Positions 1-61,324 of a DNA stretch of 61,324 nt are shown in pieces; position 1 is the stretch's first letter, and every line of letters starts with the position of its first letter. The position numbers and the translations under genes were made by a program. The DNA is from Sulfurimonas sp. GTDB lineage: Bacteria; Campylobacterota; Campylobacteria; Campylobacterales; Sulfurimonadaceae. The DNA lies in assembly GCF_026988655.1 (NCBI RefSeq), contig NZ_JALSKT010000065.1, forward strand, positions 1-61,324, in the 5' to 3' direction. The notes under the pieces are model-generated. The model was given only the letters and a program-made list of their open reading frames with translations, was not told the origin of the DNA and did no database searches.

Positions 1-102
1 CAACCAGACTACACCCTTATGCAAACCCTCATCTCTGCTATACAAAAACTTGTGATAAAAGATGTGGTGTTATACCTCGATAAAAAAGCGGTTTCAAAAT
101 GA
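1..102 (+). CDS. 3' end of an unidentified gene (partial)
   Basis: The frame is open from the first base and ends at a TGA at 100-102, giving the last 33 residues of a protein that begins outside the window. The tail reads roughly LMQTLISAIQKLVIKDVV and ends KKAVSK. The stop overlaps the ATG of the RhuM-family gene (ATGA), so the two are translationally coupled. RhuM-family genes often sit inside type I restriction-modification loci, so this may be the end of such a gene, but too little is visible to name it. Confidence 0.5.
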   Translation, partial: QPDYTLMQTLISAIQKLVIKDVVLYLDKKAVSK

Positions 103-1112
103 AAAAGCTAAGCCTAAAAGATGAACTCACAGAGTTTTTACTCTACACTACTCCCTCAAGTGAGATAAAAGTAGAAATTTTTATGCACAATGAGACAGTT
201 TGGTTGCCTCAAAAAAGGATGGCTGAACTCTTTGGTGTCGATGTCTCAACCATAAACGAACATCTAAAAAACATCTACAAAAGTCATGAACTCGAAGAAG
301 AAGCAACTATTGGGAAATTCCCAATAGTTCAAATGGAAGGTAAAAGGGAAGTAAAAAGAGAGATTAATGTTTACAATCTTGATGCTATTTTGTCAGTAGG
401 CTATAGAGTAAACTCATCAAAAGCGACACAGTTTCGTATCTGGGCTACAAAGATTTTAAAAGAGTATATCATCAAAGGCTTTGCTATGGATGATGATAGA
501 CTTAAAAATGGTCGCTACTTTGGCAAAGACTACTTTAAAGAACTTCTAGAACGTGTCCGCTCTATTCGAGCGAGTGAAAGACGTATCTACCAACAAATCA
601 CTGATATATTTGCAGAGTGTAGTTTTGATTATGATAAAAACTCTCAAACTACAAAAGATTTTTATGCTACCGTTCAAAACAAGTTTCACTTTGCCATCAC
701 AGGAAAAACTGCCGCTGAAATAGTCTATGAACATGCAGATATTAAGAAGCCAAATATGGGACTAACATCTTGGAAAAACTCACCTGATGGAAGAGTACTA
801 AAATCAGATACATTCATAGCTAAAAATTATCTACAAGAAGATGAGATTAAAAAACTTGAGCGAACTATTGGGGCGTATTTTGATTATATTGAGAGAATTA
901 TTGAAAACCGTCAAGAGTTAAGTATGCAAGATATAAGTGAATCGGTCAATAGATTTTTAGAATTTAATGAGTTTAAAGTGCTTGAAGGAAAAGGTAGTGT
1001 TTCACACCTACAGGCTAAAGAGAAAGCTTCAAAAGAGTATGAAGAGTTTAATAAAATACAAAAAATCGAATCAGACTTTGATAAAGAGATGAAGAAGTTA
1101 CACAATTTATGA
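99..1112 (+). CDS. RhuM-family protein
   Basis: A 337-residue protein with the hallmarks of the RhuM (virulence protein) family: an N-terminal winged/HTH-like part with the motif LPQKRMAELFGVDVSTINEHL (about residues 36-56, given here only as a landmark for DNA-binding-like sequence), followed by the family core around VNSSKATQFRIWATKILKEY. The molecular role of RhuM proteins is not settled. They are commonly encoded next to type I restriction-modification genes and other defence genes. The gene overlaps both neighbours by 4 bases (ATGA at each end), so it is part of a larger operon whose start lies outside the window. Family assignment is fairly sure, function is not. Confidence 0.75.
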   Translation: MKKLSLKDELTEFLLYTTPSSEIKVEIFMHNETVWLPQKRMAELFGVDVSTINEHLKNIYKSHELEEEATIGKFPIVQMEGKREVKREINVYNLDAILSVGYRVNSSKATQFRIWATKILKEYIIKGFAMDDDRLKNGRYFGKDYFKELLERVRSIRASERRIYQQITDIFAECSFDYDKNSQTTKDFYATVQNKFHFAITGKTAAEIVYEHADIKKPNMGLTSWKNSPDGRVLKSDTFIAKNYLQEDEIKKLERTIGAYFDYIERIIENRQELSMQDISESVNRFLEFNEFKVLEGKGSVSHLQAKEKASKEYEEFNKIQKIESDFDKEMKKLHNL

Positions 1113-2242
1113 TAATAAATCCTCTTTTGTACCTTTTTACTCTTGCGCTTATTGTTACTGCGTTTCATCTTCTTGAAAGCAAAACAAATCTCAAATTTTT
1201 GAAGTATTTTCCTGCTGTCGTGTTAATATATGCTTTTTCTATGCTTCTCGCTTCGTTTGGTGTATTTGACTACAACGAGGCTATAAACAACATCTATAAA
1301 GTAACGAAATCAAATCTTCTGCCTGCCATGCTTTTTTTAATGCTTTTAGAAGTTGACTTGAGACACTTTATAAAACTTGGAAAAAAACTCATCATCGCCT
1401 ACATTTTAGCGGTGTTCTCCATCGCTTTTGGCTTTATCGTGGTTGCTTCTCTCTTTCATTTTAAGCCAGATATGGCTGGCGCGTTTGGCGCACTTGCTGG
1501 GAGCTGGATGGGAGGCACTGCAAACATGATAGCTGTAGGCTCTGCCTTAAATGTAACACCAGATGCTTTTGCTTATGCTCTTGTTGTGGATAGTGTGGAT
1601 TATACTTTATGGGTTATGCTTTTGCTTTTTGTTGTACCTTTTGCGAAGGTTTTTAACAAGTTTACGAAAAGCGAAGAACACCTTGCTTATCTTGGTGACA
1701 TAGGCTGTGCTTGTTCTATGGGAGCAAAAAGATACTGGCTTTTGATAGCCTTAGCACTCGGGGTTTCTTTAGTTTCACAACTCCTTGCAAATCAGCTCGT
1801 TATTCTTAACACAACAACAAGTGTAGTACTTTTTGCCACACTTTTTGGCATCCTAGGCTCTTTTACAAAACTAAGATATCTTAACGGCTCAAGTGAAGTA
1901 GCCACAACTATGCTCTATATGCTTATAGCGCTTATCGGTTCAAAAGCTATGATAGAAGAGTTTTCAGGTTTAGGCATATATGTGCTTGCTGGTCTTGCTA
2001 TCTTGCTCATTCATCTCTTGATCATGCTAGTAGGAGCGAGGATTTTTAAACTTGACCTCTTTAGTATCTCCGTTGCATCTCTCTCAAATATAGGTGGTGT
2101 AGCCTCAGCTCCAATCCTTGCAGCAACCTACAATAAATCTCTTGTTAGCGTAGGTGTTTTGATGGCAATTATGGGTTACCTCATAGGAACATTTGGCGGT
2201 TTATTGGTTGGAAATATCTTGCTTGTTCTGCATCCTATGTAA
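1109..2242 (+). CDS. DUF819 family membrane protein
   Basis: A 377-residue polytopic inner-membrane protein with about ten hydrophobic segments. The conserved stretch GSWMGGTANMIAV near residues 131-143 and the late segment SNIGGVASAPILAA near residue 330 are typical of the DUF819 (YjcL-like) family, thought to be transporter-like but without a known substrate. Its start overlaps the stop of the RhuM-family gene, which suggests co-transcription although no functional link is known. A TATAAT box follows 8 bases after its stop, so the next gene has its own promoter. Confidence 0.75.
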   Translation: MIINPLLYLFTLALIVTAFHLLESKTNLKFLKYFPAVVLIYAFSMLLASFGVFDYNEAINNIYKVTKSNLLPAMLFLMLLEVDLRHFIKLGKKLIIAYILAVFSIAFGFIVVASLFHFKPDMAGAFGALAGSWMGGTANMIAVGSALNVTPDAFAYALVVDSVDYTLWVMLLLFVVPFAKVFNKFTKSEEHLAYLGDIGCACSMGAKRYWLLIALALGVSLVSQLLANQLVILNTTTSVVLFATLFGILGSFTKLRYLNGSSEVATTMLYMLIALIGSKAMIEEFSGLGIYVLAGLAILLIHLLIMLVGARIFKLDLFSISVASLSNIGGVASAPILAATYNKSLVSVGVLMAIMGYLIGTFGGLLVGNILLVLHPM

Positions 2243-2249
2243 GATAGGG

Positions 2250-2255
2250 TATAAT
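2250..2255 (+). promoter_or_regulatory. -10 box (TATAAT) for the GGDEF/EAL gene
   Basis: A perfect TATAAT preceded by GG lies 38 bases before the ATG at 2293. A purine-rich ribosome-binding site (GAGGTGAG) follows at about 2282-2289. No clear -35 box is seen, which is usual in Campylobacterota promoters. Confidence 0.5.
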
Positions 2256-2292
2256 AAATTAAGATAATAAAGAGAATAATTGAGGTGAGAGT

Positions 2293-4593
2293 ATGAAATC
2301 AAGATTTGAAGAATTGCTTGACGTTGCATATGAAAATTTACGACTCTCTTCTCTCATTGTTATTGGAATTGCTACGGTGTTGTTGGTAGTTTTTTTTGGA
2401 CATGTAGAGAACTCTTTACTCTTTATATGGTATTTTTTCGTTGTTGTTGTCTCCGGTTTTCGTTTTGTTGCACAAGCTGTTTACAAGAAGCAAAAAAAGA
2501 GATTTACAATAAAACAATGGAAAAACATCTTTTCTGTTGCCTTACTTTCGATTGCTTTATTATTTGGTATCACCCCATTTTTATTTTTTATACAAGAGAG
2601 CCCTGCTTACCAAATGATACTCTTTGTAATTATTGCAGGTTTAACAGCTGGAGGAGCGAGTAGTTTTGCTTCTATGAGGAAGATAACTCAAGTATATTTA
2701 GTCATTATTATATTTCCATTAATAATAGAGTTAGTAATGCAAAACACACTGATATACTACTCTCTAGCATTTTTAACTTTTATATATTTAGTTTTACTGA
2801 TTTTTATTGTTAATACTTCCTACAGAAATTATTTTGAACTTTTAAACTCAAAAAGAATGTACCAAAAAGAAAAAGAAAAGTTTCTTCTCTCTCAAGAACA
2901 TTTTCAAGCAGTTTTTAGGCAAGCACCTTTGGGCATATTTATGTATGACACCAAATTTGTTATACAAGAAGTAAACCAAGAGTTTACGGAGTTCCTAGAA
3001 GCACCAATGGATTTTTTAATAGGCTTAAATCTTACAATGTTACCTGATACAAGAATCCTTCCAGCCATCAGCGTAACGGAGTATGGAATTGAAGGCTTTT
3101 ATGAGGGAGAGTATAACAGCAAATACAAAAACAAAGATTTGTGGATAAGTATGCATACCTCACCGCTTAAAGATACAAAAGGAGAAGTGATAGGTGGCAT
3201 CGGCATAGTCGCTGATATCACACAAAGAATGCGTACACAGATGGACTTTGAGCATCAAGCAAAATATGATACTTTGACAAATATTCCTAATCGTACTTTT
3301 TTACTCGAAAAAATGGCTATAGAAATTAGTCGTTACAAAAGGCACACGACACTTTTTGGTCTACTTTTTTTAGATTTAGATCATTTTAAAAATGTGAATG
3401 ATTCTCTTGGGCATGCAGTAGGAGATAAACTTCTTGTAAAAACTGCGCAAAGATTAGGTAAAATTATCAGAGAGGGAGACACTCTTGCTCGACTCGGTGG
3501 AGATGAGTTTATCATTTTATTGGCGGATTTGGGTACAGAAGAACATGATGCAGCAAGAAAAGCTGAAGTAATAGCGCAAAAAATTCATACAACATTACAA
3601 ACACCATTTGTGCTAGATAAACATACATTAAGTATCTCTTCAAGCATTGGCGTTGCCATAGTTGGCGAGAAAAATGAGGATATAGATGACCTTTTAAAAC
3701 ACGCTGACATTGCAATGTATGAAGCGAAAAAAATGGGGCGAAACACTACGAAATTTTATAAATTGGAAATGGATAGTTGGATTAGCAGAAGAGTAAGTAT
3801 AGAAAATGGTTTACGCAGTGCTATTGAAAATGGCGAACTTGAACTATATTATCAACCTATTGTTGAATTTTCCACCTCTAATATCATTGGTGCTGAGGCA
3901 TTACTACGATGGAATACTACAAAAGTAAAAGATGTATTTCCTGATGAATTTATACCGATTGCAGAAGAGAGTGGTTTGATTTTTGAGATAGGAAAGTGGG
4001 TTTTAGAAAATGCACTGCGACAATTTATGCAGTGGCGAGATGAGTTTAAAGATTTAGATACACTTGAGAAGATTGCAGTCAATATCAGTGCGCACCAATT
4101 TGATAATACTTCATGCGTAGCTGACATCGCTTCCACGATCAAAACAAGTAAAATTCCTGAGGGTTGTTTAGACCTAGAACTCGTAGAATCAGCACTGGTT
4201 GCTAATGTTCAAAGTGTACAAACAAAGATGCAGGAGTTTAGAGATCTTGGTGTAGGGATCTCCATAGATGATTTTGGTACGGGATACTCATCGCTCTCAT
4301 ATCTGAAAAAACTCCCTTTTACGAAGTTGAAGATTGATAAATCTTTTACTATGGATATTCAAGATGATGTTGATGACAAAGAGTTAATAAGTGCGATTTT
4401 GATGATAGCGCAAACTTTTGATTTTGAAGTTGTTGCTGAGGGAGTAGAAACATATGAACAGTACCTTTTCCTTAAAGAGAAAAACTGTAAGTATATGCAG
4501 GGATATTTATGTTCTAAACCACTAAGCGCAGTAGAATTTGCAAAACTTTTAAGAGAAAATGGGGGAAAATGTACACTAAACTCAAATCTATAA
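2293..4593 (+). CDS. Membrane-bound PAS-GGDEF-EAL cyclic-di-GMP enzyme
   Basis: A 766-residue protein that should make and/or break down cyclic di-GMP. The first ~190 residues hold about six hydrophobic segments, then a PAS sensor domain (about 200-320), a GGDEF domain with intact GGDEF at 402-406, and an EAL domain starting with EAL at 535-537. The GGDEF site is preceded by REGD, the RxxD inhibitory site, five residues upstream. The EAL domain keeps VNISAHQF, DDFGTGYSSL, EGVET and QGYL, so both activities look possible; which one dominates cannot be read from sequence. The RBS GAGGTGAG supports the ATG start. The end overlaps the start of the dipeptide epimerase by 25 bases. Confidence 0.9.
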   Translation: MKSRFEELLDVAYENLRLSSLIVIGIATVLLVVFFGHVENSLLFIWYFFVVVVSGFRFVAQAVYKKQKKRFTIKQWKNIFSVALLSIALLFGITPFLFFIQESPAYQMILFVIIAGLTAGGASSFASMRKITQVYLVIIIFPLIIELVMQNTLIYYSLAFLTFIYLVLLIFIVNTSYRNYFELLNSKRMYQKEKEKFLLSQEHFQAVFRQAPLGIFMYDTKFVIQEVNQEFTEFLEAPMDFLIGLNLTMLPDTRILPAISVTEYGIEGFYEGEYNSKYKNKDLWISMHTSPLKDTKGEVIGGIGIVADITQRMRTQMDFEHQAKYDTLTNIPNRTFLLEKMAIEISRYKRHTTLFGLLFLDLDHFKNVNDSLGHAVGDKLLVKTAQRLGKIIREGDTLARLGGDEFIILLADLGTEEHDAARKAEVIAQKIHTTLQTPFVLDKHTLSISSSIGVAIVGEKNEDIDDLLKHADIAMYEAKKMGRNTTKFYKLEMDSWISRRVSIENGLRSAIENGELELYYQPIVEFSTSNIIGAEALLRWNTTKVKDVFPDEFIPIAEESGLIFEIGKWVLENALRQFMQWRDEFKDLDTLEKIAVNISAHQFDNTSCVADIASTIKTSKIPEGCLDLELVESALVANVQSVQTKMQEFRDLGVGISIDDFGTGYSSLSYLKKLPFTKLKIDKSFTMDIQDDVDDKELISAILMIAQTFDFEVVAEGVETYEQYLFLKEKNCKYMQGYLCSKPLSAVEFAKLLRENGGKCTLNSNL

Positions 4594-5642
4594 GCACGAC
4601 AATACAAAAGATTCCCCTTAAAACGCCTTTTATCACTGCCTTGCGTAGAGTAGAGAATGTCGAGTTTGTTCGTGTGGAAGTTGTTTGTGAGAATGGTCTT
4701 ACTGCGTTTGGAGAGGCTCCTGCTACAAAGGCTATAACAGGTGAAGATTTAGAGTCTATCACTCGCTCCATAGCGAAGGTAAAAGAAGAACTACTCGGAC
4801 TAGATGTGCGTGATGCCCTCTTTTTACTGCATACATTTAAGATAGGTTCAAGTGCAAAAGCAGCACTTGATATGGCATTTGTCACGCTAAACGCAGCGCA
4901 GAGCAAACAAACACTGCTACAGTACCTTGGTACGCAAGATTATAGCCCTATACAAACAGATATTACCATCAGTCTAAACACAGTAGATACAATGCTTAAA
5001 GATGCAGATGAAGCCTTACAAAATGGCTATGACATTTTAAAAGTAAAGCTTGGTGAGGATATCTCTCATGCGATAGAGGTCACAAAAAGAGTAGCAAAAG
5101 AGTTGCCAAAGGCAAGGCTTCTCATAGATGCAAATCAGGCGTGGAGTTTAGAGAACTCTCTTTTGTATGTTGCAGCGGTACAAGATTTAAAGATAGAACT
5201 TATAGAGCAGCCTGTCGCAGCAGAGGACTTACAAAGTCTTAAAATTATCTCTAAGGCATCCAAGATTCCTATTTTGGCAGATGAAGCTGCCTTTACTCTT
5301 GAAGATGTGAAATACATCTATGAAAATAGCTGTGCAGATATGATAAATATCAAGCTGATGAAGTGTGGTGGTGTAAGTAAAGCAGTGGAGATTTTGGAGT
5401 ATGCAAGAGAGAAAAACATCACTTGTATGTTAGGTTCTATGCTTGAGGGTCCTATCTCCATAAGCGCTGCGTTTAGTCTTGCTTTTGCTTATCGTGATGT
5501 TATCAAGTATGTTGATTTAGACTCCCCTTTGCTTTATAAATCTTCCTCTTCCTCTTTATGTGGTTTTGCGATAAAACGCAACCAGATAAAACCAAGTGTT
5601 CCTGCTAAAAGTGAAGCTGAGAGTATGCCTACTTTTGCTTGA
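4569..5642 (+). CDS. Dipeptide (L-Ala-D/L-Glu) epimerase, enolase superfamily, with an altered C-terminus
   Basis: A 357-residue enolase-superfamily protein of the muconate-lactonising subgroup. It shows the catalytic landmarks in order: a Lys in LKVKLG, Asp in IDANQAW, Glu in IEQP, Asp in LADEA and Lys in NIKLMKCGG, as in Ala-Glu dipeptide epimerases that act in murein peptide recycling. The family core ends near YVDLDSPLLY (about residue 320). The last ~36 residues, a low-complexity SSSSSLCGF-type tail, are read antisense to the 3' end of nhaA. The two convergent genes thus overlap by 109 bases, and the native C-terminal end seems replaced. The start overlaps the upstream gene by 25 bases. 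Substrate specificity is inferred from the family. Confidence 0.8.
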   Translation: MYTKLKSISTTIQKIPLKTPFITALRRVENVEFVRVEVVCENGLTAFGEAPATKAITGEDLESITRSIAKVKEELLGLDVRDALFLLHTFKIGSSAKAALDMAFVTLNAAQSKQTLLQYLGTQDYSPIQTDITISLNTVDTMLKDADEALQNGYDILKVKLGEDISHAIEVTKRVAKELPKARLLIDANQAWSLENSLLYVAAVQDLKIELIEQPVAAEDLQSLKIISKASKIPILADEAAFTLEDVKYIYENSCADMINIKLMKCGGVSKAVEILEYAREKNITCMLGSMLEGPISISAAFSLAFAYRDVIKYVDLDSPLLYKSSSSSLCGFAIKRNQIKPSVPAKSEAESMPTFA

Positions 5643-6886
5643 AAGATTAACTCATCATTGCCTACAAATGCTAAGTCAGCTACGAAGATACTCATAGTAA
5701 AGCCTATCCCACCAAGGGCTGCAACACCAAATATTTGACTCATTGAGCTATCTTGTGGTAGTTTTGCTATGCCTGATTTTATGGCAAGAAAAGCGACTCC
5801 GGCAATGCCTATAATCTTTCCAAGAACGAGTCCTAGCATGATTCCAAGAGAGACAGGCTCAAAGACAACATCGCTAAAAGAGGAGAAGTTGATCTTGATG
5901 CCTGCATTGGCTAAGGCAAAAAGTGGAATAACAATCAAACTCACAGGCAGATGCAAAGAACGCTCGAGTCTTGCAGCGGGTGAGCCAACTGCATCAATAC
6001 GGTCTTTAATATTTTGCAGTATTGCTTTTTGCTGTTCATGCATTGTATGGTCGGTTGCCACAGGATAGTTGTCATACTCATCAAGGAGATTTTTTGTTTG
6101 TTGGGTAAAATCAATAGGCGGGATTTTTGGTTTTGAGGGAATACTAAACGCAGCGATTACCCCAGCAATAGTTGCGTGAACGCCTGATTCTAGCATAAAA
6201 AACCACATCAAAAGACCAACAAAGAAGTAAGGCAGTGTGGCATGAATACCAAAGCGGTTAAAACTCACCATGATAAGAAACATCCCTCCAGCTAAAAGAA
6301 GATATTCAAAATGGATTTGTGAAGTGTAAAACAGGGCGATAACTAAAACGGCTCCGAGGTCATCAACGATGGCAAGGGCTACTAAAAAAGTAACAAGAGC
6401 AGGAGAGACACGGTTTCCAAGAAGGACAAGGGCGCTAATAGCAAAAGCAATATCTGTCGCCATAGGAATTCCCCAGCCATCAGCACCGAGACTGTGAGCG
6501 TTGATACCCATGTAAATAAGTGCAGGAACTGCCATACCCCCGATGGCTGAAAGTATGGGAAGGATGGCTACTTTTATATTGGAGAGTTCCCCCACAAGTA
6601 TCTCACGTTTTATCTCAAGTCCTATCATAAAGAAAAAGATTGCCATAAGTCCATCATTGATCCAGTGGTGCAAAGAATTAATGACTTGCAAAGAACCTAT
6701 GTCAAACTCAATTTTTGTATGAATTATGTGTTGATATGCTTCATAGAGAGGAGAATTTGCAAGTATAAGAGCAACAATCGTCATACCAATAAGAATGAGA
6801 CCAGTAGTCGTTTGCGCGTGTAAAAAATGTTCAAATGGTGTGTAGACTCGCTTAAAAGCTCTCTCCCATGGTGCATATAAAATCAT
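5534..6886 (-). CDS. nhaA: Na+/H+ antiporter NhaA
   Basis: A 450-residue inner-membrane antiporter that exchanges Na+ for protons in pH and salt homeostasis. It has NhaA landmarks: the TDIAFA segment, the LAIVDDLGAV segment with the paired aspartates that bind ion, and GGIGFTMSIF near the C-terminus. A hydrophilic loop of about 60 residues (from IPSKPKIPP to SPAARLE) is as in the longer NhaA subfamily. The reading frame extends upstream to 6958, but ATG at 6886 (MILYAPWERAF) is preferred because GGAGTT sits just before it and AGGAGG a little further upstream. The final residues KPHKEEEEDL lie over the epimerase tail on the other strand. Confidence 0.93.
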   Translation of the reverse strand: MILYAPWERAFKRVYTPFEHFLHAQTTTGLILIGMTIVALILANSPLYEAYQHIIHTKIEFDIGSLQVINSLHHWINDGLMAIFFFMIGLEIKREILVGELSNIKVAILPILSAIGGMAVPALIYMGINAHSLGADGWGIPMATDIAFAISALVLLGNRVSPALVTFLVALAIVDDLGAVLVIALFYTSQIHFEYLLLAGGMFLIMVSFNRFGIHATLPYFFVGLLMWFFMLESGVHATIAGVIAAFSIPSKPKIPPIDFTQQTKNLLDEYDNYPVATDHTMHEQQKAILQNIKDRIDAVGSPAARLERSLHLPVSLIVIPLFALANAGIKINFSSFSDVVFEPVSLGIMLGLVLGKIIGIAGVAFLAIKSGIAKLPQDSSMSQIFGVAALGGIGFTMSIFVADLAFVGNDELIFQAKVGILSASLLAGTLGFIWLRFIAKPHKEEEEDL

Positions 6887-6984
6887 AACTCCAAACTCCT
6901 CCTGTAAAATATGAGAATATATTAACATAATTCTAGTACTAACCATATGACTTAACAACTAAGTTACGGTAAATCAAAACTCAA

Positions 6985-7058
6985 GTCATTCTCAGCTTGA
7001 CTGGGAATCTAGCTTATAATTTCATATAAACTAGACCCTGAATCAAGTTCAGGGTGAC
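6985..7058. repeat. REP-like pair of inverted imperfect palindromes
   Basis: Two related units face each other between nhaA and the MNT/HEPN pair. Unit 1 (6985-7012) starts GTCATTCTCAGCTTGA and ends GGGAATCTAG. Unit 2 (7031-7058), read on the minus strand, starts GTCACCCTGAACTTGA and ends CAGGGTCTAG. Each unit is itself a dyad and they are inverted copies of each other about 18 bases apart, the BIME/REP arrangement. They resemble the widespread GTCATTCC-type bacterial REP palindromes. The 10-base string ACAACTAAGT occurs at 6955-6964 and again at 7085-7094, flanking the pair as a direct repeat. Confidence 0.7.
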
Positions 7059-7126
7059 TTAAATTTTTATGTAGTGTATGTCTGACAACTAAGTCTATTT
7101 AAGTTTTTGCATATATTGAGTTATGT

Positions 7127-7132
7127 TATAAT
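7127..7132 (+). promoter_or_regulatory. -10 box (TATAAT) directly before the MNT antitoxin gene
   Basis: TATAAT ends six bases before the ATG at 7139, so the expected transcription start falls on or next to the A of the start codon. No Shine-Dalgarno sequence is seen between them. This points to a leaderless transcript. Confidence 0.5.
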
Positions 7133-7138
7133 ATTTGT

Positions 7139-7447
7139 ATGAATAAAGAATACATACTTAATTACCTTACAGATATTAAAAATAAGTATCAGGACGAGGG
7201 TTTTTTAATAAAAGCCTTGTTTGGCTCTTATTCTCGTGATGAAGCGGATGTTAATAGTGATGTGGATATTTTAATTGAAGCTACCCCTGTATTTGCAAAT
7301 AAGTATGGTTTTCGTGCTATTTCTCGTATTCATGAAATTCAAACAGAATTGAGTGACGCACTTGGAGTACCAGTGGATTTGGCTGACAGTAGTGGTATGA
7401 GTAAAACAGGAAAAAAGTTTATTATAGACAGAGCTATTTATGTCTAA
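7139..7447 (+). CDS. mntA: MNT-domain nucleotidyltransferase, antitoxin of a HEPN/MNT pair
   Basis: A 102-residue minimal nucleotidyltransferase. The motif GSYSRDEADVNSDVDIL (residues 29-45) carries the GSxxR and SDxD metal-binding signature, with a third Asp in PVDLADSS. In characterised MntA-HepT systems this protein adds AMP groups to a tyrosine of the HEPN toxin and so silences it. It overlaps the HEPN gene by 8 bases, in the usual coupled order. The TATAAT-N6-ATG arrangement and absence of an RBS suggest a leaderless mRNA. The role is inferred from the family and pairing. Confidence 0.85.
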   Translation: MNKEYILNYLTDIKNKYQDEGFLIKALFGSYSRDEADVNSDVDILIEATPVFANKYGFRAISRIHEIQTELSDALGVPVDLADSSGMSKTGKKFIIDRAIYV

Positions 7448-7808
7448 AGAGTCTATCAGTAAGGTGTATCTCATCTTAGAAAAGATTGATTATATAAATC
7501 AGATAGTTAGCAATAGCGGTAGTATTACTCAAGCACTTGAAGATTCAATCACAAAAAGACCAGCAATTCTTATGCATCTTACAGCAATTGCTGAACAATT
7601 TAACAAACTTAAGCAAGAACATGCAAATAACATTTTAAGTGTGTTTGACGATGGCGATGTTAAAGGTATGTATGATGTTAGGACTTATATAGCCCATGAC
7701 TATGAAGGTGTTAACCTTGCTATCGTTGAATGGATAATAAGAAATGGTCTTCCTAAGTTTAAAAAGCAGTGCAATTTTATCATTAATAATGTAGGTAATG
7801 AGATTTAA
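7440..7808 (+). CDS. hepT: HEPN-domain RNase toxin (HepT/DUF86)
   Basis: A 122-residue helical HEPN protein. The catalytic RX4HXY motif is present as RTYIAHDY near residue 81, which is the RNase active site plus the tyrosine that MNT partners AMPylate. It lies directly downstream of, and overlaps, the MNT antitoxin gene. Together they form a type VII-like toxin-antitoxin module. Stops just before the next operon, whose own TATAAT lies at 7831. Confidence 0.85.
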   Translation: MSKESISKVYLILEKIDYINQIVSNSGSITQALEDSITKRPAILMHLTAIAEQFNKLKQEHANNILSVFDDGDVKGMYDVRTYIAHDYEGVNLAIVEWIIRNGLPKFKKQCNFIINNVGNEI

Positions 7809-7830
7809 AACACAAATTAAAAAAGTTGAG

Positions 7831-7836
7831 TATAAT
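7831..7836 (+). promoter_or_regulatory. -10 box (TATAAT) directly before the repeat-protein/MoxR/VWA operon
   Basis: TATAAT ends six bases before the ATG at 7843, so the predicted start of transcription coincides with the start codon. There is no ribosome-binding site. It also argues for 7843 over the upstream in-frame ATG at 7798. Confidence 0.5.
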
Positions 7837-7842
7837 TTGGCT

Positions 7843-9087
7843 ATGAATTTACAAGATTTAAAAGATAAAACTATACTATTTTTAGGCAAGAGTCGTGCTT
7901 TTAGTGAAGAAGAGTTTGCTTCTCAGTTGGAGTTTCATCATATCTCTGTGACACAAGAGATAAATGATACTGTTTCTTTGATAGTTGAGGGGCGGATGAT
8001 GACTCCTTATGAGCAAAATCTCAGTGAAGAGCTGTATGCACTTGAAAAGTATGAATTTATGCAAGTAGCTGCGTTTGAGGGGATGTTAGCATCTGAGATA
8101 GACAATGATACTCTGCTGATGAGCCTTAAACTCTCTCATGATAAGAAAAGACTCAAAAGCTTTTTGCAAAATCCCATGATAGCAGATGAACTTTTTTTCA
8201 AACTTTTAAAAATGTACTCGTGGAATAAAGAAGACTTTTTTGAAAATGATGATAACCGTGATGTGACAGCTGCGTTTATCTCTCGTTTTTATGAAAATAT
8301 AGAGAGAAACCACAATGTTCAGTATGCAACTACAGGACTTTTTCATCTTGTCTCACAAACAAAAAATGAAGAACTACTTGAAGCTATCGCACTGCTAGAA
8401 CCAACAAAAATGCATCCAAAACTTATCCAAGCATTAGCTCGACATGAGAAGATACCAAAACGGGTACTTAAAAAATATATCAAAGAAGATAACTTTGTCG
8501 CAAAAGAGGCAATGGCATATAATGCGAAGATAGATAAGAGCATCATCAAAGAGCTTGCTAAGTCTCAAGATTTACTTGAGGTTTTAGCTAAAAATGTTCA
8601 ACTTGATGCAGAAATTTTTGCACTACTGTTTGAATATAAAACGCTTTTGGCAAGTAATGAATCGCTTACAAATGAGATGCAAAAAGAGCTTTTTTCTTTA
8701 AATAATGCTGAGGTAAATACTATACTAGCTAAAAACCCAAGTCTTAATGAATCACTGCGTTTAGAGTTGTTAAAACTTAACAATGCAGAGCTAAACGCAG
8801 CGATATATACAAATCCATCCATAAGCAAAGAGATGCTCTGTGACGCTTATGAGGATGAAAACAATCATCTCAGCCTAGCTAAAAACCCAGCAACACCACC
8901 AAAACTGCTTGAAGCGATGTTTCATACGGCAGACGAGAAGATTTTAGATGCTTTGGCTAGAAATGAGAGTACACCAGTGGAAGTTTTGTACCAGTTGCAA
9001 CTTGACAGTCGGTTTGATAGAGCCGTTAAAACAAATGCTGCGTTTGGCAAGCATATACAAAGTGAAAATATAGGGTGGTTAGTATGA
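7843..9087 (+). CDS. BRCT-like / leucine-rich-variant repeat protein of a MoxR-VWA operon
   Basis: A 414-residue protein that I do not recognise as a named family. The first ~60 residues (KTILFLGKSRAF ... VSLIVEGRMM) look like a BRCT-type fold. From about residue 150 onward the protein is made of helical repeats with recurring LAKNP or LARNE units, for example LAKNPSLNESL and LAKNPATPPKLL, like LRV/HEAT-type scaffolds. It ends in a 4-base ATGA overlap with the MoxR-type ATPase gene, which is followed by a VWA gene. A scaffold or substrate adaptor for that ATPase is a guess from context. ATG 7843 is preferred because of the TATAAT spacing. Confidence 0.75.
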   Translation: MNLQDLKDKTILFLGKSRAFSEEEFASQLEFHHISVTQEINDTVSLIVEGRMMTPYEQNLSEELYALEKYEFMQVAAFEGMLASEIDNDTLLMSLKLSHDKKRLKSFLQNPMIADELFFKLLKMYSWNKEDFFENDDNRDVTAAFISRFYENIERNHNVQYATTGLFHLVSQTKNEELLEAIALLEPTKMHPKLIQALARHEKIPKRVLKKYIKEDNFVAKEAMAYNAKIDKSIIKELAKSQDLLEVLAKNVQLDAEIFALLFEYKTLLASNESLTNEMQKELFSLNNAEVNTILAKNPSLNESLRLELLKLNNAELNAAIYTNPSISKEMLCDAYEDENNHLSLAKNPATPPKLLEAMFHTADEKILDALARNESTPVEVLYQLQLDSRFDRAVKTNAAFGKHIQSENIGWLV

Positions 9088-10079
9088 AAGCAAGTGATTT
9101 GACAAAGAGTTTAGCTGCTTTGATTGAGCAAAAAGTACCGACGTTTCTTTGGGGTGCTCCGGGGATTGGAAAGTCTTCTATTGTTAAGCAAATAGCACAA
9201 AAAAATAAAATTGACTTTATAGATTTGCGTTTGGCACTTATGGATCCGACAGATCTCAAAGGCATACCATTTTATGATAAAGAGAGTCATACTGCACTCT
9301 GGGCACCACCGGCATTTTTGCCAGGTAAAGGAGAGGGCATACTCTTTTTAGATGAGCTAAACTCCGCTGCACCTGCGGTGCAATCCTCAGCATATCAGCT
9401 CATCCTTGACAGACGAGTAGGTGAGTATGAACTCCCTGAAGGTTGGGCGATAGTAGCTGCAGGAAATCGTGAAGGGGATAGAGGTGTGACTTACAGAATG
9501 CCAGCACCACTCGCCAATAGATTTGTTCATTTTGAGCTAGAGGTAAGTGTGCAAGACTGGAAAGAGTGGGCATATATGTCAGGGCTTGATTCTAGGATTA
9601 TTGCTTACATTAGTTATAAGAATGAACACTTGTTCACGTTTGAGTCAAAGAGTGAACTGAAAAGCTTTGCGACACCGAGAAGCTGGGAGTATGTGGATAG
9701 TATTTTAAAGAGTAATATTGATAAAACACTGCTACTTGATACGCTGAGTGGAGCGGTTGGAAAAGAGGTCGGTGTTGGGTTTTTGAGCTTTATCAAGGTG
9801 ATGGACAGACTGCCAAATATGGAGGATATTCTTGAAGGAACTGCGTTTGAATATCCAGAAGAAGTAGATGTTTTATATGCATTGAGTTCAGGGCTTGTGA
9901 GTCACTATCTTATCAATCCTAGCGAGGAGAGATTAAATAATCTGCTTGCTTATACATTGGAGCTTAAAGGTGAATTTGCCGTGATGATTGTGCAGGATTT
10001 ACAAGGTGCGGGTGTGAGGATGGAAGGGTGTGAAGTCTTCAAAAAATGGGTAAGAGAATTTTCTTATCTTCTCGCATGA
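9084..10079 (+). CDS. MoxR-type AAA+ ATPase
   Basis: A 331-residue AAA+ ATPase. Walker A is GAPGIGKSS near residues 23-31, Walker B is ILFLDELN near residue 88, and sensor 1 is in VAAGN. MoxR ATPases act as chaperones that help insert cofactors or remodel complexes together with a VWA-domain partner, and one is encoded directly downstream with a 4-base overlap. The frame is also open from a GTG at 9075, but the ATG at 9084 that overlaps the upstream stop (ATGA) is the natural start. Substrate unknown. Confidence 0.88.
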   Translation: MKASDLTKSLAALIEQKVPTFLWGAPGIGKSSIVKQIAQKNKIDFIDLRLALMDPTDLKGIPFYDKESHTALWAPPAFLPGKGEGILFLDELNSAAPAVQSSAYQLILDRRVGEYELPEGWAIVAAGNREGDRGVTYRMPAPLANRFVHFELEVSVQDWKEWAYMSGLDSRIIAYISYKNEHLFTFESKSELKSFATPRSWEYVDSILKSNIDKTLLLDTLSGAVGKEVGVGFLSFIKVMDRLPNMEDILEGTAFEYPEEVDVLYALSSGLVSHYLINPSEERLNNLLAYTLELKGEFAVMIVQDLQGAGVRMEGCEVFKKWVREFSYLLA

Positions 10080-11221
10080 ATGTAAATAAAAAAATCTCAC
10101 AGGCTAAAGCCAAACTCTTAGTGGATTATCCTTACTTTGGGACATTGGCAACAAAACTTGAGCTTGTACTCAACGATGATATAGAAGCTTTTAAAAGTGA
10201 TGGACGAAAGTTAGAGATAAACAGTGACTATCTTGAGGAGCTTGAGCTTAGTGAGATGGAGTTTGTGTTTGCCAATGGTGCGATGCACGCTTCACTTGCC
10301 CACGAAGCACGAAAAAACAATCGTAGCGGATGGTTGTGGCAGATGGCAACCGATATGGCGATCAATGATATGCTGGTACAAAATGGTTTGGATATGCCCT
10401 ATGGTGCGCAGTACAGAGAGCGTTTTAGTGGGATGTATGCGGAGGAGATTTACGCTGAGCTTAAAGATGATATCTTACGTGATGATGAAGAGTTAGAATA
10501 TGAAGCTGATAATGCTGATGATGTAGAAAAAAATGAGGACAACAAAGAGCAAAAAGAGAAAGAGGAGCAAAATCAAACGCCCCAAGAGCTTGAAGAGGAG
10601 ATACTTCAAGAGCAACTTTTAGCTGAGGAGGCGATAGCTCTTTTAGAGTCAAAAATGCAAAAAGGTGAAGCTCCCCAAACCATAGAGCGTTTTTTCGTGC
10701 TTGAAGATTTTGCAAAAGTAGACTGGCGCGAAGAGTTGAGAATCGCACTTGATAAGTATTTTCGAGATGATTATGTCGTGATGCCACCCTCAAAAAAGCT
10801 ACTCTATGCTGGTATATATTTGCCCTCAAATATTTCACAGACCTTTCGACTCGTCATCGCCGTTGATAGCTCTGGCTCCATAGATGAGATGCAACTCAAC
10901 GAGTTTTTAAGCGAAGTGAACTTTTTAATGACTTTGGTGCAAAACTATCAGATAGAACTCTTAGTCTGCGATGATAAAATACAATCGCATGAGACTTTTT
11001 ACAGTGGGGATACTTTGGATGTAGATGTAAAAGGTGGAGGTGCAACAGATTTCCGTCCTGTTTTTTCATATATTAAGAAACATTTTGATGAGGTGAAGTT
11101 GCTTTTATATTTTACAGATTTGGATGGATTTTTCCCAGAAGAAGTACCAAATTATGAAGTGAAATGGATCGTTCCAAAAGAAAAAGAAGTAGTTTTTGGA
11201 AAAGTAATAGTGTTAGATTAG
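10076..11221 (+). CDS. VWA-domain protein with DUF2201-type metallopeptidase-like N-terminus
   Basis: A 381-residue protein, the partner of the MoxR-type ATPase. The N-terminal ~150 residues resemble DUF2201, with a putative metal-binding HASLAHE segment near residue 85. A long acidic, coiled Glu/Asp/Gln-rich linker (about 140-195) follows. The C-terminal half is a VWA-like domain with a MIDAS motif, DSSGS, and a downstream TDLDG. The start ATG at 10076 overlaps the upstream stop (ATGA). The pair is likely to remodel a target complex in the cytoplasm; the target is not evident. Confidence 0.85.
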   Translation: MNVNKKISQAKAKLLVDYPYFGTLATKLELVLNDDIEAFKSDGRKLEINSDYLEELELSEMEFVFANGAMHASLAHEARKNNRSGWLWQMATDMAINDMLVQNGLDMPYGAQYRERFSGMYAEEIYAELKDDILRDDEELEYEADNADDVEKNEDNKEQKEKEEQNQTPQELEEEILQEQLLAEEAIALLESKMQKGEAPQTIERFFVLEDFAKVDWREELRIALDKYFRDDYVVMPPSKKLLYAGIYLPSNISQTFRLVIAVDSSGSIDEMQLNEFLSEVNFLMTLVQNYQIELLVCDDKIQSHETFYSGDTLDVDVKGGGATDFRPVFSYIKKHFDEVKLLLYFTDLDGFFPEEVPNYEVKWIVPKEKEVVFGKVIVLD

Positions 11222-11263
11222 CACGAGTTTGTCATAACTTTGGTTACTTGTTCCCATATTTTG

Positions 11264-11593
11264 TTATGAGCTCAACCTTGTGATCAGTTCTTTTAGCTCT
11301 AAGTCTAAAATATTTTCTTTTTCTGATTTTGAATAAATGGTTACTAAAGACACTTCTTTTATATCATTTATACAATATGTAATAATCCTATATCCTACAC
11401 TTTTACCTTTATTATTATCACTGTTTTTTATCCTAATTTTAAAGGTATTATTTCCTAAATCTATCCCCATAGTTGGATTATTTTCAAGCTCATTAGCTAA
11501 TTCTAAAACATCATTTGTAATATTTTTATACTTCTTTTTTAAAGTTTTAAGATTTTTAATAAATTCAGGAGTTGGAATAACTTTATAGTTCAT
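11264..11593 (-). CDS. RelE/ParE-superfamily toxin
   Basis: A 109-residue basic protein beginning MNYKVIPTPEFIKNLKTLKKKY, the typical opening of RelE/ParE-fold toxins, with the later strands VGYRIITYC and VSLVTIYSKSEKENI also matching. Such toxins cut mRNA at the ribosome or inhibit gyrase; the subgroup is not clear here. It overlaps the upstream antitoxin-like gene by 11 bases. Confidence 0.8.
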   Translation of the reverse strand: MNYKVIPTPEFIKNLKTLKKKYKNITNDVLELANELENNPTMGIDLGNNTFKIRIKNSDNNKGKSVGYRIITYCINDIKEVSLVTIYSKSEKENILDLELKELITRLSS

Positions 11594-11795
11594 CTAAAAT
11601 ATGCTTCAATTCTCTTTTTTCCAATTGACCACTATTTTGAAGTTTAACTTCTTCTAGTCCTCGTTTTACACTTTGTTTAATGTTATAAGTTTCGATGTAG
11701 TGCATAATACTGTTGATAAATTTACTTTCATCATTGTTACACTCTTTCTTATAAAAATTTTCTACTGTTGGATTATTTATATTTAAAGATAACAT
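11583..11795 (-). CDS. Probable antitoxin of the RelE/ParE pair
   Basis: A 70-residue acidic protein starting MLSLNINNPTVENFYKKE and ending LEKRELKHILDEL. It precedes and overlaps the RelE/ParE-type toxin, with a strong ribosome-binding site (GAGGAG) before the ATG. The short N-terminal strand followed by helices fits an antitoxin with a DNA-binding N-terminus and a toxin-wrapping C-terminus. No specific family is recognised; the call rests on pairing and size. Confidence 0.7.
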   Translation of the reverse strand: MLSLNINNPTVENFYKKECNNDESKFINSIMHYIETYNIKQSVKRGLEEVKLQNSGQLEKRELKHILDEL

Positions 11796-11942
11796 AATAA
11801 ACTCCTCATTTCTGTTTATTTTAGCATAAAACCTTATAAACTTTCTTTATCATTTATAAAATTTGTCTTCTAATAACAATCCTGTAAACGTTGATATTGC
11901 CCACGAACTCATTGCAAATACCCAAATACATCATGACATAAT

Positions 11943-13196
11943 TCATGCAAAAACGAGCCTATTCCTTCCCCCATTTTTCGCATTATAAAGGTGCATATCG
12001 GCTCTGTTGATTGTCTCTTCTAGTGTTTCTTCTGGATCAAACATTGTCGCACCGATGGAGATTGTTATATCAAGATATTTGTCATCGCCGATAGGGAAAG
12101 AAAAAGATGCTACCTCTTTTCTTATGCGTTCGTAGGTCTCTTGGGCGATGCGGTTATCTACATCCTTGAGTAGTACACAAAACTCTTCTCCTCCAAATCT
12201 TGAGACTAAGTCTTTAGCATCTGTTGCGCTGCGTAGGATGTCAGAGAGGGAGGTTATGACTTTGTCTCCAGCATCATGCCCGTAACTGTCATTGACTTTT
12301 TTAAAGTGGTCAATATCTACTATGGCAATAGCAAACTTCTCTCCATTATGTTTTACTTGCTCCATATACTCATGCATGGCATTGTAAAAATATCTTCGGT
12401 TGTAGAGTCCTGTAAGATAGTCACGGTTGGCATGGTTTGTAAGCATATGAATATTTTCTAAAGCTTCGATGGAGTTGTTAATACGGCAAGAAAAGGTTTC
12501 TTTGGAAAAGGGTTTGTTGACATAGTCATTTGCGCCATGTTTTAAAAACAGCGCTGTTACTTCATCATCATTGTTTGAAGAGATGGCTAGGATGCACAGT
12601 TCATCTTTGGTGTAACTTTTTCGTATCTCAATAGTGAGTTCAAGCCCGTTGATTACGGGCATATTGTAGTCTGTAAGTACAAGTGAGATGTCAGGTTTTG
12701 CCTGTAACATACCTAAGGCTTCTTCTCCATGTGCAACTGTGATGACTTCAAAAAAGAGATTTTCAAGTAAATTTTGCATATGTTTTCTAAATACGAGAGA
12801 GTCATCTACAACAAGGACTTTATGTTTTTGGTTTTTTTTCAATCTTTCGATGGTTTTTATGATGTAGTTTATGTCATCAACCCCACCTTTATTTATATAG
12901 TCAATAATATTTTTCTTTAAAATATTTTGACGAAATTCTTTGTCAATATTTCCACTTAAAACGATAACACGGTTTCCCTTGCTTATAGAGTAGTCTACTA
13001 TTTCACCATTTGGAGCGTCGGGGAGGTTAATGTCTAAAAGTGTGATGAAGTACTTGTAACGCTTGATAAAAAGTTTTGCTTCAGCCATATTGTAAGCTAT
13101 ATCTATCTCCATATCTAGTGCTGAATGTAATTTTTTTGAGATGAGTTTTACAAGTGTTTTATTGTCGTCTACGATGAGTATTCTATCTTTTGTCAT
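11943..13196 (-). CDS. Response regulator with two receiver domains and a GGDEF domain
   Basis: A 417-residue soluble diguanylate cyclase of the PleD-like REC-REC-GGDEF design. Receiver 1 has IVDDN and the phospho-acceptor region LLDINLP. Receiver 2 has VVDDS and LTDYNMP. The C-terminal cyclase has GGEEF at 335-339. The RxxD inhibitory site is absent (DAKD in its place), so product inhibition may be lost. A minus-strand -10 box (TATAAT, 13230-13235) and GGATAAAAGATA before the ATG support the start. It is transcribed divergently from the helicase gene; no kinase gene is adjacent. Confidence 0.92.
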   Translation of the reverse strand: MTKDRILIVDDNKTLVKLISKKLHSALDMEIDIAYNMAEAKLFIKRYKYFITLLDINLPDAPNGEIVDYSISKGNRVIVLSGNIDKEFRQNILKKNIIDYINKGGVDDINYIIKTIERLKKNQKHKVLVVDDSLVFRKHMQNLLENLFFEVITVAHGEEALGMLQAKPDISLVLTDYNMPVINGLELTIEIRKSYTKDELCILAISSNNDDEVTALFLKHGANDYVNKPFSKETFSCRINNSIEALENIHMLTNHANRDYLTGLYNRRYFYNAMHEYMEQVKHNGEKFAIAIVDIDHFKKVNDSYGHDAGDKVITSLSDILRSATDAKDLVSRFGGEEFCVLLKDVDNRIAQETYERIRKEVASFSFPIGDDKYLDITISIGATMFDPEETLEETINRADMHLYNAKNGGRNRLVFA

Positions 13197-13229
13197 TATC
13201 TTTTATCCATCAAGTTTATGTTGTGTGAA

Positions 13230-13235
13230 ATTATA
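13230..13235 (-). promoter_or_regulatory. -10 box (TATAAT) for the REC-REC-GGDEF gene
   Basis: On the minus strand TATAAT lies 33 bases before the ATG at 13196, leaving a leader of about 25-28 bases that contains GGAT as a ribosome-binding site. Confidence 0.45.
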
Positions 13236-13267
13236 TATCATTAACCTAAAATTATAGCAATTATGGA

Positions 13268-13273
13268 TATTAT
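13268..13273 (+). promoter_or_regulatory. -10 box (TATTAT) directly before the helicase gene
   Basis: TATTAT ends six bases before the ATG at 13280, the same TATWAT-N6-ATG spacing as at 7127 and 7831. No Shine-Dalgarno sequence is present, so the helicase mRNA may be leaderless. Confidence 0.4.
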
Positions 13274-13279
13274 CCGCCT

Positions 13280-14548
13280 ATGAATTTTACAAAGATAACC
13301 TTAGAAAAACTCAAGCAAAATAGACACGTTTTTTTAACGGGTGGCGCTGGTGTTGGAAAGACTACTATTACAAGAAAGATCATCAAAGCCTATGAGTCTG
13401 AGGCAAAAAAAGTTGCAAAGTTGGCATCAACAGGTATGGCAGCAACGCTTATCGGTGGGCAAACACTGCACAGTTTTTTTGATCTTGGTATCGCTTCAAA
13501 TGTAGAAGAGCTTGAGAGAAATCTCAAATTTGAGATAAAGAAAAAGATTAAAAAAGTGATACTTTCCATGGACTTAGTCGTGATAGATGAGATCTCTATG
13601 GTAAGTGATACACTTTTTGAGATGATAGAGCTGCGTTTGAATCAAGCGGGCTTTACTGGTGTACTTTTGGTTGTGGGAGATTTTTTACAACTTCCCCCTG
13701 TTGTTCGAGGATATGGTGAAGTGAAGTTTGCTTTTGAATCACCTGCATGGAAACGCTTTGATTTTGAGAAGATAGAGCTCACCCATATCTACCGTACTGA
13801 TGACAAGCGCTTTATCGAGCTTCTAAACGCAGTAAGGTTTGGTGTGATAAATGAAGAGGTGCATAATCATCTCAATGAATATATAAAAGCACTACCGCAA
13901 GACTTGAGCCAGTTTACTTTTTTGTTTGGTAAAAATGTTTCAGCAGCCAGACACAATACAATGCAACTCGAGTTTATAGATGAAGAACTTGTTCTTAAAG
14001 AAGCACAAGTGATTAAACATCTGAAATCTACGCAAGATAAAGAGATAGAACGCTTTATGGATGATGCAAGAATTGATAAAACACTTGCTCTTAAAGTCGG
14101 TGCTCCAGTACTTTTTACACGAAACTCATGGAACTACTTTAATGGGGAACGTGGCGTGATTATAAACATTGATGCCGGTTATGTTTATGTTCAAAAGAGT
14201 GATGCTAAAGTAATCAAACTTGAAACAGTAGCCCAAAGTAAAAGTGTCTGGAAGGAAAAAACTCTCAAGGGAAAAAAGGAGATGCTTGAAGAAGATATCT
14301 TTAGTGTGTATCAGTATCCTATCAAACTTGCTTTTGCTATTACCATTCATAAGTCACAAGGTATGAGTATAGAAGATCTTATCATCGATACAAATGAAAT
14401 CTTTGCTCCTTCTCAGTTTTATGTAGCGCTCTCACGTGCCTCTAATCCTTCAAGGCTCACTCTCATTGCTCCAAAACGGCAGTGGTATGAACTTGCCTTT
14501 GTCAATGAAAAAGCTATGAAATTTGTCAAAAGTGAAACTGTGTGCTAA
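13280..14548 (+). CDS. Pif1/RecD-like superfamily 1 DNA helicase
   Basis: A 422-residue helicase, compact for the family. It has Walker A GGAGVGKTT (about residues 21-29), Walker B VVIDEISMVSD, the QLPPV segment of motif III, and the late motifs AITIHKSQGMS and FYVALSRAS. These define Pif1-type 5'-3' helicases, which unwind forks, R-loops or G-quadruplexes; homologues are common accessory proteins in Campylobacterota. It overlaps the EamA transporter gene by 7 bases, so the two form an operon. Confidence 0.9.
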   Translation: MNFTKITLEKLKQNRHVFLTGGAGVGKTTITRKIIKAYESEAKKVAKLASTGMAATLIGGQTLHSFFDLGIASNVEELERNLKFEIKKKIKKVILSMDLVVIDEISMVSDTLFEMIELRLNQAGFTGVLLVVGDFLQLPPVVRGYGEVKFAFESPAWKRFDFEKIELTHIYRTDDKRFIELLNAVRFGVINEEVHNHLNEYIKALPQDLSQFTFLFGKNVSAARHNTMQLEFIDEELVLKEAQVIKHLKSTQDKEIERFMDDARIDKTLALKVGAPVLFTRNSWNYFNGERGVIINIDAGYVYVQKSDAKVIKLETVAQSKSVWKEKTLKGKKEMLEEDIFSVYQYPIKLAFAITIHKSQGMSIEDLIIDTNEIFAPSQFYVALSRASNPSRLTLIAPKRQWYELAFVNEKAMKFVKSETVC

Positions 14549-15432
14549 AAAAAATTGATAGCGGCATCTTGTTTATGCTTGGTGCTGCGCTTATTTCTGC
14601 ACTTAATGGGGCATTGACAAAGATACTATCTCAAGATATTTCAGCTCTTGAGATAGTGTTCTTTCGTAATCTTATAGGAATTTTTCTGATACTTTATACG
14701 CTCAAACATACTGCACCAAAACTAACAGGTGGAAAAATCCATCTGCTTTTTACTCGAGGACTCTTTGGCTTTATGGCAATGATTTTGTTTTTTTACACTA
14801 TTACCGTCATTCCACTTGGAGAAGCGATAGCATTGAACAAAACCTCGCCTTTTTTTGTCACTATTTTAGCCTTTTTTCTACTCAAAGAAGGGCTGAGCAG
14901 TAGGGTCGTTTTTGCTCTTTTAGTTGGGTTTCTTGGTACGGTTTTGATTACAAAGCCATTTGCTATGAGTTTTTCTTATGTGCATCTGCTCGGTATACTT
15001 GGTGGTTTTTTTGCAGCAGCGGCATATACGACGATAAAGAAGATAAAAGATATATATGATTCTCGTATTATTGTTCTCTCTTTTGTGAGTGTCGGTACGC
15101 TTTTTCCAGCACTTCTTTTTTTACTAGCGCCATACTTGCATCTACCTGAGTATTTAAGATTTTTATTTCCAGAGTTTATTGTACCTGTTGGGATGCGGAT
15201 TTGGTTGCTGATCATCGTCATGGCTATAATTTCTACACTTTCACAATGGTTGCTGACAAAAGCCTACAGTGCAAAAAACCTAAGTGTTATTGGTGTGATA
15301 AGCTATACAAATATTCCTTTTGCGATAGGTTTTGGGGCTATGCTTGGAGATGCCTTTCCTGACACTTTAACTTTTATAGGGATCCTTTTGATAGTTACCG
15401 GAGGTGTCTTAGTGAGTAAAAAAAGTAAATAA
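14542..15432 (+). CDS. EamA/DMT-family transporter
   Basis: A 296-residue inner-membrane protein with ten predicted hydrophobic segments in two EamA halves, the drug/metabolite transporter design. Characteristic pieces are FFRNLIG, GEAIALNKTSPFF in the first half and YTNIPFAIGFGAMLGD in the second. The GTG start at 14542 overlaps the helicase stop. The substrate cannot be told from sequence. Confidence 0.85.
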   Translation: MLKKIDSGILFMLGAALISALNGALTKILSQDISALEIVFFRNLIGIFLILYTLKHTAPKLTGGKIHLLFTRGLFGFMAMILFFYTITVIPLGEAIALNKTSPFFVTILAFFLLKEGLSSRVVFALLVGFLGTVLITKPFAMSFSYVHLLGILGGFFAAAAYTTIKKIKDIYDSRIIVLSFVSVGTLFPALLFLLAPYLHLPEYLRFLFPEFIVPVGMRIWLLIIVMAIISTLSQWLLTKAYSAKNLSVIGVISYTNIPFAIGFGAMLGDAFPDTLTFIGILLIVTGGVLVSKKSK

Positions 15433-15478
15433 AAGTTATTTAAAGTGAGAAAAAGTACGCAATTAGTTTAAATTTATG

Positions 15479-15484
15479 TATAAT
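15479..15484 (+). promoter_or_regulatory. -10 box (TATAAT) for the GAF-PAS-PAS-GGDEF gene
   Basis: TATAAT lies 20 bases before the GTG at 15505. Transcription would begin near the A at 15491, leaving AGGA (15493-15496) in the short leader as the ribosome-binding site for the GTG start. Confidence 0.45.
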
Positions 15485-15504
15485 CTCTCCATGAGGAATA
15501 AAAT

Positions 15505-17241
15505 GTGCAAGGGATAAGTGATGCTGATTTTAAAGATGCTTTATTAGAGCTCTTAAATGTAGACTCAAAAGATGTACATGCTGCGTTTGAAAAGATTGCA
15601 AAGCTTGCATCAAAACCTTTAAATGTAGTTCATTCAAGTATTTGGGTATGCAGTGAAGATAACACTGTGCTTGAATGTATCGCGCAATGCGCAAGTGCAG
15701 AGATTGAACTTGATGACTACATCTCTTGTAAACATACGCCAAAGTTTAAGAGACCTCTTTTGTTAGACCTTCAAAAAGAAGAATTGTCACACTATAAACG
15801 TTTTCATAACTATGTTAGGAGTTATGGTTTATCCTCCCTACTGCTAACTCCCTTAGTAATCGAGAATGAAATTGTCGGTGTTTTAGCACAAAGTTCTGTA
15901 CTAAACGTAGCTGCTTGGGGCGATAGAGAAGTGAGTTTTGCTATCTCTGTTGCAAACAGTATTTCCTTACATCTTGAGATGCAAAAAAAACAGCAAACGC
16001 AGCAACAACTACTAAACTTTACACAGCTCCTCAGTACCTCTCAAACTGTAATCTTACATTGGGAAAACAAAGAAAATTGGCCAGTTAAATATATTACGAG
16101 TAATATTTCTCAGTTTGGCTACTCTCGTGAAGATTTTTTGAGTGCTAAGATTAGTTACTTTTCTATTATTTGCAAAGAAGATGCTAAAAGATTAACTGTT
16201 GAGATGAAAAAGTACATAAAAGATGGCATAGATAAATTTTCACAAGTCTATAGAATTAGAACGAGTGAGGGGTTGCTTCGATGGGTTGATGTGCGTATCA
16301 TAGCTCAAAGAAATAAAGTGGGAGAAGTAGCGGCATATTTGAGCACTATTAATGACATTACCTATCTTATAGAAAAAGAACAAAAAGTTGAACTCTTAGC
16401 AAAAGCACTTGAGCAAACAAACCATATGGTTTTTATTACAGATAAAAATGCCATCATTACTTATGCAAATGATTCAGTTGTCAAACAAACTGGATACAGT
16501 ATGGATGAACTTATAGGGCAAAAAACAAGTATATTTAAGTCTGGAGAATATGATGAGGCTTTTTACAAAAAGCTTTGGGACACAGTGCTAAGAGGTGAAA
16601 ACTATAGTAACATCATTATAAATAAAAAGAAAAATGGTGGACTTGTTTATAATGATATAAACATAACCCCAATACTAGATGAAAGCGCTAAAGTGCAGCA
16701 CTTTGTTGTTACGTATAAAGATGTTACCATTCAGATGAAATTAGAGCAAAAATTAGAGAATCTTGCAACAACAGATAGCTTAACTCAAGTTAATAATAGA
16801 TATAAGATAAATATGGAGATAGATCTTCGTATAGCAAGAGCAAAACGCTACAATGAACCTTTTGCTCTTGTAATGCTTGATATAGATAATTTTAAAAAAG
16901 TAAATGATACCTATGGACATTATGTGGGGGATATTGTACTGAAAGATTTGAGTCATATTGTACATCAAAACATCCGTCAGGTAGATAGTTTTGGGCGTTG
17001 GGGCGGTGAAGAGTTTATGTTGATCTTGGATAATGCTACAAAAGAGGAAGCGCTTAAAATTGCTGAGAAGCTGAGACATATTATCAGTGTGACGACTATT
17101 GCTGATCATTATAAGATTACTGTTAGTATTGGAGTGAGTACCTATAGGATGAATGAGCCAAAGTCGCTACTGTTGCAACGAGTAGACGATGCTTTATATA
17201 AAGCAAAAGAGAACGGAAAGAATCAAGTGAGGTTTCAGTAG
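15505..17241 (+). CDS. GAF-PAS-PAS-GGDEF diguanylate cyclase
   Basis: A 578-residue soluble sensor cyclase. An N-terminal GAF-like domain (about 10-155) is followed by two PAS domains (about 170-290, including a PAC-type end DITYLIEKEQ, and about 295-410, with ITDKNAIITYAND) and a GGDEF domain with GGEEF at 500-504. The inhibitory RxxD is present as RQVD five residues upstream, so feedback control by cyclic di-GMP is likely. The start is a GTG, with AGGA upstream. No transmembrane segment is seen, so it should sense a cytoplasmic cue. Confidence 0.9.
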   Translation: MQGISDADFKDALLELLNVDSKDVHAAFEKIAKLASKPLNVVHSSIWVCSEDNTVLECIAQCASAEIELDDYISCKHTPKFKRPLLLDLQKEELSHYKRFHNYVRSYGLSSLLLTPLVIENEIVGVLAQSSVLNVAAWGDREVSFAISVANSISLHLEMQKKQQTQQQLLNFTQLLSTSQTVILHWENKENWPVKYITSNISQFGYSREDFLSAKISYFSIICKEDAKRLTVEMKKYIKDGIDKFSQVYRIRTSEGLLRWVDVRIIAQRNKVGEVAAYLSTINDITYLIEKEQKVELLAKALEQTNHMVFITDKNAIITYANDSVVKQTGYSMDELIGQKTSIFKSGEYDEAFYKKLWDTVLRGENYSNIIINKKKNGGLVYNDINITPILDESAKVQHFVVTYKDVTIQMKLEQKLENLATTDSLTQVNNRYKINMEIDLRIARAKRYNEPFALVMLDIDNFKKVNDTYGHYVGDIVLKDLSHIVHQNIRQVDSFGRWGGEEFMLILDNATKEEALKIAEKLRHIISVTTIADHYKITVSIGVSTYRMNEPKSLLLQRVDDALYKAKENGKNQVRFQ

Positions 17242-17243
17242 TT

Positions 17244-17375
17244 ATGAAAATATTATTTTTTAGTTTGTTTGTTGTTTTTGGTTTGAGTGCTTGTGCTTCG
17301 CATGAAGATAGTGCTTACTATGATAGAGCAAATACAGCGAGCCAAAAAGCTTTAGAGCAGTTAGATAAAGAGTAA
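17244..17375 (+). CDS. Small lipoprotein (43 residues)
   Basis: A short frame two bases after the stop of the GGDEF gene. It encodes a hydrophobic signal peptide ending in the lipobox LSAC (residues 14-17) and a mature part of only 27 residues beginning CASHEDSAYYDRA. It would be anchored to a membrane through the acylated cysteine. The perfect bidirectional hairpin begins at its stop codon, which supports it as the last gene of the unit. Function unknown; the lipobox and placement make it likely to be real. Confidence 0.65.
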   Translation: MKILFFSLFVVFGLSACASHEDSAYYDRANTASQKALEQLDKE

Positions 17376-17399
17376 AAGTCAGAATTTGTTCTGACTTTT
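17374..17399. terminator. Bidirectional terminator
   Basis: A perfect 11-base inverted repeat, AAAAGTCAGAA (17374-17384) and TTCTGACTTTT (17389-17399), with a TTTG loop. A/T runs on both sides allow it to end both the rightward lipoprotein transcript and the leftward peroxiredoxin transcript. Confidence 0.8.
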
Positions 17400-17414
17400 A
17401 CTAGTGAGTTGTGA

Positions 17415-18011
17415 CTAGAGTTCTGACTCGTGTTTTGCTAAGTATTCAGCAACACCTTCAGCATCAGCTTTCATACCTTCGTCACCTTTTTGCCAACCAG
17501 CAGGGCAAACTTCACCGAACTCGTCAGTAAATTGTTGAGCGTCAATCATTCTTAACATCTCATCAACATTACGTCCAAGTGGTAAATCATTTACTACTGC
17601 GTGACGAACAATCCCTTTGTCATCAATTAAGAATGAACCACGAAGTGCAACAGCATTGTTTAAAAGAACATCATAATCACGAGCGATGTCTTTTGTTAAG
17701 TCTGCTACTAATGGAAAATTGATACGGCCAATTCCACCTTTTTCAACTGGAGTTTCTCTCCAAGCAAAGTGAGAAAATTGAGAATCAACTGAAACACCTA
17801 CAACATTTACACCACGATTTTGAAATTCTTCATATCTGTGAGAGAATGCAATAATTTCTGATGGACAAACAAAAGTAAAATCTAATGGGTAAAAGAATAG
17901 AACTGTACCTTTTTTACCGAAATTTTCACTTAATTTGAAGTCTTCAACGATTGAACCATCAGCTAAAACTGCTGTAGCTGTAAAATCTGGAGCTGGATTT
18001 GTTACTAACAT
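17415..18011 (-). CDS. Typical 2-Cys peroxiredoxin (AhpC/TSA family)
   Basis: A 198-residue peroxiredoxin that reduces hydrogen peroxide and organic hydroperoxides. The peroxidatic Cys is C49 in FTFVCPSE and the resolving Cys is C169 in GEVCPAGW, so it is the two-cysteine type. The frame is open to 18050, but ATG at 18011 (MLVTNPAPDF) is preferred: it matches the family start and has AAGGA upstream. A -10-like TAAAAT on the minus strand lies at 18041-18046. It shares the hairpin at 17374-17399 with the convergent lipoprotein gene. Confidence 0.93.
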   Translation of the reverse strand: MLVTNPAPDFTATAVLADGSIVEDFKLSENFGKKGTVLFFYPLDFTFVCPSEIIAFSHRYEEFQNRGVNVVGVSVDSQFSHFAWRETPVEKGGIGRINFPLVADLTKDIARDYDVLLNNAVALRGSFLIDDKGIVRHAVVNDLPLGRNVDEMLRMIDAQQFTDEFGEVCPAGWQKGDEGMKADAEGVAEYLAKHESEL

Positions 18012-18088
18012 ATATATGTCCTTGTGTTTTATTTGTGATGATTTTATCAAAGTTTTACTAATAGTAAAATAAAGATAATTGCTAGCTT

Positions 18089-18343
18089 TTAGTTTATAAC
18101 TTTTGATTTTGCTAGGGCTGCTTCAATCTCTTCTTTACTTACATCTCCAGTAAGATTAAGTTCAACTGCTCCATCATCGCCACTGACTTGCATATTGGAT
18201 ATTTTTTGCTTTGTTTCATCGCTCATACACTCACATTTTCCCGTTGAACAATTTTCGACCATAGAGACAATATTTTTCTTTTTTACCTCTCCCATAAATG
18301 AGATTTTAACGCCTTGCTCTGTTTTATTTACTGATTTTTCCAT
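18089..18343 (-). CDS. Small Cys-rich protein of the arsenic operon, unknown function
   Basis: An 84-residue protein that I do not recognise. It has two strand-helix-like parts (VKISFMGEVKKKNIVSMVE and VELNLTGDVSKEEIEAALA) around a cysteine cluster, CSTGKCECMS (residues 32-41). This suggests a small metal or metalloid binding fold. AAAGGAAA before the ATG is a good ribosome-binding site. It follows arsC by 24 bases on the same strand, so it is probably the third gene of arsR-arsC-X. A role in arsenic handling is inference from context only. Confidence 0.75.
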   Translation of the reverse strand: MEKSVNKTEQGVKISFMGEVKKKNIVSMVENCSTGKCECMSDETKQKISNMQVSGDDGAVELNLTGDVSKEEIEAALAKSKVIN

Positions 18344-18367
18344 AATTTTTCCTTTGTAATATTTGGG

Positions 18368-18778
18368 TTAGCATAGTTCATTTTTGATGATTGGTAGCAG
18401 TTTAGCTTCTATAAGCGTGAGAGTTTTTGCATACTCTTCATCTTCTTTACCACTTGGGTCTTCAAAACCCATATGGATTGTTTTTACTGCGTTTGGAAAC
18501 ACAGGACAGGTCTCTTTTGCTGCGTCACAGACAGTGACAACCAAATCAAATGGCGTGTCTAAAACAGTCTCTATAACTTTGGAGTGATATTCATCTCTCC
18601 AGTATCCTTTTTTTTCTAAGAGTGCTTTGGCGTGAGGGTTTACTTGTCCACTTGCTTTGACACCAGAACTCTGCGCATGCATACAATCACCTAGCTTCGC
18701 ATTGACCAAAGCTTCAGCCATTATCGAGCGACAACTGTTGCCGGTGCATAGGATTAAGACTTCTTTTTTTTGTTTCAT
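18368..18778 (-). CDS. arsC: Arsenate reductase, low-molecular-weight phosphatase type
   Basis: A 136-residue ArsC of the thioredoxin-coupled type. The phosphatase loop is CTGNSCR (C11 to R17) and the redox pair lies in VTVCDAAKETCPVF. It reduces arsenate to arsenite, which the divergently encoded ArsB then exports. Its ATG overlaps the arsR stop (ATGA), so it is translated together with the repressor. Confidence 0.92.
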   Translation of the reverse strand: MKQKKEVLILCTGNSCRSIMAEALVNAKLGDCMHAQSSGVKASGQVNPHAKALLEKKGYWRDEYHSKVIETVLDTPFDLVVTVCDAAKETCPVFPNAVKTIHMGFEDPSGKEDEEYAKTLTLIEAKLLPIIKNELC

Positions 18779-19095
18779 ATTTTACATTCTCCATCAGATG
18801 ATTTTGTTAAAGGGGGCAGTTGAATATCTAAATGTTTTATCTCTTCTAAGGCTTCTTGACGAAATCTGTCAAGTGGCGAGCGAATAGAGTAAAACCCCCA
18901 AGTTCCTTTTCTTTGTACTTTTAAAAAACCAGCATCTTTTAATAGTTTCAGATGGCGGGAAAGTCGTGACTGAATCATCCCCAAAGAGTTTTGCAAATCA
19001 CAAACGCAGCACTCACCATTTTCATCTAAAAAGCGTAAGATCAAAACTCTTGTTTCATCATTTAATGCTGAAACTGTTTTTAGAAATATTTCCAT
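18775..19095 (-). CDS. arsR: ArsR-family metalloregulatory repressor
   Basis: A 106-residue winged-helix repressor. The metal-binding segment ECCVCDL (C29, C30, C32) precedes the recognition helix QSRLSRHLKLLKDAG. Arsenite or antimonite binding to the cysteines should release it from the operator in the arsR-arsB gap. The start has GGAGG upstream, and a well-spaced sigma-70-type promoter lies at 19119-19146. Confidence 0.92.
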   Translation of the reverse strand: MEIFLKTVSALNDETRVLILRFLDENGECCVCDLQNSLGMIQSRLSRHLKLLKDAGFLKVQRKGTWGFYSIRSPLDRFRQEALEEIKHLDIQLPPLTKSSDGECKI

Positions 19096-19118
19096 ATTTA
19101 AGTACCTCCGTTTATGAA

Positions 19119-19157
19119 ATTATAGCAGAAAAAATATAAATATCAAGATATATTGAT
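19119..19157 (-). promoter_or_regulatory. arsR promoter and candidate ArsR operator
   Basis: On the minus strand TTGATA (19141-19146) and TATAAT (19119-19124) are 16 bases apart, a good sigma-70 promoter. The -35 box lies inside the inverted repeat ATCAA-N6-TTGAT at 19142-19157, which resembles ArsR operators. Binding there would block arsR-arsC and, being in the shared gap, could also control arsB. Confidence 0.6.
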
Positions 19158-19212
19158 TTATTGATTGTATTTAGTTATAGTTTCGTTATTAGTATATGAA
19201 AGAGGTGTATGT

Positions 19213-20475
19213 ATGATATTAGCATTTGGTCTGTTTTTAGTGACATTGGTATTTATTATCTGGCAGCCTAGGGGTTTGCAGATAGGAACAACGGCAGTTG
19301 TTGGGGCTGTGATGGCACTTGTTATAGGGGTAGTAGATTTTAATGATGTGCTCACTGTTATTGACATTGTTTGGGATGCGACCTTGGCGTTTATCGGGAT
19401 TATCATCCTCTCTATGGTGCTTGATGAGATAGGGTTTTTTGAGTGGGCTGCCATCAAAATGGCAAAGCTTAGTGGTGGAAGTGGAAATAAGATGTTTGTT
19501 TATATCTTGCTTCTTGGTGCTCTAGTCGCAGCTTTTTTTGCCAATGATGGAGCAGCTTTAATCCTTACTCCAATTTTATTAGCAAAGATGAAATACCTAA
19601 AAATGAAACCTTTAGCTATCTTTGCTTTTTTAATGGCGGGAGGTTTCATCGGGGATGCTGCTTCAAATCCACTTGTGATCTCAAATCTGACAAACATTGT
19701 AACTGTTGGTTATTTTGATATAGGTTTTGTAGAGTATGCAAAACATATGTTTTTACCAAATCTTTTGAGTATTTTTGCCTCTATTGTAGTTTTATGGATC
19801 TATTTTCGTAAAGATATTCCTCTTAAAGTAGATGTAAGCCAACTCCCAGAAGCAGCATCCGTCATTAAAAATCAAACAATGTTTAAAATTTCTTGGTTTT
19901 TTTTAGCACTTTTAATGCTTGGGTACTTTGTAGGAGATAGATTTCATCTTCCAGTTTCTGTTTTTGCTTTGGGTGGTGCTTTAGTATTTTTAGCTATTGC
20001 AAATCATTATAAGGCTGTTAAACCTCTTATAACGATAAAAGCTGCACCATGGCAGGTGGTGTGGTTTAGTATAGGTTTGTATGTTGTTGTGTATGGTCTA
20101 AAAAATGCAGGGCTAACAGATAGTGTGGCTTCTTGGATAGAACTTTTAAAAGCACAAGGAGATGTCGTGGCTATCATAGGTACGGGCTTTCTCTCAGCAT
20201 TTATTAGCTCAGTGATGAATAATATGCCAACGATTATGATTATGGACATAGCCATAGATAAAGTTGGCTATGTTGGGAATGAAGCACTCGTTTATGCAAA
20301 TATATTAGGCTCAAATCTAGGTCCTAAGATGACACCTATCGGTTCGCTCGCAACACTTCTTTGGCTCCATGTTCTTGCACAAAAAGGTGTAAAAATAGGC
20401 TGGGGAGAATATATGAGGGTAGGAGTAGTGGTCACTCCTCTTGTACTTTTTGTGGCTTTATTAGGTCTGCTTTAA
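19213..20475 (+). CDS. arsB: Arsenite efflux pump ArsB
   Basis: A 420-residue polytopic inner-membrane protein, close to the usual ArsB length of about 430. Family landmarks include FFANDGAALILTPI, GDAASNPLVISNLTNI and the C-terminal NILGSNLGPKMTPIGSLATLLW. It exports arsenite and antimonite. The frame extends upstream to 19165, but ATG 19213 (MILAFGLFL) is chosen because AGAGGTG lies just before it and the extra residues are not hydrophobic-family sequence. Divergent from arsR-arsC. Confidence 0.93.
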   Translation: MILAFGLFLVTLVFIIWQPRGLQIGTTAVVGAVMALVIGVVDFNDVLTVIDIVWDATLAFIGIIILSMVLDEIGFFEWAAIKMAKLSGGSGNKMFVYILLLGALVAAFFANDGAALILTPILLAKMKYLKMKPLAIFAFLMAGGFIGDAASNPLVISNLTNIVTVGYFDIGFVEYAKHMFLPNLLSIFASIVVLWIYFRKDIPLKVDVSQLPEAASVIKNQTMFKISWFFLALLMLGYFVGDRFHLPVSVFALGGALVFLAIANHYKAVKPLITIKAAPWQVVWFSIGLYVVVYGLKNAGLTDSVASWIELLKAQGDVVAIIGTGFLSAFISSVMNNMPTIMIMDIAIDKVGYVGNEALVYANILGSNLGPKMTPIGSLATLLWLHVLAQKGVKIGWGEYMRVGVVVTPLVLFVALLGLL

Positions 20476-20506
20476 AGGCTAAAAAAGCTCAAATTGAATA
20501 TACTTG

Positions 20507-20512
20507 TATAAT
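20507..20512 (+). promoter_or_regulatory. -10 box (TATAAT) for the glycosylation operon
   Basis: TGTATAAT lies 27 bases before the ATG of wbpA. It is the only clear promoter-like element before a run of 15 tightly packed forward genes, so it probably drives the whole 17-kb unit. Confidence 0.5.
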
Positions 20513-20539
20513 TATATAAATTTAAAATTATGAGTATGT

Positions 20540-21811
20540 ATGAACAAAGATAAAATTGCAATAGTAGGTTTAGGTTATGTAGGTCTTCCTCTAGCACACG
20601 CTTTTAGTGAAAAGTATGAAGTTGTGGGTTATGACATTAACCAAGCTAGAGTGGATGAACTTGAAAATAGTTTTGACAGAACACAGGAACTTACTTCTGT
20701 GCAACTTCAAGAAGCAAAAAAGAATGGCATCAAGTTTACGACAGCATTTGAGGAGATGAAAAACTCAAATATTTATATCGTAACAGTGCCAACTCCCATA
20801 GATAAAAAAAACGAACCAGATTTAACTCCCATTTTAAAATCAACCCAAAGTGTCGCAAAAGTCCTAAAAAAAGGTGACATCGTCATCTATGAGTCTACAG
20901 TGTATCCTGGTGTGACAGAAGAGGTCTGCGTACCCATCTTAGAAGAGGGAAGTGGACTCAAATTTAATGAGACTTTCTTTTGTGGTTACTCTCCTGAGCG
21001 AATCAATCCGGGAGATAAAGAACATACTGTTACAAAAATCCTTAAAATCACTTCAGGCTCTACCCCTGAGATAGCTAAAAAAGTAGATGAACTTTATAAA
21101 AGTATCATTACAGCTGGAACCTACTTAGCAGCCAATATCAAAGTAGCAGAAGCGGCTAAAGTCATTGAAAACACTCAAAGAGATGTCAACATCGCATTGA
21201 TGAATGAACTTGCTATGATCTTTGATACTATGGGTATAGATACAAACGCAGTGCTTGAAGCAGCAGCAACAAAGTGGAACTTTATAAAACTCTCCCCTGG
21301 ACTTGTAGGTGGACACTGTATAGGCATCGATCCATACTATCTTGTGCATAAAGCACAAAGCCTTGGTTATACACCAAACCTTATCCTCGGTGCCCGTCAT
21401 ATCAATAATGGTATGAGTAAACTCATCGCTGATAAAGCTATCAAGTTTATGATAAAAGAGGATAAAAAACTTAAAGGGGCAAATGTCTTAGTGCTTGGTA
21501 TCACCTTTAAAGAGAACTGCCCTGATATGCGTAACACAAAAGTTGTTGATATTATCAGTGAACTCAGAGAGTATGAGTGTAATGTAGATGTTTATGACTA
21601 CTGGGTAGATGAGAGTGATAAAAAAACTAAAGATGTTCCTTTTATAGATGAACTGTCATATGGTTCAAACAAATATGACTCTATCATTGTAGCTGTAGGA
21701 CATGATAAGTTTAAAACAATCACGCAAGAAGAGTTTACAAGCCTTTCAAATGGCAAGCCTATCATCATTGATGTTAAAGGCATAGTAGAAAATCCAACAT
21801 GGAGACTGTAA
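20540..21811 (+). CDS. wbpA: UDP-N-acetyl-D-glucosamine 6-dehydrogenase (WbpA/TviB type)
   Basis: A 423-residue nucleotide-sugar dehydrogenase that oxidises UDP-GlcNAc to UDP-GlcNAcA using NAD+. The Rossmann motif is GLGYVGLP near residues 10-17; the catalytic Cys is C260 in GGHCIGIDPYYL; the C-terminal domain has GITFKENCPDMRNTK. It is the first gene of the operon and is followed by wbpB, wbpD and wbpE homologues, the order of steps toward UDP-2,3-diacetamido-glucuronic acid. Substrate preference for the GlcNAc sugar is inferred from this context. Confidence 0.88.
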   Translation: MNKDKIAIVGLGYVGLPLAHAFSEKYEVVGYDINQARVDELENSFDRTQELTSVQLQEAKKNGIKFTTAFEEMKNSNIYIVTVPTPIDKKNEPDLTPILKSTQSVAKVLKKGDIVIYESTVYPGVTEEVCVPILEEGSGLKFNETFFCGYSPERINPGDKEHTVTKILKITSGSTPEIAKKVDELYKSIITAGTYLAANIKVAEAAKVIENTQRDVNIALMNELAMIFDTMGIDTNAVLEAAATKWNFIKLSPGLVGGHCIGIDPYYLVHKAQSLGYTPNLILGARHINNGMSKLIADKAIKFMIKEDKKLKGANVLVLGITFKENCPDMRNTKVVDIISELREYECNVDVYDYWVDESDKKTKDVPFIDELSYGSNKYDSIIVAVGHDKFKTITQEEFTSLSNGKPIIIDVKGIVENPTWRL

Positions 21812-21813
21812 TA

Positions 21814-22776
21814 ATGCAAAAGAAAAAATTCGCACTCATCGGAGCAGCAGGCTACATTGCTCCAAGACATATGAAAGCTATAAAAGAGACAGGAAATGAT
21901 CTCGTAGCAGCTTATGATATCTATGATGGTATAGGCATTATGGATAGCAACTTCCCTCAGGCTGATTTCTTTACCGAACTAGAGAGATTTGAAGACTTTT
22001 TAACCTCGTATAAACGCAGTAACAAGCTGGACTACATTAGTATTGCAAGTCCAAACTATCTACATAAAAGCCATATCCGTTTGACACTAGAACAGGGTGC
22101 CGATGCCATTTGTGAAAAACCACTTGTGCTAAATCCTGCAGATATTGATGAGCTAAAAATTATAGAACAAGAGACAGGCAAACGTGTCTATAACATCTTG
22201 CAACTGCGTTTACATGACTCTATCATTGCGCTTAAAGAGAGAGTCACAAAAGAGTTGCAAGAAAACCCAGATAAAATCTATGACATAGATTTAACTTACC
22301 TTACAAGCCGTGGGAAATGGTACTTTGAGTCTTGGAAAGGTAAAGAAGATAAATCAGGTGGTATCGCATCAAACATTGGTGTACACTTCTATGATATGCT
22401 CTGCTGGATATTTGGCGATGTTGAAGAAAACATCGTTCATGTAAAAACAGCAGATACAAATGCAGGATACTTTAAACTCAAAAATGCAACTGTGAGATGG
22501 TTTCTCTCTGTAAACTATGACTATATCCCAGAAGAGATACGTGAGAGAGGTTTAAGAACATACCGCTCTATCACAGTGGATGGTGATGAGATAGAGTTTA
22601 GTGGTGGATTTACAGACTTGCATACTAAAAGTTACGAGCATATCTTAAATGGTGGAGGATTTGGACTTGATGAGGCCTATGGTTCTATCCGAACGGTTTC
22701 AACTATTCGTCATCTTCCAGCTATTAGCTTAGAAGGTGATTTTCACCCTTTTTGTAAAAAAGTTTTAGCACAATAG
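21814..22776 (+). CDS. wbpB: Gfo/Idh/MocA-family oxidase, WbpB type
   Basis: A 320-residue NAD-dependent oxidoreductase. The nucleotide-binding start is [17 protein letters not shown], and the family EKP motif is in CEKPLVL (about residue 108). WbpB oxidises the 3-position of UDP-GlcNAcA so that WbpE can transaminate it. The frame is open from 21799, but the ATG at 21814 directly follows the wbpA stop (TAATAATG) and has GGAGA upstream. The assignment is strengthened by its wbpA-wbpB-wbpD-wbpE neighbours. Confidence 0.87.
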
Positions 22777-22778
22777 CC

Positions 22779-23345
22779 ATGAAATTCTTTGCACATGAAT
22801 CAGCCTATCTAGATGAGAATGTAACTATAGGAGATGGCACTAAGATATGGCACTTCTCCCATATACTCAGTCAAACAACCATAGGCAAAAATTGCTCTTT
22901 TGGACAAAACTGTGTCGTTGGTCCAAAAGTAAAAGTGGGCAATGGTGTCAAAGTGCAAAACAACATATCCATCTATGAAGGTGTAGAGGTCGAAGATGAT
23001 GTTTTTTTAGGACCCTCTATGGTCTTTACCAATGTCATTAATCCAAGAGCTTTCATACAAAGAAAAGATGAGTTTAAAAAGACACTACTCAAAAAAGGCT
23101 GCTCTATAGGTGCAAACGCAACAGTAGTCTGTGGTGTCACCATAGGTGAGTATGCACTCATTGGCAGTGGTGCGGTGATAAATAAAGATGTAAAACCCTA
23201 TGCGCTTATGGTGGGTGTTCCTGCGAAGCAAATAGGCTGGGTAGGCATCAGTGGCAATACACTCAAGTTTAGTGACAATAAAGCTGAAGATGAGTTTGCT
23301 TTTTATGAGATAGTAGATGATACTCTAAAGGTTACAGATAAATGA
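22779..23345 (+). CDS. wbpD: UDP-2-acetamido-3-amino-glucuronate N-acetyltransferase, WbpD type
   Basis: A 188-residue left-handed beta-helix acetyltransferase with hexapeptide repeats, for example [14 protein letters not shown] and [20 protein letters not shown]. WbpD transfers an acetyl group from acetyl-CoA to the 3-amino group made by WbpE. It starts two bases after wbpB and overlaps wbpE by 4 bases. It is the only sugar acetyltransferase in the operon, which matters because no PglD homologue is present. Confidence 0.87.
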
Positions 23346-24427
23346 AAATAGATTTCGCAAATTTACAATACCAGTACAAACTCTATAAAGAAGAGATAGA
23401 CAAAGCAATGCAAGATGTGCTTGATAGAGCAAACTACATCATGGGTGATGCAGTCAAAGAGTTAGAAGAGAACTTACAATCTTTTACAGGTGCAAAGCAT
23501 GCCATAACATGTGGTAGTGGAACAGATGCCCTTATCTTAGCTATGATGGCACTTGATATTAAACCAGGTGATGAGATAATAACTACGCCTTTTACTTTTA
23601 TAGCTACGGCTGAGACGATTGCTTTTTTAGGTGCTGTGCCGGTATTTGTAGATATAGATGAAAAGACATACAACATCGATCCAAACCAAATAGAAGCAAA
23701 AATCACTGCAAAAACAAAGGCCATTATCCCTGTAAGTTTGTATGGACAACCAGCAGATATGGATGCCATTGGGGCAATTGCAAACAAACACAGTCTCAAA
23801 GTCATCATTGATGGTGCACAATCTTTTGGCAGTACCTATAAAGGAAAAACTGACTCAAACCTAGGTGATATCTCAACAACAAGCTTTTTCCCCGCAAAAC
23901 CACTTGGATGCTTTGGAGATGGCGGAGCAGTCTTTACCGATGATGACGCATTGGCCCAAAAGATGAAAATGCTCAGAGTCCATGGACAAAACAAACGCTA
24001 CCACCATAAATACATCGGTATGGGTGGAAGAATGGATACACTTCAATGTGCAGTAGTCAATGTTAAACTCAAACACTACAAAAACGATCTCGCCCTTCGT
24101 CAAGAAGTAGCAGCCAAATATACAACAGCTTTACAAAACAAAGAACTTGTTCTCCCCTTTGTAGATCTAAACGCAACATCAGCATGGGCACAGTACTCAG
24201 TGAGAGTTCAAAACAGAGATGCACTCCAAGCCAAACTCAAAGAGCAAGGCATTCCAACCGCAGTGCATTATCCTATGCCACTGCATTTGCAAGAGTGTTT
24301 TAGTTACTTAGGGTATAAAGAGGGTGACTTTCCTATAGCTGAGAGAGTGAGTAAAGAGATTATGTCTTTGCCTATGAATCCTTATGTTAGTGATGATGAG
24401 ATTGAGTACATTTGTGAGCGTTTATGA
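23342..24427 (+). CDS. wbpE: PLP-dependent sugar aminotransferase, WbpE type
   Basis: A 361-residue DegT/DnrJ/EryC1-family aminotransferase. The PLP-binding Lys is in [17 protein letters not shown], and the family motifs [19 protein letters not shown] and DGAQSFGS are present. WbpE aminates the 3-keto sugar nucleotide produced by WbpB. It overlaps wbpD at its start and the ligase gene at its end (ATGA). Confidence 0.88.
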
Positions 24428-25224
24428 TTAAAATTTTTCTCTTTTTTCTCCTACCATTCATACTTTTAGCAGATAAACCAAATCTCCTGCTTTTAAAGAC
24501 CTATAAAGACCAAAACATTAGCGGATGGGTGATGAGTGAAAAGCTTGATGGAATTCGGGCGTATTGGGATGGGAAGTATCTCCTCAGTAGAGGGGGAAAA
24601 ATCATTCATGCTCCTGCGTACTTTACCAAAGAGTTTCCACCCTTTGCCATAGATGGTGAGCTTTGGAGTAAACGCAGTGATTTTAGTCATATCTCCTCAA
24701 TTGTCCGAGATAGAGTTCCCTCAAGAGAGTGGAGTCAAATAAGCTACAATATATTTGAAGTTCCAAACGCAGTAGGAGGACTTTTTGAAAGATTAGAAAA
24801 AGTGCAACCTTATAAGAGTAATATTCTTAAAATCATTCCACAAATAGCTGTGAAATCCAAAGAAAATATGCGAAAATTTTTAAAAAGTGTTGAAGCAAAA
24901 GGTGGAGAAGGTCTTGTTGTTCGCGATCCAAACGCAGTATATATCGCCAAAAGAACAAGTAAAGCACTGAAAGTAAAATCTTTTTTAGATGCAGAGTGTA
25001 GAGTTATCGGCTACACAAAAGGCAAAGGAAAATATAGCGGTAAACTTGGTGCGCTGAAGTGCCAACTTAATAATGGGGAAATCTTTAAAATCGGTTCTGG
25101 CTTTAGTGATGTCCAAAGAGAAAACCCTCCTGCCATTGGAAGTAGAGTTACTTTCAAATATAAAGAACTGACAAAAAATGGCAAGCCTCGATTTCCAGTT
25201 TATATGAGACTCTTTCATGAGTAA
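24424..25224 (+). CDS. ligE: Secreted ATP-dependent DNA ligase (Lig E type)
   Basis: A 266-residue minimal ATP-dependent DNA ligase. The first ~17 residues ([17 protein letters not shown]) are a signal peptide, so it should act in the periplasm or outside. The nucleotide-binding motif is EKLDGIRA with the adenylated Lys at K40; IDGELW and EGLVVRD are the next motifs, and an OB-fold domain follows. Lig E proteins are known from Haemophilus, Neisseria, Campylobacter and others, many of them naturally competent. It overlaps wbpE and the flippase gene and so is embedded in the glycan operon, an odd place. It holds three AAACGCAG motifs within 270 bases. Confidence 0.88.
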   Translation: MIKIFLFFLLPFILLADKPNLLLLKTYKDQNISGWVMSEKLDGIRAYWDGKYLLSRGGKIIHAPAYFTKEFPPFAIDGELWSKRSDFSHISSIVRDRVPSREWSQISYNIFEVPNAVGGLFERLEKVQPYKSNILKIIPQIAVKSKENMRKFLKSVEAKGGEGLVVRDPNAVYIAKRTSKALKVKSFLDAECRVIGYTKGKGKYSGKLGALKCQLNNGEIFKIGSGFSDVQRENPPAIGSRVTFKYKELTKNGKPRFPVYMRLFHE

Positions 25225-26479
25225 AAAATTACTAAAAAATTCATTTATATTTATTTTAGGTGATATCTTAAATCGTTCTGTTCCTTTTTTTATGTTGCCT
25301 ATACTTACTCGTTATTTAACTCCAGATGATTATGGAATTATTTCCATATTTAGTGTTAGTGTTGGTATATTGTCTGTATTTATAGGTTTGAGTGTCGAAG
25401 GTGCCATTAATGTTAATTTTTTTCAATTAACAAAAGAGAAACTCAAAGAGTATATTGGCAATACTATCATTATTTTAAATATTTCAACCATTTTAGTTTT
25501 GTTGATAGTTCTACTCTTTTTTCCCTATATTTTACAACACTTAAAACTAGAAAAAGAGTGGCTAATTGTCGCAGTTTTTCTTGCTTTTTCTCAATTTTTT
25601 ACCACGATAAATATGCTTTTGTGGACAGCAGAACAAAATCCAAAGGCTTATAGTTTTTATAAAATAGTGCAAACTTTAATAACAACAATTTTATCTATTT
25701 TATTGGTTGTTGGCTTAGGACTTGGCTGGGAAGGGCAACTCTTAGCAACGAGTATAGCAAGTGTATTGTTTTCTATGATAAGTTTTATATTTATCCTTAA
25801 AAGAGGGTATTTAATCTTTAAATTCAATAAAAACTATCTTGAAGATGCCCTGAAATTTGGCGTTCCTCTTGTTCCTCATGCTCTGTCTGGCTGGATTAAA
25901 ACAGGTGCAGATAGAGTAGTGCTTATGAGCCTTTTAGGAGCAACTGCAACGGGTATCTACTCTGTTGGGTATCAGCTTGGTATGGTGATTAGTATCATAG
26001 TTACTGCGTTTAACAAGGCATGGAGTCCCTATCTGTTTAAAATTCTTGCTAATAATCCGAGTCAAAAACAAAAAAAACAACTTGTTTTTTATTCGTATAT
26101 TTATTTTATAGCTATCTTTTTTTTAGCTATTGTTGTAAGTTATATTTTAGAACTTATCATTCCCTATTTTTTAGGTGAAAGGTTTATACAATCTTCTAAA
26201 TACATTCTTTATTTTTCTTTAGCCTTTGCTTTTGGCGGGATGTATTTTATGGTGACAAATTATATATTTTTTGTAAAAAAAACACATATCTTAGCGATGA
26301 TAACATTTGCTACGGCAATTATTCACATAGCTCTTTTGTATATCCTTATTAGTTTACACGGTGCAATTGGGGCGGCAGAAGCTACTTTGTTGTCATATAT
26401 CATCACATTTATAGTCACTTGGTGGCTGAGTAACAAAGTCTATGCAATGCCATGGAAGTTTTGGAAAAGCGATGTTTAA
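25217..26479 (+). CDS. wzx: Wzx-type polysaccharide/oligosaccharide flippase
   Basis: A 420-residue inner-membrane protein with about 12 to 14 hydrophobic segments and the MATE/MOP-like opening FILGDILNRSVPFFMLPILTRYL, typical of polysaccharide flippases. It should move the lipid-linked glycan to the periplasm, where PglB acts. Campylobacter jejuni uses the ABC transporter PglK for this step; no such gene is here, so this protein is the likely replacement. It overlaps the genes on both sides. Confidence 0.87.
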   Translation: MSKKLLKNSFIFILGDILNRSVPFFMLPILTRYLTPDDYGIISIFSVSVGILSVFIGLSVEGAINVNFFQLTKEKLKEYIGNTIIILNISTILVLLIVLLFFPYILQHLKLEKEWLIVAVFLAFSQFFTTINMLLWTAEQNPKAYSFYKIVQTLITTILSILLVVGLGLGWEGQLLATSIASVLFSMISFIFILKRGYLIFKFNKNYLEDALKFGVPLVPHALSGWIKTGADRVVLMSLLGATATGIYSVGYQLGMVISIIVTAFNKAWSPYLFKILANNPSQKQKKQLVFYSYIYFIAIFFLAIVVSYILELIIPYFLGERFIQSSKYILYFSLAFAFGGMYFMVTNYIFFVKKTHILAMITFATAIIHIALLYILISLHGAIGAAEATLLSYIITFIVTWWLSNKVYAMPWKFWKSDV

Positions 26480-27830
26480 TACTTTTAAAAACATTGAATC
26501 GACATATGATGTTGAAAATATCTCTTATAAAGGTGAGCAGGTTTGGGCATATCTGAGAAATCACTATTTTGCAGAAACTATTAAGTCTATAACAACAACG
26601 TATAATGATAAAAATAAAAGTATTTTCTTTAGAAAGGGATTAGGTATAGTGCAAAAATCTTTGTATGGTTTTGGGCATTGGTTTAGATCTTATGAGTATT
26701 TGGTATTTAGTAGCAGTAACAATAGGCAATACATTGATGGGAATTATAGAGAAAAAAGTTTTGAAAAGATGATGGAAATAGTGGGTCAGGATAAATTTTT
26801 ACTTATTGAAGAGGCATCGACTGCGTATTATCCAAAAAAACTTGTGCCAACAAAACACATTGTTTCAAGAAACTTACTTTCTCTCTTTTCAAGCCTATTA
26901 ACAAGAACAGTTACTCCTTTTTATAAGCAAGATATCTCAATTAAATTGCTTGATGCAATGAATGATAATGAGAACTGCAAAGTTGATTATCAAAGTATTA
27001 TAATACGTTTTATCATTGTGAAAAATTTTATGAAGTTTTTTTTAAAAATTTATAAACCCAAAGTTATTTTTGTAAGCTGTTATTATGGAAAACAAGAGAT
27101 TATAAAAGCGGCACATGAGCTCAATATAAAAGTAGTTGAAGCACAGCATGGGATGATAGGCTCAAAGCATTTTGCATATAACTTAAATAAAAAGTTACAA
27201 AGCGCTTATTTTCCAGATGTATTGTTAAGCTATGGAACGTACGAGAAGTGTATTATAGAGCAAAATAAAAATAATCCTTTTACTCAGATATATGCTCTTG
27301 GCAGTGATGCGCTTGAGCAAATATTACAAGAGAGTATTCCTAAAGATTTACAAGGTTTAGTTAGTAAATATAGATACTCTTTATCAGTTTCTACACAATA
27401 CACAGTAGAAGAGGAAGTTGCTTTATTCGTTAAATCACTTGCTTTAAAACACAAAGACGTATGTTTTATGTTTTCATTAAGGCATTTTGAAAAGGTTTAT
27501 TATGAAAAACTTGATTTGCCAAAAAACATTTACCTCTTTAAAGGTGAATTTTCATGTTATGATATTTTAAGAGTTAGCAACGCACATCTTAGTGCTTATT
27601 CAACATGCGCGCTTGAAGCATTGTTTTTTGATAAAAAATCGATATTGTACAACATCCATAATCTGGCAACACAAATAATGGGGGAGATAACAAATGAAAA
27701 TCTTTATATTATAGAAAATGAAAATGATTTTACAAAGATATATGACAAGTCTTTAAAAGAGAAACAAAACGAGTTGTATAAAAAAAATTATGAAAAAAAT
27801 ATCAAAAAATTTATAGAAAAAGAATTGTAA
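26472..27830 (+). CDS. Putative surface-glycan glycosyltransferase, family not recognised
   Basis: A 452-residue protein. The segment VVEAQHGMIGSKHF (about residues 232-245) is a QHG motif as in capsule-synthesis and glycerophosphotransferase-like GT-B proteins, and the late segment STCALEALFFDKKSIL looks like a GT-B nucleotide-sugar site. No close family can be named. It is very AT-rich with many AAA and ATA codons, unlike wbpA-wbpE. The ATG at 26472 inside the flippase stop is preferred over the frame start at 26442. Confidence 0.65.
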   Translation: MFNTFKNIESTYDVENISYKGEQVWAYLRNHYFAETIKSITTTYNDKNKSIFFRKGLGIVQKSLYGFGHWFRSYEYLVFSSSNNRQYIDGNYREKSFEKMMEIVGQDKFLLIEEASTAYYPKKLVPTKHIVSRNLLSLFSSLLTRTVTPFYKQDISIKLLDAMNDNENCKVDYQSIIIRFIIVKNFMKFFLKIYKPKVIFVSCYYGKQEIIKAAHELNIKVVEAQHGMIGSKHFAYNLNKKLQSAYFPDVLLSYGTYEKCIIEQNKNNPFTQIYALGSDALEQILQESIPKDLQGLVSKYRYSLSVSTQYTVEEEVALFVKSLALKHKDVCFMFSLRHFEKVYYEKLDLPKNIYLFKGEFSCYDILRVSNAHLSAYSTCALEALFFDKKSILYNIHNLATQIMGEITNENLYIIENENDFTKIYDKSLKEKQNELYKKNYEKNIKKFIEKEL

Positions 27831-27831
27831 A

Positions 27832-28827
27832 ATGACGAAAAAAATATTAATACTAATTCCTAAAAATATAAAAAAGGGTCAACCATCTTTTGAAAGGATT
27901 CATGCATATATAGAATTTTATACATCGCATAATATTGAAGTAATACAATGGAGTTTACCCAATACCTTTAGTGAAAAAATAAAATTAATAATTTTAATAT
28001 ATAAACATCAAATAAAAAATATTTTTATTAGTATGCCTCCATTTAGAAACTGGTTTTTGTTTTTATTGTTTAATGTGCACATTATTATAGATATCAGAGA
28101 CGGTTGGTCAATTGCAATGAAAACTGGGTATGGAGGAACTGCAAAAAAGAATATTATCAAAGCTTCTCTTGCTTCTTATTATGAAAGACTTGCAATAAAA
28201 AGAGCATCATTAGCAATAACATGTACAGGTGGATTACAAAGCTATCTAGAAGACCTTACAAAAAAGAAAATTCTATTAATTACAAATGGATATAGTAAAC
28301 ATGATTTAGAACTTGTAAATAAAATATATACTCAGGGAATTACTAAAAATAATGCATTAGACTCTATTGTTGTCTGTGCAGGACAATTTTCTGAATATGG
28401 ACAAGATAAGGTGAAAAAAATCTTAAAAAATCTTAATCGGAAGACAAAGCCTACTCTTTTGAAATTAATTGGTTCCAATATAGGAAAAAATAAATGGATT
28501 CAAGACTGGATAATAAAGAACAGTTTAAATAATATAAAAATAGAATTTTTGCCAAGGATGAATCGTAAGGAAATGTACGAAGAGATTCTATTAGCTGATT
28601 ATGGTATTGCAGTAATAAGGGATCCAAATTATGATTTTGGCACAAAAGTATTTGACTATATCTTATGTAGGATTCCTATATTGGATTATTTTGAAAGTAA
28701 AAATAATTTTGTAGATTTTTTTCAAGATCAGTTGACATCAAGTAATAATAAATCTTTTAATAGATCCTTTTTACGTAATGAATTAATTGAAAAACAAAAG
28801 AAGTTATTATTAGGTGTGTTAAAATGA
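27832..28827 (+). CDS. GT4-like glycosyltransferase
   Basis: A 331-residue protein with a GT-B-like layout: an N-terminal half with IIDIRDGWS, where the GT4 family often has DIRDxW, and a C-terminal half with VFDYILCRIPILDY, near the usual EYxAxGxPI region. The exact donor and acceptor are unknown. It is strongly AT-rich. It follows the previous gene by one base and overlaps the next by 4 bases. Confidence 0.7.
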   Translation: MTKKILILIPKNIKKGQPSFERIHAYIEFYTSHNIEVIQWSLPNTFSEKIKLIILIYKHQIKNIFISMPPFRNWFLFLLFNVHIIIDIRDGWSIAMKTGYGGTAKKNIIKASLASYYERLAIKRASLAITCTGGLQSYLEDLTKKKILLITNGYSKHDLELVNKIYTQGITKNNALDSIVVCAGQFSEYGQDKVKKILKNLNRKTKPTLLKLIGSNIGKNKWIQDWIIKNSLNNIKIEFLPRMNRKEMYEEILLADYGIAVIRDPNYDFGTKVFDYILCRIPILDYFESKNNFVDFFQDQLTSSNNKSFNRSFLRNELIEKQKKLLLGVLK

Positions 28828-29924
28828 AATTAATTCTCTTAGGTGACCCAAATTCTGTACATATTATAAAATGGGCTAAACTGCTTTCTGAAAATAAAAT
28901 TGATATTTTGATTTTTGGATTAAACCCTTGTATAGTAGATGATTATCAACATATTTCAAATATTGAAATTTTTACTTTAAATGAAAATACAACTCTGCAT
29001 GAAGGGGCTCTGGGTAAATTAAAATACATTAAAGCGGTGCCTGAGCTTAAAAAGATTGTAAAACAATTTAAGCCTGATATTTTACATGCACATTATGCAA
29101 CGAGTTATGGTTTGCTTGGAGCATTAAGTAGGTTTCATCCATTTGTTTTGTCTGTTTGGGGGTCAGATGTCTTTAGTTTTCCAAATAAATCTTTTTTGCA
29201 TCGATTGATTTTAAAATATAATTTAAAACAAGCAGATAAAATTCTATCTACTTCACATATAATGGCGAAAGAAACAAATTTATATACAGATAAAGAGATA
29301 GAAATTACTCCATTTGGAATTGATATGGAGCAGTTTAAGCCAATGTATACTAAAGAAAACTTATTTAGAAAAAATGACATTATAATAGGGACAGTAAAAG
29401 CATTAGAAGAAGAATATGGGATAGAATATCTCATAAAAGCATTTAAGATAGTGAGTGACAAGCATAAAGAACTACCCTTAAAACTTTTAATAGTTGGAGG
29501 AGGCAGCTTAGAAAATAATTTAAAAGGATTAGTGAAAAAGTTAGAATTGGAGAATGATACTCTTTTTGTAGGAAAAGTACATTTTTCGGAAGTTCCTAAA
29601 TATCAAAATATGTTATCAGTATCAGTGTCAGTATCAGATAGCGAAAGTTTTGGAGTGGCAATTATAGAGGCATCTGCATGTGCTAAACCTGTTGTCGTTT
29701 CTAATGTTGGAGGCTTGCCTGAAGTTGTTAAAGATGGAGTTACAGGCATTATAGTTCTTTCAAGAGATGAATTTTCTACAGCCGATGCAATTGAGAAGTT
29801 AATATTAGATAAAGAGTTGAGAGATAAAATGGGTGAAAATGGAAGGGAAAGAATTAAAAAATTTTACAATTTGAATGATAATGTAGACCAAATGATAAAT
29901 ATTTATGAAGGTATATTGAAATGA
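28824..29924 (+). CDS. GT4-family glycosyltransferase
   Basis: A 366-residue retaining glycosyltransferase of GT-B fold. The donor-binding motif is clear in ESFGVAIIEASACAKPVV (EX7E), with VSNVGGLPEVV following; the acceptor half has HAHYATSYG and VWGSDVF. It should add one sugar to the lipid-linked glycan on the cytoplasmic side, a job like PglA, PglH or PglJ in Campylobacter. ATGA overlaps link it to both neighbours. Confidence 0.83.
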   Translation: MKLILLGDPNSVHIIKWAKLLSENKIDILIFGLNPCIVDDYQHISNIEIFTLNENTTLHEGALGKLKYIKAVPELKKIVKQFKPDILHAHYATSYGLLGALSRFHPFVLSVWGSDVFSFPNKSFLHRLILKYNLKQADKILSTSHIMAKETNLYTDKEIEITPFGIDMEQFKPMYTKENLFRKNDIIIGTVKALEEEYGIEYLIKAFKIVSDKHKELPLKLLIVGGGSLENNLKGLVKKLELENDTLFVGKVHFSEVPKYQNMLSVSVSVSDSESFGVAIIEASACAKPVVVSNVGGLPEVVKDGVTGIIVLSRDEFSTADAIEKLILDKELRDKMGENGRERIKKFYNLNDNVDQMINIYEGILK

Positions 29925-30985
29925 AAATACTAACAATACTAGGCGCAAGACCACAGTTTATCAAAGCAGGTACAGTCAGTCGCGAAATTGCAAAACATAA
30001 AGAGATACAAGAAGTCATCGTTCATACAGGACAACATTATGATGCAAATATGAGTGATATATTTTTTGATGAGATGCAGATACCAAAACCAGACTATTTT
30101 TTAGGAATTGGCGGTAAAACACATGGTGCTATGACCGGACAGATGATAGAGAAGATTGAAGAGGTCTGTTTGAAAGAAAATCCTGATTGGGTTATGGTCT
30201 ATGGCGATACCAACTCAACACTTGCAGGGGCAATAGTAGCGAGTAAACTACACATAAAACTAGCACATATAGAAGCAGGTCTGAGAAGTTTTAATATGAA
30301 GATGCCAGAAGAGGTGAACAGAATACTGACAGATAGAGTCAGTCAGATACTTTTTTGTCCTACTGATACTGCTGTACAAAATCTTAAAAATGAAGGCTTT
30401 ACTGCGTTTGATATTAAGATAATACAATCAGGTGACGTAATGCAAGATGGGGCAATGTTTTATAAGTCTTTAGCCATTAAACCACAGTGTAAACTCTCTG
30501 AGGATTATCTGCTATGTACTATTCATAGAGCTGAAAATACAGATGATGAACAAAGAATACAATCTATTTTCAAAGCTCTCAATAGAATTGCAAAAGAGAA
30601 ACAAATTATTTTGCCACTACACCCAAGAACAAAAAAGATCCTTGATAACTTAGCAATAGATACAAAAAATTTAACTATTATAGACCCCGTTGGTTACCTT
30701 GAAATGGTTTGGCTCATCGATCACTGCTCTTTGGTTATGACAGATAGTGGAGGACTCCAAAAAGAGGCTTACTTTTTTGAAAAACAGTGTATCACTCTGC
30801 GTGATGAAACCGAATGGATAGAGCTTGTAGAAAATGGTTTCAATATTTTAGTAGGTGCAGAGTATGAGAAGATACTTACTGCGTTTAAAAACAGAAGTGC
30901 CTTTGAAGCCAAAACCTTAGATCTTTATGGTGGTGGTAAGGCTAGTCAAAATATTATACAAGAATTATTAGCCTATGAAGCCTAA
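29921..30985 (+). CDS. wbpI: Non-hydrolysing UDP-HexNAc 2-epimerase, WbpI/WecB type
   Basis: A 354-residue epimerase of the WecB fold, beginning ILTILGARPQFIKAG, with EAGLRSFNMKMPEEVNR, HRAEN and TDSGGLQKEA, the family's UDP and active-site motifs. With WbpA, B, D and E in the same operon the best reading is WbpI, which turns UDP-2,3-diacetamido-glucuronic acid into the manno form. An ordinary UDP-GlcNAc epimerase (WecB) is the alternative. It overlaps the next gene by 11 bases. Confidence 0.82.
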   Translation: MKILTILGARPQFIKAGTVSREIAKHKEIQEVIVHTGQHYDANMSDIFFDEMQIPKPDYFLGIGGKTHGAMTGQMIEKIEEVCLKENPDWVMVYGDTNSTLAGAIVASKLHIKLAHIEAGLRSFNMKMPEEVNRILTDRVSQILFCPTDTAVQNLKNEGFTAFDIKIIQSGDVMQDGAMFYKSLAIKPQCKLSEDYLLCTIHRAENTDDEQRIQSIFKALNRIAKEKQIILPLHPRTKKILDNLAIDTKNLTIIDPVGYLEMVWLIDHCSLVMTDSGGLQKEAYFFEKQCITLRDETEWIELVENGFNILVGAEYEKILTAFKNRSAFEAKTLDLYGGGKASQNIIQELLAYEA

Positions 30986-32180
30986 AAATATTTGGATTAT
31001 AAATGAGTACGCTGGAACGCCGTATCATGGGATGGAGTTTCGTCATTATTATCTTGGCAAAGAGCTTGTCAAGCTTGGCAATAGCGTCACAGTTGTCTCT
31101 TCATCATATTCGCATCTTTTTAAAAATCTTCCAAAGCAAAAAAAAGAGAATATTGATGGGGTAGATTATCTTTGGCTTCCTACTTTAAACTATGGAACTT
31201 CGCATGATAAACGTAGAGTCTTAAAATGGTTTATTTTTATGTTTAAAGTCTTTTTTTTACCTTTGAGTTTGAGACGACCTGATGTTATCATCGTCTCTCC
31301 TATGGCACCCTTTCCAATTTTTCCTGCTTGGATTTTGTCAAAAATATATAAGGCAAAACTTATCTATGAAGTCAAAGATATTTGGCCTTTGAGTTTAGTA
31401 GAACTTGGCGGTTTTAAGCCAAGCCACCCATTTATAAAATTGATGGCTTGGTTTGAGCGTTTTGCGCTTTTAAAGTCTAATGTTATTGTCTCAAATTTGC
31501 AAAATTATGGTGAACATATGCAAAAAGATTTGGGTATTGATAGAGATTTTGAGTGGATAAGTAACGGGGTTGATTTGGATGAACTCTCTCAAATAGAGCC
31601 CTTAGATGAAAACATAAAACAAGTGATGCCAAAAGATAAATTTATTGTAGGGTATACGGGAACTGTTGGGGTTGCTAATGCATTAGAAAGCTTTTGTGAA
31701 GCCGCAAAACTACTAGAACAAAACAAAGAGATACTTTTTGTGATAGTAGGAGATGGACAAGAAAAACAAAATCTAATGAAACGATATCTAAACGCAGTAA
31801 ATATACTTTTTATAGATTCCATTCCTAAAAAACAGGTGCAGAGTATGCTTGGCTTATTTGATGCTTGTTATATCGGGCTTCAAAAAGAGAACCTTTTTAA
31901 GTATGGTGTTTCACCAAATAAGCTGTATGACTATATGTATAGCGCTAAACCCGTTGTGTATGCTATAGACTCGGGAGAGAACAACATCGTAAAGACAGCA
32001 AAATGTGGGGTGAGTGTCGAAGCTCAAGATGCGGCTTCCATAGCTGATGGAATAAAGAAAATTTATGCAATGAAAACGCAAGAGAGAGAACAAATTGGTG
32101 AAAATGCCAAGCAATATATCTTGCAGTATTTTACTTATGATAAACTTGCACAAAAATATCAAAACCTAATGGAGAAATAA
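30975..32180 (+). CDS. GT4-family glycosyltransferase (WbuB-like)
   Basis: A 401-residue GT-B glycosyltransferase with the WbuB-like opening IWIINEYAGTPYHGMEFRHY, the middle segment YEVKDIWPLSLVELGG and the donor-site region FKYGVSPNKLYDYMYSAKPVVY. WbuB-like enzymes add amino sugars such as FucNAc or related N-acetyl sugars. It has normal base composition and one AAACGCAG motif, unlike the three transferase genes before it. Confidence 0.82.
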   Translation: MKPKNIWIINEYAGTPYHGMEFRHYYLGKELVKLGNSVTVVSSSYSHLFKNLPKQKKENIDGVDYLWLPTLNYGTSHDKRRVLKWFIFMFKVFFLPLSLRRPDVIIVSPMAPFPIFPAWILSKIYKAKLIYEVKDIWPLSLVELGGFKPSHPFIKLMAWFERFALLKSNVIVSNLQNYGEHMQKDLGIDRDFEWISNGVDLDELSQIEPLDENIKQVMPKDKFIVGYTGTVGVANALESFCEAAKLLEQNKEILFVIVGDGQEKQNLMKRYLNAVNILFIDSIPKKQVQSMLGLFDACYIGLQKENLFKYGVSPNKLYDYMYSAKPVVYAIDSGENNIVKTAKCGVSVEAQDAASIADGIKKIYAMKTQEREQIGENAKQYILQYFTYDKLAQKYQNLMEK

Positions 32181-32183
32181 ATT

Positions 32184-34283
32184 ATGATACATGTTTTTAA
32201 GAAATTTGATGTCTATTTTTATATGATTTTTGCCTACTTTTTTAGTTTGGCATGCAGATATATCTGGGTATATCAGTTTGGAGGATATGATCCTTTTTAC
32301 TGGGATGGACAGTTGATGATAAATACCAATGACGGGTATTTCTTTGCTACGGTTGTAAAGGATATGCTCACAGGTTCAAACCCTGACAATCAACTCCTAC
32401 AAACTGCCATAGATACCTATCCGGGAACGGTGTATAGTGTTTATTATCTAGCGAAATTTCTACCTTTTTCTCTTGATACGATTATACTGTATATCCCTGC
32501 CTTTGTGTCGAGTCTGATTGTGATTCCTATCATATTGATCATGCGTTTGTGTAAACTTGAGTTTGTTGGTTTTTTGGCGGCTCTTTTAGCTTCTATCACT
32601 TGGAGTTTTTACAACCGTACGATGGTAGGTTACTTTGATACGGATATGTATGCTTTAGTATTTCCGGTATTTATTCTTTATTATATTATGAAATTTGTTC
32701 AAGATGATAAACTTGTAACGATACTCACAGCTTCTCTTATTACCTCTTTTTATGTTGTCTTTTATCCTCAAGGATATGCGGCTATTACAGCACTTTTTGT
32801 TGCATATACTTTATATGGTATTGCATTTATAAAAGATAAAAAGCAGTTTTATCTCTCTTTGGTTTTTATGAGTATTGCACTTGTTAAAATCATACTTGTA
32901 GTAAAACTTGCAGTACTTATCGCTTTTTATTTTTTGAGTAAACAGGCTTTTGTTCTTAAAGATAAAAACCCTTTGTATATTGCTATTGCCTCCATTGCTA
33001 TATTTATTTTAACAGGTGATGGTTACGCGTTGATACTTTCAAAAATAAGCTGGTACACTAAAACGGGTGTTGAGGGTGGCGTGCTTCACTTTTACGATGT
33101 TGCACAAACTATTCGCGAAGCTGGCAAGATCCCATTTGAAACCTTTGCAAACAGGATTTCTGGTTCAGTATTTACCTTTGTGCTTGCACTTGGTGGGTAT
33201 GGACTGCTTGTGTTTAAGAAAAAAGAATTTTTACTTTTTTTACCGCTTATTGCCATTGGTTTTTTTGCTTACATGGGCGGTCTAAGATTTACTGTGTATG
33301 CTATTCCTGCGATGGCTATCGGTGCAGTTTATTTGATTTATTTTATTGTTGATAAATTAATCGTAAAAGAGACAACAAAATACTTTGCCATAGTTATGGC
33401 AACAGCAGCTCTGCTTTATCCAAATATTCAACATATACTTGCCTACAAAGTACCTACGGTTTTTAATAAAGAAGAAGTGAAGGTGCTAGATCAACTCAAA
33501 AAGATTGCGACTCCTAAAGATTATACACTGACATGGTGGGATTATGGCTATCCAATCTGGTACTATAGTGATACAAATACACTTATAGATGGTGGAAAAC
33601 ATCATCATGATAATTTTATAATTTCTAAAATTTTGACAACTGACTCACAAACACAGGCAGCTAATCTTGCACGTAAATCGGTTGAACTTTATGCAAAAAA
33701 ACATCTTGCATATACGCCAGTAGCAAACTCTATCTTTGAGCATAATGCAACTGCGCTTGATGCTAATAGTGTTCTTGATGAGATGCAGTTGAGTGATTAT
33801 CCATTACCGAAAAAAACACGAGATATTTATCTTTATCTTCCAAACAGAATGCTCAATATCTTTCCAACAGTGGCAGTATTTTCCAATCTTGATCTCAATA
33901 GTGGACAAAAGTACAGACAACAGCTCTTTTTTGTTTCAAAAAACTTTAGAGAGAGTGGCAATAAGATTTTACTAGGTAATGGAGTGAGTTTTCTTAAAAA
34001 TACGGGAGAATTAGTACTAGGTTCTCAAAAAGTTAAGTTGCATCATTTTAGTGTTGTAGAGTATGATAAGCAAGGAAAAATTCAAAAACAAGATCAAGTT
34101 TTGGATTATAACTCCAATGTAAATCTTGTCTATATGCGAAACTATCATACTTTTCTTGTCTTAGATAATGCTATGTACAATTCTGTGTTTATTCAGCTTT
34201 TTGTTTTTGAAAACTATGATAAAAGTCTCTTTGAACCTGTGATTTTAAATCCACTTGTAAAAGTCTATAAACTAAAGAAGTAA
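32184..34283 (+). CDS. pglB: Oligosaccharyltransferase PglB (STT3 family)
   Basis: A 699-residue membrane enzyme that transfers a lipid-linked glycan to Asn in D/E-X-N-X-S/T sequons. About 13 hydrophobic segments span the first ~430 residues; YFDTDMYAL in the first part supplies the metal-binding DxD-like site; the periplasmic domain begins with the hallmark WWDYG at residues 451-455, close to its place in Campylobacter jejuni PglB (713 residues). It marks the operon as an N-linked protein glycosylation locus rather than only a capsule or O-antigen locus. Confidence 0.93.
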   Translation: MIHVFKKFDVYFYMIFAYFFSLACRYIWVYQFGGYDPFYWDGQLMINTNDGYFFATVVKDMLTGSNPDNQLLQTAIDTYPGTVYSVYYLAKFLPFSLDTIILYIPAFVSSLIVIPIILIMRLCKLEFVGFLAALLASITWSFYNRTMVGYFDTDMYALVFPVFILYYIMKFVQDDKLVTILTASLITSFYVVFYPQGYAAITALFVAYTLYGIAFIKDKKQFYLSLVFMSIALVKIILVVKLAVLIAFYFLSKQAFVLKDKNPLYIAIASIAIFILTGDGYALILSKISWYTKTGVEGGVLHFYDVAQTIREAGKIPFETFANRISGSVFTFVLALGGYGLLVFKKKEFLLFLPLIAIGFFAYMGGLRFTVYAIPAMAIGAVYLIYFIVDKLIVKETTKYFAIVMATAALLYPNIQHILAYKVPTVFNKEEVKVLDQLKKIATPKDYTLTWWDYGYPIWYYSDTNTLIDGGKHHHDNFIISKILTTDSQTQAANLARKSVELYAKKHLAYTPVANSIFEHNATALDANSVLDEMQLSDYPLPKKTRDIYLYLPNRMLNIFPTVAVFSNLDLNSGQKYRQQLFFVSKNFRESGNKILLGNGVSFLKNTGELVLGSQKVKLHHFSVVEYDKQGKIQKQDQVLDYNSNVNLVYMRNYHTFLVLDNAMYNSVFIQLFVFENYDKSLFEPVILNPLVKVYKLKK

Positions 34284-34285
34284 AA

Positions 34286-35413
34286 ATGCAAATACCATTT
34301 CATAAAACACATACAACAGATGAAGAGATAAACGCAGTAGTTGGCGCCATGAAGTCTGGTTGGCTCACTATGGGTCCTAAAACGCTAGAGTTTGAAAAGG
34401 CTTTTAAAGCGTTTATAGGCTCTAGTGAAGCGATCAGTGTAAATAGTGCAACAGCGGCACTGCATTTGGCACTCAAAGCAGTTGGTATCAAACGCAGTGA
34501 TGAGGTTATCGTGCCTACAAATACTTTTGTAGCAACGGCAGAAGTCGTCACTTATTTTGACGCTGTGCCTGTGCTTTGCGATATTGAAGAAGATACGCAT
34601 AATATAGATGTTAAAAAGATTGAAGCACTCATCACAGAAAAAACCAAAGCCATCATGCCCGTTCATTTTGGGGGACAAGCTTGTGATATGGATGAGATTT
34701 ATGCTATTGCAAAAAAATATAATTTAAAAGTTATAGAAGATGCAGCCCATGCAATGCCGAGTAGTTATAAGGGTGTAAAGATTGGAAATCTCAAAGGAAC
34801 TGATGTAACATGTTTTAGTTTTTATGCTACAAAAACACTCTCAACAGGTGAGGGTGGTATGGCTACAACAAACAATGAAATTTATGCAAAAAGTATGCGG
34901 ATTAACAGACTCCACGGCATTAGTCGTGATGCTTGGGATAGATACACCACTAAAGGCGCTTGGTATTATGAGATAGTTGATAATGGCTGTAAATATAATA
35001 CAACAGATATAAATTCTGCAATTGGCTTAGTACAGTTAAAAAAACAAGAGATACTTTGTAAAAAAAGAGCAAATATCGCACAAAAATATACTACTGCGTT
35101 TAAAAACAACAATAATATAACTCTTCCCTTTGTAAAAGAGGATAGAGAAACATCATGGCATTTGTATGTAATAAAAATCGACAATCGTGATAGTGTTATA
35201 GAGCAGTTAAAAGAAGCTGGTGTTGGATGTAGTGTGCATTTTATTCCTATACATAAACATCCTTACTACAAAGAGAGATATCACTATAAAAATGAAGATT
35301 ATCCTGTGGCAAACGCAGTGTTTGAGCAATCGCTTTCACTTCCTATTTATCCTGATATGAGTGATGAAGAAGTTGCTTTTGTTATTGAAAAAGTACAAGA
35401 AATAGTTGGCTAA
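34286..35413 (+). CDS. pglE: PLP-dependent sugar aminotransferase, PglE type
   Basis: A 375-residue DegT-family aminotransferase with the PLP-Lys in FSFYATKTLSTGEGGM and the motifs SVNSATAALHLALKA and EDAAHAMPS. Beside a PglF-type 4,6-dehydratase and PglC, it most likely aminates the 4-keto sugar to give UDP-4-amino-4,6-dideoxy-GlcNAc. It contains three AAACGCAG and one CTGCGTTT motif. Its last base is the first base of pglC. Confidence 0.83.
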   Translation: MQIPFHKTHTTDEEINAVVGAMKSGWLTMGPKTLEFEKAFKAFIGSSEAISVNSATAALHLALKAVGIKRSDEVIVPTNTFVATAEVVTYFDAVPVLCDIEEDTHNIDVKKIEALITEKTKAIMPVHFGGQACDMDEIYAIAKKYNLKVIEDAAHAMPSSYKGVKIGNLKGTDVTCFSFYATKTLSTGEGGMATTNNEIYAKSMRINRLHGISRDAWDRYTTKGAWYYEIVDNGCKYNTTDINSAIGLVQLKKQEILCKKRANIAQKYTTAFKNNNNITLPFVKEDRETSWHLYVIKIDNRDSVIEQLKEAGVGCSVHFIPIHKHPYYKERYHYKNEDYPVANAVFEQSLSLPIYPDMSDEEVAFVIEKVQEIVG

Positions 35414-36009
35414 TGTATAAAAAATACTTCAAAAGAGTTTTTGATGTTCTTGCATCATTTTTGGGCTTATTACTTTTATCTCCACTTTTACTTGTAATAG
35501 CTTTGTGGATAAAACTAAGCTCAAGGGGTCCGATTTTTTATATGCAAAAAAGAGTAGGCAAAGATTTTCAAGAGTTTAACATTTATAAGTTTCGCTCAAT
35601 GGTCGAGGGTGCTGATAAAATTGGTCCAAGTGTTACAAGTGGGGATGATGTCCGCATTACAAAAGTTGGAAAATTTATACGAAAATCGAAGATAGATGAA
35701 CTCCCGCAACTCTTCAATGTACTTAAAGGAGATATGTCACTCGTTGGACCTCGTCCTGAGGTTATGCAGTTTGTTGCACAAAAAAGAGATGAATATACTA
35801 AAGTTTTAGCTGTGAAACCCGGTATAACGGATAATGCAGCCATAGAGTTTAGAGATGAAGAGGAGATAATGAATCAGTATGAAGATAAAGAAAAAGCTTA
35901 TCTTGATATTGTTCTTCCACAAAAGATAGAGTTGTATTATAATTATGTTGATACTATCTCTTTTATAAATGACATAAAATTAATTTTGAAAACTTTAAAG
36001 GTACTCTAA
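35413..36009 (+). CDS. pglC: Monotopic phosphoglycosyl transferase, PglC type
   Basis: A 198-residue enzyme that transfers a phospho-sugar from its UDP form to undecaprenyl phosphate, the first membrane step of glycan assembly. It has the re-entrant N-terminal helix with LLLSPLLLVIALWIKL, then YKFRSM, the catalytic-region motif SKIDELPQLFNVLKGDMSLVGPRPE (only cited as landmark DELPQ...GDMS) and KPGITDNAA. It is the same size as C. jejuni PglC (200 residues). It lies between pglE and the dehydratase gene. Confidence 0.86.
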   Translation: MYKKYFKRVFDVLASFLGLLLLSPLLLVIALWIKLSSRGPIFYMQKRVGKDFQEFNIYKFRSMVEGADKIGPSVTSGDDVRITKVGKFIRKSKIDELPQLFNVLKGDMSLVGPRPEVMQFVAQKRDEYTKVLAVKPGITDNAAIEFRDEEEIMNQYEDKEKAYLDIVLPQKIELYYNYVDTISFINDIKLILKTLKVL

Positions 36010-36010
36010 G

Positions 36011-37777
36011 TTGCATATATTTACCCCGACAAATTTAAAACGAACACTTTTTTTTATACTGACAGACTTATTTGCCATAGGATTAGCAGTCTATATCGCT
36101 TTTTTACTGCGTTTTGATTTTGAAATTCCTGCACAATACATTTCAGATATATACAAGAGCTTTGCACTTTTAGCTTTTATGCGTATTACACTTTTTTACC
36201 TAAGAGATATATACAAAGTTTCATGGAGATATTTTAGTTTTAAAGATCAGGTACAAATTACTTACATCTTACTTTTTTCAACGCTTCTTTTTACTGCCTT
36301 TGTCTATATCTTTCGTACAAACCTGTTTTTAGGATTTCCAAGATCAATTATCCCTATAGAGTTTTTACTCTCTTTTTTGATGATTTTATTTTCTCGTAGT
36401 AGCAAACGCTTTTTTCTAGAAGTCTATAAACAACAATCACTTGGAAGACCTACTCTTATCATCGCTTCTCCTCAATATGCTGAAGAGATTACAAGAAAGT
36501 TGATGAAATATTCTCATGAAAATTGGCCTGTTGCTATTTGGAATGATGCTGCTGCAGGACTAAAGATAAATGGTGTGAGCATAAAAACATACAGTGATAT
36601 TCAAAAGTATCATAAAGGCTTGGAAAGTGTTGTAGTCTCTGATGAATTTAAAGTCAAAGATATCTACGAAGATGTAAAAGCTTTAGGGATTCATGATATC
36701 AAAGTTTTTAATCCCATTAGTAGTTACGACAAAGATATTTTACTCAATATCTCAGTAGAAGACCTTTTAGCTCGGCATCCAAAAGACCTTGATAAAAAGA
36801 CAATTAAAACTTTTCTTACAAACAAAACAGTTTTAGTGACAGGTGCAGGTGGAAGTATAGGAAGTGAAATTTGCCGTCAGTGTGAAAAATATGGTGTGAA
36901 AAAACTCATCTTGCTTGATCATAGCGAATACAATCTTTATGCGATTGATCAAGAGATACAAGAGGTGCCTACGGTTACAGTGCTTGAGAGTATTAAAGAC
37001 TTGAGCTTTATAGATACAACATTTGCAAAGCATAAACCAGATATAGTCATCCATGCAGCAGCGTATAAGCATGTCCCCCTTGTTGAAGCAAATATACAAG
37101 AGGCAATTGTAAATAATGTTGTGGGGACAAAAAATGTTATCGATATGGCTATCAAATATGGTGTAGAAAAATTTGTAATGATTTCTACGGATAAAGCTGT
37201 ACGCCCGACAAATGTGATGGGAACTACAAAAAGGATTTGTGAACTTTATGCGCAAAATTCAAATGGTAAGGGTACTGACATTGTCGCTGTGCGTTTTGGA
37301 AATGTTTTAGGTTCAAGTGGCAGTGTGATACCGAAGTTTAAAGCACAAATTGAAGCAGGTGGCCCCATAACTGTAACTCATCCAGATATCACAAGATACT
37401 TTATGCTGATTCCTGAAGCCTGTGAACTTGTTTTGCAAGCTGGTGCTATTGGGAGTGGAGGAGAGATATTTATTCTTGATATGGGAGAGCCTGTAAAGAT
37501 TGTAGATTTGGCACGTAAAATGATAGAACTCAGTGGACAAGAGGGCATTGAGATAAAGTTCACAGGGCTTCGTCCGGGTGAAAAACTCTATGAAGAACTA
37601 CTTATAGATGATGCAGATGCTAGGACAGCGTATGAGTCCATCACGGTTGCAAAACCTACAGCTTATGATATAGAAAAACTCAATGCAGATATAAAAGAAC
37701 TTGTACAAATAGAAGATAAAATAGCTAAATTACAAGATATAGTTCCTGAGTTTAATCATCAACAAAATGAAAGCTAA
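36011..37777 (+). CDS. pglF: UDP-GlcNAc 4,6-dehydratase, PglF type
   Basis: A 588-residue protein with four N-terminal membrane segments (residues ~10-130), a Rossmann-like linker domain and a C-terminal SDR domain. The NAD motif is VTGAGGSIGSEI (about 276-287); the active site STDKAVRPTNVMGTTKR has the TDK and Met-x-x-x-Lys form of PglF/FlaA1-type dehydratases. It would make the 4-keto intermediate used by PglE. The start is a TTG with AAAGG upstream; no ATG fits. It ends the glycosylation operon. Confidence 0.88.
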   Translation: MHIFTPTNLKRTLFFILTDLFAIGLAVYIAFLLRFDFEIPAQYISDIYKSFALLAFMRITLFYLRDIYKVSWRYFSFKDQVQITYILLFSTLLFTAFVYIFRTNLFLGFPRSIIPIEFLLSFLMILFSRSSKRFFLEVYKQQSLGRPTLIIASPQYAEEITRKLMKYSHENWPVAIWNDAAAGLKINGVSIKTYSDIQKYHKGLESVVVSDEFKVKDIYEDVKALGIHDIKVFNPISSYDKDILLNISVEDLLARHPKDLDKKTIKTFLTNKTVLVTGAGGSIGSEICRQCEKYGVKKLILLDHSEYNLYAIDQEIQEVPTVTVLESIKDLSFIDTTFAKHKPDIVIHAAAYKHVPLVEANIQEAIVNNVVGTKNVIDMAIKYGVEKFVMISTDKAVRPTNVMGTTKRICELYAQNSNGKGTDIVAVRFGNVLGSSGSVIPKFKAQIEAGGPITVTHPDITRYFMLIPEACELVLQAGAIGSGGEIFILDMGEPVKIVDLARKMIELSGQEGIEIKFTGLRPGEKLYEELLIDDADARTAYESITVAKPTAYDIEKLNADIKELVQIEDKIAKLQDIVPEFNHQQNES

Positions 37778-37822
37778 GTAAGATTTTGTTAAAGTGCTAA
37801 AAAATAAATAAAAAGGCTAGAT

Positions 37823-38542
37823 ATGAGAGATTTTTTTCAGTATGGTGAAAAAGTTCCGGGTTATGATGTTAGGGTTTTAAACGAAAGAGAGGCAAGAGCT
37901 GCTGCTGCTATACTTTTTGTTGGAGCTTTTTTAGGTCTTACAAATGGCGTTATGCTAGGAACAGCAGTCTTCTCAGAATATTTTGTGACATTTTTTGCCA
38001 TTGATTTTACTATGAGAGTGCTACAACCACGGTATGCCCCTAGTTTAATGCTTGGGCGTTTTTTTGTAAGAGATCAAACACCTGAATATGTGGGCGCTGC
38101 ACAAAAAAGATTTGCTTGGGCATTAGGGATGATTATTGCATGGCCTATGTTTTATTATCTTGTGATTGATTTTCAGCCAAATCCTATAAAAGTACTTGTT
38201 TGTCTTATCTGTATGGCACTGCTTTTTTTTGAGGCTGCATTTTCTATCTGTTTAGGTTGTAAAATTTTTAATCTTGTAAAAAAAGAAAAAGCGACACACT
38301 GCCCGGGTGGTGTGTGCGAGATGAAGATAAAAGAGCCTATCCAAACTTTTAACCCTGTGCAAAAGGTCATTTTGATTGTGACGGTGATTGTTATGGTGTA
38401 TGGTGCATATGCGTATATGACAAAACTACCAGATAGAACAAATCTGACCAAGAAACTTAAAATCATGATGATGAGCGATGAAGAGTTACAGCGAATTGAA
38501 GATGAAAAAGCTGATCAAGAGTTTGAAATGGATGATTTTTAG
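37823..38542 (+). CDS. DUF4395-family membrane protein
   Basis: A 239-residue membrane protein. The opening VRVLNEREARAAAAILF and the later FAIDFTMRVLQPRYAPS match DUF4395. Four or five hydrophobic segments are seen, with a cysteine pair CLGCKIF at the end of one and CPGGVC in the loop that follows, then a further helix and a charged C-terminal tail. A thiol or metal-related role is possible but unproven. AAAAGG lies before the ATG. Confidence 0.7.
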   Translation: MRDFFQYGEKVPGYDVRVLNEREARAAAAILFVGAFLGLTNGVMLGTAVFSEYFVTFFAIDFTMRVLQPRYAPSLMLGRFFVRDQTPEYVGAAQKRFAWALGMIIAWPMFYYLVIDFQPNPIKVLVCLICMALLFFEAAFSICLGCKIFNLVKKEKATHCPGGVCEMKIKEPIQTFNPVQKVILIVTVIVMVYGAYAYMTKLPDRTNLTKKLKIMMMSDEELQRIEDEKADQEFEMDDF

Positions 38543-38654
38543 TTTATGTGGGATATCCTGAGTTTTTTTATTGATGTTTGAAGCTATGATAGGGTATTTT
38601 GATATGCATGATTATCTCTATGAAATTTCTAAAAATATAAAATAAGGGGTCCTA

Positions 38655-39548
38655 GTGTCTGAACATCACCATCATCACGATGTAAGTGGAAAAAACCTTT
38701 TTCTAACGATAATTCTAAATATAATTATTACACTCTCTCAGATAATTGGGGGAATTTTTTCAGGTTCACTTGCACTACTCAGTGATGCGATGCATAATTT
38801 TAGTGATGTTTTGGCACTGCTTATTGCCTATGTCGCAAATAGACTTGCAGCAAAAGAGAGTACAAAAGAGCGAACATTTGGGTATAAAAGAGCAGAAGTT
38901 ATTGCAGCGCTTTTTAATGCTTCTGTGCTTATCGGAATTGCTATTTTTTTAATCATAGAAGCCTCTCATAAATTTTATCATCCTGAAGCGATTAATTCTG
39001 TGTGGGTGATTGGACTTGGAATGTTAAGTATTGTGCTAAACGCAGCAAGTGTATTACTTATAAAAAATGATGCGCATTCAAATATGAATATAAAAGCAGC
39101 CTATCTTCATCTTTTGACAGATGTTATGACCTCTGTAGCTGTAGTTGGTGGTGGACTTTTGATGTATTATTTTGGACTTTTTTGGATAGATCCATTTATA
39201 TCTGCGCTTATCGCACTCTATCTTATCTGGGCATCATTTGGACTTGTGATGGAGTCAAGTGCAATTTTAATGCAGTTTACACCTAAAGGCATTGACATTG
39301 ATACTGTTGCTGCGTTTATAGAAGAGGATGTAAAGATAAAAAATGTGCATCACATGCATATATGGAAGCTCGATGACCATCGTATCCATCTTGAAGCACA
39401 CCTTGATTTTAAACAAAACCTAACACTGAGTGAGTCAAACGCAGTGATAGAGACTTTTGAACATAAACTCCATGATACTTTTTCGATAGAACACACGACT
39501 TTTCAATGTGAATATAATCGAGACGATAACAAAAAACGCGTAGTATAG
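38655..39548 (+). CDS. Cation diffusion facilitator (zinc-type exporter)
   Basis: A 297-residue CDF transporter with six membrane segments. The first-half site includes ALLSDAMHNFSDVLAL and the second LHLLTDVMTSVAVV, giving the HxxxD and HxxxD metal sites of the Zn2+ group. The N-terminus has five His in a row. A cytoplasmic C-terminal domain follows with HHMHIWKLDDHRIHLEAH. The start is a GTG preceded by AAGGGG. It likely exports zinc or a similar divalent metal. Confidence 0.9.
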   Translation: MSEHHHHHDVSGKNLFLTIILNIIITLSQIIGGIFSGSLALLSDAMHNFSDVLALLIAYVANRLAAKESTKERTFGYKRAEVIAALFNASVLIGIAIFLIIEASHKFYHPEAINSVWVIGLGMLSIVLNAASVLLIKNDAHSNMNIKAAYLHLLTDVMTSVAVVGGGLLMYYFGLFWIDPFISALIALYLIWASFGLVMESSAILMQFTPKGIDIDTVAAFIEEDVKIKNVHHMHIWKLDDHRIHLEAHLDFKQNLTLSESNAVIETFEHKLHDTFSIEHTTFQCEYNRDDNKKRVV

Positions 39549-39578
39549 AAGCTTCAACAGATATTTAATATACTAAGC

Positions 39579-39584
39579 TATAAT
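39579..39584 (+). promoter_or_regulatory. -10 box (TATAAT) for metK
   Basis: GCTATAATTCG lies 48 bases before the metK ATG. The leader has AAGGAAAA as ribosome-binding site. I see no SAM riboswitch-like structure in it. Confidence 0.5.
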
Positions 39585-39631
39585 TCGCTTGATTTATGGA
39601 GCTTGACTCTGTACTTCAATAAGGAAAATCG

Positions 39632-40792
39632 ATGACGAAAGAGTATATATTTACTTCAGAGTCTGTAACAGAAGGGCACCCTGATAAGATGGCAGATCAG
39701 ATCAGTGACGCAATTCTGGATTATATTATTGAAAATGATAAAAATGCTAGAGTAGCGTGTGAAACTTTAGTATCTAATGGTTTTTGTGTAATTGCAGGCG
39801 AACTGAAAACTACGGCTTATGCCCCTATGCAAGAGATTGCAAGAAAAGTAATTCAAGAGATTGGATACACAGATGCACAGTATGGCTTTGACTATAGAGC
39901 TGCAGCAGTTCTCAATGGAATAGGTGAACAATCAGCTGACATCAACCAAGGTGTTGACCAAGCTAATGGTGAGATCGGTGCAGGTGATCAAGGCTTGATG
40001 TTTGGATACGCTTGTCGTGAAACAGATGTTTTGATGCCTTTACCTATTCATTTGGCACATCGTCTAACGCAAAGATTAGCATTTGTACGTAAAGAGGGCA
40101 TTGTTCCTTATCTTCGTCCAGATGGTAAAGCGCAAATAAGTGTAAAATATGTAGGGGATAAACCAGTTTCTATTGATACGGTAGTTATCTCCACACAACA
40201 CCATGATGGAATTTCTCAAGAACAAATCCATAAGGATATGATTGAAGAGGTTATCAAACATGTTATTCCAGCTGATATGATGAATGATAAGACTATCTTT
40301 CACATCAATCCAACTGGTAAATTTGTCATTGGTGGACCACAAGGTGATGCTGGTCTTACAGGTCGTAAAATAATCGTTGATACCTATGGTGGAAGTTGTC
40401 CTCACGGTGGTGGAGCATTTTCAGGGAAAGATCCAACCAAGGTTGATCGTTCAGCTGCTTATGCTGCTCGTTGGGTCGCAAAAAACCTTGTAGCAAGTGG
40501 TGCATGTGGTAGAGCGACTATTCAAGTGGCGTATGCTATTGGCGTTGTTCAGCCTGTTTCTATTATGGTTGATACACATGCAACCGCTGTTGTAAGTGAA
40601 GAAAAAATAGAAGCCTGCGTAAAAGAGATCTTTGACCTTTCTCCAGCAGGTATTATTAAGTCTTTAGATTTATTAAGACCAATATATAGAAAAACAGCTG
40701 CTTACGGTCATTTTGGGCGTGAAGAAGAGGGCTTTAACTGGGAAAGAACAGATAAGGTCGAGGAAATAAAGAGTTATTTAGACATTAAGTAA
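39632..40792 (+). CDS. metK: S-adenosylmethionine synthetase
   Basis: A 386-residue MetK that makes S-adenosylmethionine from methionine and ATP. Signature motifs are [17 protein letters not shown] near the start, [12 protein letters not shown] and [19 protein letters not shown]. Length and motifs are full and normal. It is a single-gene unit between the CDF exporter and the ferredoxin. Confidence 0.97.
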
Positions 40793-40867
40793 AAGTTGAA
40801 AATGTAACGATATGGTACACTTTTTTGTGTATTTTTGCACTTTTAGCTTTGTTTAAAAGTCTAAAGT

Positions 40868-40873
40868 GTATAG
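40868..40873 (+). promoter_or_regulatory. -10-like box (TATAGT) for the ferredoxin gene
   Basis: TGTATAGT lies 29 bases before the ferredoxin ATG and is followed by TAGGAGAAG as ribosome-binding site. It sits at one arm of an imperfect dyad (TACACTTT at 40816-40823, AAAGTGTA at 40863-40870). Confidence 0.35.
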
Positions 40874-40902
40874 TTACTTTTATTAAAAATTAGGAGAAGA
40901 AA

Positions 40903-41187
40903 ATGTCAGTATATATTAATGATACATGTATTAACTGTGGAGCTTGTATAGATGAGTGTCCAGTAGAGGCAATTGTTGACGAAGATGATAATCCAACAGG
41001 TGAAGAGATTTATTATGTTTACGCAGATAAATGTGTAGAGTGTGTTGGTCATCATGACGAACCAGCTTGTGCTACTGCATGTCCAACTGAGGGATGTATT
41101 GTATGGGATGAAGTAAAAGAAAGCCCAGAACATCGTGAAGATATTACTGAAGAGCAACGTTTAGCTCACGAACCAGTAGTAGAATAG
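40903..41187 (+). CDS. Ferredoxin with two [4Fe-4S] clusters
   Basis: A 94-residue ferredoxin. Cluster one uses CINCGACIDECP. Cluster two uses the spaced set CVECVGHHDEPACATACPTEGC, the Allochromatium/Campylobacterota type with an insert between cysteines; only the CVEC and CATACP parts are cited as motifs. It probably serves pyruvate and 2-oxoglutarate oxidoreductases as electron carrier. It lies before ndk, as in Campylobacter jejuni. Confidence 0.92.
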   Translation: MSVYINDTCINCGACIDECPVEAIVDEDDNPTGEEIYYVYADKCVECVGHHDEPACATACPTEGCIVWDEVKESPEHREDITEEQRLAHEPVVE

Positions 41188-41218
41188 TTTTTAGAGTATC
41201 TTTATGATACTCTAAAAA
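41188..41218 (+). terminator. Rho-independent terminator after the ferredoxin gene
   Basis: A perfect 13-base inverted repeat, TTTTTAGAGTATC (41188-41200) and GATACTCTAAAAA (41206-41218), with a 5-base loop, begins directly after the stop codon. The A and T runs at the stem base would let it work in both directions. Confidence 0.75.
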
Positions 41219-41284
41219 AGCCCCTTTCTTGCAAGACAAAATCAACAAATTTATTTTTTAAACTAAAAACAATCTTTTTTTCGG

Positions 41285-41290
41285 TATAAT
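41285..41290 (+). promoter_or_regulatory. -10 box (TATAAT) for ndk
   Basis: GGTATAATTCC lies 34 bases before the ATG at 41325; GAGGAG precedes the start codon. This promoter probably also serves the DUF177-rpmF-plsX-fabH genes downstream. Confidence 0.55.
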
Positions 41291-41324
41291 TCCACTCTAA
41301 TTTTATATTTTCAGAGGAGATTTG

Positions 41325-41738
41325 ATGGAACGTACACTATCAATAATAAAGCCAGATGCAGTAGCAAAAGGTGTTATAGGCAAAATTTTAGATCGTTTTG
41401 AAAGCAATGGTCTTAGAATTGCAGCAACAAAAAAGCTACAACTTTCTCGTGCAGATGCTGAGGCATTTTATGCTATTCATGCAGAGAGACCATTTTTCAA
41501 TGACTTAGTTGATTTCATGATCAGTGGTCCAGTTGTTGTGACAGTTTTAGAAGGTGAAAATGCAATGCAAAAGAACCGTGATTTAATGGGTGCTACTAAC
41601 CCTAAAGAAGCTGAAGCTGGTACTATCCGTGCAGACTTCGCTGAAAATATAGATGCAAACGCAGTTCATGGAAGTGATTCTGTAGAAAATGCAGCAAATG
41701 AGATTGCATTCTTTTTTGCTGAAAGAGAAATCGTATAA
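41325..41738 (+). CDS. ndk: Nucleoside diphosphate kinase
   Basis: A 137-residue kinase that balances nucleoside triphosphate pools. The phosphorylated His is H115 in AVHGSDS; the opening [12 protein letters not shown] and MISGPVVV are typical. The frame also offers TTG three bases upstream, but ATG 41325 is the family start with GAGGAG before it. Confidence 0.96.
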
Positions 41739-41748
41739 GTAATCTCCT

Positions 41749-42105
41749 ATGAGGGTGGTGCTTAGAAAAGTAACAAAAACACCTTTAGACTTTGAAGTAA
41801 AGTCTAAGGAAATAGTTTTTAAAGGTTATTTGGAATATCATGGTGGAAAGTTGATTTTGCTTAAAGCAAATATTAATGGTTCTTTATCCACAAGCTGTGA
41901 TATTTGTGCAGAAGAATTTAAACTAAATCTTGATGAAAATATTGAATTTCTTATCAGTGATGGTTTATACCAAGATGATAACAGCATTGCATTCGATGTT
42001 GTTGAGTCATTTGATGGTAATGTAGATATCGAAGAGTTATTAAACTCTGAGCTAGAACTTATCAAAAGTGATTATCACTCTTGTGATAATTGTAAACAAA
42101 ATTAA
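41749..42105 (+). CDS. DUF177 (YceD) family protein
   Basis: A 118-residue protein of the DUF177/YceD family, thought to help large-subunit rRNA accumulate. A paired cysteine motif, CDIC (residues 50-53), and a second pair CDNC at the C-terminus could bind zinc. It lies directly before rpmF, its usual place in bacteria. The RBS is weak. Confidence 0.85.
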   Translation: MRVVLRKVTKTPLDFEVKSKEIVFKGYLEYHGGKLILLKANINGSLSTSCDICAEEFKLNLDENIEFLISDGLYQDDNSIAFDVVESFDGNVDIEELLNSELELIKSDYHSCDNCKQN

Positions 42106-42122
42106 ATTAAGGAAGTATTACT

Positions 42123-42272
42123 ATGGCAGTACCTAAGAGAAGAGTCTCACATTCACGTTCAGCGAAAAGAAGAACTCATTATAAAATTTCTTTAGCTCGT
42201 CCAGTTAAAGATAAAGACGGAACATACAGATTACCACACCATATTAACCCTACAACTGGTGAGTATAAATAA
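42123..42272 (+). CDS. rpmF: 50S ribosomal protein bL32
   Basis: A 49-residue basic protein starting [19 protein letters not shown], the conserved bL32 beginning. It is preceded by AAGGAAG and lies between the DUF177 gene and plsX, the standard order. Unlike many bL32 proteins it has no cysteine zinc ribbon in its C-terminal half ([19 protein letters not shown]), the Cys-minus form. Confidence 0.95.
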
Positions 42273-42275
42273 TCA

Positions 42276-43274
42276 ATGGTAAAGATTGCCATTGATGCAA
42301 TGGGCGGGGACTTTGGTCCTGAGCCAATTGTAAAGGGATGTATTCAAGCATTAAAGAAAAAAAAATTCACACCTATACTTGTAGGTAAAAAATCAGAAAT
42401 TTTACCTCTGTTACCAAAGAGTTATAGAGATAAGATTTTAATCATTGAAAGTGATGACGTTATCTCAATGCATGATCATGCCACTGATGCAGTTAAAAGA
42501 CAAGAAAGCAGTATCTATAAAGCTGTAGAACTTGTTAGAAATGGTGAGGCTGATGGTGTTGTCTCAGCTGGCCATAGTGGCGCAACGATGACACTTGCTA
42601 CACTCAGAATAGGTAGACTCAAAGGTGTGGCTCGTCCTGCACTTGTAACGCTTATGCCCACTAAGGTTGGTCGTCGTTCGGTACTACTTGATGTTGGTGC
42701 CAATGTGGATTCAAAACCTGAACACTTAGCTCAATTTGCTATTATGGGTGGGTGCTATGCAGAGGATGTGCTTGGCATTGAAGAACCTTCTATCGGACTT
42801 CTTGCAAATGGAGAAGAGGATTCTAAAGGAAATGAGCTAACTAAAGCAACATTTAAAATTCTTGAAGGCTACAAAGGCTTTAGAGGAAATGTTGAAGGTG
42901 GCGATATTTTCAATGGTAGTTGCGATGTTATAACATGTGATGGTTTTGTTGGCAACTTAGTTTTAAAAACAAGTGAAGGTGTTGCATCTACTATCTCTCA
43001 GCTTATTAAAGACTATATCAAAAAATCACCTATCCGAATAACTGGTGCCTTGTTAATGCGTAGAGTATTCAAGCTACTAAAAAAAGAGATTGATTATGCA
43101 GAAGTTGGCGGTGCTCCTCTTATAGGCATCAAAGGCTGTGCAATTGTTAGTCATGGAAAAAGTAATGCCAGAGCTATTGAAAATGCTATTTACCAAGCGA
43201 TAAGCTATGTGGACACTGGCGTAAATGAACATATCATTACGAGACTCAAAGAGTTAAAAGAAAAGGAAATCTAA
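42276..43274 (+). CDS. plsX: Phosphate acyltransferase PlsX
   Basis: A 332-residue enzyme that makes acyl-phosphate from acyl-ACP for phospholipid synthesis. It opens IAIDAMGGDFGPEPIVKG and has SAGHSGATMTLA, LLDVGANVDSKPEHL and CDGFVGNLVLKTSEG. It begins three bases after rpmF and is one base from fabH, so the two lipid genes are co-expressed with the ribosomal gene. Confidence 0.96.
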   Translation: MVKIAIDAMGGDFGPEPIVKGCIQALKKKKFTPILVGKKSEILPLLPKSYRDKILIIESDDVISMHDHATDAVKRQESSIYKAVELVRNGEADGVVSAGHSGATMTLATLRIGRLKGVARPALVTLMPTKVGRRSVLLDVGANVDSKPEHLAQFAIMGGCYAEDVLGIEEPSIGLLANGEEDSKGNELTKATFKILEGYKGFRGNVEGGDIFNGSCDVITCDGFVGNLVLKTSEGVASTISQLIKDYIKKSPIRITGALLMRRVFKLLKKEIDYAEVGGAPLIGIKGCAIVSHGKSNARAIENAIYQAISYVDTGVNEHIITRLKELKEKEI

Positions 43275-43275
43275 T

Positions 43276-44274
43276 ATGGCTTATGCAGCATTTCGTTCTA
43301 TAGGTGCTTATGTACCTCAAAAAATACTTACAAATGAAGATCTCTCACAGATAGTTGATACATCTGATGAATGGATTACAAAAAGAACAGGTATTAAAGA
43401 GCGACATATTGCAGCCAAAGATGAATTTACCAGTGATTTAGGTGCAAAAGCTGCACAAAAAGCACTTGAGAGAAGTGGAGTATGTGTATCAGATATAGAT
43501 ATGGTTATTACTGCAACTATCTCTCCTGATTATTTTTGTATGCCCTCAACAGCTGCAATAATATCAACAAAACTGGGGATAAAAAATGTAACTGCGTTTG
43601 ATATCTCTGCTGCATGTACAGGTTTTATTTATATATTATCTATTGCAAAAGCATTTATTGAATCTGGTATGAAAAAAAATATTTTAATTATTGGTGCGGA
43701 AAAACTTTCTGCAATTACTGACTACACAGATAGAGGTACTTGTATCTTATTTGGAGATGGAGCAGGAGCAGCAGTGATTAGTGCTACATACAACAAAGAT
43801 GAAGCAATAATCGATGTTCATACTGGTGCTGATGGTGAATATGCTGACTTGTTAATGACACCAAATGGTGGGACAGGCTCTGCACATGACTCTTTAGAAG
43901 TTGAAGCTGGTACATCTTTCATGCAAATGAAGGGGAATGAGACTTTTAAAGTAGCAGTACGAACATTAACAAAAGATGTAAAAGAAATTCTAGCAGATAA
44001 TGATATTAAAAGCGAAGATATTAAACATTTTATTCCACATCAAGCTAACTATAGAATTATAAAAGCTGTCGGTGATGCATTGAAAATGAGAGATGAACAA
44101 GTTATTATCACTGTAGATAAGTATGGTAATACTTCTGGCGCATCTATTCCTATGGCTATTAACGACCTTTATGAATCAGGAAAACTTGAAGCTGGTGAAG
44201 TAATGCTTCTTGATGCTTTTGGTGGCGGGCTCACATGGGGAAGTGCTCTTGTTCCATTTAGTCCCTCAAAATAA
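43276..44274 (+). CDS. fabH: 3-oxoacyl-ACP synthase III FabH
   Basis: A 332-residue condensing enzyme that starts fatty-acid synthesis from acetyl-CoA and malonyl-ACP. The Cys-His-Asn triad is visible: C114 in SAACTGF, His in IPHQANYRI and Asn in YGNTSGAS. It closes the ndk-to-fabH unit; a short hairpin follows its stop. Confidence 0.96.
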   Translation: MAYAAFRSIGAYVPQKILTNEDLSQIVDTSDEWITKRTGIKERHIAAKDEFTSDLGAKAAQKALERSGVCVSDIDMVITATISPDYFCMPSTAAIISTKLGIKNVTAFDISAACTGFIYILSIAKAFIESGMKKNILIIGAEKLSAITDYTDRGTCILFGDGAGAAVISATYNKDEAIIDVHTGADGEYADLLMTPNGGTGSAHDSLEVEAGTSFMQMKGNETFKVAVRTLTKDVKEILADNDIKSEDIKHFIPHQANYRIIKAVGDALKMRDEQVIITVDKYGNTSGASIPMAINDLYESGKLEAGEVMLLDAFGGGLTWGSALVPFSPSK

Positions 44275-44275
44275 G

Positions 44276-44290
44276 ACCTTATTGTAAGGT
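44276..44290. terminator. Weak hairpin between fabH and the HIT gene
   Basis: ACCTTA (44276-44281) and TAAGGT (44285-44290) form a 6-base stem with a TTG loop in the 15-base gap between two convergent stops. It is short, so its role as a terminator is uncertain. Confidence 0.35.
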
Positions 44291-44667
44291 TATACTTCTA
44301 AGTTATCTAATGCTTCTTGTAGGTTTTTTAAAAATTCTTTTTCATTAGGTAATTTTAGCTCCGAATTACGGAGTTTTTCTCCCCACATTGGATTTGGAAA
44401 ATAACTATCGTTGACATATCTTGCCATTACATGAATATGTACGCGAGGTAGCATATTGGCAAAAGATGCCATGTTGATTTTATCTGGTTTATAATAATCT
44501 CTCATGACTACTTCAACGGTATCATAAATCTCCCACATTTTTAAACGCAGTGCTTTTGGCATATCACTAAGCTCTTTGTAGGGTTCTTTTGTAAAAATTT
44601 TGATCCAAGGTATTTCACTCTTTTGTGTTTGTATATAAAAATTTTTATTTTCATAAATATATCTCAT
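44290..44667 (-). CDS. HIT-family protein
   Basis: A 125-residue histidine-triad protein. The active segment LPRVHIHVMARYVND (about residues 79-93) has HxH but then lacks the third His of the strict HxHxH motif, as in some Campylobacterota HIT proteins. Expected role is nucleotide hydrolysis or transfer. The frame is open to 44697; ATG 44667 (MRYIYENKNFY) is preferred because AAGGATGAG lies before it. Confidence 0.75.
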   Translation of the reverse strand: MRYIYENKNFYIQTQKSEIPWIKIFTKEPYKELSDMPKALRLKMWEIYDTVEVVMRDYYKPDKINMASFANMLPRVHIHVMARYVNDSYFPNPMWGEKLRNSELKLPNEKEFLKNLQEALDNLEV

Positions 44668-44777
44668 TATCTCATCCTTTTGTTGAAACATAATCATACA
44701 CTAAGTATAACGTATTCATATGAAAAAAAGTAAAAAGAAAAATTGAAGATAAAAAGCTTGAAGGGTAAAAGGGGTTG

Positions 44778-44804
44778 AAATATTTCCCCGTAGGGAAAAT
44801 ATTT
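44778..44804 (-). terminator. Terminator hairpin after the DEAD-box helicase gene
   Basis: AAATATTTCCCC (44778-44789) and GGGAAAATATTT (44793-44804) pair with a 3-base loop just downstream of the helicase stop. Read on the minus strand the one odd pair is a G-U wobble, so the stem is continuous in that transcript, which fits use by the leftward gene. Confidence 0.6.
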
Positions 44805-44809
44805 TCTAT

Positions 44810-46360
44810 TTAGTCTCTGTTTCTGTTTCTATTTGAAGAACTTTTGTTTCCACGGTATCCACCACCATCACGGTTTCTATCTCCGCCTGAACGATTTCTG
44901 TCACCACCTGAACGGTTACGGCTGTTTCCACGGTATCCACCACGGCTTCTGCCATTTCTTCCTCGGCTGTCATTACGTTTACCGGCACGCTCTAAGATAG
45001 CAGTTAATTTATCAGCAGGAATACCAATATTGCTAGGACCTTTAATGTCTTGTCTATCTAAAATCATTGAGATGAGTTTGAACATAATTTTTTCTTCATC
45101 TATATCTTCTTTGAGACGATCAAGAATTTTATGTGCTTCATCATAAATTTTTTGATCTTCGATACTTGCCACCATTTTATCAATAGTAGAAGAACGTAAA
45201 TCATTTTTACTCGGTACAAAAGCATGGTTCATCGAAGTACCAACTTTTTGTTTGATGCGTTGCAACTCTTTAAACTCTAATGGAGTTAAAAGCGTAATCG
45301 CTTTTCCTTTTGTACCTGCACGACCAGTTCTACCAATACGGTGAACATAAGACTCAGGATCAAATGGGATATGGTAGTTAAATACATGCGAGATGTTACT
45401 AACATGTATACCACGAGCAGCAACATCTGTTGCAACGAGCACTTTTACTGAGTCATTTTTAAAACCCTTGATAACTGCTTCCCGTTGACGTTGTTCCATA
45501 TCACCATGAAGACCATTTGCTAAATACCCTGCGTTTGAGAGTACATTACTGAGTCTATCAACTTCTGATTTTGTTCTACAAAATACAACTGACTTTGTAC
45601 TGCTTTCTGAGTCCATAAGACGAATGATTGCATCATCTCTTTCATGCTCATCTATCACATAGTACTCTTGTTCTATGTCTGTGTTTGTAGTTTCACCTTT
45701 TGTTATTGAAACAAAAGCAGGATCTTTTAAAATTCTGTTTGCAAGATTTTTAATTGGCTGTGGCATAGTTGCTGAAAAAAGCAATGTTTGACGACTTGTT
45801 GGAAGATAAGAAAATATCTCATTAATATCATCCAAAAATCCCATGTCAAGCATCTCATCAGCTTCATCGAGTACAACAACATCTGGTGCGAAGTTGTTCA
45901 GCATATTTCTTTTTAATAAGTCAAGCATTCTACCAGGTGTAGCAACGACAACACTAGCGCCACGTCCTATAAGATCAAGTTGACGTTTGTATGAACTACC
46001 ACCATATACAGTAACTGTTTTAACACCTAAGTTTCTACCGTATTTAAAGATTTCATCACTTACTTGTGTTGCTAGTTCTCTTGTTGGTGTGATGACTAAC
46101 ATTTCTACGCTACCATCGAGTTTCATTTTTGAAAGTGTTGGTAATGAAAAAGCAGCAGTTTTACCTGTTCCTGTATGTGCTTGACCAACCATATCACGGC
46201 CTTCAAGTATTATAGGTATAGCTTGTGCTTGAATAGGTGATGGAATTGTAAAACCAGCAAATTTTATACTTTTAAGTATCTCAGGTTTTAAGTTTAACGA
46301 ATCAAAAGTGATTGTAGGTTCTTCGGTTGTTGTTTGTTTTTCTTGTGCATTTTCTTGCAT
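44810..46360 (-). CDS. DEAD-box RNA helicase with Arg/Gly-rich tail
   Basis: A 516-residue ATP-dependent RNA helicase. Motifs in order: AHTGTGKT (I), PTRELATQ (Ia), VLDEADEML (II, DEAD), FSATMPQ (III), VATDVAARGIHV (V) and HRIGRTGRAG (VI). The C-terminus is a low-complexity tail rich in Arg, Gly, Asn and Asp with repeated SGGDRNR units, likely to bind RNA. The frame is open to 46405, but ATG 46360 (MQENAQEK) has AAAAGGATA upstream and is preferred. Role probably ribosome assembly or cold-time RNA unwinding. Confidence 0.93.
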   Translation of the reverse strand: MQENAQEKQTTTEEPTITFDSLNLKPEILKSIKFAGFTIPSPIQAQAIPIILEGRDMVGQAHTGTGKTAAFSLPTLSKMKLDGSVEMLVITPTRELATQVSDEIFKYGRNLGVKTVTVYGGSSYKRQLDLIGRGASVVVATPGRMLDLLKRNMLNNFAPDVVVLDEADEMLDMGFLDDINEIFSYLPTSRQTLLFSATMPQPIKNLANRILKDPAFVSITKGETTNTDIEQEYYVIDEHERDDAIIRLMDSESSTKSVVFCRTKSEVDRLSNVLSNAGYLANGLHGDMEQRQREAVIKGFKNDSVKVLVATDVAARGIHVSNISHVFNYHIPFDPESYVHRIGRTGRAGTKGKAITLLTPLEFKELQRIKQKVGTSMNHAFVPSKNDLRSSTIDKMVASIEDQKIYDEAHKILDRLKEDIDEEKIMFKLISMILDRQDIKGPSNIGIPADKLTAILERAGKRNDSRGRNGRSRGGYRGNSRNRSGGDRNRSGGDRNRDGGGYRGNKSSSNRNRNRD

Positions 46361-46565
46361 CTGTATCCTTTTGTTAAGGAGATGACGCAAGTTTTCTACA
46401 CTCATAGGGCATCTTCCCCTTAAATATTTGTGGAATTATATCTAAATTTTCCTAAGTTTATATTAAACTTGCAAATGCTTTTGATTAGTTAAGTTTATAA
46501 TGCTACAAAATGGATAATATAGTTTGACATAATGTCATATAATTTCGAACTGATAAGAATCATAG

Positions 46566-46571
46566 TATAAT
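46566..46571 (+). promoter_or_regulatory. -10 box (TATAAT) for rmuC
   Basis: AGTATAATTAG lies 28 bases before the TTG start at 46600, in the 239-base divergent gap between the helicase and rmuC genes. AAAAGG follows in the leader. Other TATAAT-like strings in this gap are probably helicase promoters or chance. Confidence 0.4.
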
Positions 46572-46599
46572 TAGAGAAATTAACAAAAGGCATAATCCC

Positions 46600-47880
46600 T
46601 TGGTAGAGACCCTCCTTAGAGTTTTACTAGAAAACCAATATCTCATTTTCTTTTTACTTTCTATGTTGGCTTTTTTATTTGTGCTATATTTATATATACA
46701 AGAAAAAAATAAAGCTAAAATCTTATCTACTGCGTTTAAGGAGTTAGATCAAAGATATGAAGAGTTAAAAGATGAGATGAGTGACTTAGAACTCAAACAC
46801 GCAGTGCTGAATACTCGCTACGAAGATGAACTCATAGCTTCAAATGAAAAACTGAGTGTTTTGCAAAATGCTAAAAATGAACTCTCTATAGAATTTAAAA
46901 ATTTAGCCAATAAGATATTTGAAGACAAATCTAAACAATTTAGTTCATCAAATAAAGAACAATTAGAATTACTACTGCAACCTTTTCGTGAACAAATCAC
47001 TACTTTTTCAAAAGAAGCACGCGAACAGTTTGAGTTTGAACTCAAAGAGAGACATCTACTAAAAGACGAACTATCACATCTGAAAAAAATGAATGAAACC
47101 TTAGCACAAGAAGCACTAAACCTTACCAATGCACTTAAAAATGAAAACAAAACTCAGGGAAATTGGGGAGAGCTGATTCTTGCAAATATACTTGAACAAT
47201 CAGGACTGCGTTTAGGTGTCGAGTACGAGTTACAAGCTTCACGACAATCAAATGAAGGTAAAACCTATAGACCTGATGTGATCATTCATATGCCACAACA
47301 AAGAGATATCATAGTTGATTCAAAAGTCTCTTTACGTGCATATGAAAAGTTTGTAAACGCAGTAGATGCAGAGGAAAAAAAGCAAGCACTTAAAGAGCAT
47401 ATAAGAAGTATTTCTACTCATGTTAAAGAGTTAAGTTCGAAAAAATATGAAAGACTCATAGGTGTGAACAGTTTAGATTTTGTTCTTCTTTTTATGCCTA
47501 TAGAAGGCGCTTTTTTATTAGCACTTGAAGAAGATGGCGAATTTTTCAAGCGTGCATATGAAAGTAATATTTTAGTTGTTTCACCTTCAACACTACTTGT
47601 TACACTCAGAACTATTGAGCATATATGGAGAACGCAAAGACAAGAAGAACATGCAAAAAAAATAGCATTAGAAGCAGAAGCTATGTATGATAAATTAGTT
47701 TTGTTTGTGGATGAAATGAAAAATATCGGTAGTAGTTTAGCTAAGGCACAAGACTCATACGACACAGCTATGAATAGGTTAAGCTCAGGCAGAGGAAATG
47801 TAATTAAAAGAGCACAAAAGATGAAAGAGTTGGGCTTAAAGCCAAAAAAAGAACTTTCTTTGACTTCTAGCGATGATTAG
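46600..47880 (+). CDS. rmuC: DNA recombination protein RmuC homologue
   Basis: A 426-residue protein with one N-terminal membrane segment (about 13-31), a long coiled coil (about 35-170) and the RmuC nuclease-like domain, with NWGELILANILEQSGL, RPDVIIHMPQQRDIIVDSKVSL and FVLLFMPIEGAFLLAL. It limits inversions and repeat recombination in E. coli. The start is TTG, with AAAAGG upstream; no nearby ATG keeps the membrane anchor intact. Its stop overlaps the convergent gene at 47877 by 4 bases. Confidence 0.92.
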   Translation: MVETLLRVLLENQYLIFFLLSMLAFLFVLYLYIQEKNKAKILSTAFKELDQRYEELKDEMSDLELKHAVLNTRYEDELIASNEKLSVLQNAKNELSIEFKNLANKIFEDKSKQFSSSNKEQLELLLQPFREQITTFSKEAREQFEFELKERHLLKDELSHLKKMNETLAQEALNLTNALKNENKTQGNWGELILANILEQSGLRLGVEYELQASRQSNEGKTYRPDVIIHMPQQRDIIVDSKVSLRAYEKFVNAVDAEEKKQALKEHIRSISTHVKELSSKKYERLIGVNSLDFVLLFMPIEGAFLLALEEDGEFFKRAYESNILVVSPSTLLVTLRTIEHIWRTQRQEEHAKKIALEAEAMYDKLVLFVDEMKNIGSSLAKAQDSYDTAMNRLSSGRGNVIKRAQKMKELGLKPKKELSLTSSDD

Positions 47881-48275
47881 TGTGTAGGGTGGAGAGAGTG
47901 AAGTTGTACATAACGTTTAGATAAGGCTTCCATTCTGCTTGAAACAAGAAAGGCTACTGGCAGCGTTGCAAGGAAGGCAAATACAACATTGATATTTGTA
48001 AGATAACAAAGAAGACTAAAGGCAATTATAGGAATAAAAACGAAAAACAAACCAATGATAAACTTGATTTTTAATTTAATGGCAGTTTCAAATTTTGAGT
48101 GTAAACCTATAACACAGCCAAGAGGATTTTCTTGAAAATTTTGTAGTTCTTTTTCTAGATTCACTTCTTGATGTTGGTTTTTATATTGTATTTGTGTTGT
48201 GTCAAAAACGTTTTTTATTCTGTCACACAAAAAATTGTCAGTCGTATCTAGGAACTGTTTTAAAATATTTTTCAT
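47877..48275 (-). CDS. Small membrane protein, unknown function
   Basis: A 132-residue protein that I do not recognise. It has a charged N-terminal ~65 residues and two hydrophobic segments (about 71-95 and 98-115). AAGGAAAT precedes the ATG, which supports a real gene. It is convergent with rmuC and the two overlap by 4 bases. Confidence 0.65.
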   Translation of the reverse strand: MKNILKQFLDTTDNFLCDRIKNVFDTTQIQYKNQHQEVNLEKELQNFQENPLGCVIGLHSKFETAIKLKIKFIIGLFFVFIPIIAFSLLCYLTNINVVFAFLATLPVAFLVSSRMEALSKRYVQLHSLHPTH

Positions 48276-48349
48276 TTTATTTCCTTATTTGAATGATAAA
48301 ATTATAACATAATTCTTTTTTGGATATGATAACAGAGGTGTAACAAAGA

Positions 48350-48355
48350 TATAAT
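48350..48355 (+). promoter_or_regulatory. -10 box (TATAAT) for the 62-residue gene
   Basis: ATATAATAAAAGG lies just before the short gene at 48368, leaving a leader of only about five bases. A strong ribosome-binding site is not left in the mRNA if transcription starts at the usual distance. Confidence 0.4.
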
Positions 48356-48367
48356 AAAAGGTAATGA

Positions 48368-48556
48368 ATGAAGATACAAACACGATATAATTATGAAAAA
48401 ACTTGGACGCTAACCACTGAGGATGAGTTGCATAAAATTATTGCACAAGAGGTTGGGGATGCGGATACAAAGGGAACACTGCTCTATATAAAAGAAGCCA
48501 TTAAAAATGGTAAAGAGTTACGTGTCGGTTCGTGTAAATTTAGAATGAATAAATAA
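48368..48556 (+). CDS. Conserved-looking small protein (62 residues), unknown function
   Basis: A 62-residue protein with balanced charge and no membrane segment, beginning MKIQTRYNYEKTWTLTTEDEL. The TATAAT just upstream and normal codon use support expression. An ATG four bases upstream is in another frame. No family recognised. It stands 19 bases before the DoxX gene and may be co-transcribed. Confidence 0.6.
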   Translation: MKIQTRYNYEKTWTLTTEDELHKIIAQEVGDADTKGTLLYIKEAIKNGKELRVGSCKFRMNK

Positions 48557-48575
48557 ACTGCCATAAAGGAAATAT

Positions 48576-48962
48576 ATGTTTTTATACCCAGATATTGCTA
48601 AACTATTACTGCGTTTGACACTTGGAAGTTTGATACTTTTTCATGGAGTGCATAAATTGATCCATGGTATAAGTGGTGTTGAGAGCTTAACTATAGGCGT
48701 AGGCTTGCCCTCTTTTTTTGCGTATGGTGTTTATGTTGGAGAGTTGATTGCTCCTATCTTTGTTATCTTAGGTCTCTATGCTAGATTTGCTTCAGGGATC
48801 ATTGCAATCAATATGCTAATGGCAATATATTTAGCGTATGGATTTTCTTTGACATTGTCAAAATATGGTGGATTAGCGTGGGAGACACCTTTAGTATTTT
48901 TAGTGATGAGTCTTTTAGTTGTACTTTTGGGGAGTGGTAGGTATGCTGTAAATCATAAATAA
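48576..48962 (+). CDS. DoxX-family membrane protein
   Basis: A 128-residue inner-membrane protein with four hydrophobic segments and the DoxX signature LLLRLTLGSLILFHGVHKL near residue 9, with LPSFFAYGVYVGELIAPIF after. DoxX proteins are linked to thiosulfate oxidation or oxidative-stress complexes; the exact role here is unknown. AAAGGAAA before the ATG. A short hairpin follows the stop. Confidence 0.87.
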   Translation: MFLYPDIAKLLLRLTLGSLILFHGVHKLIHGISGVESLTIGVGLPSFFAYGVYVGELIAPIFVILGLYARFASGIIAINMLMAIYLAYGFSLTLSKYGGLAWETPLVFLVMSLLVVLLGSGRYAVNHK

Positions 48963-48984
48963 ACAAGGTGTATGAAAACCTTGT
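48963..48984. terminator. Hairpin between the DoxX and phosphotransferase genes
   Basis: ACAAGGT (48963-48969) and ACCTTGT (48978-48984) form a 7-base stem with an 8-base loop in the gap between two convergent genes. A T-rich stretch follows on the plus strand. Confidence 0.5.
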
Positions 48985-48993
48985 CTTTAAAAT

Positions 48994-49551
48994 TTATGGG
49001 TGTCTTACTTTAAGAGTAGAATTTAAACTCCATCCTATTGCAAGCATACAAACTATAACACCAAAAGCAGGCAGGATTTCATAAGCATTTAAAAGGTAAA
49101 CAAGCCAAAGCAAAATAGCGCCAAGTGGTGTAGGAACTCCAGTAAAGTAGTTTTCAACTTCTCCAGCATCTGCGTGAAGATTAAAATGTATCAAACGACG
49201 AAGACCTGAAATGACATAATAGATAGATACAACTGCCGCTACAAAAAGAGTAAAGCCATGAAGCTCTGGTGCATAAGAAGCTTGAAATATTAAAAATACA
49301 GGCACAAGAACAAAGCTTAAAAAGTCCGCAAAACTGTCAAGTTGAATTCCAAACTCATTTGATAGTTTATATTTTCTAGCAATTTTTCCATCAAAAATAT
49401 CAAAAGCACCACCAATCCATGCCAAAATTATTGCTAAAATAAAATTATTTTGTGTAATAAAGTAGGTAGCCATGAGTCCGGCAGTAATGTTCACAAATGT
49501 AAAAAGATTTGCGAGATTAAAGTGAGAAGAGGGTGTCCATAAAAATTTCAT
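48994..49551 (-). CDS. CDP-alcohol phosphatidyltransferase family protein
   Basis: A 185-residue membrane protein of phospholipid synthesis. The family motif is complete: DGKIAR near residues 53-58, then G at 67 and D at 71 and 75 (DGxxAR-x8-G-x3-D-x3-D). Short length and hydrophobic pattern fit phosphatidylserine synthase-like enzymes more than PgsA, but the alcohol cannot be read for certain. ATG 49551 is preferred to an in-frame TTG one codon upstream. The long palindrome at 49566-49622 sits 15 bases before the start. Confidence 0.85.
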   Translation of the reverse strand: MKFLWTPSSHFNLANLFTFVNITAGLMATYFITQNNFILAIILAWIGGAFDIFDGKIARKYKLSNEFGIQLDSFADFLSFVLVPVFLIFQASYAPELHGFTLFVAAVVSIYYVISGLRRLIHFNLHADAGEVENYFTGVPTPLGAILLWLVYLLNAYEILPAFGVIVCMLAIGWSLNSTLKVRHP

Positions 49552-49565
49552 CAATATGACCTTAT

Positions 49566-49622
49566 GGGCACCTCTAAAAACCCTAGCATATCTCAGATAT
49601 ACTAGGGTTTTTAGAGGTGCCC
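49566..49622. repeat. 57-base near-perfect palindrome
   Basis: Left arm 49566-49586 begins GGGCACCTCTAAAAACCC and is matched exactly over 21 bases by right arm 49602-49622, which begins CTAGGGTTTTTAGAGG and ends TGCCC. The 15-base centre is itself the palindrome ATATCTCAGATAT (49588-49600). The whole can fold into one hairpin with a single mismatch near the centre. On the minus strand it ends 14 bases before the ATG of the phosphotransferase gene. Confidence 0.85.
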
Positions 49623-49718
49623 TTATGTAAAATATATAAAATTATAGCAAAATCAGATTAAATAAAATCAGCTTCTTATTAATATTCATTATTGATATTA
49701 TTAAGGAGAGTATAAGTT

Positions 49719-49737
49719 GATATAGATTATCATTCAC
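49719..49737. promoter_or_regulatory. Candidate Fur box before the porin-feoA-feoB genes
   Basis: GATATAGATTATCATTCAC matches the 19-base Fur consensus at 14 positions, and similar ATT-ATTGATATTATT repeats lie just upstream at 49681-49702. It is placed 36 bases before the porin start at 49773. With feoAB downstream, iron control by Fur is a fair inference. Confidence 0.55.
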
Positions 49738-49772
49738 ATAATTAATTTTAAAGAGAAGATAAGAATAAAAGT

Positions 49773-50931
49773 ATGAAGTTCGTTCTTGTATTGCTACTGT
49801 TTTGTAGTTCTATTACTTATGCAGTTGATGAGAGCAATAGAGAACTAGAACACTCTGTGAGAGATAGTATTGGGAAGGTGACACAGCCAGAACAAAAAGA
49901 TGTTTAAAAAAGGGAAAGTCACAGGTAATATAAGAGGTATATACTCAGTTTTTTCAAATGATGTACATTATTTAACAGGAGAGGGAGATAAGCATAATCC
50001 AGATCTTTCTAGCTCTCAAGGTGCTAATCATCAACTGAGTGAAGCTTATGTTAATTACAAAAATAAAGGATTAAACCTCCGCGTTGGTCGTCAAATAATT
50101 GATACTCCATTAGTTGATAGTGATGATATACGTATGACTCCTAATACCTTTGATGCCTATAGTGTAGTATATGAAAGGGATAAATTTTCATTTATAGCGG
50201 CACATGTAAATGCTTGGCAAGGCTATGATGCAGGTTTAGAAAATGGCTGGGTAAACACTGGTAAAGATGGTGTAAATTTTGGAGGTCTTAGTTATTCAAA
50301 CGCAGCTGTAGATGTAAGTGCTTGGTATTATAATATTTCAAATGCTTCTGCTTCAGATATCATAAAAGGTGCAGATCAAAATGGAAATAATAGCTTTTAT
50401 GCAGACATAAGTGGACATTTTGACGTATCAGATGAATTGTTTGTGCATGTTAACTTGCAGTATCTCAAGCAAAATGAGCTTGATGGTAGTAATGTAAAAG
50501 CAAATATTTATGGTAGTATGGCACAGGTTGTTTATGGTGATTTTAGTGTAGGCCTAGCTTATAACAAATCAATCAAGCAAAAAGGAAAACATAGTTTTAG
50601 TGGCTATGGTGGTGGTACCCTCTACACAAGTATGGATACCATGATACTAGATGAAATAACAGAAGATAGAGATGCTCAAGCTATAGTAATTAGTTTAAGA
50701 TACACTTTATACGATGTGAATTTTCTTTATGCTTATGGGAATTTTGATGGGAAAGCAAATAGCTTAAAAGTAAAAGAACACATTGTAGCTCAAAATATTG
50801 GTCTAGAATATACTACTCAAAATGAATTAACATTGGCTGTAGTGTATGTAATTCATGATAATAAAGAAGATTCAAAAAGTACATTTTATAATGACAATAA
50901 CTTTAGAATCTTAGCTTCATACAATTTTTAA
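49773..50931 (+). pseudogene. OprD-like outer-membrane porin gene split by a frameshift
   Basis: Two frames together read as one porin. Frame one (49773-49907) gives a signal peptide (MKFVLVLLLFCSSITYA) and 27 mature residues, then stops at TAA. The rest (from ATG 49900 to 50931, 343 residues) has no signal peptide but is a porin barrel with GRQIIDTPLVDSDD and a final aromatic residue in SYNF. Dropping one base at GTT-T-AAA (49905) would join them. The join lies next to AAAAAA, so a recent indel, phase variation or a sequence error are all possible. It is preceded by a Fur box and followed by feoAB. Confidence 0.7.
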
Positions 50932-50946
50932 AATAAAGAGTAAAAA

Positions 50947-51174
50947 ATGAAAAAATTATTAGATTGTAACAAAGGTGAAGAAGTCAAGGTTGTAAAACTT
51001 AATGCAGAGTATGATTTAAAACAACGCTTTATATCATTTGGCATTATGAAAAATGCAAAAATAAAAGTTTTAGAACAGGCACCTAGAAAAAAAACCATTG
51101 AGATTAAAGTAGGAAAGATGCGTATTGCTCTACGAGCAGAAGAGGCACAAATGATTGAGGTTGAAGAAGTATGA
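50947..51174 (+). CDS. feoA: Ferrous iron transport protein FeoA
   Basis: A 75-residue SH3-like protein that assists FeoB. It contains the usual LKQRFISFGIMKNAKIKVLE segment (cited as FeoA core) and ends LRAEEAQMIEVEEV. It overlaps feoB by 4 bases and follows the porin by 15 bases. Confidence 0.9.
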   Translation: MKKLLDCNKGEEVKVVKLNAEYDLKQRFISFGIMKNAKIKVLEQAPRKKTIEIKVGKMRIALRAEEAQMIEVEEV

Positions 51175-53312
51175 TAACAGAAAAAAAAGTTTGTCCAATT
51201 ACAGAAAATCATATCAAAGTTGCTTTAGTGGGGCAACCCAATGTTGGAAAAAGTATGCTGATAAATTCAGTTTCAAATGCACACTTGCATGTTGGAAATT
51301 TTTCTGGTGTTACGGTTGATAAAACAGAAGTTTTGTTTGACTATAAAGATTACCATTTTACGGTTGTCGATTTACCTGGAACGTATGCTTTTACTGAGTA
51401 TACTATAGAAGAGAGGGTAACACATAACTATCTTTGTGCTGAAGATTATGACATTATTATTAATGTCGTAGACTCTACAAACTTAGAGAAAAATCTGCAA
51501 CTGACAGCTGAACTTTTAACAATGAGTAAAAAAATTGTTATTGCTTTAAATATGAGTGATGAAGCACAAAAAGAGGGAATAGAACTAGATGCAGAGTATA
51601 TTTCTGAGCTTTTAAATGTTCCTTGTGTGAAAGTTTCTGCAGCTGAAAAAACGGGAATAGAAGAGTTGATAGATACTGTACTTGAAGTATACGAAAGACC
51701 TAAAAGAGATCCTAAACTTGTTTTTAGTGAAGCGGTTGAGGAAGAGATAACAAATATTGTTTCTTATCTTGAAAAACACAAATATAAAGCAGTTAATAGT
51801 TATAGAAACATAGCGATTAATCTACTCAAAGAAAATAAAAAAACATATGCAAAACTCCATGATGATCCAATATGGATAGAGTTACAGCCAATTTTAATAG
51901 AAGCCTCCAAACATATTGAAATTCATCATGATACGGATGATATCAAAGAAGCATTTGCAGAAGAGTATGCTTCTTTTAATAGAGGTATAGTAACAGAAGT
52001 TGTGAAGAAAAAAACAGAGCTAAAAGAGATTAAAACGATGACTGAAAAGATAGATAATATCTTAATTCATCCCATTTTTGGTATTCCTATTTTCTTGTTT
52101 TTAATGTGGGGATTATTTCAGCTTACTTTTGTTCTTGGTGCCGTTCCTATGGACTGGATCGATGCATTTTTTGGATGGATGGGTGATGCTGTTGGTGCCA
52201 CTATAACTAATGATGAAGTCCGTTCCTTAGTTGTAGATGGACTTATCTCTGGGGTTGGTGCTGTTATCCTTTTTGTTCCAAATATCATTATCCTTTTTAT
52301 AGGGATTGCACTTTTAGAGAGTACTGGTTATATGTCACGAGTTGCTTTTTTACTTGATGGATTTTTTCATAAATTTGGCTTGCATGGACAGAGCTTTATC
52401 CCCCTTGTAACTGGTTTTGGATGTTCTATTCCTGCGTATATGAGTGCGAGAATATTAAAAAATGACAGAGATAGACTTTTAACTCTCTTTATTATCAGTT
52501 TTATGTCTTGTGGGGCAAGACTTCCAGTCTATGTTTTGTTTGCAGGCGCATTTTTTAGTGAGTCAATCGCTGGAAATGTACTTTTTATTATCTATATCTC
52601 AGGCGCAGTTTTGGGACTAATTGCAGCAAAAATTTTGAAGATGACTGCGTTTAAAGGGGCGGATGAACCTTTTGTTATGGAGATGCCGAAGTATCGTCTT
52701 CCTTCTGTGAAGCTTGTATGGCATACGGTACTTTCTAAAACATTAATGTATTTGAAAAAAGCGGGTACATTTATCGCTGGAGCAACGATTCTTATCTGGT
52801 TTTTAAGTAATTATCCTCACAACGTAGAGCTTGAAAAAGAGTATGCACAAAAGATAGAAAAAGCACAAACAGATAAGGAAAAAATTGTTTTACAAAATAA
52901 ACTTGCAGGGATGAATCTTGAAGATAGTTACTTAGGGAGAATTGGACAATTTTCAGAACCTGTATTTGAGCCGCTTGGGCTTGATTGGAAAATGGCAGTG
53001 GCACTTGAAGCAGGTATTGCAGCTAAAGAGGTCATAGTTTCTACTTTAGGTGTACTCTATTCACTAGGGGAAAGTGTAGATGAATCAAATACTTCACTCA
53101 GAGATGCCATAAGTAAAAATATCTCTTTTGCTTCAGCAGTTGCATTTATTATTATCATTATTGTCTATTTACCTTGTTTTGCTGCCTCTATAGTTTTTAC
53201 ACGTGAAGCAGGAGGAATAAAATATTTCTTTTATCTTTTAGCTTTTACATCACTAGCTGCATATGGTTTGGCATTTTTGGGCTATCATCTTGCATTAGCC
53301 TTTAGTTATTAA
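51171..53312 (+). CDS. feoB: Ferrous iron transporter FeoB
   Basis: A 713-residue protein with an N-terminal G domain (GQPNVGKSM at about 22-30, VDLPGTYAF, NVVDSTNLEKN) and a membrane part with the two Gate motifs, including FGCSIPAYMSAR and AGIAAKEVIVSTLG. It imports Fe2+ across the inner membrane. It is overlapped by feoA, and the two probably share the Fur-controlled promoter with the porin. Confidence 0.95.
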   Translation: MITEKKVCPITENHIKVALVGQPNVGKSMLINSVSNAHLHVGNFSGVTVDKTEVLFDYKDYHFTVVDLPGTYAFTEYTIEERVTHNYLCAEDYDIIINVVDSTNLEKNLQLTAELLTMSKKIVIALNMSDEAQKEGIELDAEYISELLNVPCVKVSAAEKTGIEELIDTVLEVYERPKRDPKLVFSEAVEEEITNIVSYLEKHKYKAVNSYRNIAINLLKENKKTYAKLHDDPIWIELQPILIEASKHIEIHHDTDDIKEAFAEEYASFNRGIVTEVVKKKTELKEIKTMTEKIDNILIHPIFGIPIFLFLMWGLFQLTFVLGAVPMDWIDAFFGWMGDAVGATITNDEVRSLVVDGLISGVGAVILFVPNIIILFIGIALLESTGYMSRVAFLLDGFFHKFGLHGQSFIPLVTGFGCSIPAYMSARILKNDRDRLLTLFIISFMSCGARLPVYVLFAGAFFSESIAGNVLFIIYISGAVLGLIAAKILKMTAFKGADEPFVMEMPKYRLPSVKLVWHTVLSKTLMYLKKAGTFIAGATILIWFLSNYPHNVELEKEYAQKIEKAQTDKEKIVLQNKLAGMNLEDSYLGRIGQFSEPVFEPLGLDWKMAVALEAGIAAKEVIVSTLGVLYSLGESVDESNTSLRDAISKNISFASAVAFIIIIIVYLPCFAASIVFTREAGGIKYFFYLLAFTSLAAYGLAFLGYHLALAFSY

Positions 53313-53334
53313 CTCATTATTAGGTTCTCTTTGT

Positions 53335-53340
53335 TAAAAT
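53335..53340 (+). promoter_or_regulatory. -10-like box (TAAAAT) before the response regulator gene
   Basis: TAAAAT ends five bases before the ATG at 53346 and no ribosome-binding site is seen. Either the gene is read from a leaderless transcript or it is translated from feoB read-through. Confidence 0.3.
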
Positions 53341-53345
53341 AAATT

Positions 53346-54008
53346 ATGCAAAAAATATTAATGATTGAAGATGACTTGGAATTAGCAGAGATACTCACTG
53401 AGTATCTCCAACAGTTTGAGTTTGAGGTTATCACAGAAGATGACCCTTTTAAAGCAGTAAGTATATTGAAATTAGAGCCATTTGATCTGGTGATTTTAGA
53501 TTTGACACTTCCGGGTATGGATGGTCTTGAGGTGTGCGAAGCCATACGTGAACGCCAGGATATTCCTATTATTATCTCAAGTGCGAGAAGTGATGTTACA
53601 GATAAGATAAAAGCCCTTGAACTTGGTGCAGATGATTATCTTCCTAAGCCTTACGATCCACGTGAACTTGAGGCACGTATTCACTCCGTTTTACGTCGTT
53701 ATGAGGCTAAAAGTGAAGAAAAAGCTGAAAATAAAAGTGATTTTAGGTGCGATAAAGAGACGATGGTTATCAGCTATAAGGGACGCAATATTGATCTTAC
53801 AAACGCAGAGTTTGGAATACTTTCTTATATGATAAGTAAACAAGGACTTGTTGTGTCACGTGAAGATTTGATACATAATGTAAATGCGATCAATGAAGAC
53901 TCTTCTAACAAAAGTATTGATGTAATGGTAGGACGTATTAGAAATAAACTTGGTGATAAGTCCCTTATTGAGTCAGTACGTGGTGTAGGATATAAACTTT
54001 TAAAATAA
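53346..54008 (+). CDS. OmpR-type response regulator
   Basis: A 220-residue regulator with a receiver domain (phospho-acceptor D52 in VILDLTLPGMDG, acidic pair EDD near the start, Lys in YLPKPYDP) and a winged-helix domain with SIDVMVGRIRNKLGD and VRGVGYKLLK. It shares one base with the downstream kinase gene. The pair resembles the ArsRS/acid-response system of Helicobacter. Confidence 0.94.
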   Translation: MQKILMIEDDLELAEILTEYLQQFEFEVITEDDPFKAVSILKLEPFDLVILDLTLPGMDGLEVCEAIRERQDIPIIISSARSDVTDKIKALELGADDYLPKPYDPRELEARIHSVLRRYEAKSEEKAENKSDFRCDKETMVISYKGRNIDLTNAEFGILSYMISKQGLVVSREDLIHNVNAINEDSSNKSIDVMVGRIRNKLGDKSLIESVRGVGYKLLK

Positions 54009-55288
54009 TGAAAAAACATGCTGTTTTAATTACAATTCTCTTTGCGCTTACGGTTTCACTTGTGAGTGTAAGTGTGATTTTTTGGGAGTTTTATAAGCTC
54101 AATAAGCAGCAGTATATTAACCATATTTTTACAAAATACTCCGTTATTACACAAATTTATAGAGAACATCAACAGCGTATGAGTTCAAAAATTATGCTGG
54201 AAGCCAATCTGGCGGTCTATAATCTTGAAGTTTTAAATAATGATGAAAACAGCTCCAAAGAAATTCTCCATTTAGGAAAAATATTAAAACGAGAAGGTTT
54301 TAAAAGTTTTAATACAGCCCTGATGATTAATAATAAAGGGATGTATACGAAAAATATTATTAGTAATCTTCGTGCAACAATGCTTGAGTATAAAGAAGGT
54401 ATTTATTTTGAGATTGAAACACCAAGTGGTAACATTCTGATTCATGATAATGAATTAAAACCCTACAGTTATCTTAGTATTTTGTATGCTTATGCAACAA
54501 CTTTTGCCATAATCTGCTTCTCCTTTATATTAGTTTTACGTAAACTTAGTCCTCTTATTCGCTTACGTAAAAAGATAGCCTTATATAGTCAAGGAAATAT
54601 GGATATATCTTTTAAAACAAACAGTGAAGATGAAATTGCTGCTGTTTCAAATGAGATGGAGAGAGCAAGACAGAGAATAAATACTGTCCTAGAGTCAAGA
54701 ACCCTCTTTTTAAGAAATCTTATGCACGAACTGAAAACTCCAATTGCTAAGGGTACTATTGCGACACAGATGCTTGATTCTCCAAAACAGTGTAAGCGAT
54801 TTAGTTCTATTTTTCATAGACTGGAATCTTTAGTGACTGAATTTGCAATGATTGAAGAGGTGACAAGTCTGGATGATAAGCGAGATTTTAGTGATTATAG
54901 ACTTGTAGATATTATTGATGGGGCTATTGATATGGCGATGGTTGAGAGAGAACAGGTGAGCGTAGAACTTAGTGGTGAGCAAAAGTTACATGTGAACTAT
55001 CGTCTTTATACAACAGCGATAAAAAATATGATAGATAACGCTATGAAGTACTCTCCAGATAAGTTTATTCGAATATTTGTCAATGATAGAGGAGAATTGT
55101 GTTTTGAGAATAAAGGTGAAAAACTTGCGCACCCCTTACATTACTACATAGAACCATTTACTAAAGACAATCCTTCTAAAAATAGTTTTGGATTAGGGCT
55201 GTATCTTGTAGACTCTATTTTAAAAGCACACGGGCAAGTCCTTGCTTATGAATATGAAGATGGAGTCAATCGCTTTATATTTGCATAA
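54008..55288 (+). CDS. ArsS-family sensor histidine kinase
   Basis: A 426-residue kinase with two membrane segments (about 8-28 and 160-180) around a periplasmic sensor, a HAMP linker, the phosphorylated His at H240 in MHELKTPIA, and an ATPase domain with [12 protein letters not shown] and [12 protein letters not shown]. The arrangement and motifs match the ArsS family of Campylobacterota. Its signal is unknown here; the Helicobacter relative responds to acid. Confidence 0.92.
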
Positions 55289-55311
55289 GTTTAAGTCTGT
55301 ACACTTTTGTG

Positions 55312-56739
55312 ATGAATAAAACTCTTTATCTTTTACTGATAGCAGGATTAGCTTTTGCTTCTTTTACTATAGGCTGGATAAGCCGTACAGTTTCCATACC
55401 CGAGCCAGCACTTCCTCCTCTTACCCCCACAAAAAAGATTTCTGCATTTGAACAGATAATGAAAGAAAAGCAGTTAAAAGTGGTTTTTTTGAATGCTCCT
55501 TCTACTTATATGATAGGAGTTGATGGACCTCAAGGATTTGAGTATGACTTGTTAAAATCTTATGCAAAGTATTTAGACGTTAGGCTCAATGTTATTACAG
55601 CGCACACTGTAGCAGAAGCTTTAGAGTTGAGTAAACGCAGTGATATTCATATAACTTCAGCATCTTTGACTAAAACGCCACAAAGAGAAAAAAAATACAA
55701 TTTTGGACCATCATATTTTGAAGTGCAAGAACAAGTTATTTGTAGCAGGGACATGCTCTTATCATCTAAGTTTCCAAGAGATGTTGAAGCTTTAAGCGGG
55801 TTAAATATAGTTGTTGGAGCAGATACGAGTTATATTGAGACTCTTCACGCTTTACAAAAAGATGGATACGACATAAATGTAACAACAAGTAAAGAATATT
55901 CGACCGAAGACTTGCTAGAGCAGGTCGCAGCACATGATATTGACTGTACTGTTGCAGACTCAAACATATACTCTCTCAATCTAAGGTACATACCAGATAT
56001 AGCCATGGCGTTTTCTATTAGTAAGCGTGAACAGTTGGCATGGATACTACCAAAAAATGCCAGTAAGCTTGAGTCTGATATGTATAAATGGCTTAATGAT
56101 TACAATCAAAAAGGCTTGATGACACAACTTAAAGATCATTATTATAGTTATATACTTTTTTCTGATTATTACAATACAAGAATGTTTTATAAACGTATTA
56201 AAAGCAGGTTGCATAAATATCAAAAGTATTTTGAGCAAGCTGCACAAAAATATGAAATTCCTTGGACACTCTTAGCAGCCTTATCATACCAAGAATCACA
56301 CTGGAATCCACGAGCTAAAAGTTTTACCGGAGTACGTGGTTTAATGATGCTTACAAAAAAAACAGCAAAGATGCTTGGAGTGAAAAATCGTTTAAATCCA
56401 AAAGAGAGTATAAAAGGGGGAACAAGACATCTCAAGCAAATGCTAAAAATTGTACCCCCAGAGATTAAAGGTGAGAATAGACTTAAATTTGCTCTTGCTG
56501 CTTACAACATAGGTTTTGGTCATATTAAAGATGCACGGAAGTTAGCTAAGAAGCTGGGGTTAAATGAAAATGTATGGAGTGATTTAAAGATTGTTCTACC
56601 ATTACTTTCTCAAAAAAAGTATTATAGAAACTTAAAATATGGCTATGCAAGGGGTGCAGAGCCTGTTAAATATGTGGAGTATATTTATAACTATAAAGAT
56701 ATCTTGGAAAATAAAAGCGAAGAGTTAGTGACTCCCTAA
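55312..56739 (+). CDS. mltF: Membrane-bound lytic murein transglycosylase F (MltF)
   Basis: A 475-residue periplasmic enzyme. After a signal/anchor segment (about 5-22) comes a family 3 solute-binding-like domain (about 40-280) and a lysozyme-like SLT domain with catalytic E328 in [11 protein letters not shown], then GVRGLMMLT and [10 protein letters not shown]. It cleaves murein to 1,6-anhydro products. ATG 55312 is preferred over the GTG one codon earlier. The end overlaps rsfS on the other strand by 15 bases. Confidence 0.93.
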
Positions 56740-57042
56740 TTCGCTTAAAAAAGTTTCCATATCATACTTTGTTCGGTATTCAGGTGTCATAATGTGGATG
56801 AGTATATCGCCTAAATCCACTACAACCCAGTCTCCACTTTCATCTACATTATTAAAATGTTCATCAGGTTTTAACTCATTTTTTAAGTGGTCAAGTAAGG
56901 CAGTTGTATGCTTTTGCCCAAGTGAAGAAGCAATAATGGCATAATCTACGATGTAGTTTTTTCCATTTAAGTCAAAAACTTCAATAGCCTCAGCTTTATT
57001 TTTATCTAGTGTGTCCGTTATTCTTTGTATTCTGTTGTTCAT
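56725..57042 (-). CDS. rsfS: Ribosomal silencing factor RsfS
   Basis: A 105-residue RsfS/YbeB-family protein that blocks subunit joining in starvation by binding uL14. Motifs are [21 protein letters not shown] and [27 protein letters not shown] precedes its ATG. It starts inside the end of nadD (41-base overlap), in the usual nadD-rsfS order. Confidence 0.93.
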
Positions 57043-57574
57043 TATGTTCCTTGTAATAATTTGCTATTTGAGAAGCAACTTTTTTTGGTAGTTTTGTTCT
57101 GTCAACTTTTTGTCTTAAACCTGATGAAGAGATATCTACGCAAATATTTAGCGTAAGATACTCTTTTGGCACTTTTATATCATCTCTTGTTGCAATGATA
57201 AAGGTCACTTCCTTTTGTAAGGCATCAAATCTATACCACTGATGTAGTGATGCTAGGTTGTCAGCACCTATAACAAGATAGATTTTGTCATACTCTTTTT
57301 TCAATGCGCTAACCGTATCGATAGTAGGAATTTTATCCTTTTGGTCTACTTCAAAAGAGCTTACTTCAACTTTGTCATCATCTGCAAAAATTTCTTTTAG
57401 CCATTTCAAACGCAGTGCAGCAGGTGCGACAAAATTTGTCTTAAAAGGATTTAAAAATGTTGGCATAACAATGACTTTATCAATAAAAGGCAAAGTTTTT
57501 AAAGCTTTTACAATCTCTATATGACCGCGATGAGGAGGGTCAAAAGAACCTCCATAAAGTGCTACTCTTCTCAT
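57002..57574 (-). CDS. nadD: Nicotinate-nucleotide adenylyltransferase
   Basis: A 190-residue enzyme of NAD synthesis that joins nicotinate mononucleotide and ATP. The nucleotide-binding motif GGSFDPPHRGH is at residues 9-19, and ISSSGLRQKV is the typical C-terminal motif. A minus-strand TATAAT (57584-57589) lies nine bases before the ATG, with no ribosome-binding site, so the mRNA may be almost leaderless. Divergent from gap. Confidence 0.94.
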   Translation of the reverse strand: MRRVALYGGSFDPPHRGHIEIVKALKTLPFIDKVIVMPTFLNPFKTNFVAPAALRLKWLKEIFADDDKVEVSSFEVDQKDKIPTIDTVSALKKEYDKIYLVIGADNLASLHQWYRFDALQKEVTFIIATRDDIKVPKEYLTLNICVDISSSGLRQKVDRTKLPKKVASQIANYYKEHNEQQNTKNNGHTR

Positions 57575-57583
57575 TTAATACGA

Positions 57584-57589
57584 ATTATA
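57584..57589 (-). promoter_or_regulatory. -10 box (TATAAT) for nadD-rsfS
   Basis: On the minus strand TATAAT lies nine bases before the nadD ATG, leaving a leader of perhaps two or three bases. No Shine-Dalgarno sequence is present. Confidence 0.45.
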
Positions 57590-57637
57590 ACTAATTTTGG
57601 GTAAAATAACCGAATTAAATTTTATATAGGATATATA

Positions 57638-58639
57638 ATGGCACTTAAAATAGCAATTAATGGTTTTGGTAGAATTGGTCGTTGTGTAGCTCGCATTGCT
57701 GCTCTAAGAGATGATGTTGAACTTGTTGCAATAAATGACACTGCAAGTATGGATATGATGATGTATCTCTTAAAAAATGATTCTGTACATGGAACATTTA
57801 AGAGTGAAATAGTGCAAGTTGATGAAAACAACATTGCTATTGATGGACAAAAAATCAAAGTTTTTTCGGATAGAGATCCTAAAAATCTAAAATTTGCTGA
57901 TTGTGGTGCAGATATGGTTCTTGAATGTACAGGTGTCTTTTTAACACAAGAGTCTGCTCAAGTTCATATTGATAATGGTGTAGAAAAAGTTTTATTTTCA
58001 GCTCCAGCAAAAGATAAAGCTACACCAACATTTGTAATGGGTGTAAATGAAGAAAAATATGATGGGCAAAAAATTGTATCTAATGCTTCATGTACTACAA
58101 ACTGTTTAGGTCCTGTCGCACGTGTTTTAGATGATGCATTTGGCATAGAAAAAGGTCTTATGACTACTATCCATTCATACACAAATGATCAAAATATCTT
58201 AGATGTTAAACATAATAAAGATAAACGTCGTGCTCGTGCAGGTGCTATCAACATGATCCCTACAACAACTGGAGCAGCAAAAGCAATCAGTCTTGTAATG
58301 CCTCAACTTGAAGGTAAACTTCATGGTCAGTCAGTACGTGTACCAACTCCTGATGTTTCTATGGTTGATTTAAATGTTGTTGTTTCTAAAAATACGACAA
58401 AAGAAGAAGTGACTGCGGTTTTTAATGAAGTTGCTAACAATAGACTAAAAGGCTTACTCCTTATGGATAAAGAGATGAGAGTTTCTCAAGACTTTGTAGG
58501 ATGTGAATATAGTTCAATTGTTGCTGAAGATTTAACGCAGGTTATAGGTGGTAATATGATTAAAGTTATGGCTTGGTATGACAATGAGTGGGGTTACTCT
58601 TCAAGACTTATTGATATGGCAATACACATTAGTAAATAG
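57638..58639 (+). CDS. gapA: Glyceraldehyde-3-phosphate dehydrogenase
   Basis: A 333-residue enzyme of glycolysis and gluconeogenesis. It opens with INGFGRIGR, has the catalytic C152 in NASCTTNCLGP and the AWYDNEWGYS motif near the end. It begins the gap-pgk-tpi cluster, arranged as in Campylobacter jejuni with nadD divergent beside it. No AAACGCAG motif is found in this cluster. Confidence 0.97.
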   Translation: MALKIAINGFGRIGRCVARIAALRDDVELVAINDTASMDMMMYLLKNDSVHGTFKSEIVQVDENNIAIDGQKIKVFSDRDPKNLKFADCGADMVLECTGVFLTQESAQVHIDNGVEKVLFSAPAKDKATPTFVMGVNEEKYDGQKIVSNASCTTNCLGPVARVLDDAFGIEKGLMTTIHSYTNDQNILDVKHNKDKRRARAGAINMIPTTTGAAKAISLVMPQLEGKLHGQSVRVPTPDVSMVDLNVVVSKNTTKEEVTAVFNEVANNRLKGLLLMDKEMRVSQDFVGCEYSSIVAEDLTQVIGGNMIKVMAWYDNEWGYSSRLIDMAIHISK

Positions 58640-58675
58640 TTAAGTAAACGAAAATAAAAAAGCATAAGGATATTG

Positions 58676-59887
58676 ATGGAATTATTAAGTATTAAAAAGT
58701 TAGATTTAGCGGGTCAAAAAGTTTTTATTAGATGTGATTTTAATGTACCGATGGATGAATTTGGAAATATTTCTGATGACCGTCGTATCCGCTCTGCAGT
58801 GGCGACTATTAACTATTGTTTGGATGCGGATTGTGCTGTTATATTAGCTTCACATTTAGGTCGTCCTAAAGGGGAAGTTTTACAAAAGTATTCCCTTGCT
58901 CCAGTAGCACGTCGCTTGCAACAACTTCTTAAGCGTGATGTTATACTTGCTAATGATGTAGTGGGTGAAGATGCGATGCAAAAATCTAATAATTTAGAGA
59001 AGCATCAAGTTCTTTTACTTGAAAATCTTCGTTTTGAAAAAGGTGAAACAGCAAATGATCCTGAGCTTGCAAAAAAACTTGCATCAATGGCTGATTTTTA
59101 TATAAATGATGCTTTTGGAGTAAGTCATCGAGCGCATTCTTCAGTCGAAGGTATCACACACTATTTTGACAATGAACACAAAGCAGCTGGATTTTTGCTT
59201 GAGAGAGAGATAAACTTTTTTGGTAAACTTATTAATAATCCTGTACGTCCTTTTGCTGCAATTGTTGGTGGAAGTAAAGTCTCCGGTAAACTTGAAGCTT
59301 TAGTGAACTTGCTTCCAAAAGTGGATAAAGTTTTTATTGGTGGTGGAATGGCGTTTACTTTCTTAAAACAAATGGGCTACAACATTGGAGCATCTTTGGT
59401 TGAAGATGATTTACTTGATGAAGCACAAAGTATTATGGATGAAGCAAAAAAACTGGGAGTAAAGTTTTATCTTCCTGTAGATGTAGTTGCTGCTGAAAAG
59501 TTTTCTGAAGATGCAGTAAGTAAAATCGTTACAGCGCAAGAGATCCCTGATAGTTGGATGGGACTAGACATTGGGCCAGCAACTGTTAGACTCTATCGTG
59601 AGGGCTTAAATGATGTTCAAACTGTTCTATGGAATGGACCGATGGGTGTTTATGAGATGGAAAAATTTGCACGAGGGAGTTCAAAAATAGCACACTTTGT
59701 AGCAGACAGTTATGCAACAACTGTTGTTGGTGGTGGTGATACAGCAGATTTGGTGCAAAGAATTGGTGTTGATGATGAGATGAGTTTTATCTCAACTGGT
59801 GGTGGTGCCTCTCTTGAACTTTTAGAAGGTAAAGTGCTTCCTGGTGTGAGACCTTTAATGATTGAAAAAGTAAAAGAAGAGAACTAA
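58676..59887 (+). CDS. pgk: Phosphoglycerate kinase
   Basis: A 403-residue kinase of central carbon metabolism with [42 protein letters not shown] and GGGDTADL. The frame begins at a TTG, but ATG 58676 with AAGGA upstream is the start. It follows gap by 36 bases and precedes tpiA by 2 bases. Confidence 0.97.
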
Positions 59888-59889
59888 AG

Positions 59890-60600
59890 ATGATTATTGC
59901 AGCTAATTTAAAAACTAATATGACAAGAAGCAAGACTATTATATATATAAAAGAAGTAGATAGTTTTGCACAAACAACTTCTCAGGATGTTTTCGTTTTT
60001 CCTGCAATGAGTTCACTTGATGATTTTCACACTACAAAAACTGTAGTCGGGGCACAAAATGCCTATCCGACTGTAAATGGTGCTTTCACAGGTGAAATAG
60101 GATTAGAGCATTTAGAAGAATTTAATCTCAAGACAATTTTAATAGGTCATAGTGAACGTCGTCATATTTTAGGTGAAACACAAGAGTTTATAGTAGATAA
60201 GTTTAATTTCTTTAAAGAGAAAGGATTTAAAATTATTTATTGTATTGGCGAGCCACTTGAGATAAGAGAAGCAGGCAATGAGACAATGATGCAGTATATC
60301 TCTGCACAGTATGAAGGGATAGATACAAAGTATGAAAACCTTATAATTGCTTATGAACCTGTATGGGCTATAGGTACGGGACGTATGCCTACATTAGAAG
60401 ATATTCAAAATATTCATACACAACTGAAGAAAAAATCTCCTGCTCCTTTACTTTATGGTGGAAGCGTAAAAGTCAACAATACAAAAGATATCCTAAATAT
60501 TGAAAATGTTGATGGTATTTTAGTAGGGAGTGCTGCACTCAATGCAGATGATTTTTCGACTATGATACAAATAGCACAAGAGATAGAAAATAAGAAATAA
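59890..60600 (+). CDS. tpiA: Triosephosphate isomerase
   Basis: A 236-residue isomerase, slightly shorter than the usual 250, as in other Campylobacterota. Catalytic residues are K8 in AANLKTN, His in IGHSERR and Glu in YEPVWAIGTG; the phosphate loop is LYGGSVK. In C. jejuni fabI follows; here a porin gene follows instead. Confidence 0.95.
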   Translation: MIIAANLKTNMTRSKTIIYIKEVDSFAQTTSQDVFVFPAMSSLDDFHTTKTVVGAQNAYPTVNGAFTGEIGLEHLEEFNLKTILIGHSERRHILGETQEFIVDKFNFFKEKGFKIIYCIGEPLEIREAGNETMMQYISAQYEGIDTKYENLIIAYEPVWAIGTGRMPTLEDIQNIHTQLKKKSPAPLLYGGSVKVNNTKDILNIENVDGILVGSAALNADDFSTMIQIAQEIENKK

Positions 60601-60740
60601 AACTCATTTGAGATACTATTGATTCGCTATTTGGAGTAATTAAGTGAATATTTACAATAATTATGTTAAAAAAAGTTTTATAATTTGTTTCATAATAGAA
60701 TTATAGTTGATAAATATATGAATTATTTAGATTTAAGTGA

Positions 60741-60766
60741 TTGTTAAGATTACCTTGTGTTATACT
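60741..60766 (+). promoter_or_regulatory. Probable promoter of the terminal porin gene
   Basis: TTGTTA (60741-60746) and TATACT (60761-60766) lie upstream of the porin, with AAGGAG before the ATG. The spacing of 14 bases is short; TACTAT two bases on gives 16. The rest of the 200-base gap after tpiA is very AT-rich with no clear terminator. Confidence 0.35.
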
Positions 60767-60800
60767 ATAGGCGAAATTTGAAACAAACTAAGGAGAATAT

Positions 60801-61324
60801 ATGAAATTAACAAAAATGAGTTTAGTGGCAGCATTACTAATAGGTTCAAGCGCTTTTGCACTTGATAATGTAAAAATGAGTGGTGATGCTAATTTAGTTT
60901 ATGAAACAATGGATGGTGCGTCGGGATATGATGCTATCGCGGGTAAAGACGGTGAACTTTTTTCAAAAGATTCAAGTGCTGCTGATATTGCTGTAAACTT
61001 AAATGTTACAGCAGATGTACTAAAAAATGATTTAGTATCTATCAGTGTTGGTGCTGGCTATACAGTGCTTACTACTTTAGGTTTAGAAAATAACTTTGTA
61101 AGTAATGTATGGGGTGGTGCGCATACTGCTACTACACCTACTGGTGGACAATATGGTTCTGCTTTAGGTGGAGCACAAGTAAATACTGCATCATGGTTCA
61201 ATGAAGCGTGGGTAGCTGCAACTTCAGGAAAAACAACTGCAAAACTTGGTCGTATGGTTCTTGATACTCCTCTTGCATTTACTGAGACATGGACAATCGA
61301 GCAAAATACTTTTGATGCGGCAGT
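60801..61324 (+). CDS. OprD-like outer-membrane porin (partial, 3' end outside window)
   Basis: The first 174 residues of a porin. It starts with a clear signal peptide, MKLTKMSLVAALLIGSSAFA, followed by a barrel-like sequence. The segment GRMVLDTPLAFTETW...NTFDA parallels GRQIIDTPLVDSDD...NTFDA in the frameshifted porin at 49773, so the two belong to one family. AAGGAG precedes the ATG. The frame is open at the window end. Confidence 0.88.
   Translation, partial: MKLTKMSLVAALLIGSSAFALDNVKMSGDANLVYETMDGASGYDAIAGKDGELFSKDSSAADIAVNLNVTADVLKNDLVSISVGAGYTVLTTLGLENNFVSNVWGGAHTATTPTGGQYGSALGGAQVNTASWFNEAWVAATSGKTTAKLGRMVLDTPLAFTETWTIEQNTFDAA

Follow-up and report, generated by a model that had tools for sequence, protein, structure and literature searches.

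A split OprD-family porin gene ahead of feoAB in Sulfurimonas is likely a recently inactivated gene with two deletions

The window, that is, the whole 61,324-nt stretch of Sulfurimonas DNA analyzed here (contig C65 of a 1.97 Mb host genome in 87 contigs, 96% complete), carries a porin gene whose signal peptide and barrel lie in different reading frames. What separated the two, and does the gene still make a channel? A first-pass annotation proposed a one-base frameshift. The layout of the locus is as follows.

48994-49554, minus strand: divergent neighbor, a pssA-like CDP-alcohol phosphatidyltransferase gene, which we take to be pssA (Pfam PF01066, 3.6e-21; matched in 93 of 100 genus genomes).
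49719-49737, plus strand: Fur-box-like site GATATAGATTATCATTCAC, whose first base lies 54 nt upstream of the signal-peptide ATG, matching 14 of 19 consensus positions (p=0.024).
49773-49907, plus strand: signal-peptide ORF, 44 aa, ending at TAA and aligning with the N-termini of relatives.
49900-50931, plus strand: barrel ORF of an OprD-family porin, 343 aa, with no in-frame signal peptide and 16 model strands.
50947-51174, plus strand: feoA (Pfam FeoA, 1.3e-18).
51171-53312, plus strand: presumably feoB, named from its sequence and position (matched in 96 of 100 genus genomes).

We consider it likely that the split gene is a recently inactivated 18-stranded OprD-family porin, damaged by two deletions, and that it is the first gene of a porin-feoA-feoB operon probably under Fur control. 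The evidence is analyzed below, beginning with the two frames.

The signal-peptide ORF starts at 49773 and stops at the TAA at 49905-49907. The barrel ORF runs in the +1 frame relative to it and has no internal stop. Thus, the proposed difference in frame is real. The ORFs overlap in ATGTTTAA, where the barrel ATG starts 5 nt ahead of the stop codon of the first ORF. The barrel frame spans only 349 codons from stop to stop and therefore holds no second signal peptide. Complete relatives start signal-peptide-like in frame, as judged by eye rather than with a predictor and barring lesioned copies and a few unplaced starts; among them, no homologue turned up that is naturally without the first 44 residues. 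Downstream, 15 nt separate the barrel stop from feoA, and the porin lies directly ahead of feoA-feoB. A second porin-like ORF leaves the window end (61140-61324) and seems to be continued at G000:C66:1-330, which overlaps it in sequence.

The lesions were defined by comparison with the nearest intact copy, from the Sulfurimonas autotrophica MAG SZUA-1449 (G061, locus L190), which is 62% identical; the best relatives found share 62% identity or less with the window porin. Two gaps are evident in the alignments, about 55 nt apart.

49893-49905, plus strand: junction of deletion 1, which shifts the frame; 29 nt absent relative to G061 (nucleotide alignment).
49945-49962, plus strand: junction of deletion 2, in frame; about 105 nt absent (alignment and structure models).

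Deletion 1 has its breakpoint between CAAAAAG and ATGTTT. The frame changes between signal peptide and barrel because 29 nt are lost and not because of tract length. The disruption does sit at the signal-peptide end of the porin, where the frames part, but it is no one-base frameshift. The junction falls at a short A-rich repeat, which suggests that replication slippage may have caused this deletion. Deletion 2 removes 35 residues (105 nt) relative to G061, after barrel residue 18. At that place 33–42 residues are present in 47 of 47 complete relatives in alignment A3, and the window has none. A3 consists of the window and 47 relatives chosen as complete frames from 61 Sulfurimonas-type loci (L190-L250); alignments A2 and A3 omit the other 14 of the 61, which are cut, broken, near-duplicate or of unresolved start, and the distant matches L251-L266 were unused. 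The barrel had been called otherwise intact over 343 residues. This holds for its length and for the absence of internal stops but not for its content, as 35 residues are missing in frame. The complete relatives are mostly about 390–450 aa long, are read in a single frame and have extra residues at both gap sites. A search for the missing hairpin elsewhere in the host genome gave only two weak matches, both within open reading frames of other loci (486 and 507 aa).

The family assignment rests on profiles and on models. The window barrel scores 28.9 bits against Pfam OprD (cut-off 25) and also passes BBP2 (27 bits, cut-off 26.2), with Alginate_exp among its matches. The intact relative scores 33.2 bits against OprD, the sole family matched, and OprB is absent from the matches of both. 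In the AlphaFold2 model the intact relative has 18 strands (pLDDT 89.5), and the solved structures that match it best by Foldseek are Occ/OprD porins. By alignment, deletion 2 takes away strand 2 of this fold together with the last part of strand 1 and most of strand 3. The window barrel is modeled with 16 strands (pLDDT 87.8; block means of 38–69 over the first 50 residues), and its closed form may be flattered by the alignment behind the model, as the other 47 rows are full-length relatives. Thus, the predicted folds place the porin lineage in the OprD family, the window copy being a damaged member with 16 rather than 18 strands.

The proposed course of inactivation is as follows. The loss of about 29 nt would put signal peptide and barrel out of frame with each other, and the loss of about 105 nt would take out two strands in frame. 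What would remain is an orphan signal peptide and a barrel that lacks one; the latter, if translated from the overlapping ATG through re-initiation, would remain cytoplasmic. The window porin thus probably no longer makes a working channel. The downstream feoAB would stay open, and both frames are indeed open in the sequence. As to timing, the window barrel departs from 3 of 45 near-invariant columns (7%; the mean of the others is 4%), ranking 10 of 48 rows, and so the loss looks recent, one of the possibilities raised at first pass. The surroundings are in good order: in a comparison with the closed relative G011, each of 11 flanking genes (150 aa or longer) gives one continuous match at 66–96% identity; a further match, on the strand opposite to ORF 46600-47880, was set aside. 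In this comparison the porin reaches only 44% identity and therefore diverges far more than its neighbors.

Is this decay peculiar to the window? Porin relatives were sought in 100 genus genomes at E<=1e-30, which gave 77 matches in 72 genomes; three of the 77 contain internal stops (G033, G096 and G031, the last a one-contig genome). Inspection covered 75 of the 77 matches and the window (G022:C116 was left out). Contig ends truncate nine of these 75, and among the remaining 66 a stop lies inside four: G033, G031, G096 and G067. The G067 copy (G067:C135, L119) has its stop right after the signal peptide and, relative to G117, a 516-nt in-frame internal deletion that runs between mutually similar stretches. 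The fetched stretch includes feoA for 37 of the 66 uncut copies, all four stop-bearing ones among them. Two further cases are weak: G084 has no ATG, GTG or TTG at the expected start, and G026 has a shortened barrel with an altered C-terminus. The N-terminus of the G020 porin consists of masked bases. The differing ends or lengths in G089, G028, G064, G081, G060, G091, G121 and G067:C154 were taken as divergence rather than lesions.

Controls, with totals summed from per-genome match columns, show few such stops: none in 89 matches (E<=1e-60) of an OprD-family control porin (G000:C42), none in 95 matches of PssA and one in 105 matches of FeoB. Compared with the control porin, the porin family shows a modest excess of stops, 4 of 66 versus 0 of 84 (Fisher p=0.036, window left out), under different E-value limits, 1e-30 for the porin family and 1e-60 for the control; the 84 are the 89 minus five rows with open frames below 450 aa, two of which plainly start at the first bases of a contig. 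Adding the two weak cases gives 6 of 66 versus 0 of 84 (p=0.006), with the control loci screened for internal stops alone and not for start codons or frameshifts. In a quick tree with SH-aLRT support only, the broken copies hold separate places, each nearest a different row; G067 and G033 share a clade of four rows, but within it each sits next to an intact copy. At the level of sequence, then, the lesions recur. Because several relatives broke the porin in other ways, it appears dispensable, perhaps costly at times, for example if phage or toxic solutes could enter the cell through it. A search for literature tying porins as phage receptors to recurrent loss gave no match.

The well-conserved remainder of the window barrel also fits an assembly error. 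That is, the organism may have an intact gene from which the assembly dropped two short stretches, e.g., by collapsing strain variants. The 87 contigs of the host genome and the short A-rich repeat at the junction of deletion 1 are in keeping with this, and most of the named relatives are themselves metagenome assemblies. But such an error would have had to strike twice about 55 nt apart and yet leave 11 flanking genes unbroken, and the same family is lesioned in other species, including the one-contig G031. We regard an artefact as unlikely.

The porin is also variable in its presence. Match coordinates give 79 pssA-feoB pairs on one contig (G076 is counted twice). The gap between the two genes is 319–519 nt in 27 of them, with room for feoA only; it is porin-sized in another 27, window included, longer in 23, and anomalous in two, namely G067, with its decayed porin, and G027, with a mobile-looking repeat and no porin match in its pssA-feoA gap. 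G020, G022 and G023 have a porin relative elsewhere, though their pssA-feoB gaps have no room for one. Six of the porin-sized gaps, those of G085, G030, G114, G016, G122 and G095, carry a different porin type, 27–28% identical to the panel. Several of the other-type porins in the pssA-feoA slot (L131, L132, L135, L136, L139, L140) start like MIDMIYLA from the first ATG. In L150 (538 aa) and L153 (429 aa from the first ATG), an ORF that looks by eye like a chemoreceptor lies between pssA and the porin; other genomes with pssA-feoB gaps near 3.4 kb may share it. To summarize, an OprD-type porin stands ahead of feoAB in many Sulfurimonas, but in others that place has a damaged copy or none. Should reads confirm the pattern, these would be natural cases of gain and loss in which to ask about the cargo of the feo porin and the selection against it.

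A more ambitious order of events can be imagined, in which the hairpin was lost first, turning an 18-stranded ancestor into a working 16-stranded porin, and the break in frame followed, as selection favored losing this surface channel again and again across Sulfurimonas. We consider this order unlikely. If true, the working 16-stranded intermediate would be one clean natural strand deletion; on such deletions, the relevant passage of a survey of outer-membrane barrels states "we find no clear cases" (PMC6340704). Such gene decay is commonplace in itself; of mild interest are that it recurs and that two strands were removed so cleanly.

Could the ORF pair instead be retained for the sake of its neighbors? 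As a putative translated leader, it would let ribosomes that end at the TAA re-initiate at the overlapping ATG, carrying translation up to feoA and sparing feoAB from polarity. The spacing is suitable, with the ATG 5 nt before the first stop codon and the barrel ORF ending 15 nt ahead of feoA. The 27 of 79 linked pssA-feoB pairs with no room for a porin indicate, in turn, that feoAB need no such leader, and we judge this role very unlikely. Phase variation by slippage at the A tract, the switch proposed at first pass for the A6 run, has A5 and A6 runs at the junction in its favor, but we give it hardly any credence: the 29-nt loss explains the frames and tract length does not, slippage cannot restore the lost stretch, and the in-frame loss of the hairpin would be left unexplained. 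Programmed +1 frameshifting at GTT-TAA, fusing both frames into a working shortened porin, would suit the +1 offset and the stop at the junction, but is just as implausible given that complete relatives are a single frame with extra residues here. Thus, what had been described as a phase-variable one-base frameshift is better described as a two-deletion pseudogene.

The placing of the porin at an iron locus, after a Fur-like site and before feoAB, stands: the 14-of-19 site precedes a Pfam OprD match, with FeoA and FeoB next. The p-values for the site come from shuffling the mononucleotides of the 160 nt in question. The porins of G061 and G067 are preceded by the same core, and the match is weak in G061, the nearest relative (p=0.09). 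A Fur-like match at p<=0.05 is found in 27 of 33 feo-locus porins, window included, and in 13 of 22 family members away from feoA; therefore, the site tracks the porin family as a whole rather than the feo position alone. Between 49480 and 51200, promoter-like sites show no excess (10 versus a shuffle mean of 9.2), and a search for terminator-like sites gave none, the interval between porin and feoA included. Fur control and a single porin-feoA-feoB transcript are likely, and an intact porin may have passed ferrous iron.

Between pssA and the Fur-like site, outside the porin, lies one more element.

49562-49626, no strand assigned: 57-bp palindrome (49566-49622) made of two fused terminal inverted repeats, with TTAT on both sides (ends by eye).

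By its sequence, this is a remnant of a mobile-looking repeat of ~275 bp that has ~36-bp terminal inverted repeats and is matched in 34 of 100 genus genomes. Copies lie at G000:C44:21367-21641, C61:36639-36914, C42:8741-9018 and C74:62864-63132; the flanks are 4-bp AT-rich duplications, by eye TTAT, TTAA, TTTA and TAAA. A near full-length copy sits in the G027 pssA-feoA gap (G027:C169:1211-1483).

In the literature searched, no published description of a Sulfurimonas feo-locus porin or of its repeated loss was found. A porin ahead of feoAB does have a published precedent. In the feoPABC operon of Acidithiobacillus ferrooxidans, a Fur box is followed by the gene for the porin FeoP and then directly by feoA-feoB; FeoP, called an OprB-family porin, is proposed to give Fe(II) a route into the periplasm (PMC2621215, PMC2631029). 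The window porin resembles FeoP in standing directly ahead of feoA-feoB, and its Fur-like site may correspond to the Fur box of that operon. It differs in scoring as an OprD-family member, in coming from Campylobacterota and in being broken. The predicted 18-stranded fold of the intact relative is like those of OccAB4 (Foldseek E 2e-19), OpdK/OccK1 (3.5e-19) and the Campylobacter jejuni MOMP (3e-17, rank 25), at 13–17% identity, whereas the window copy is predicted with 16 strands. In Pseudomonas aeruginosa isolates, oprD is repeatedly inactivated by stops, frameshifts and deletions, the known selecting agents being carbapenems. Like oprD, the porin of the Sulfurimonas feo locus is an OprD-family gene that has been inactivated repeatedly.
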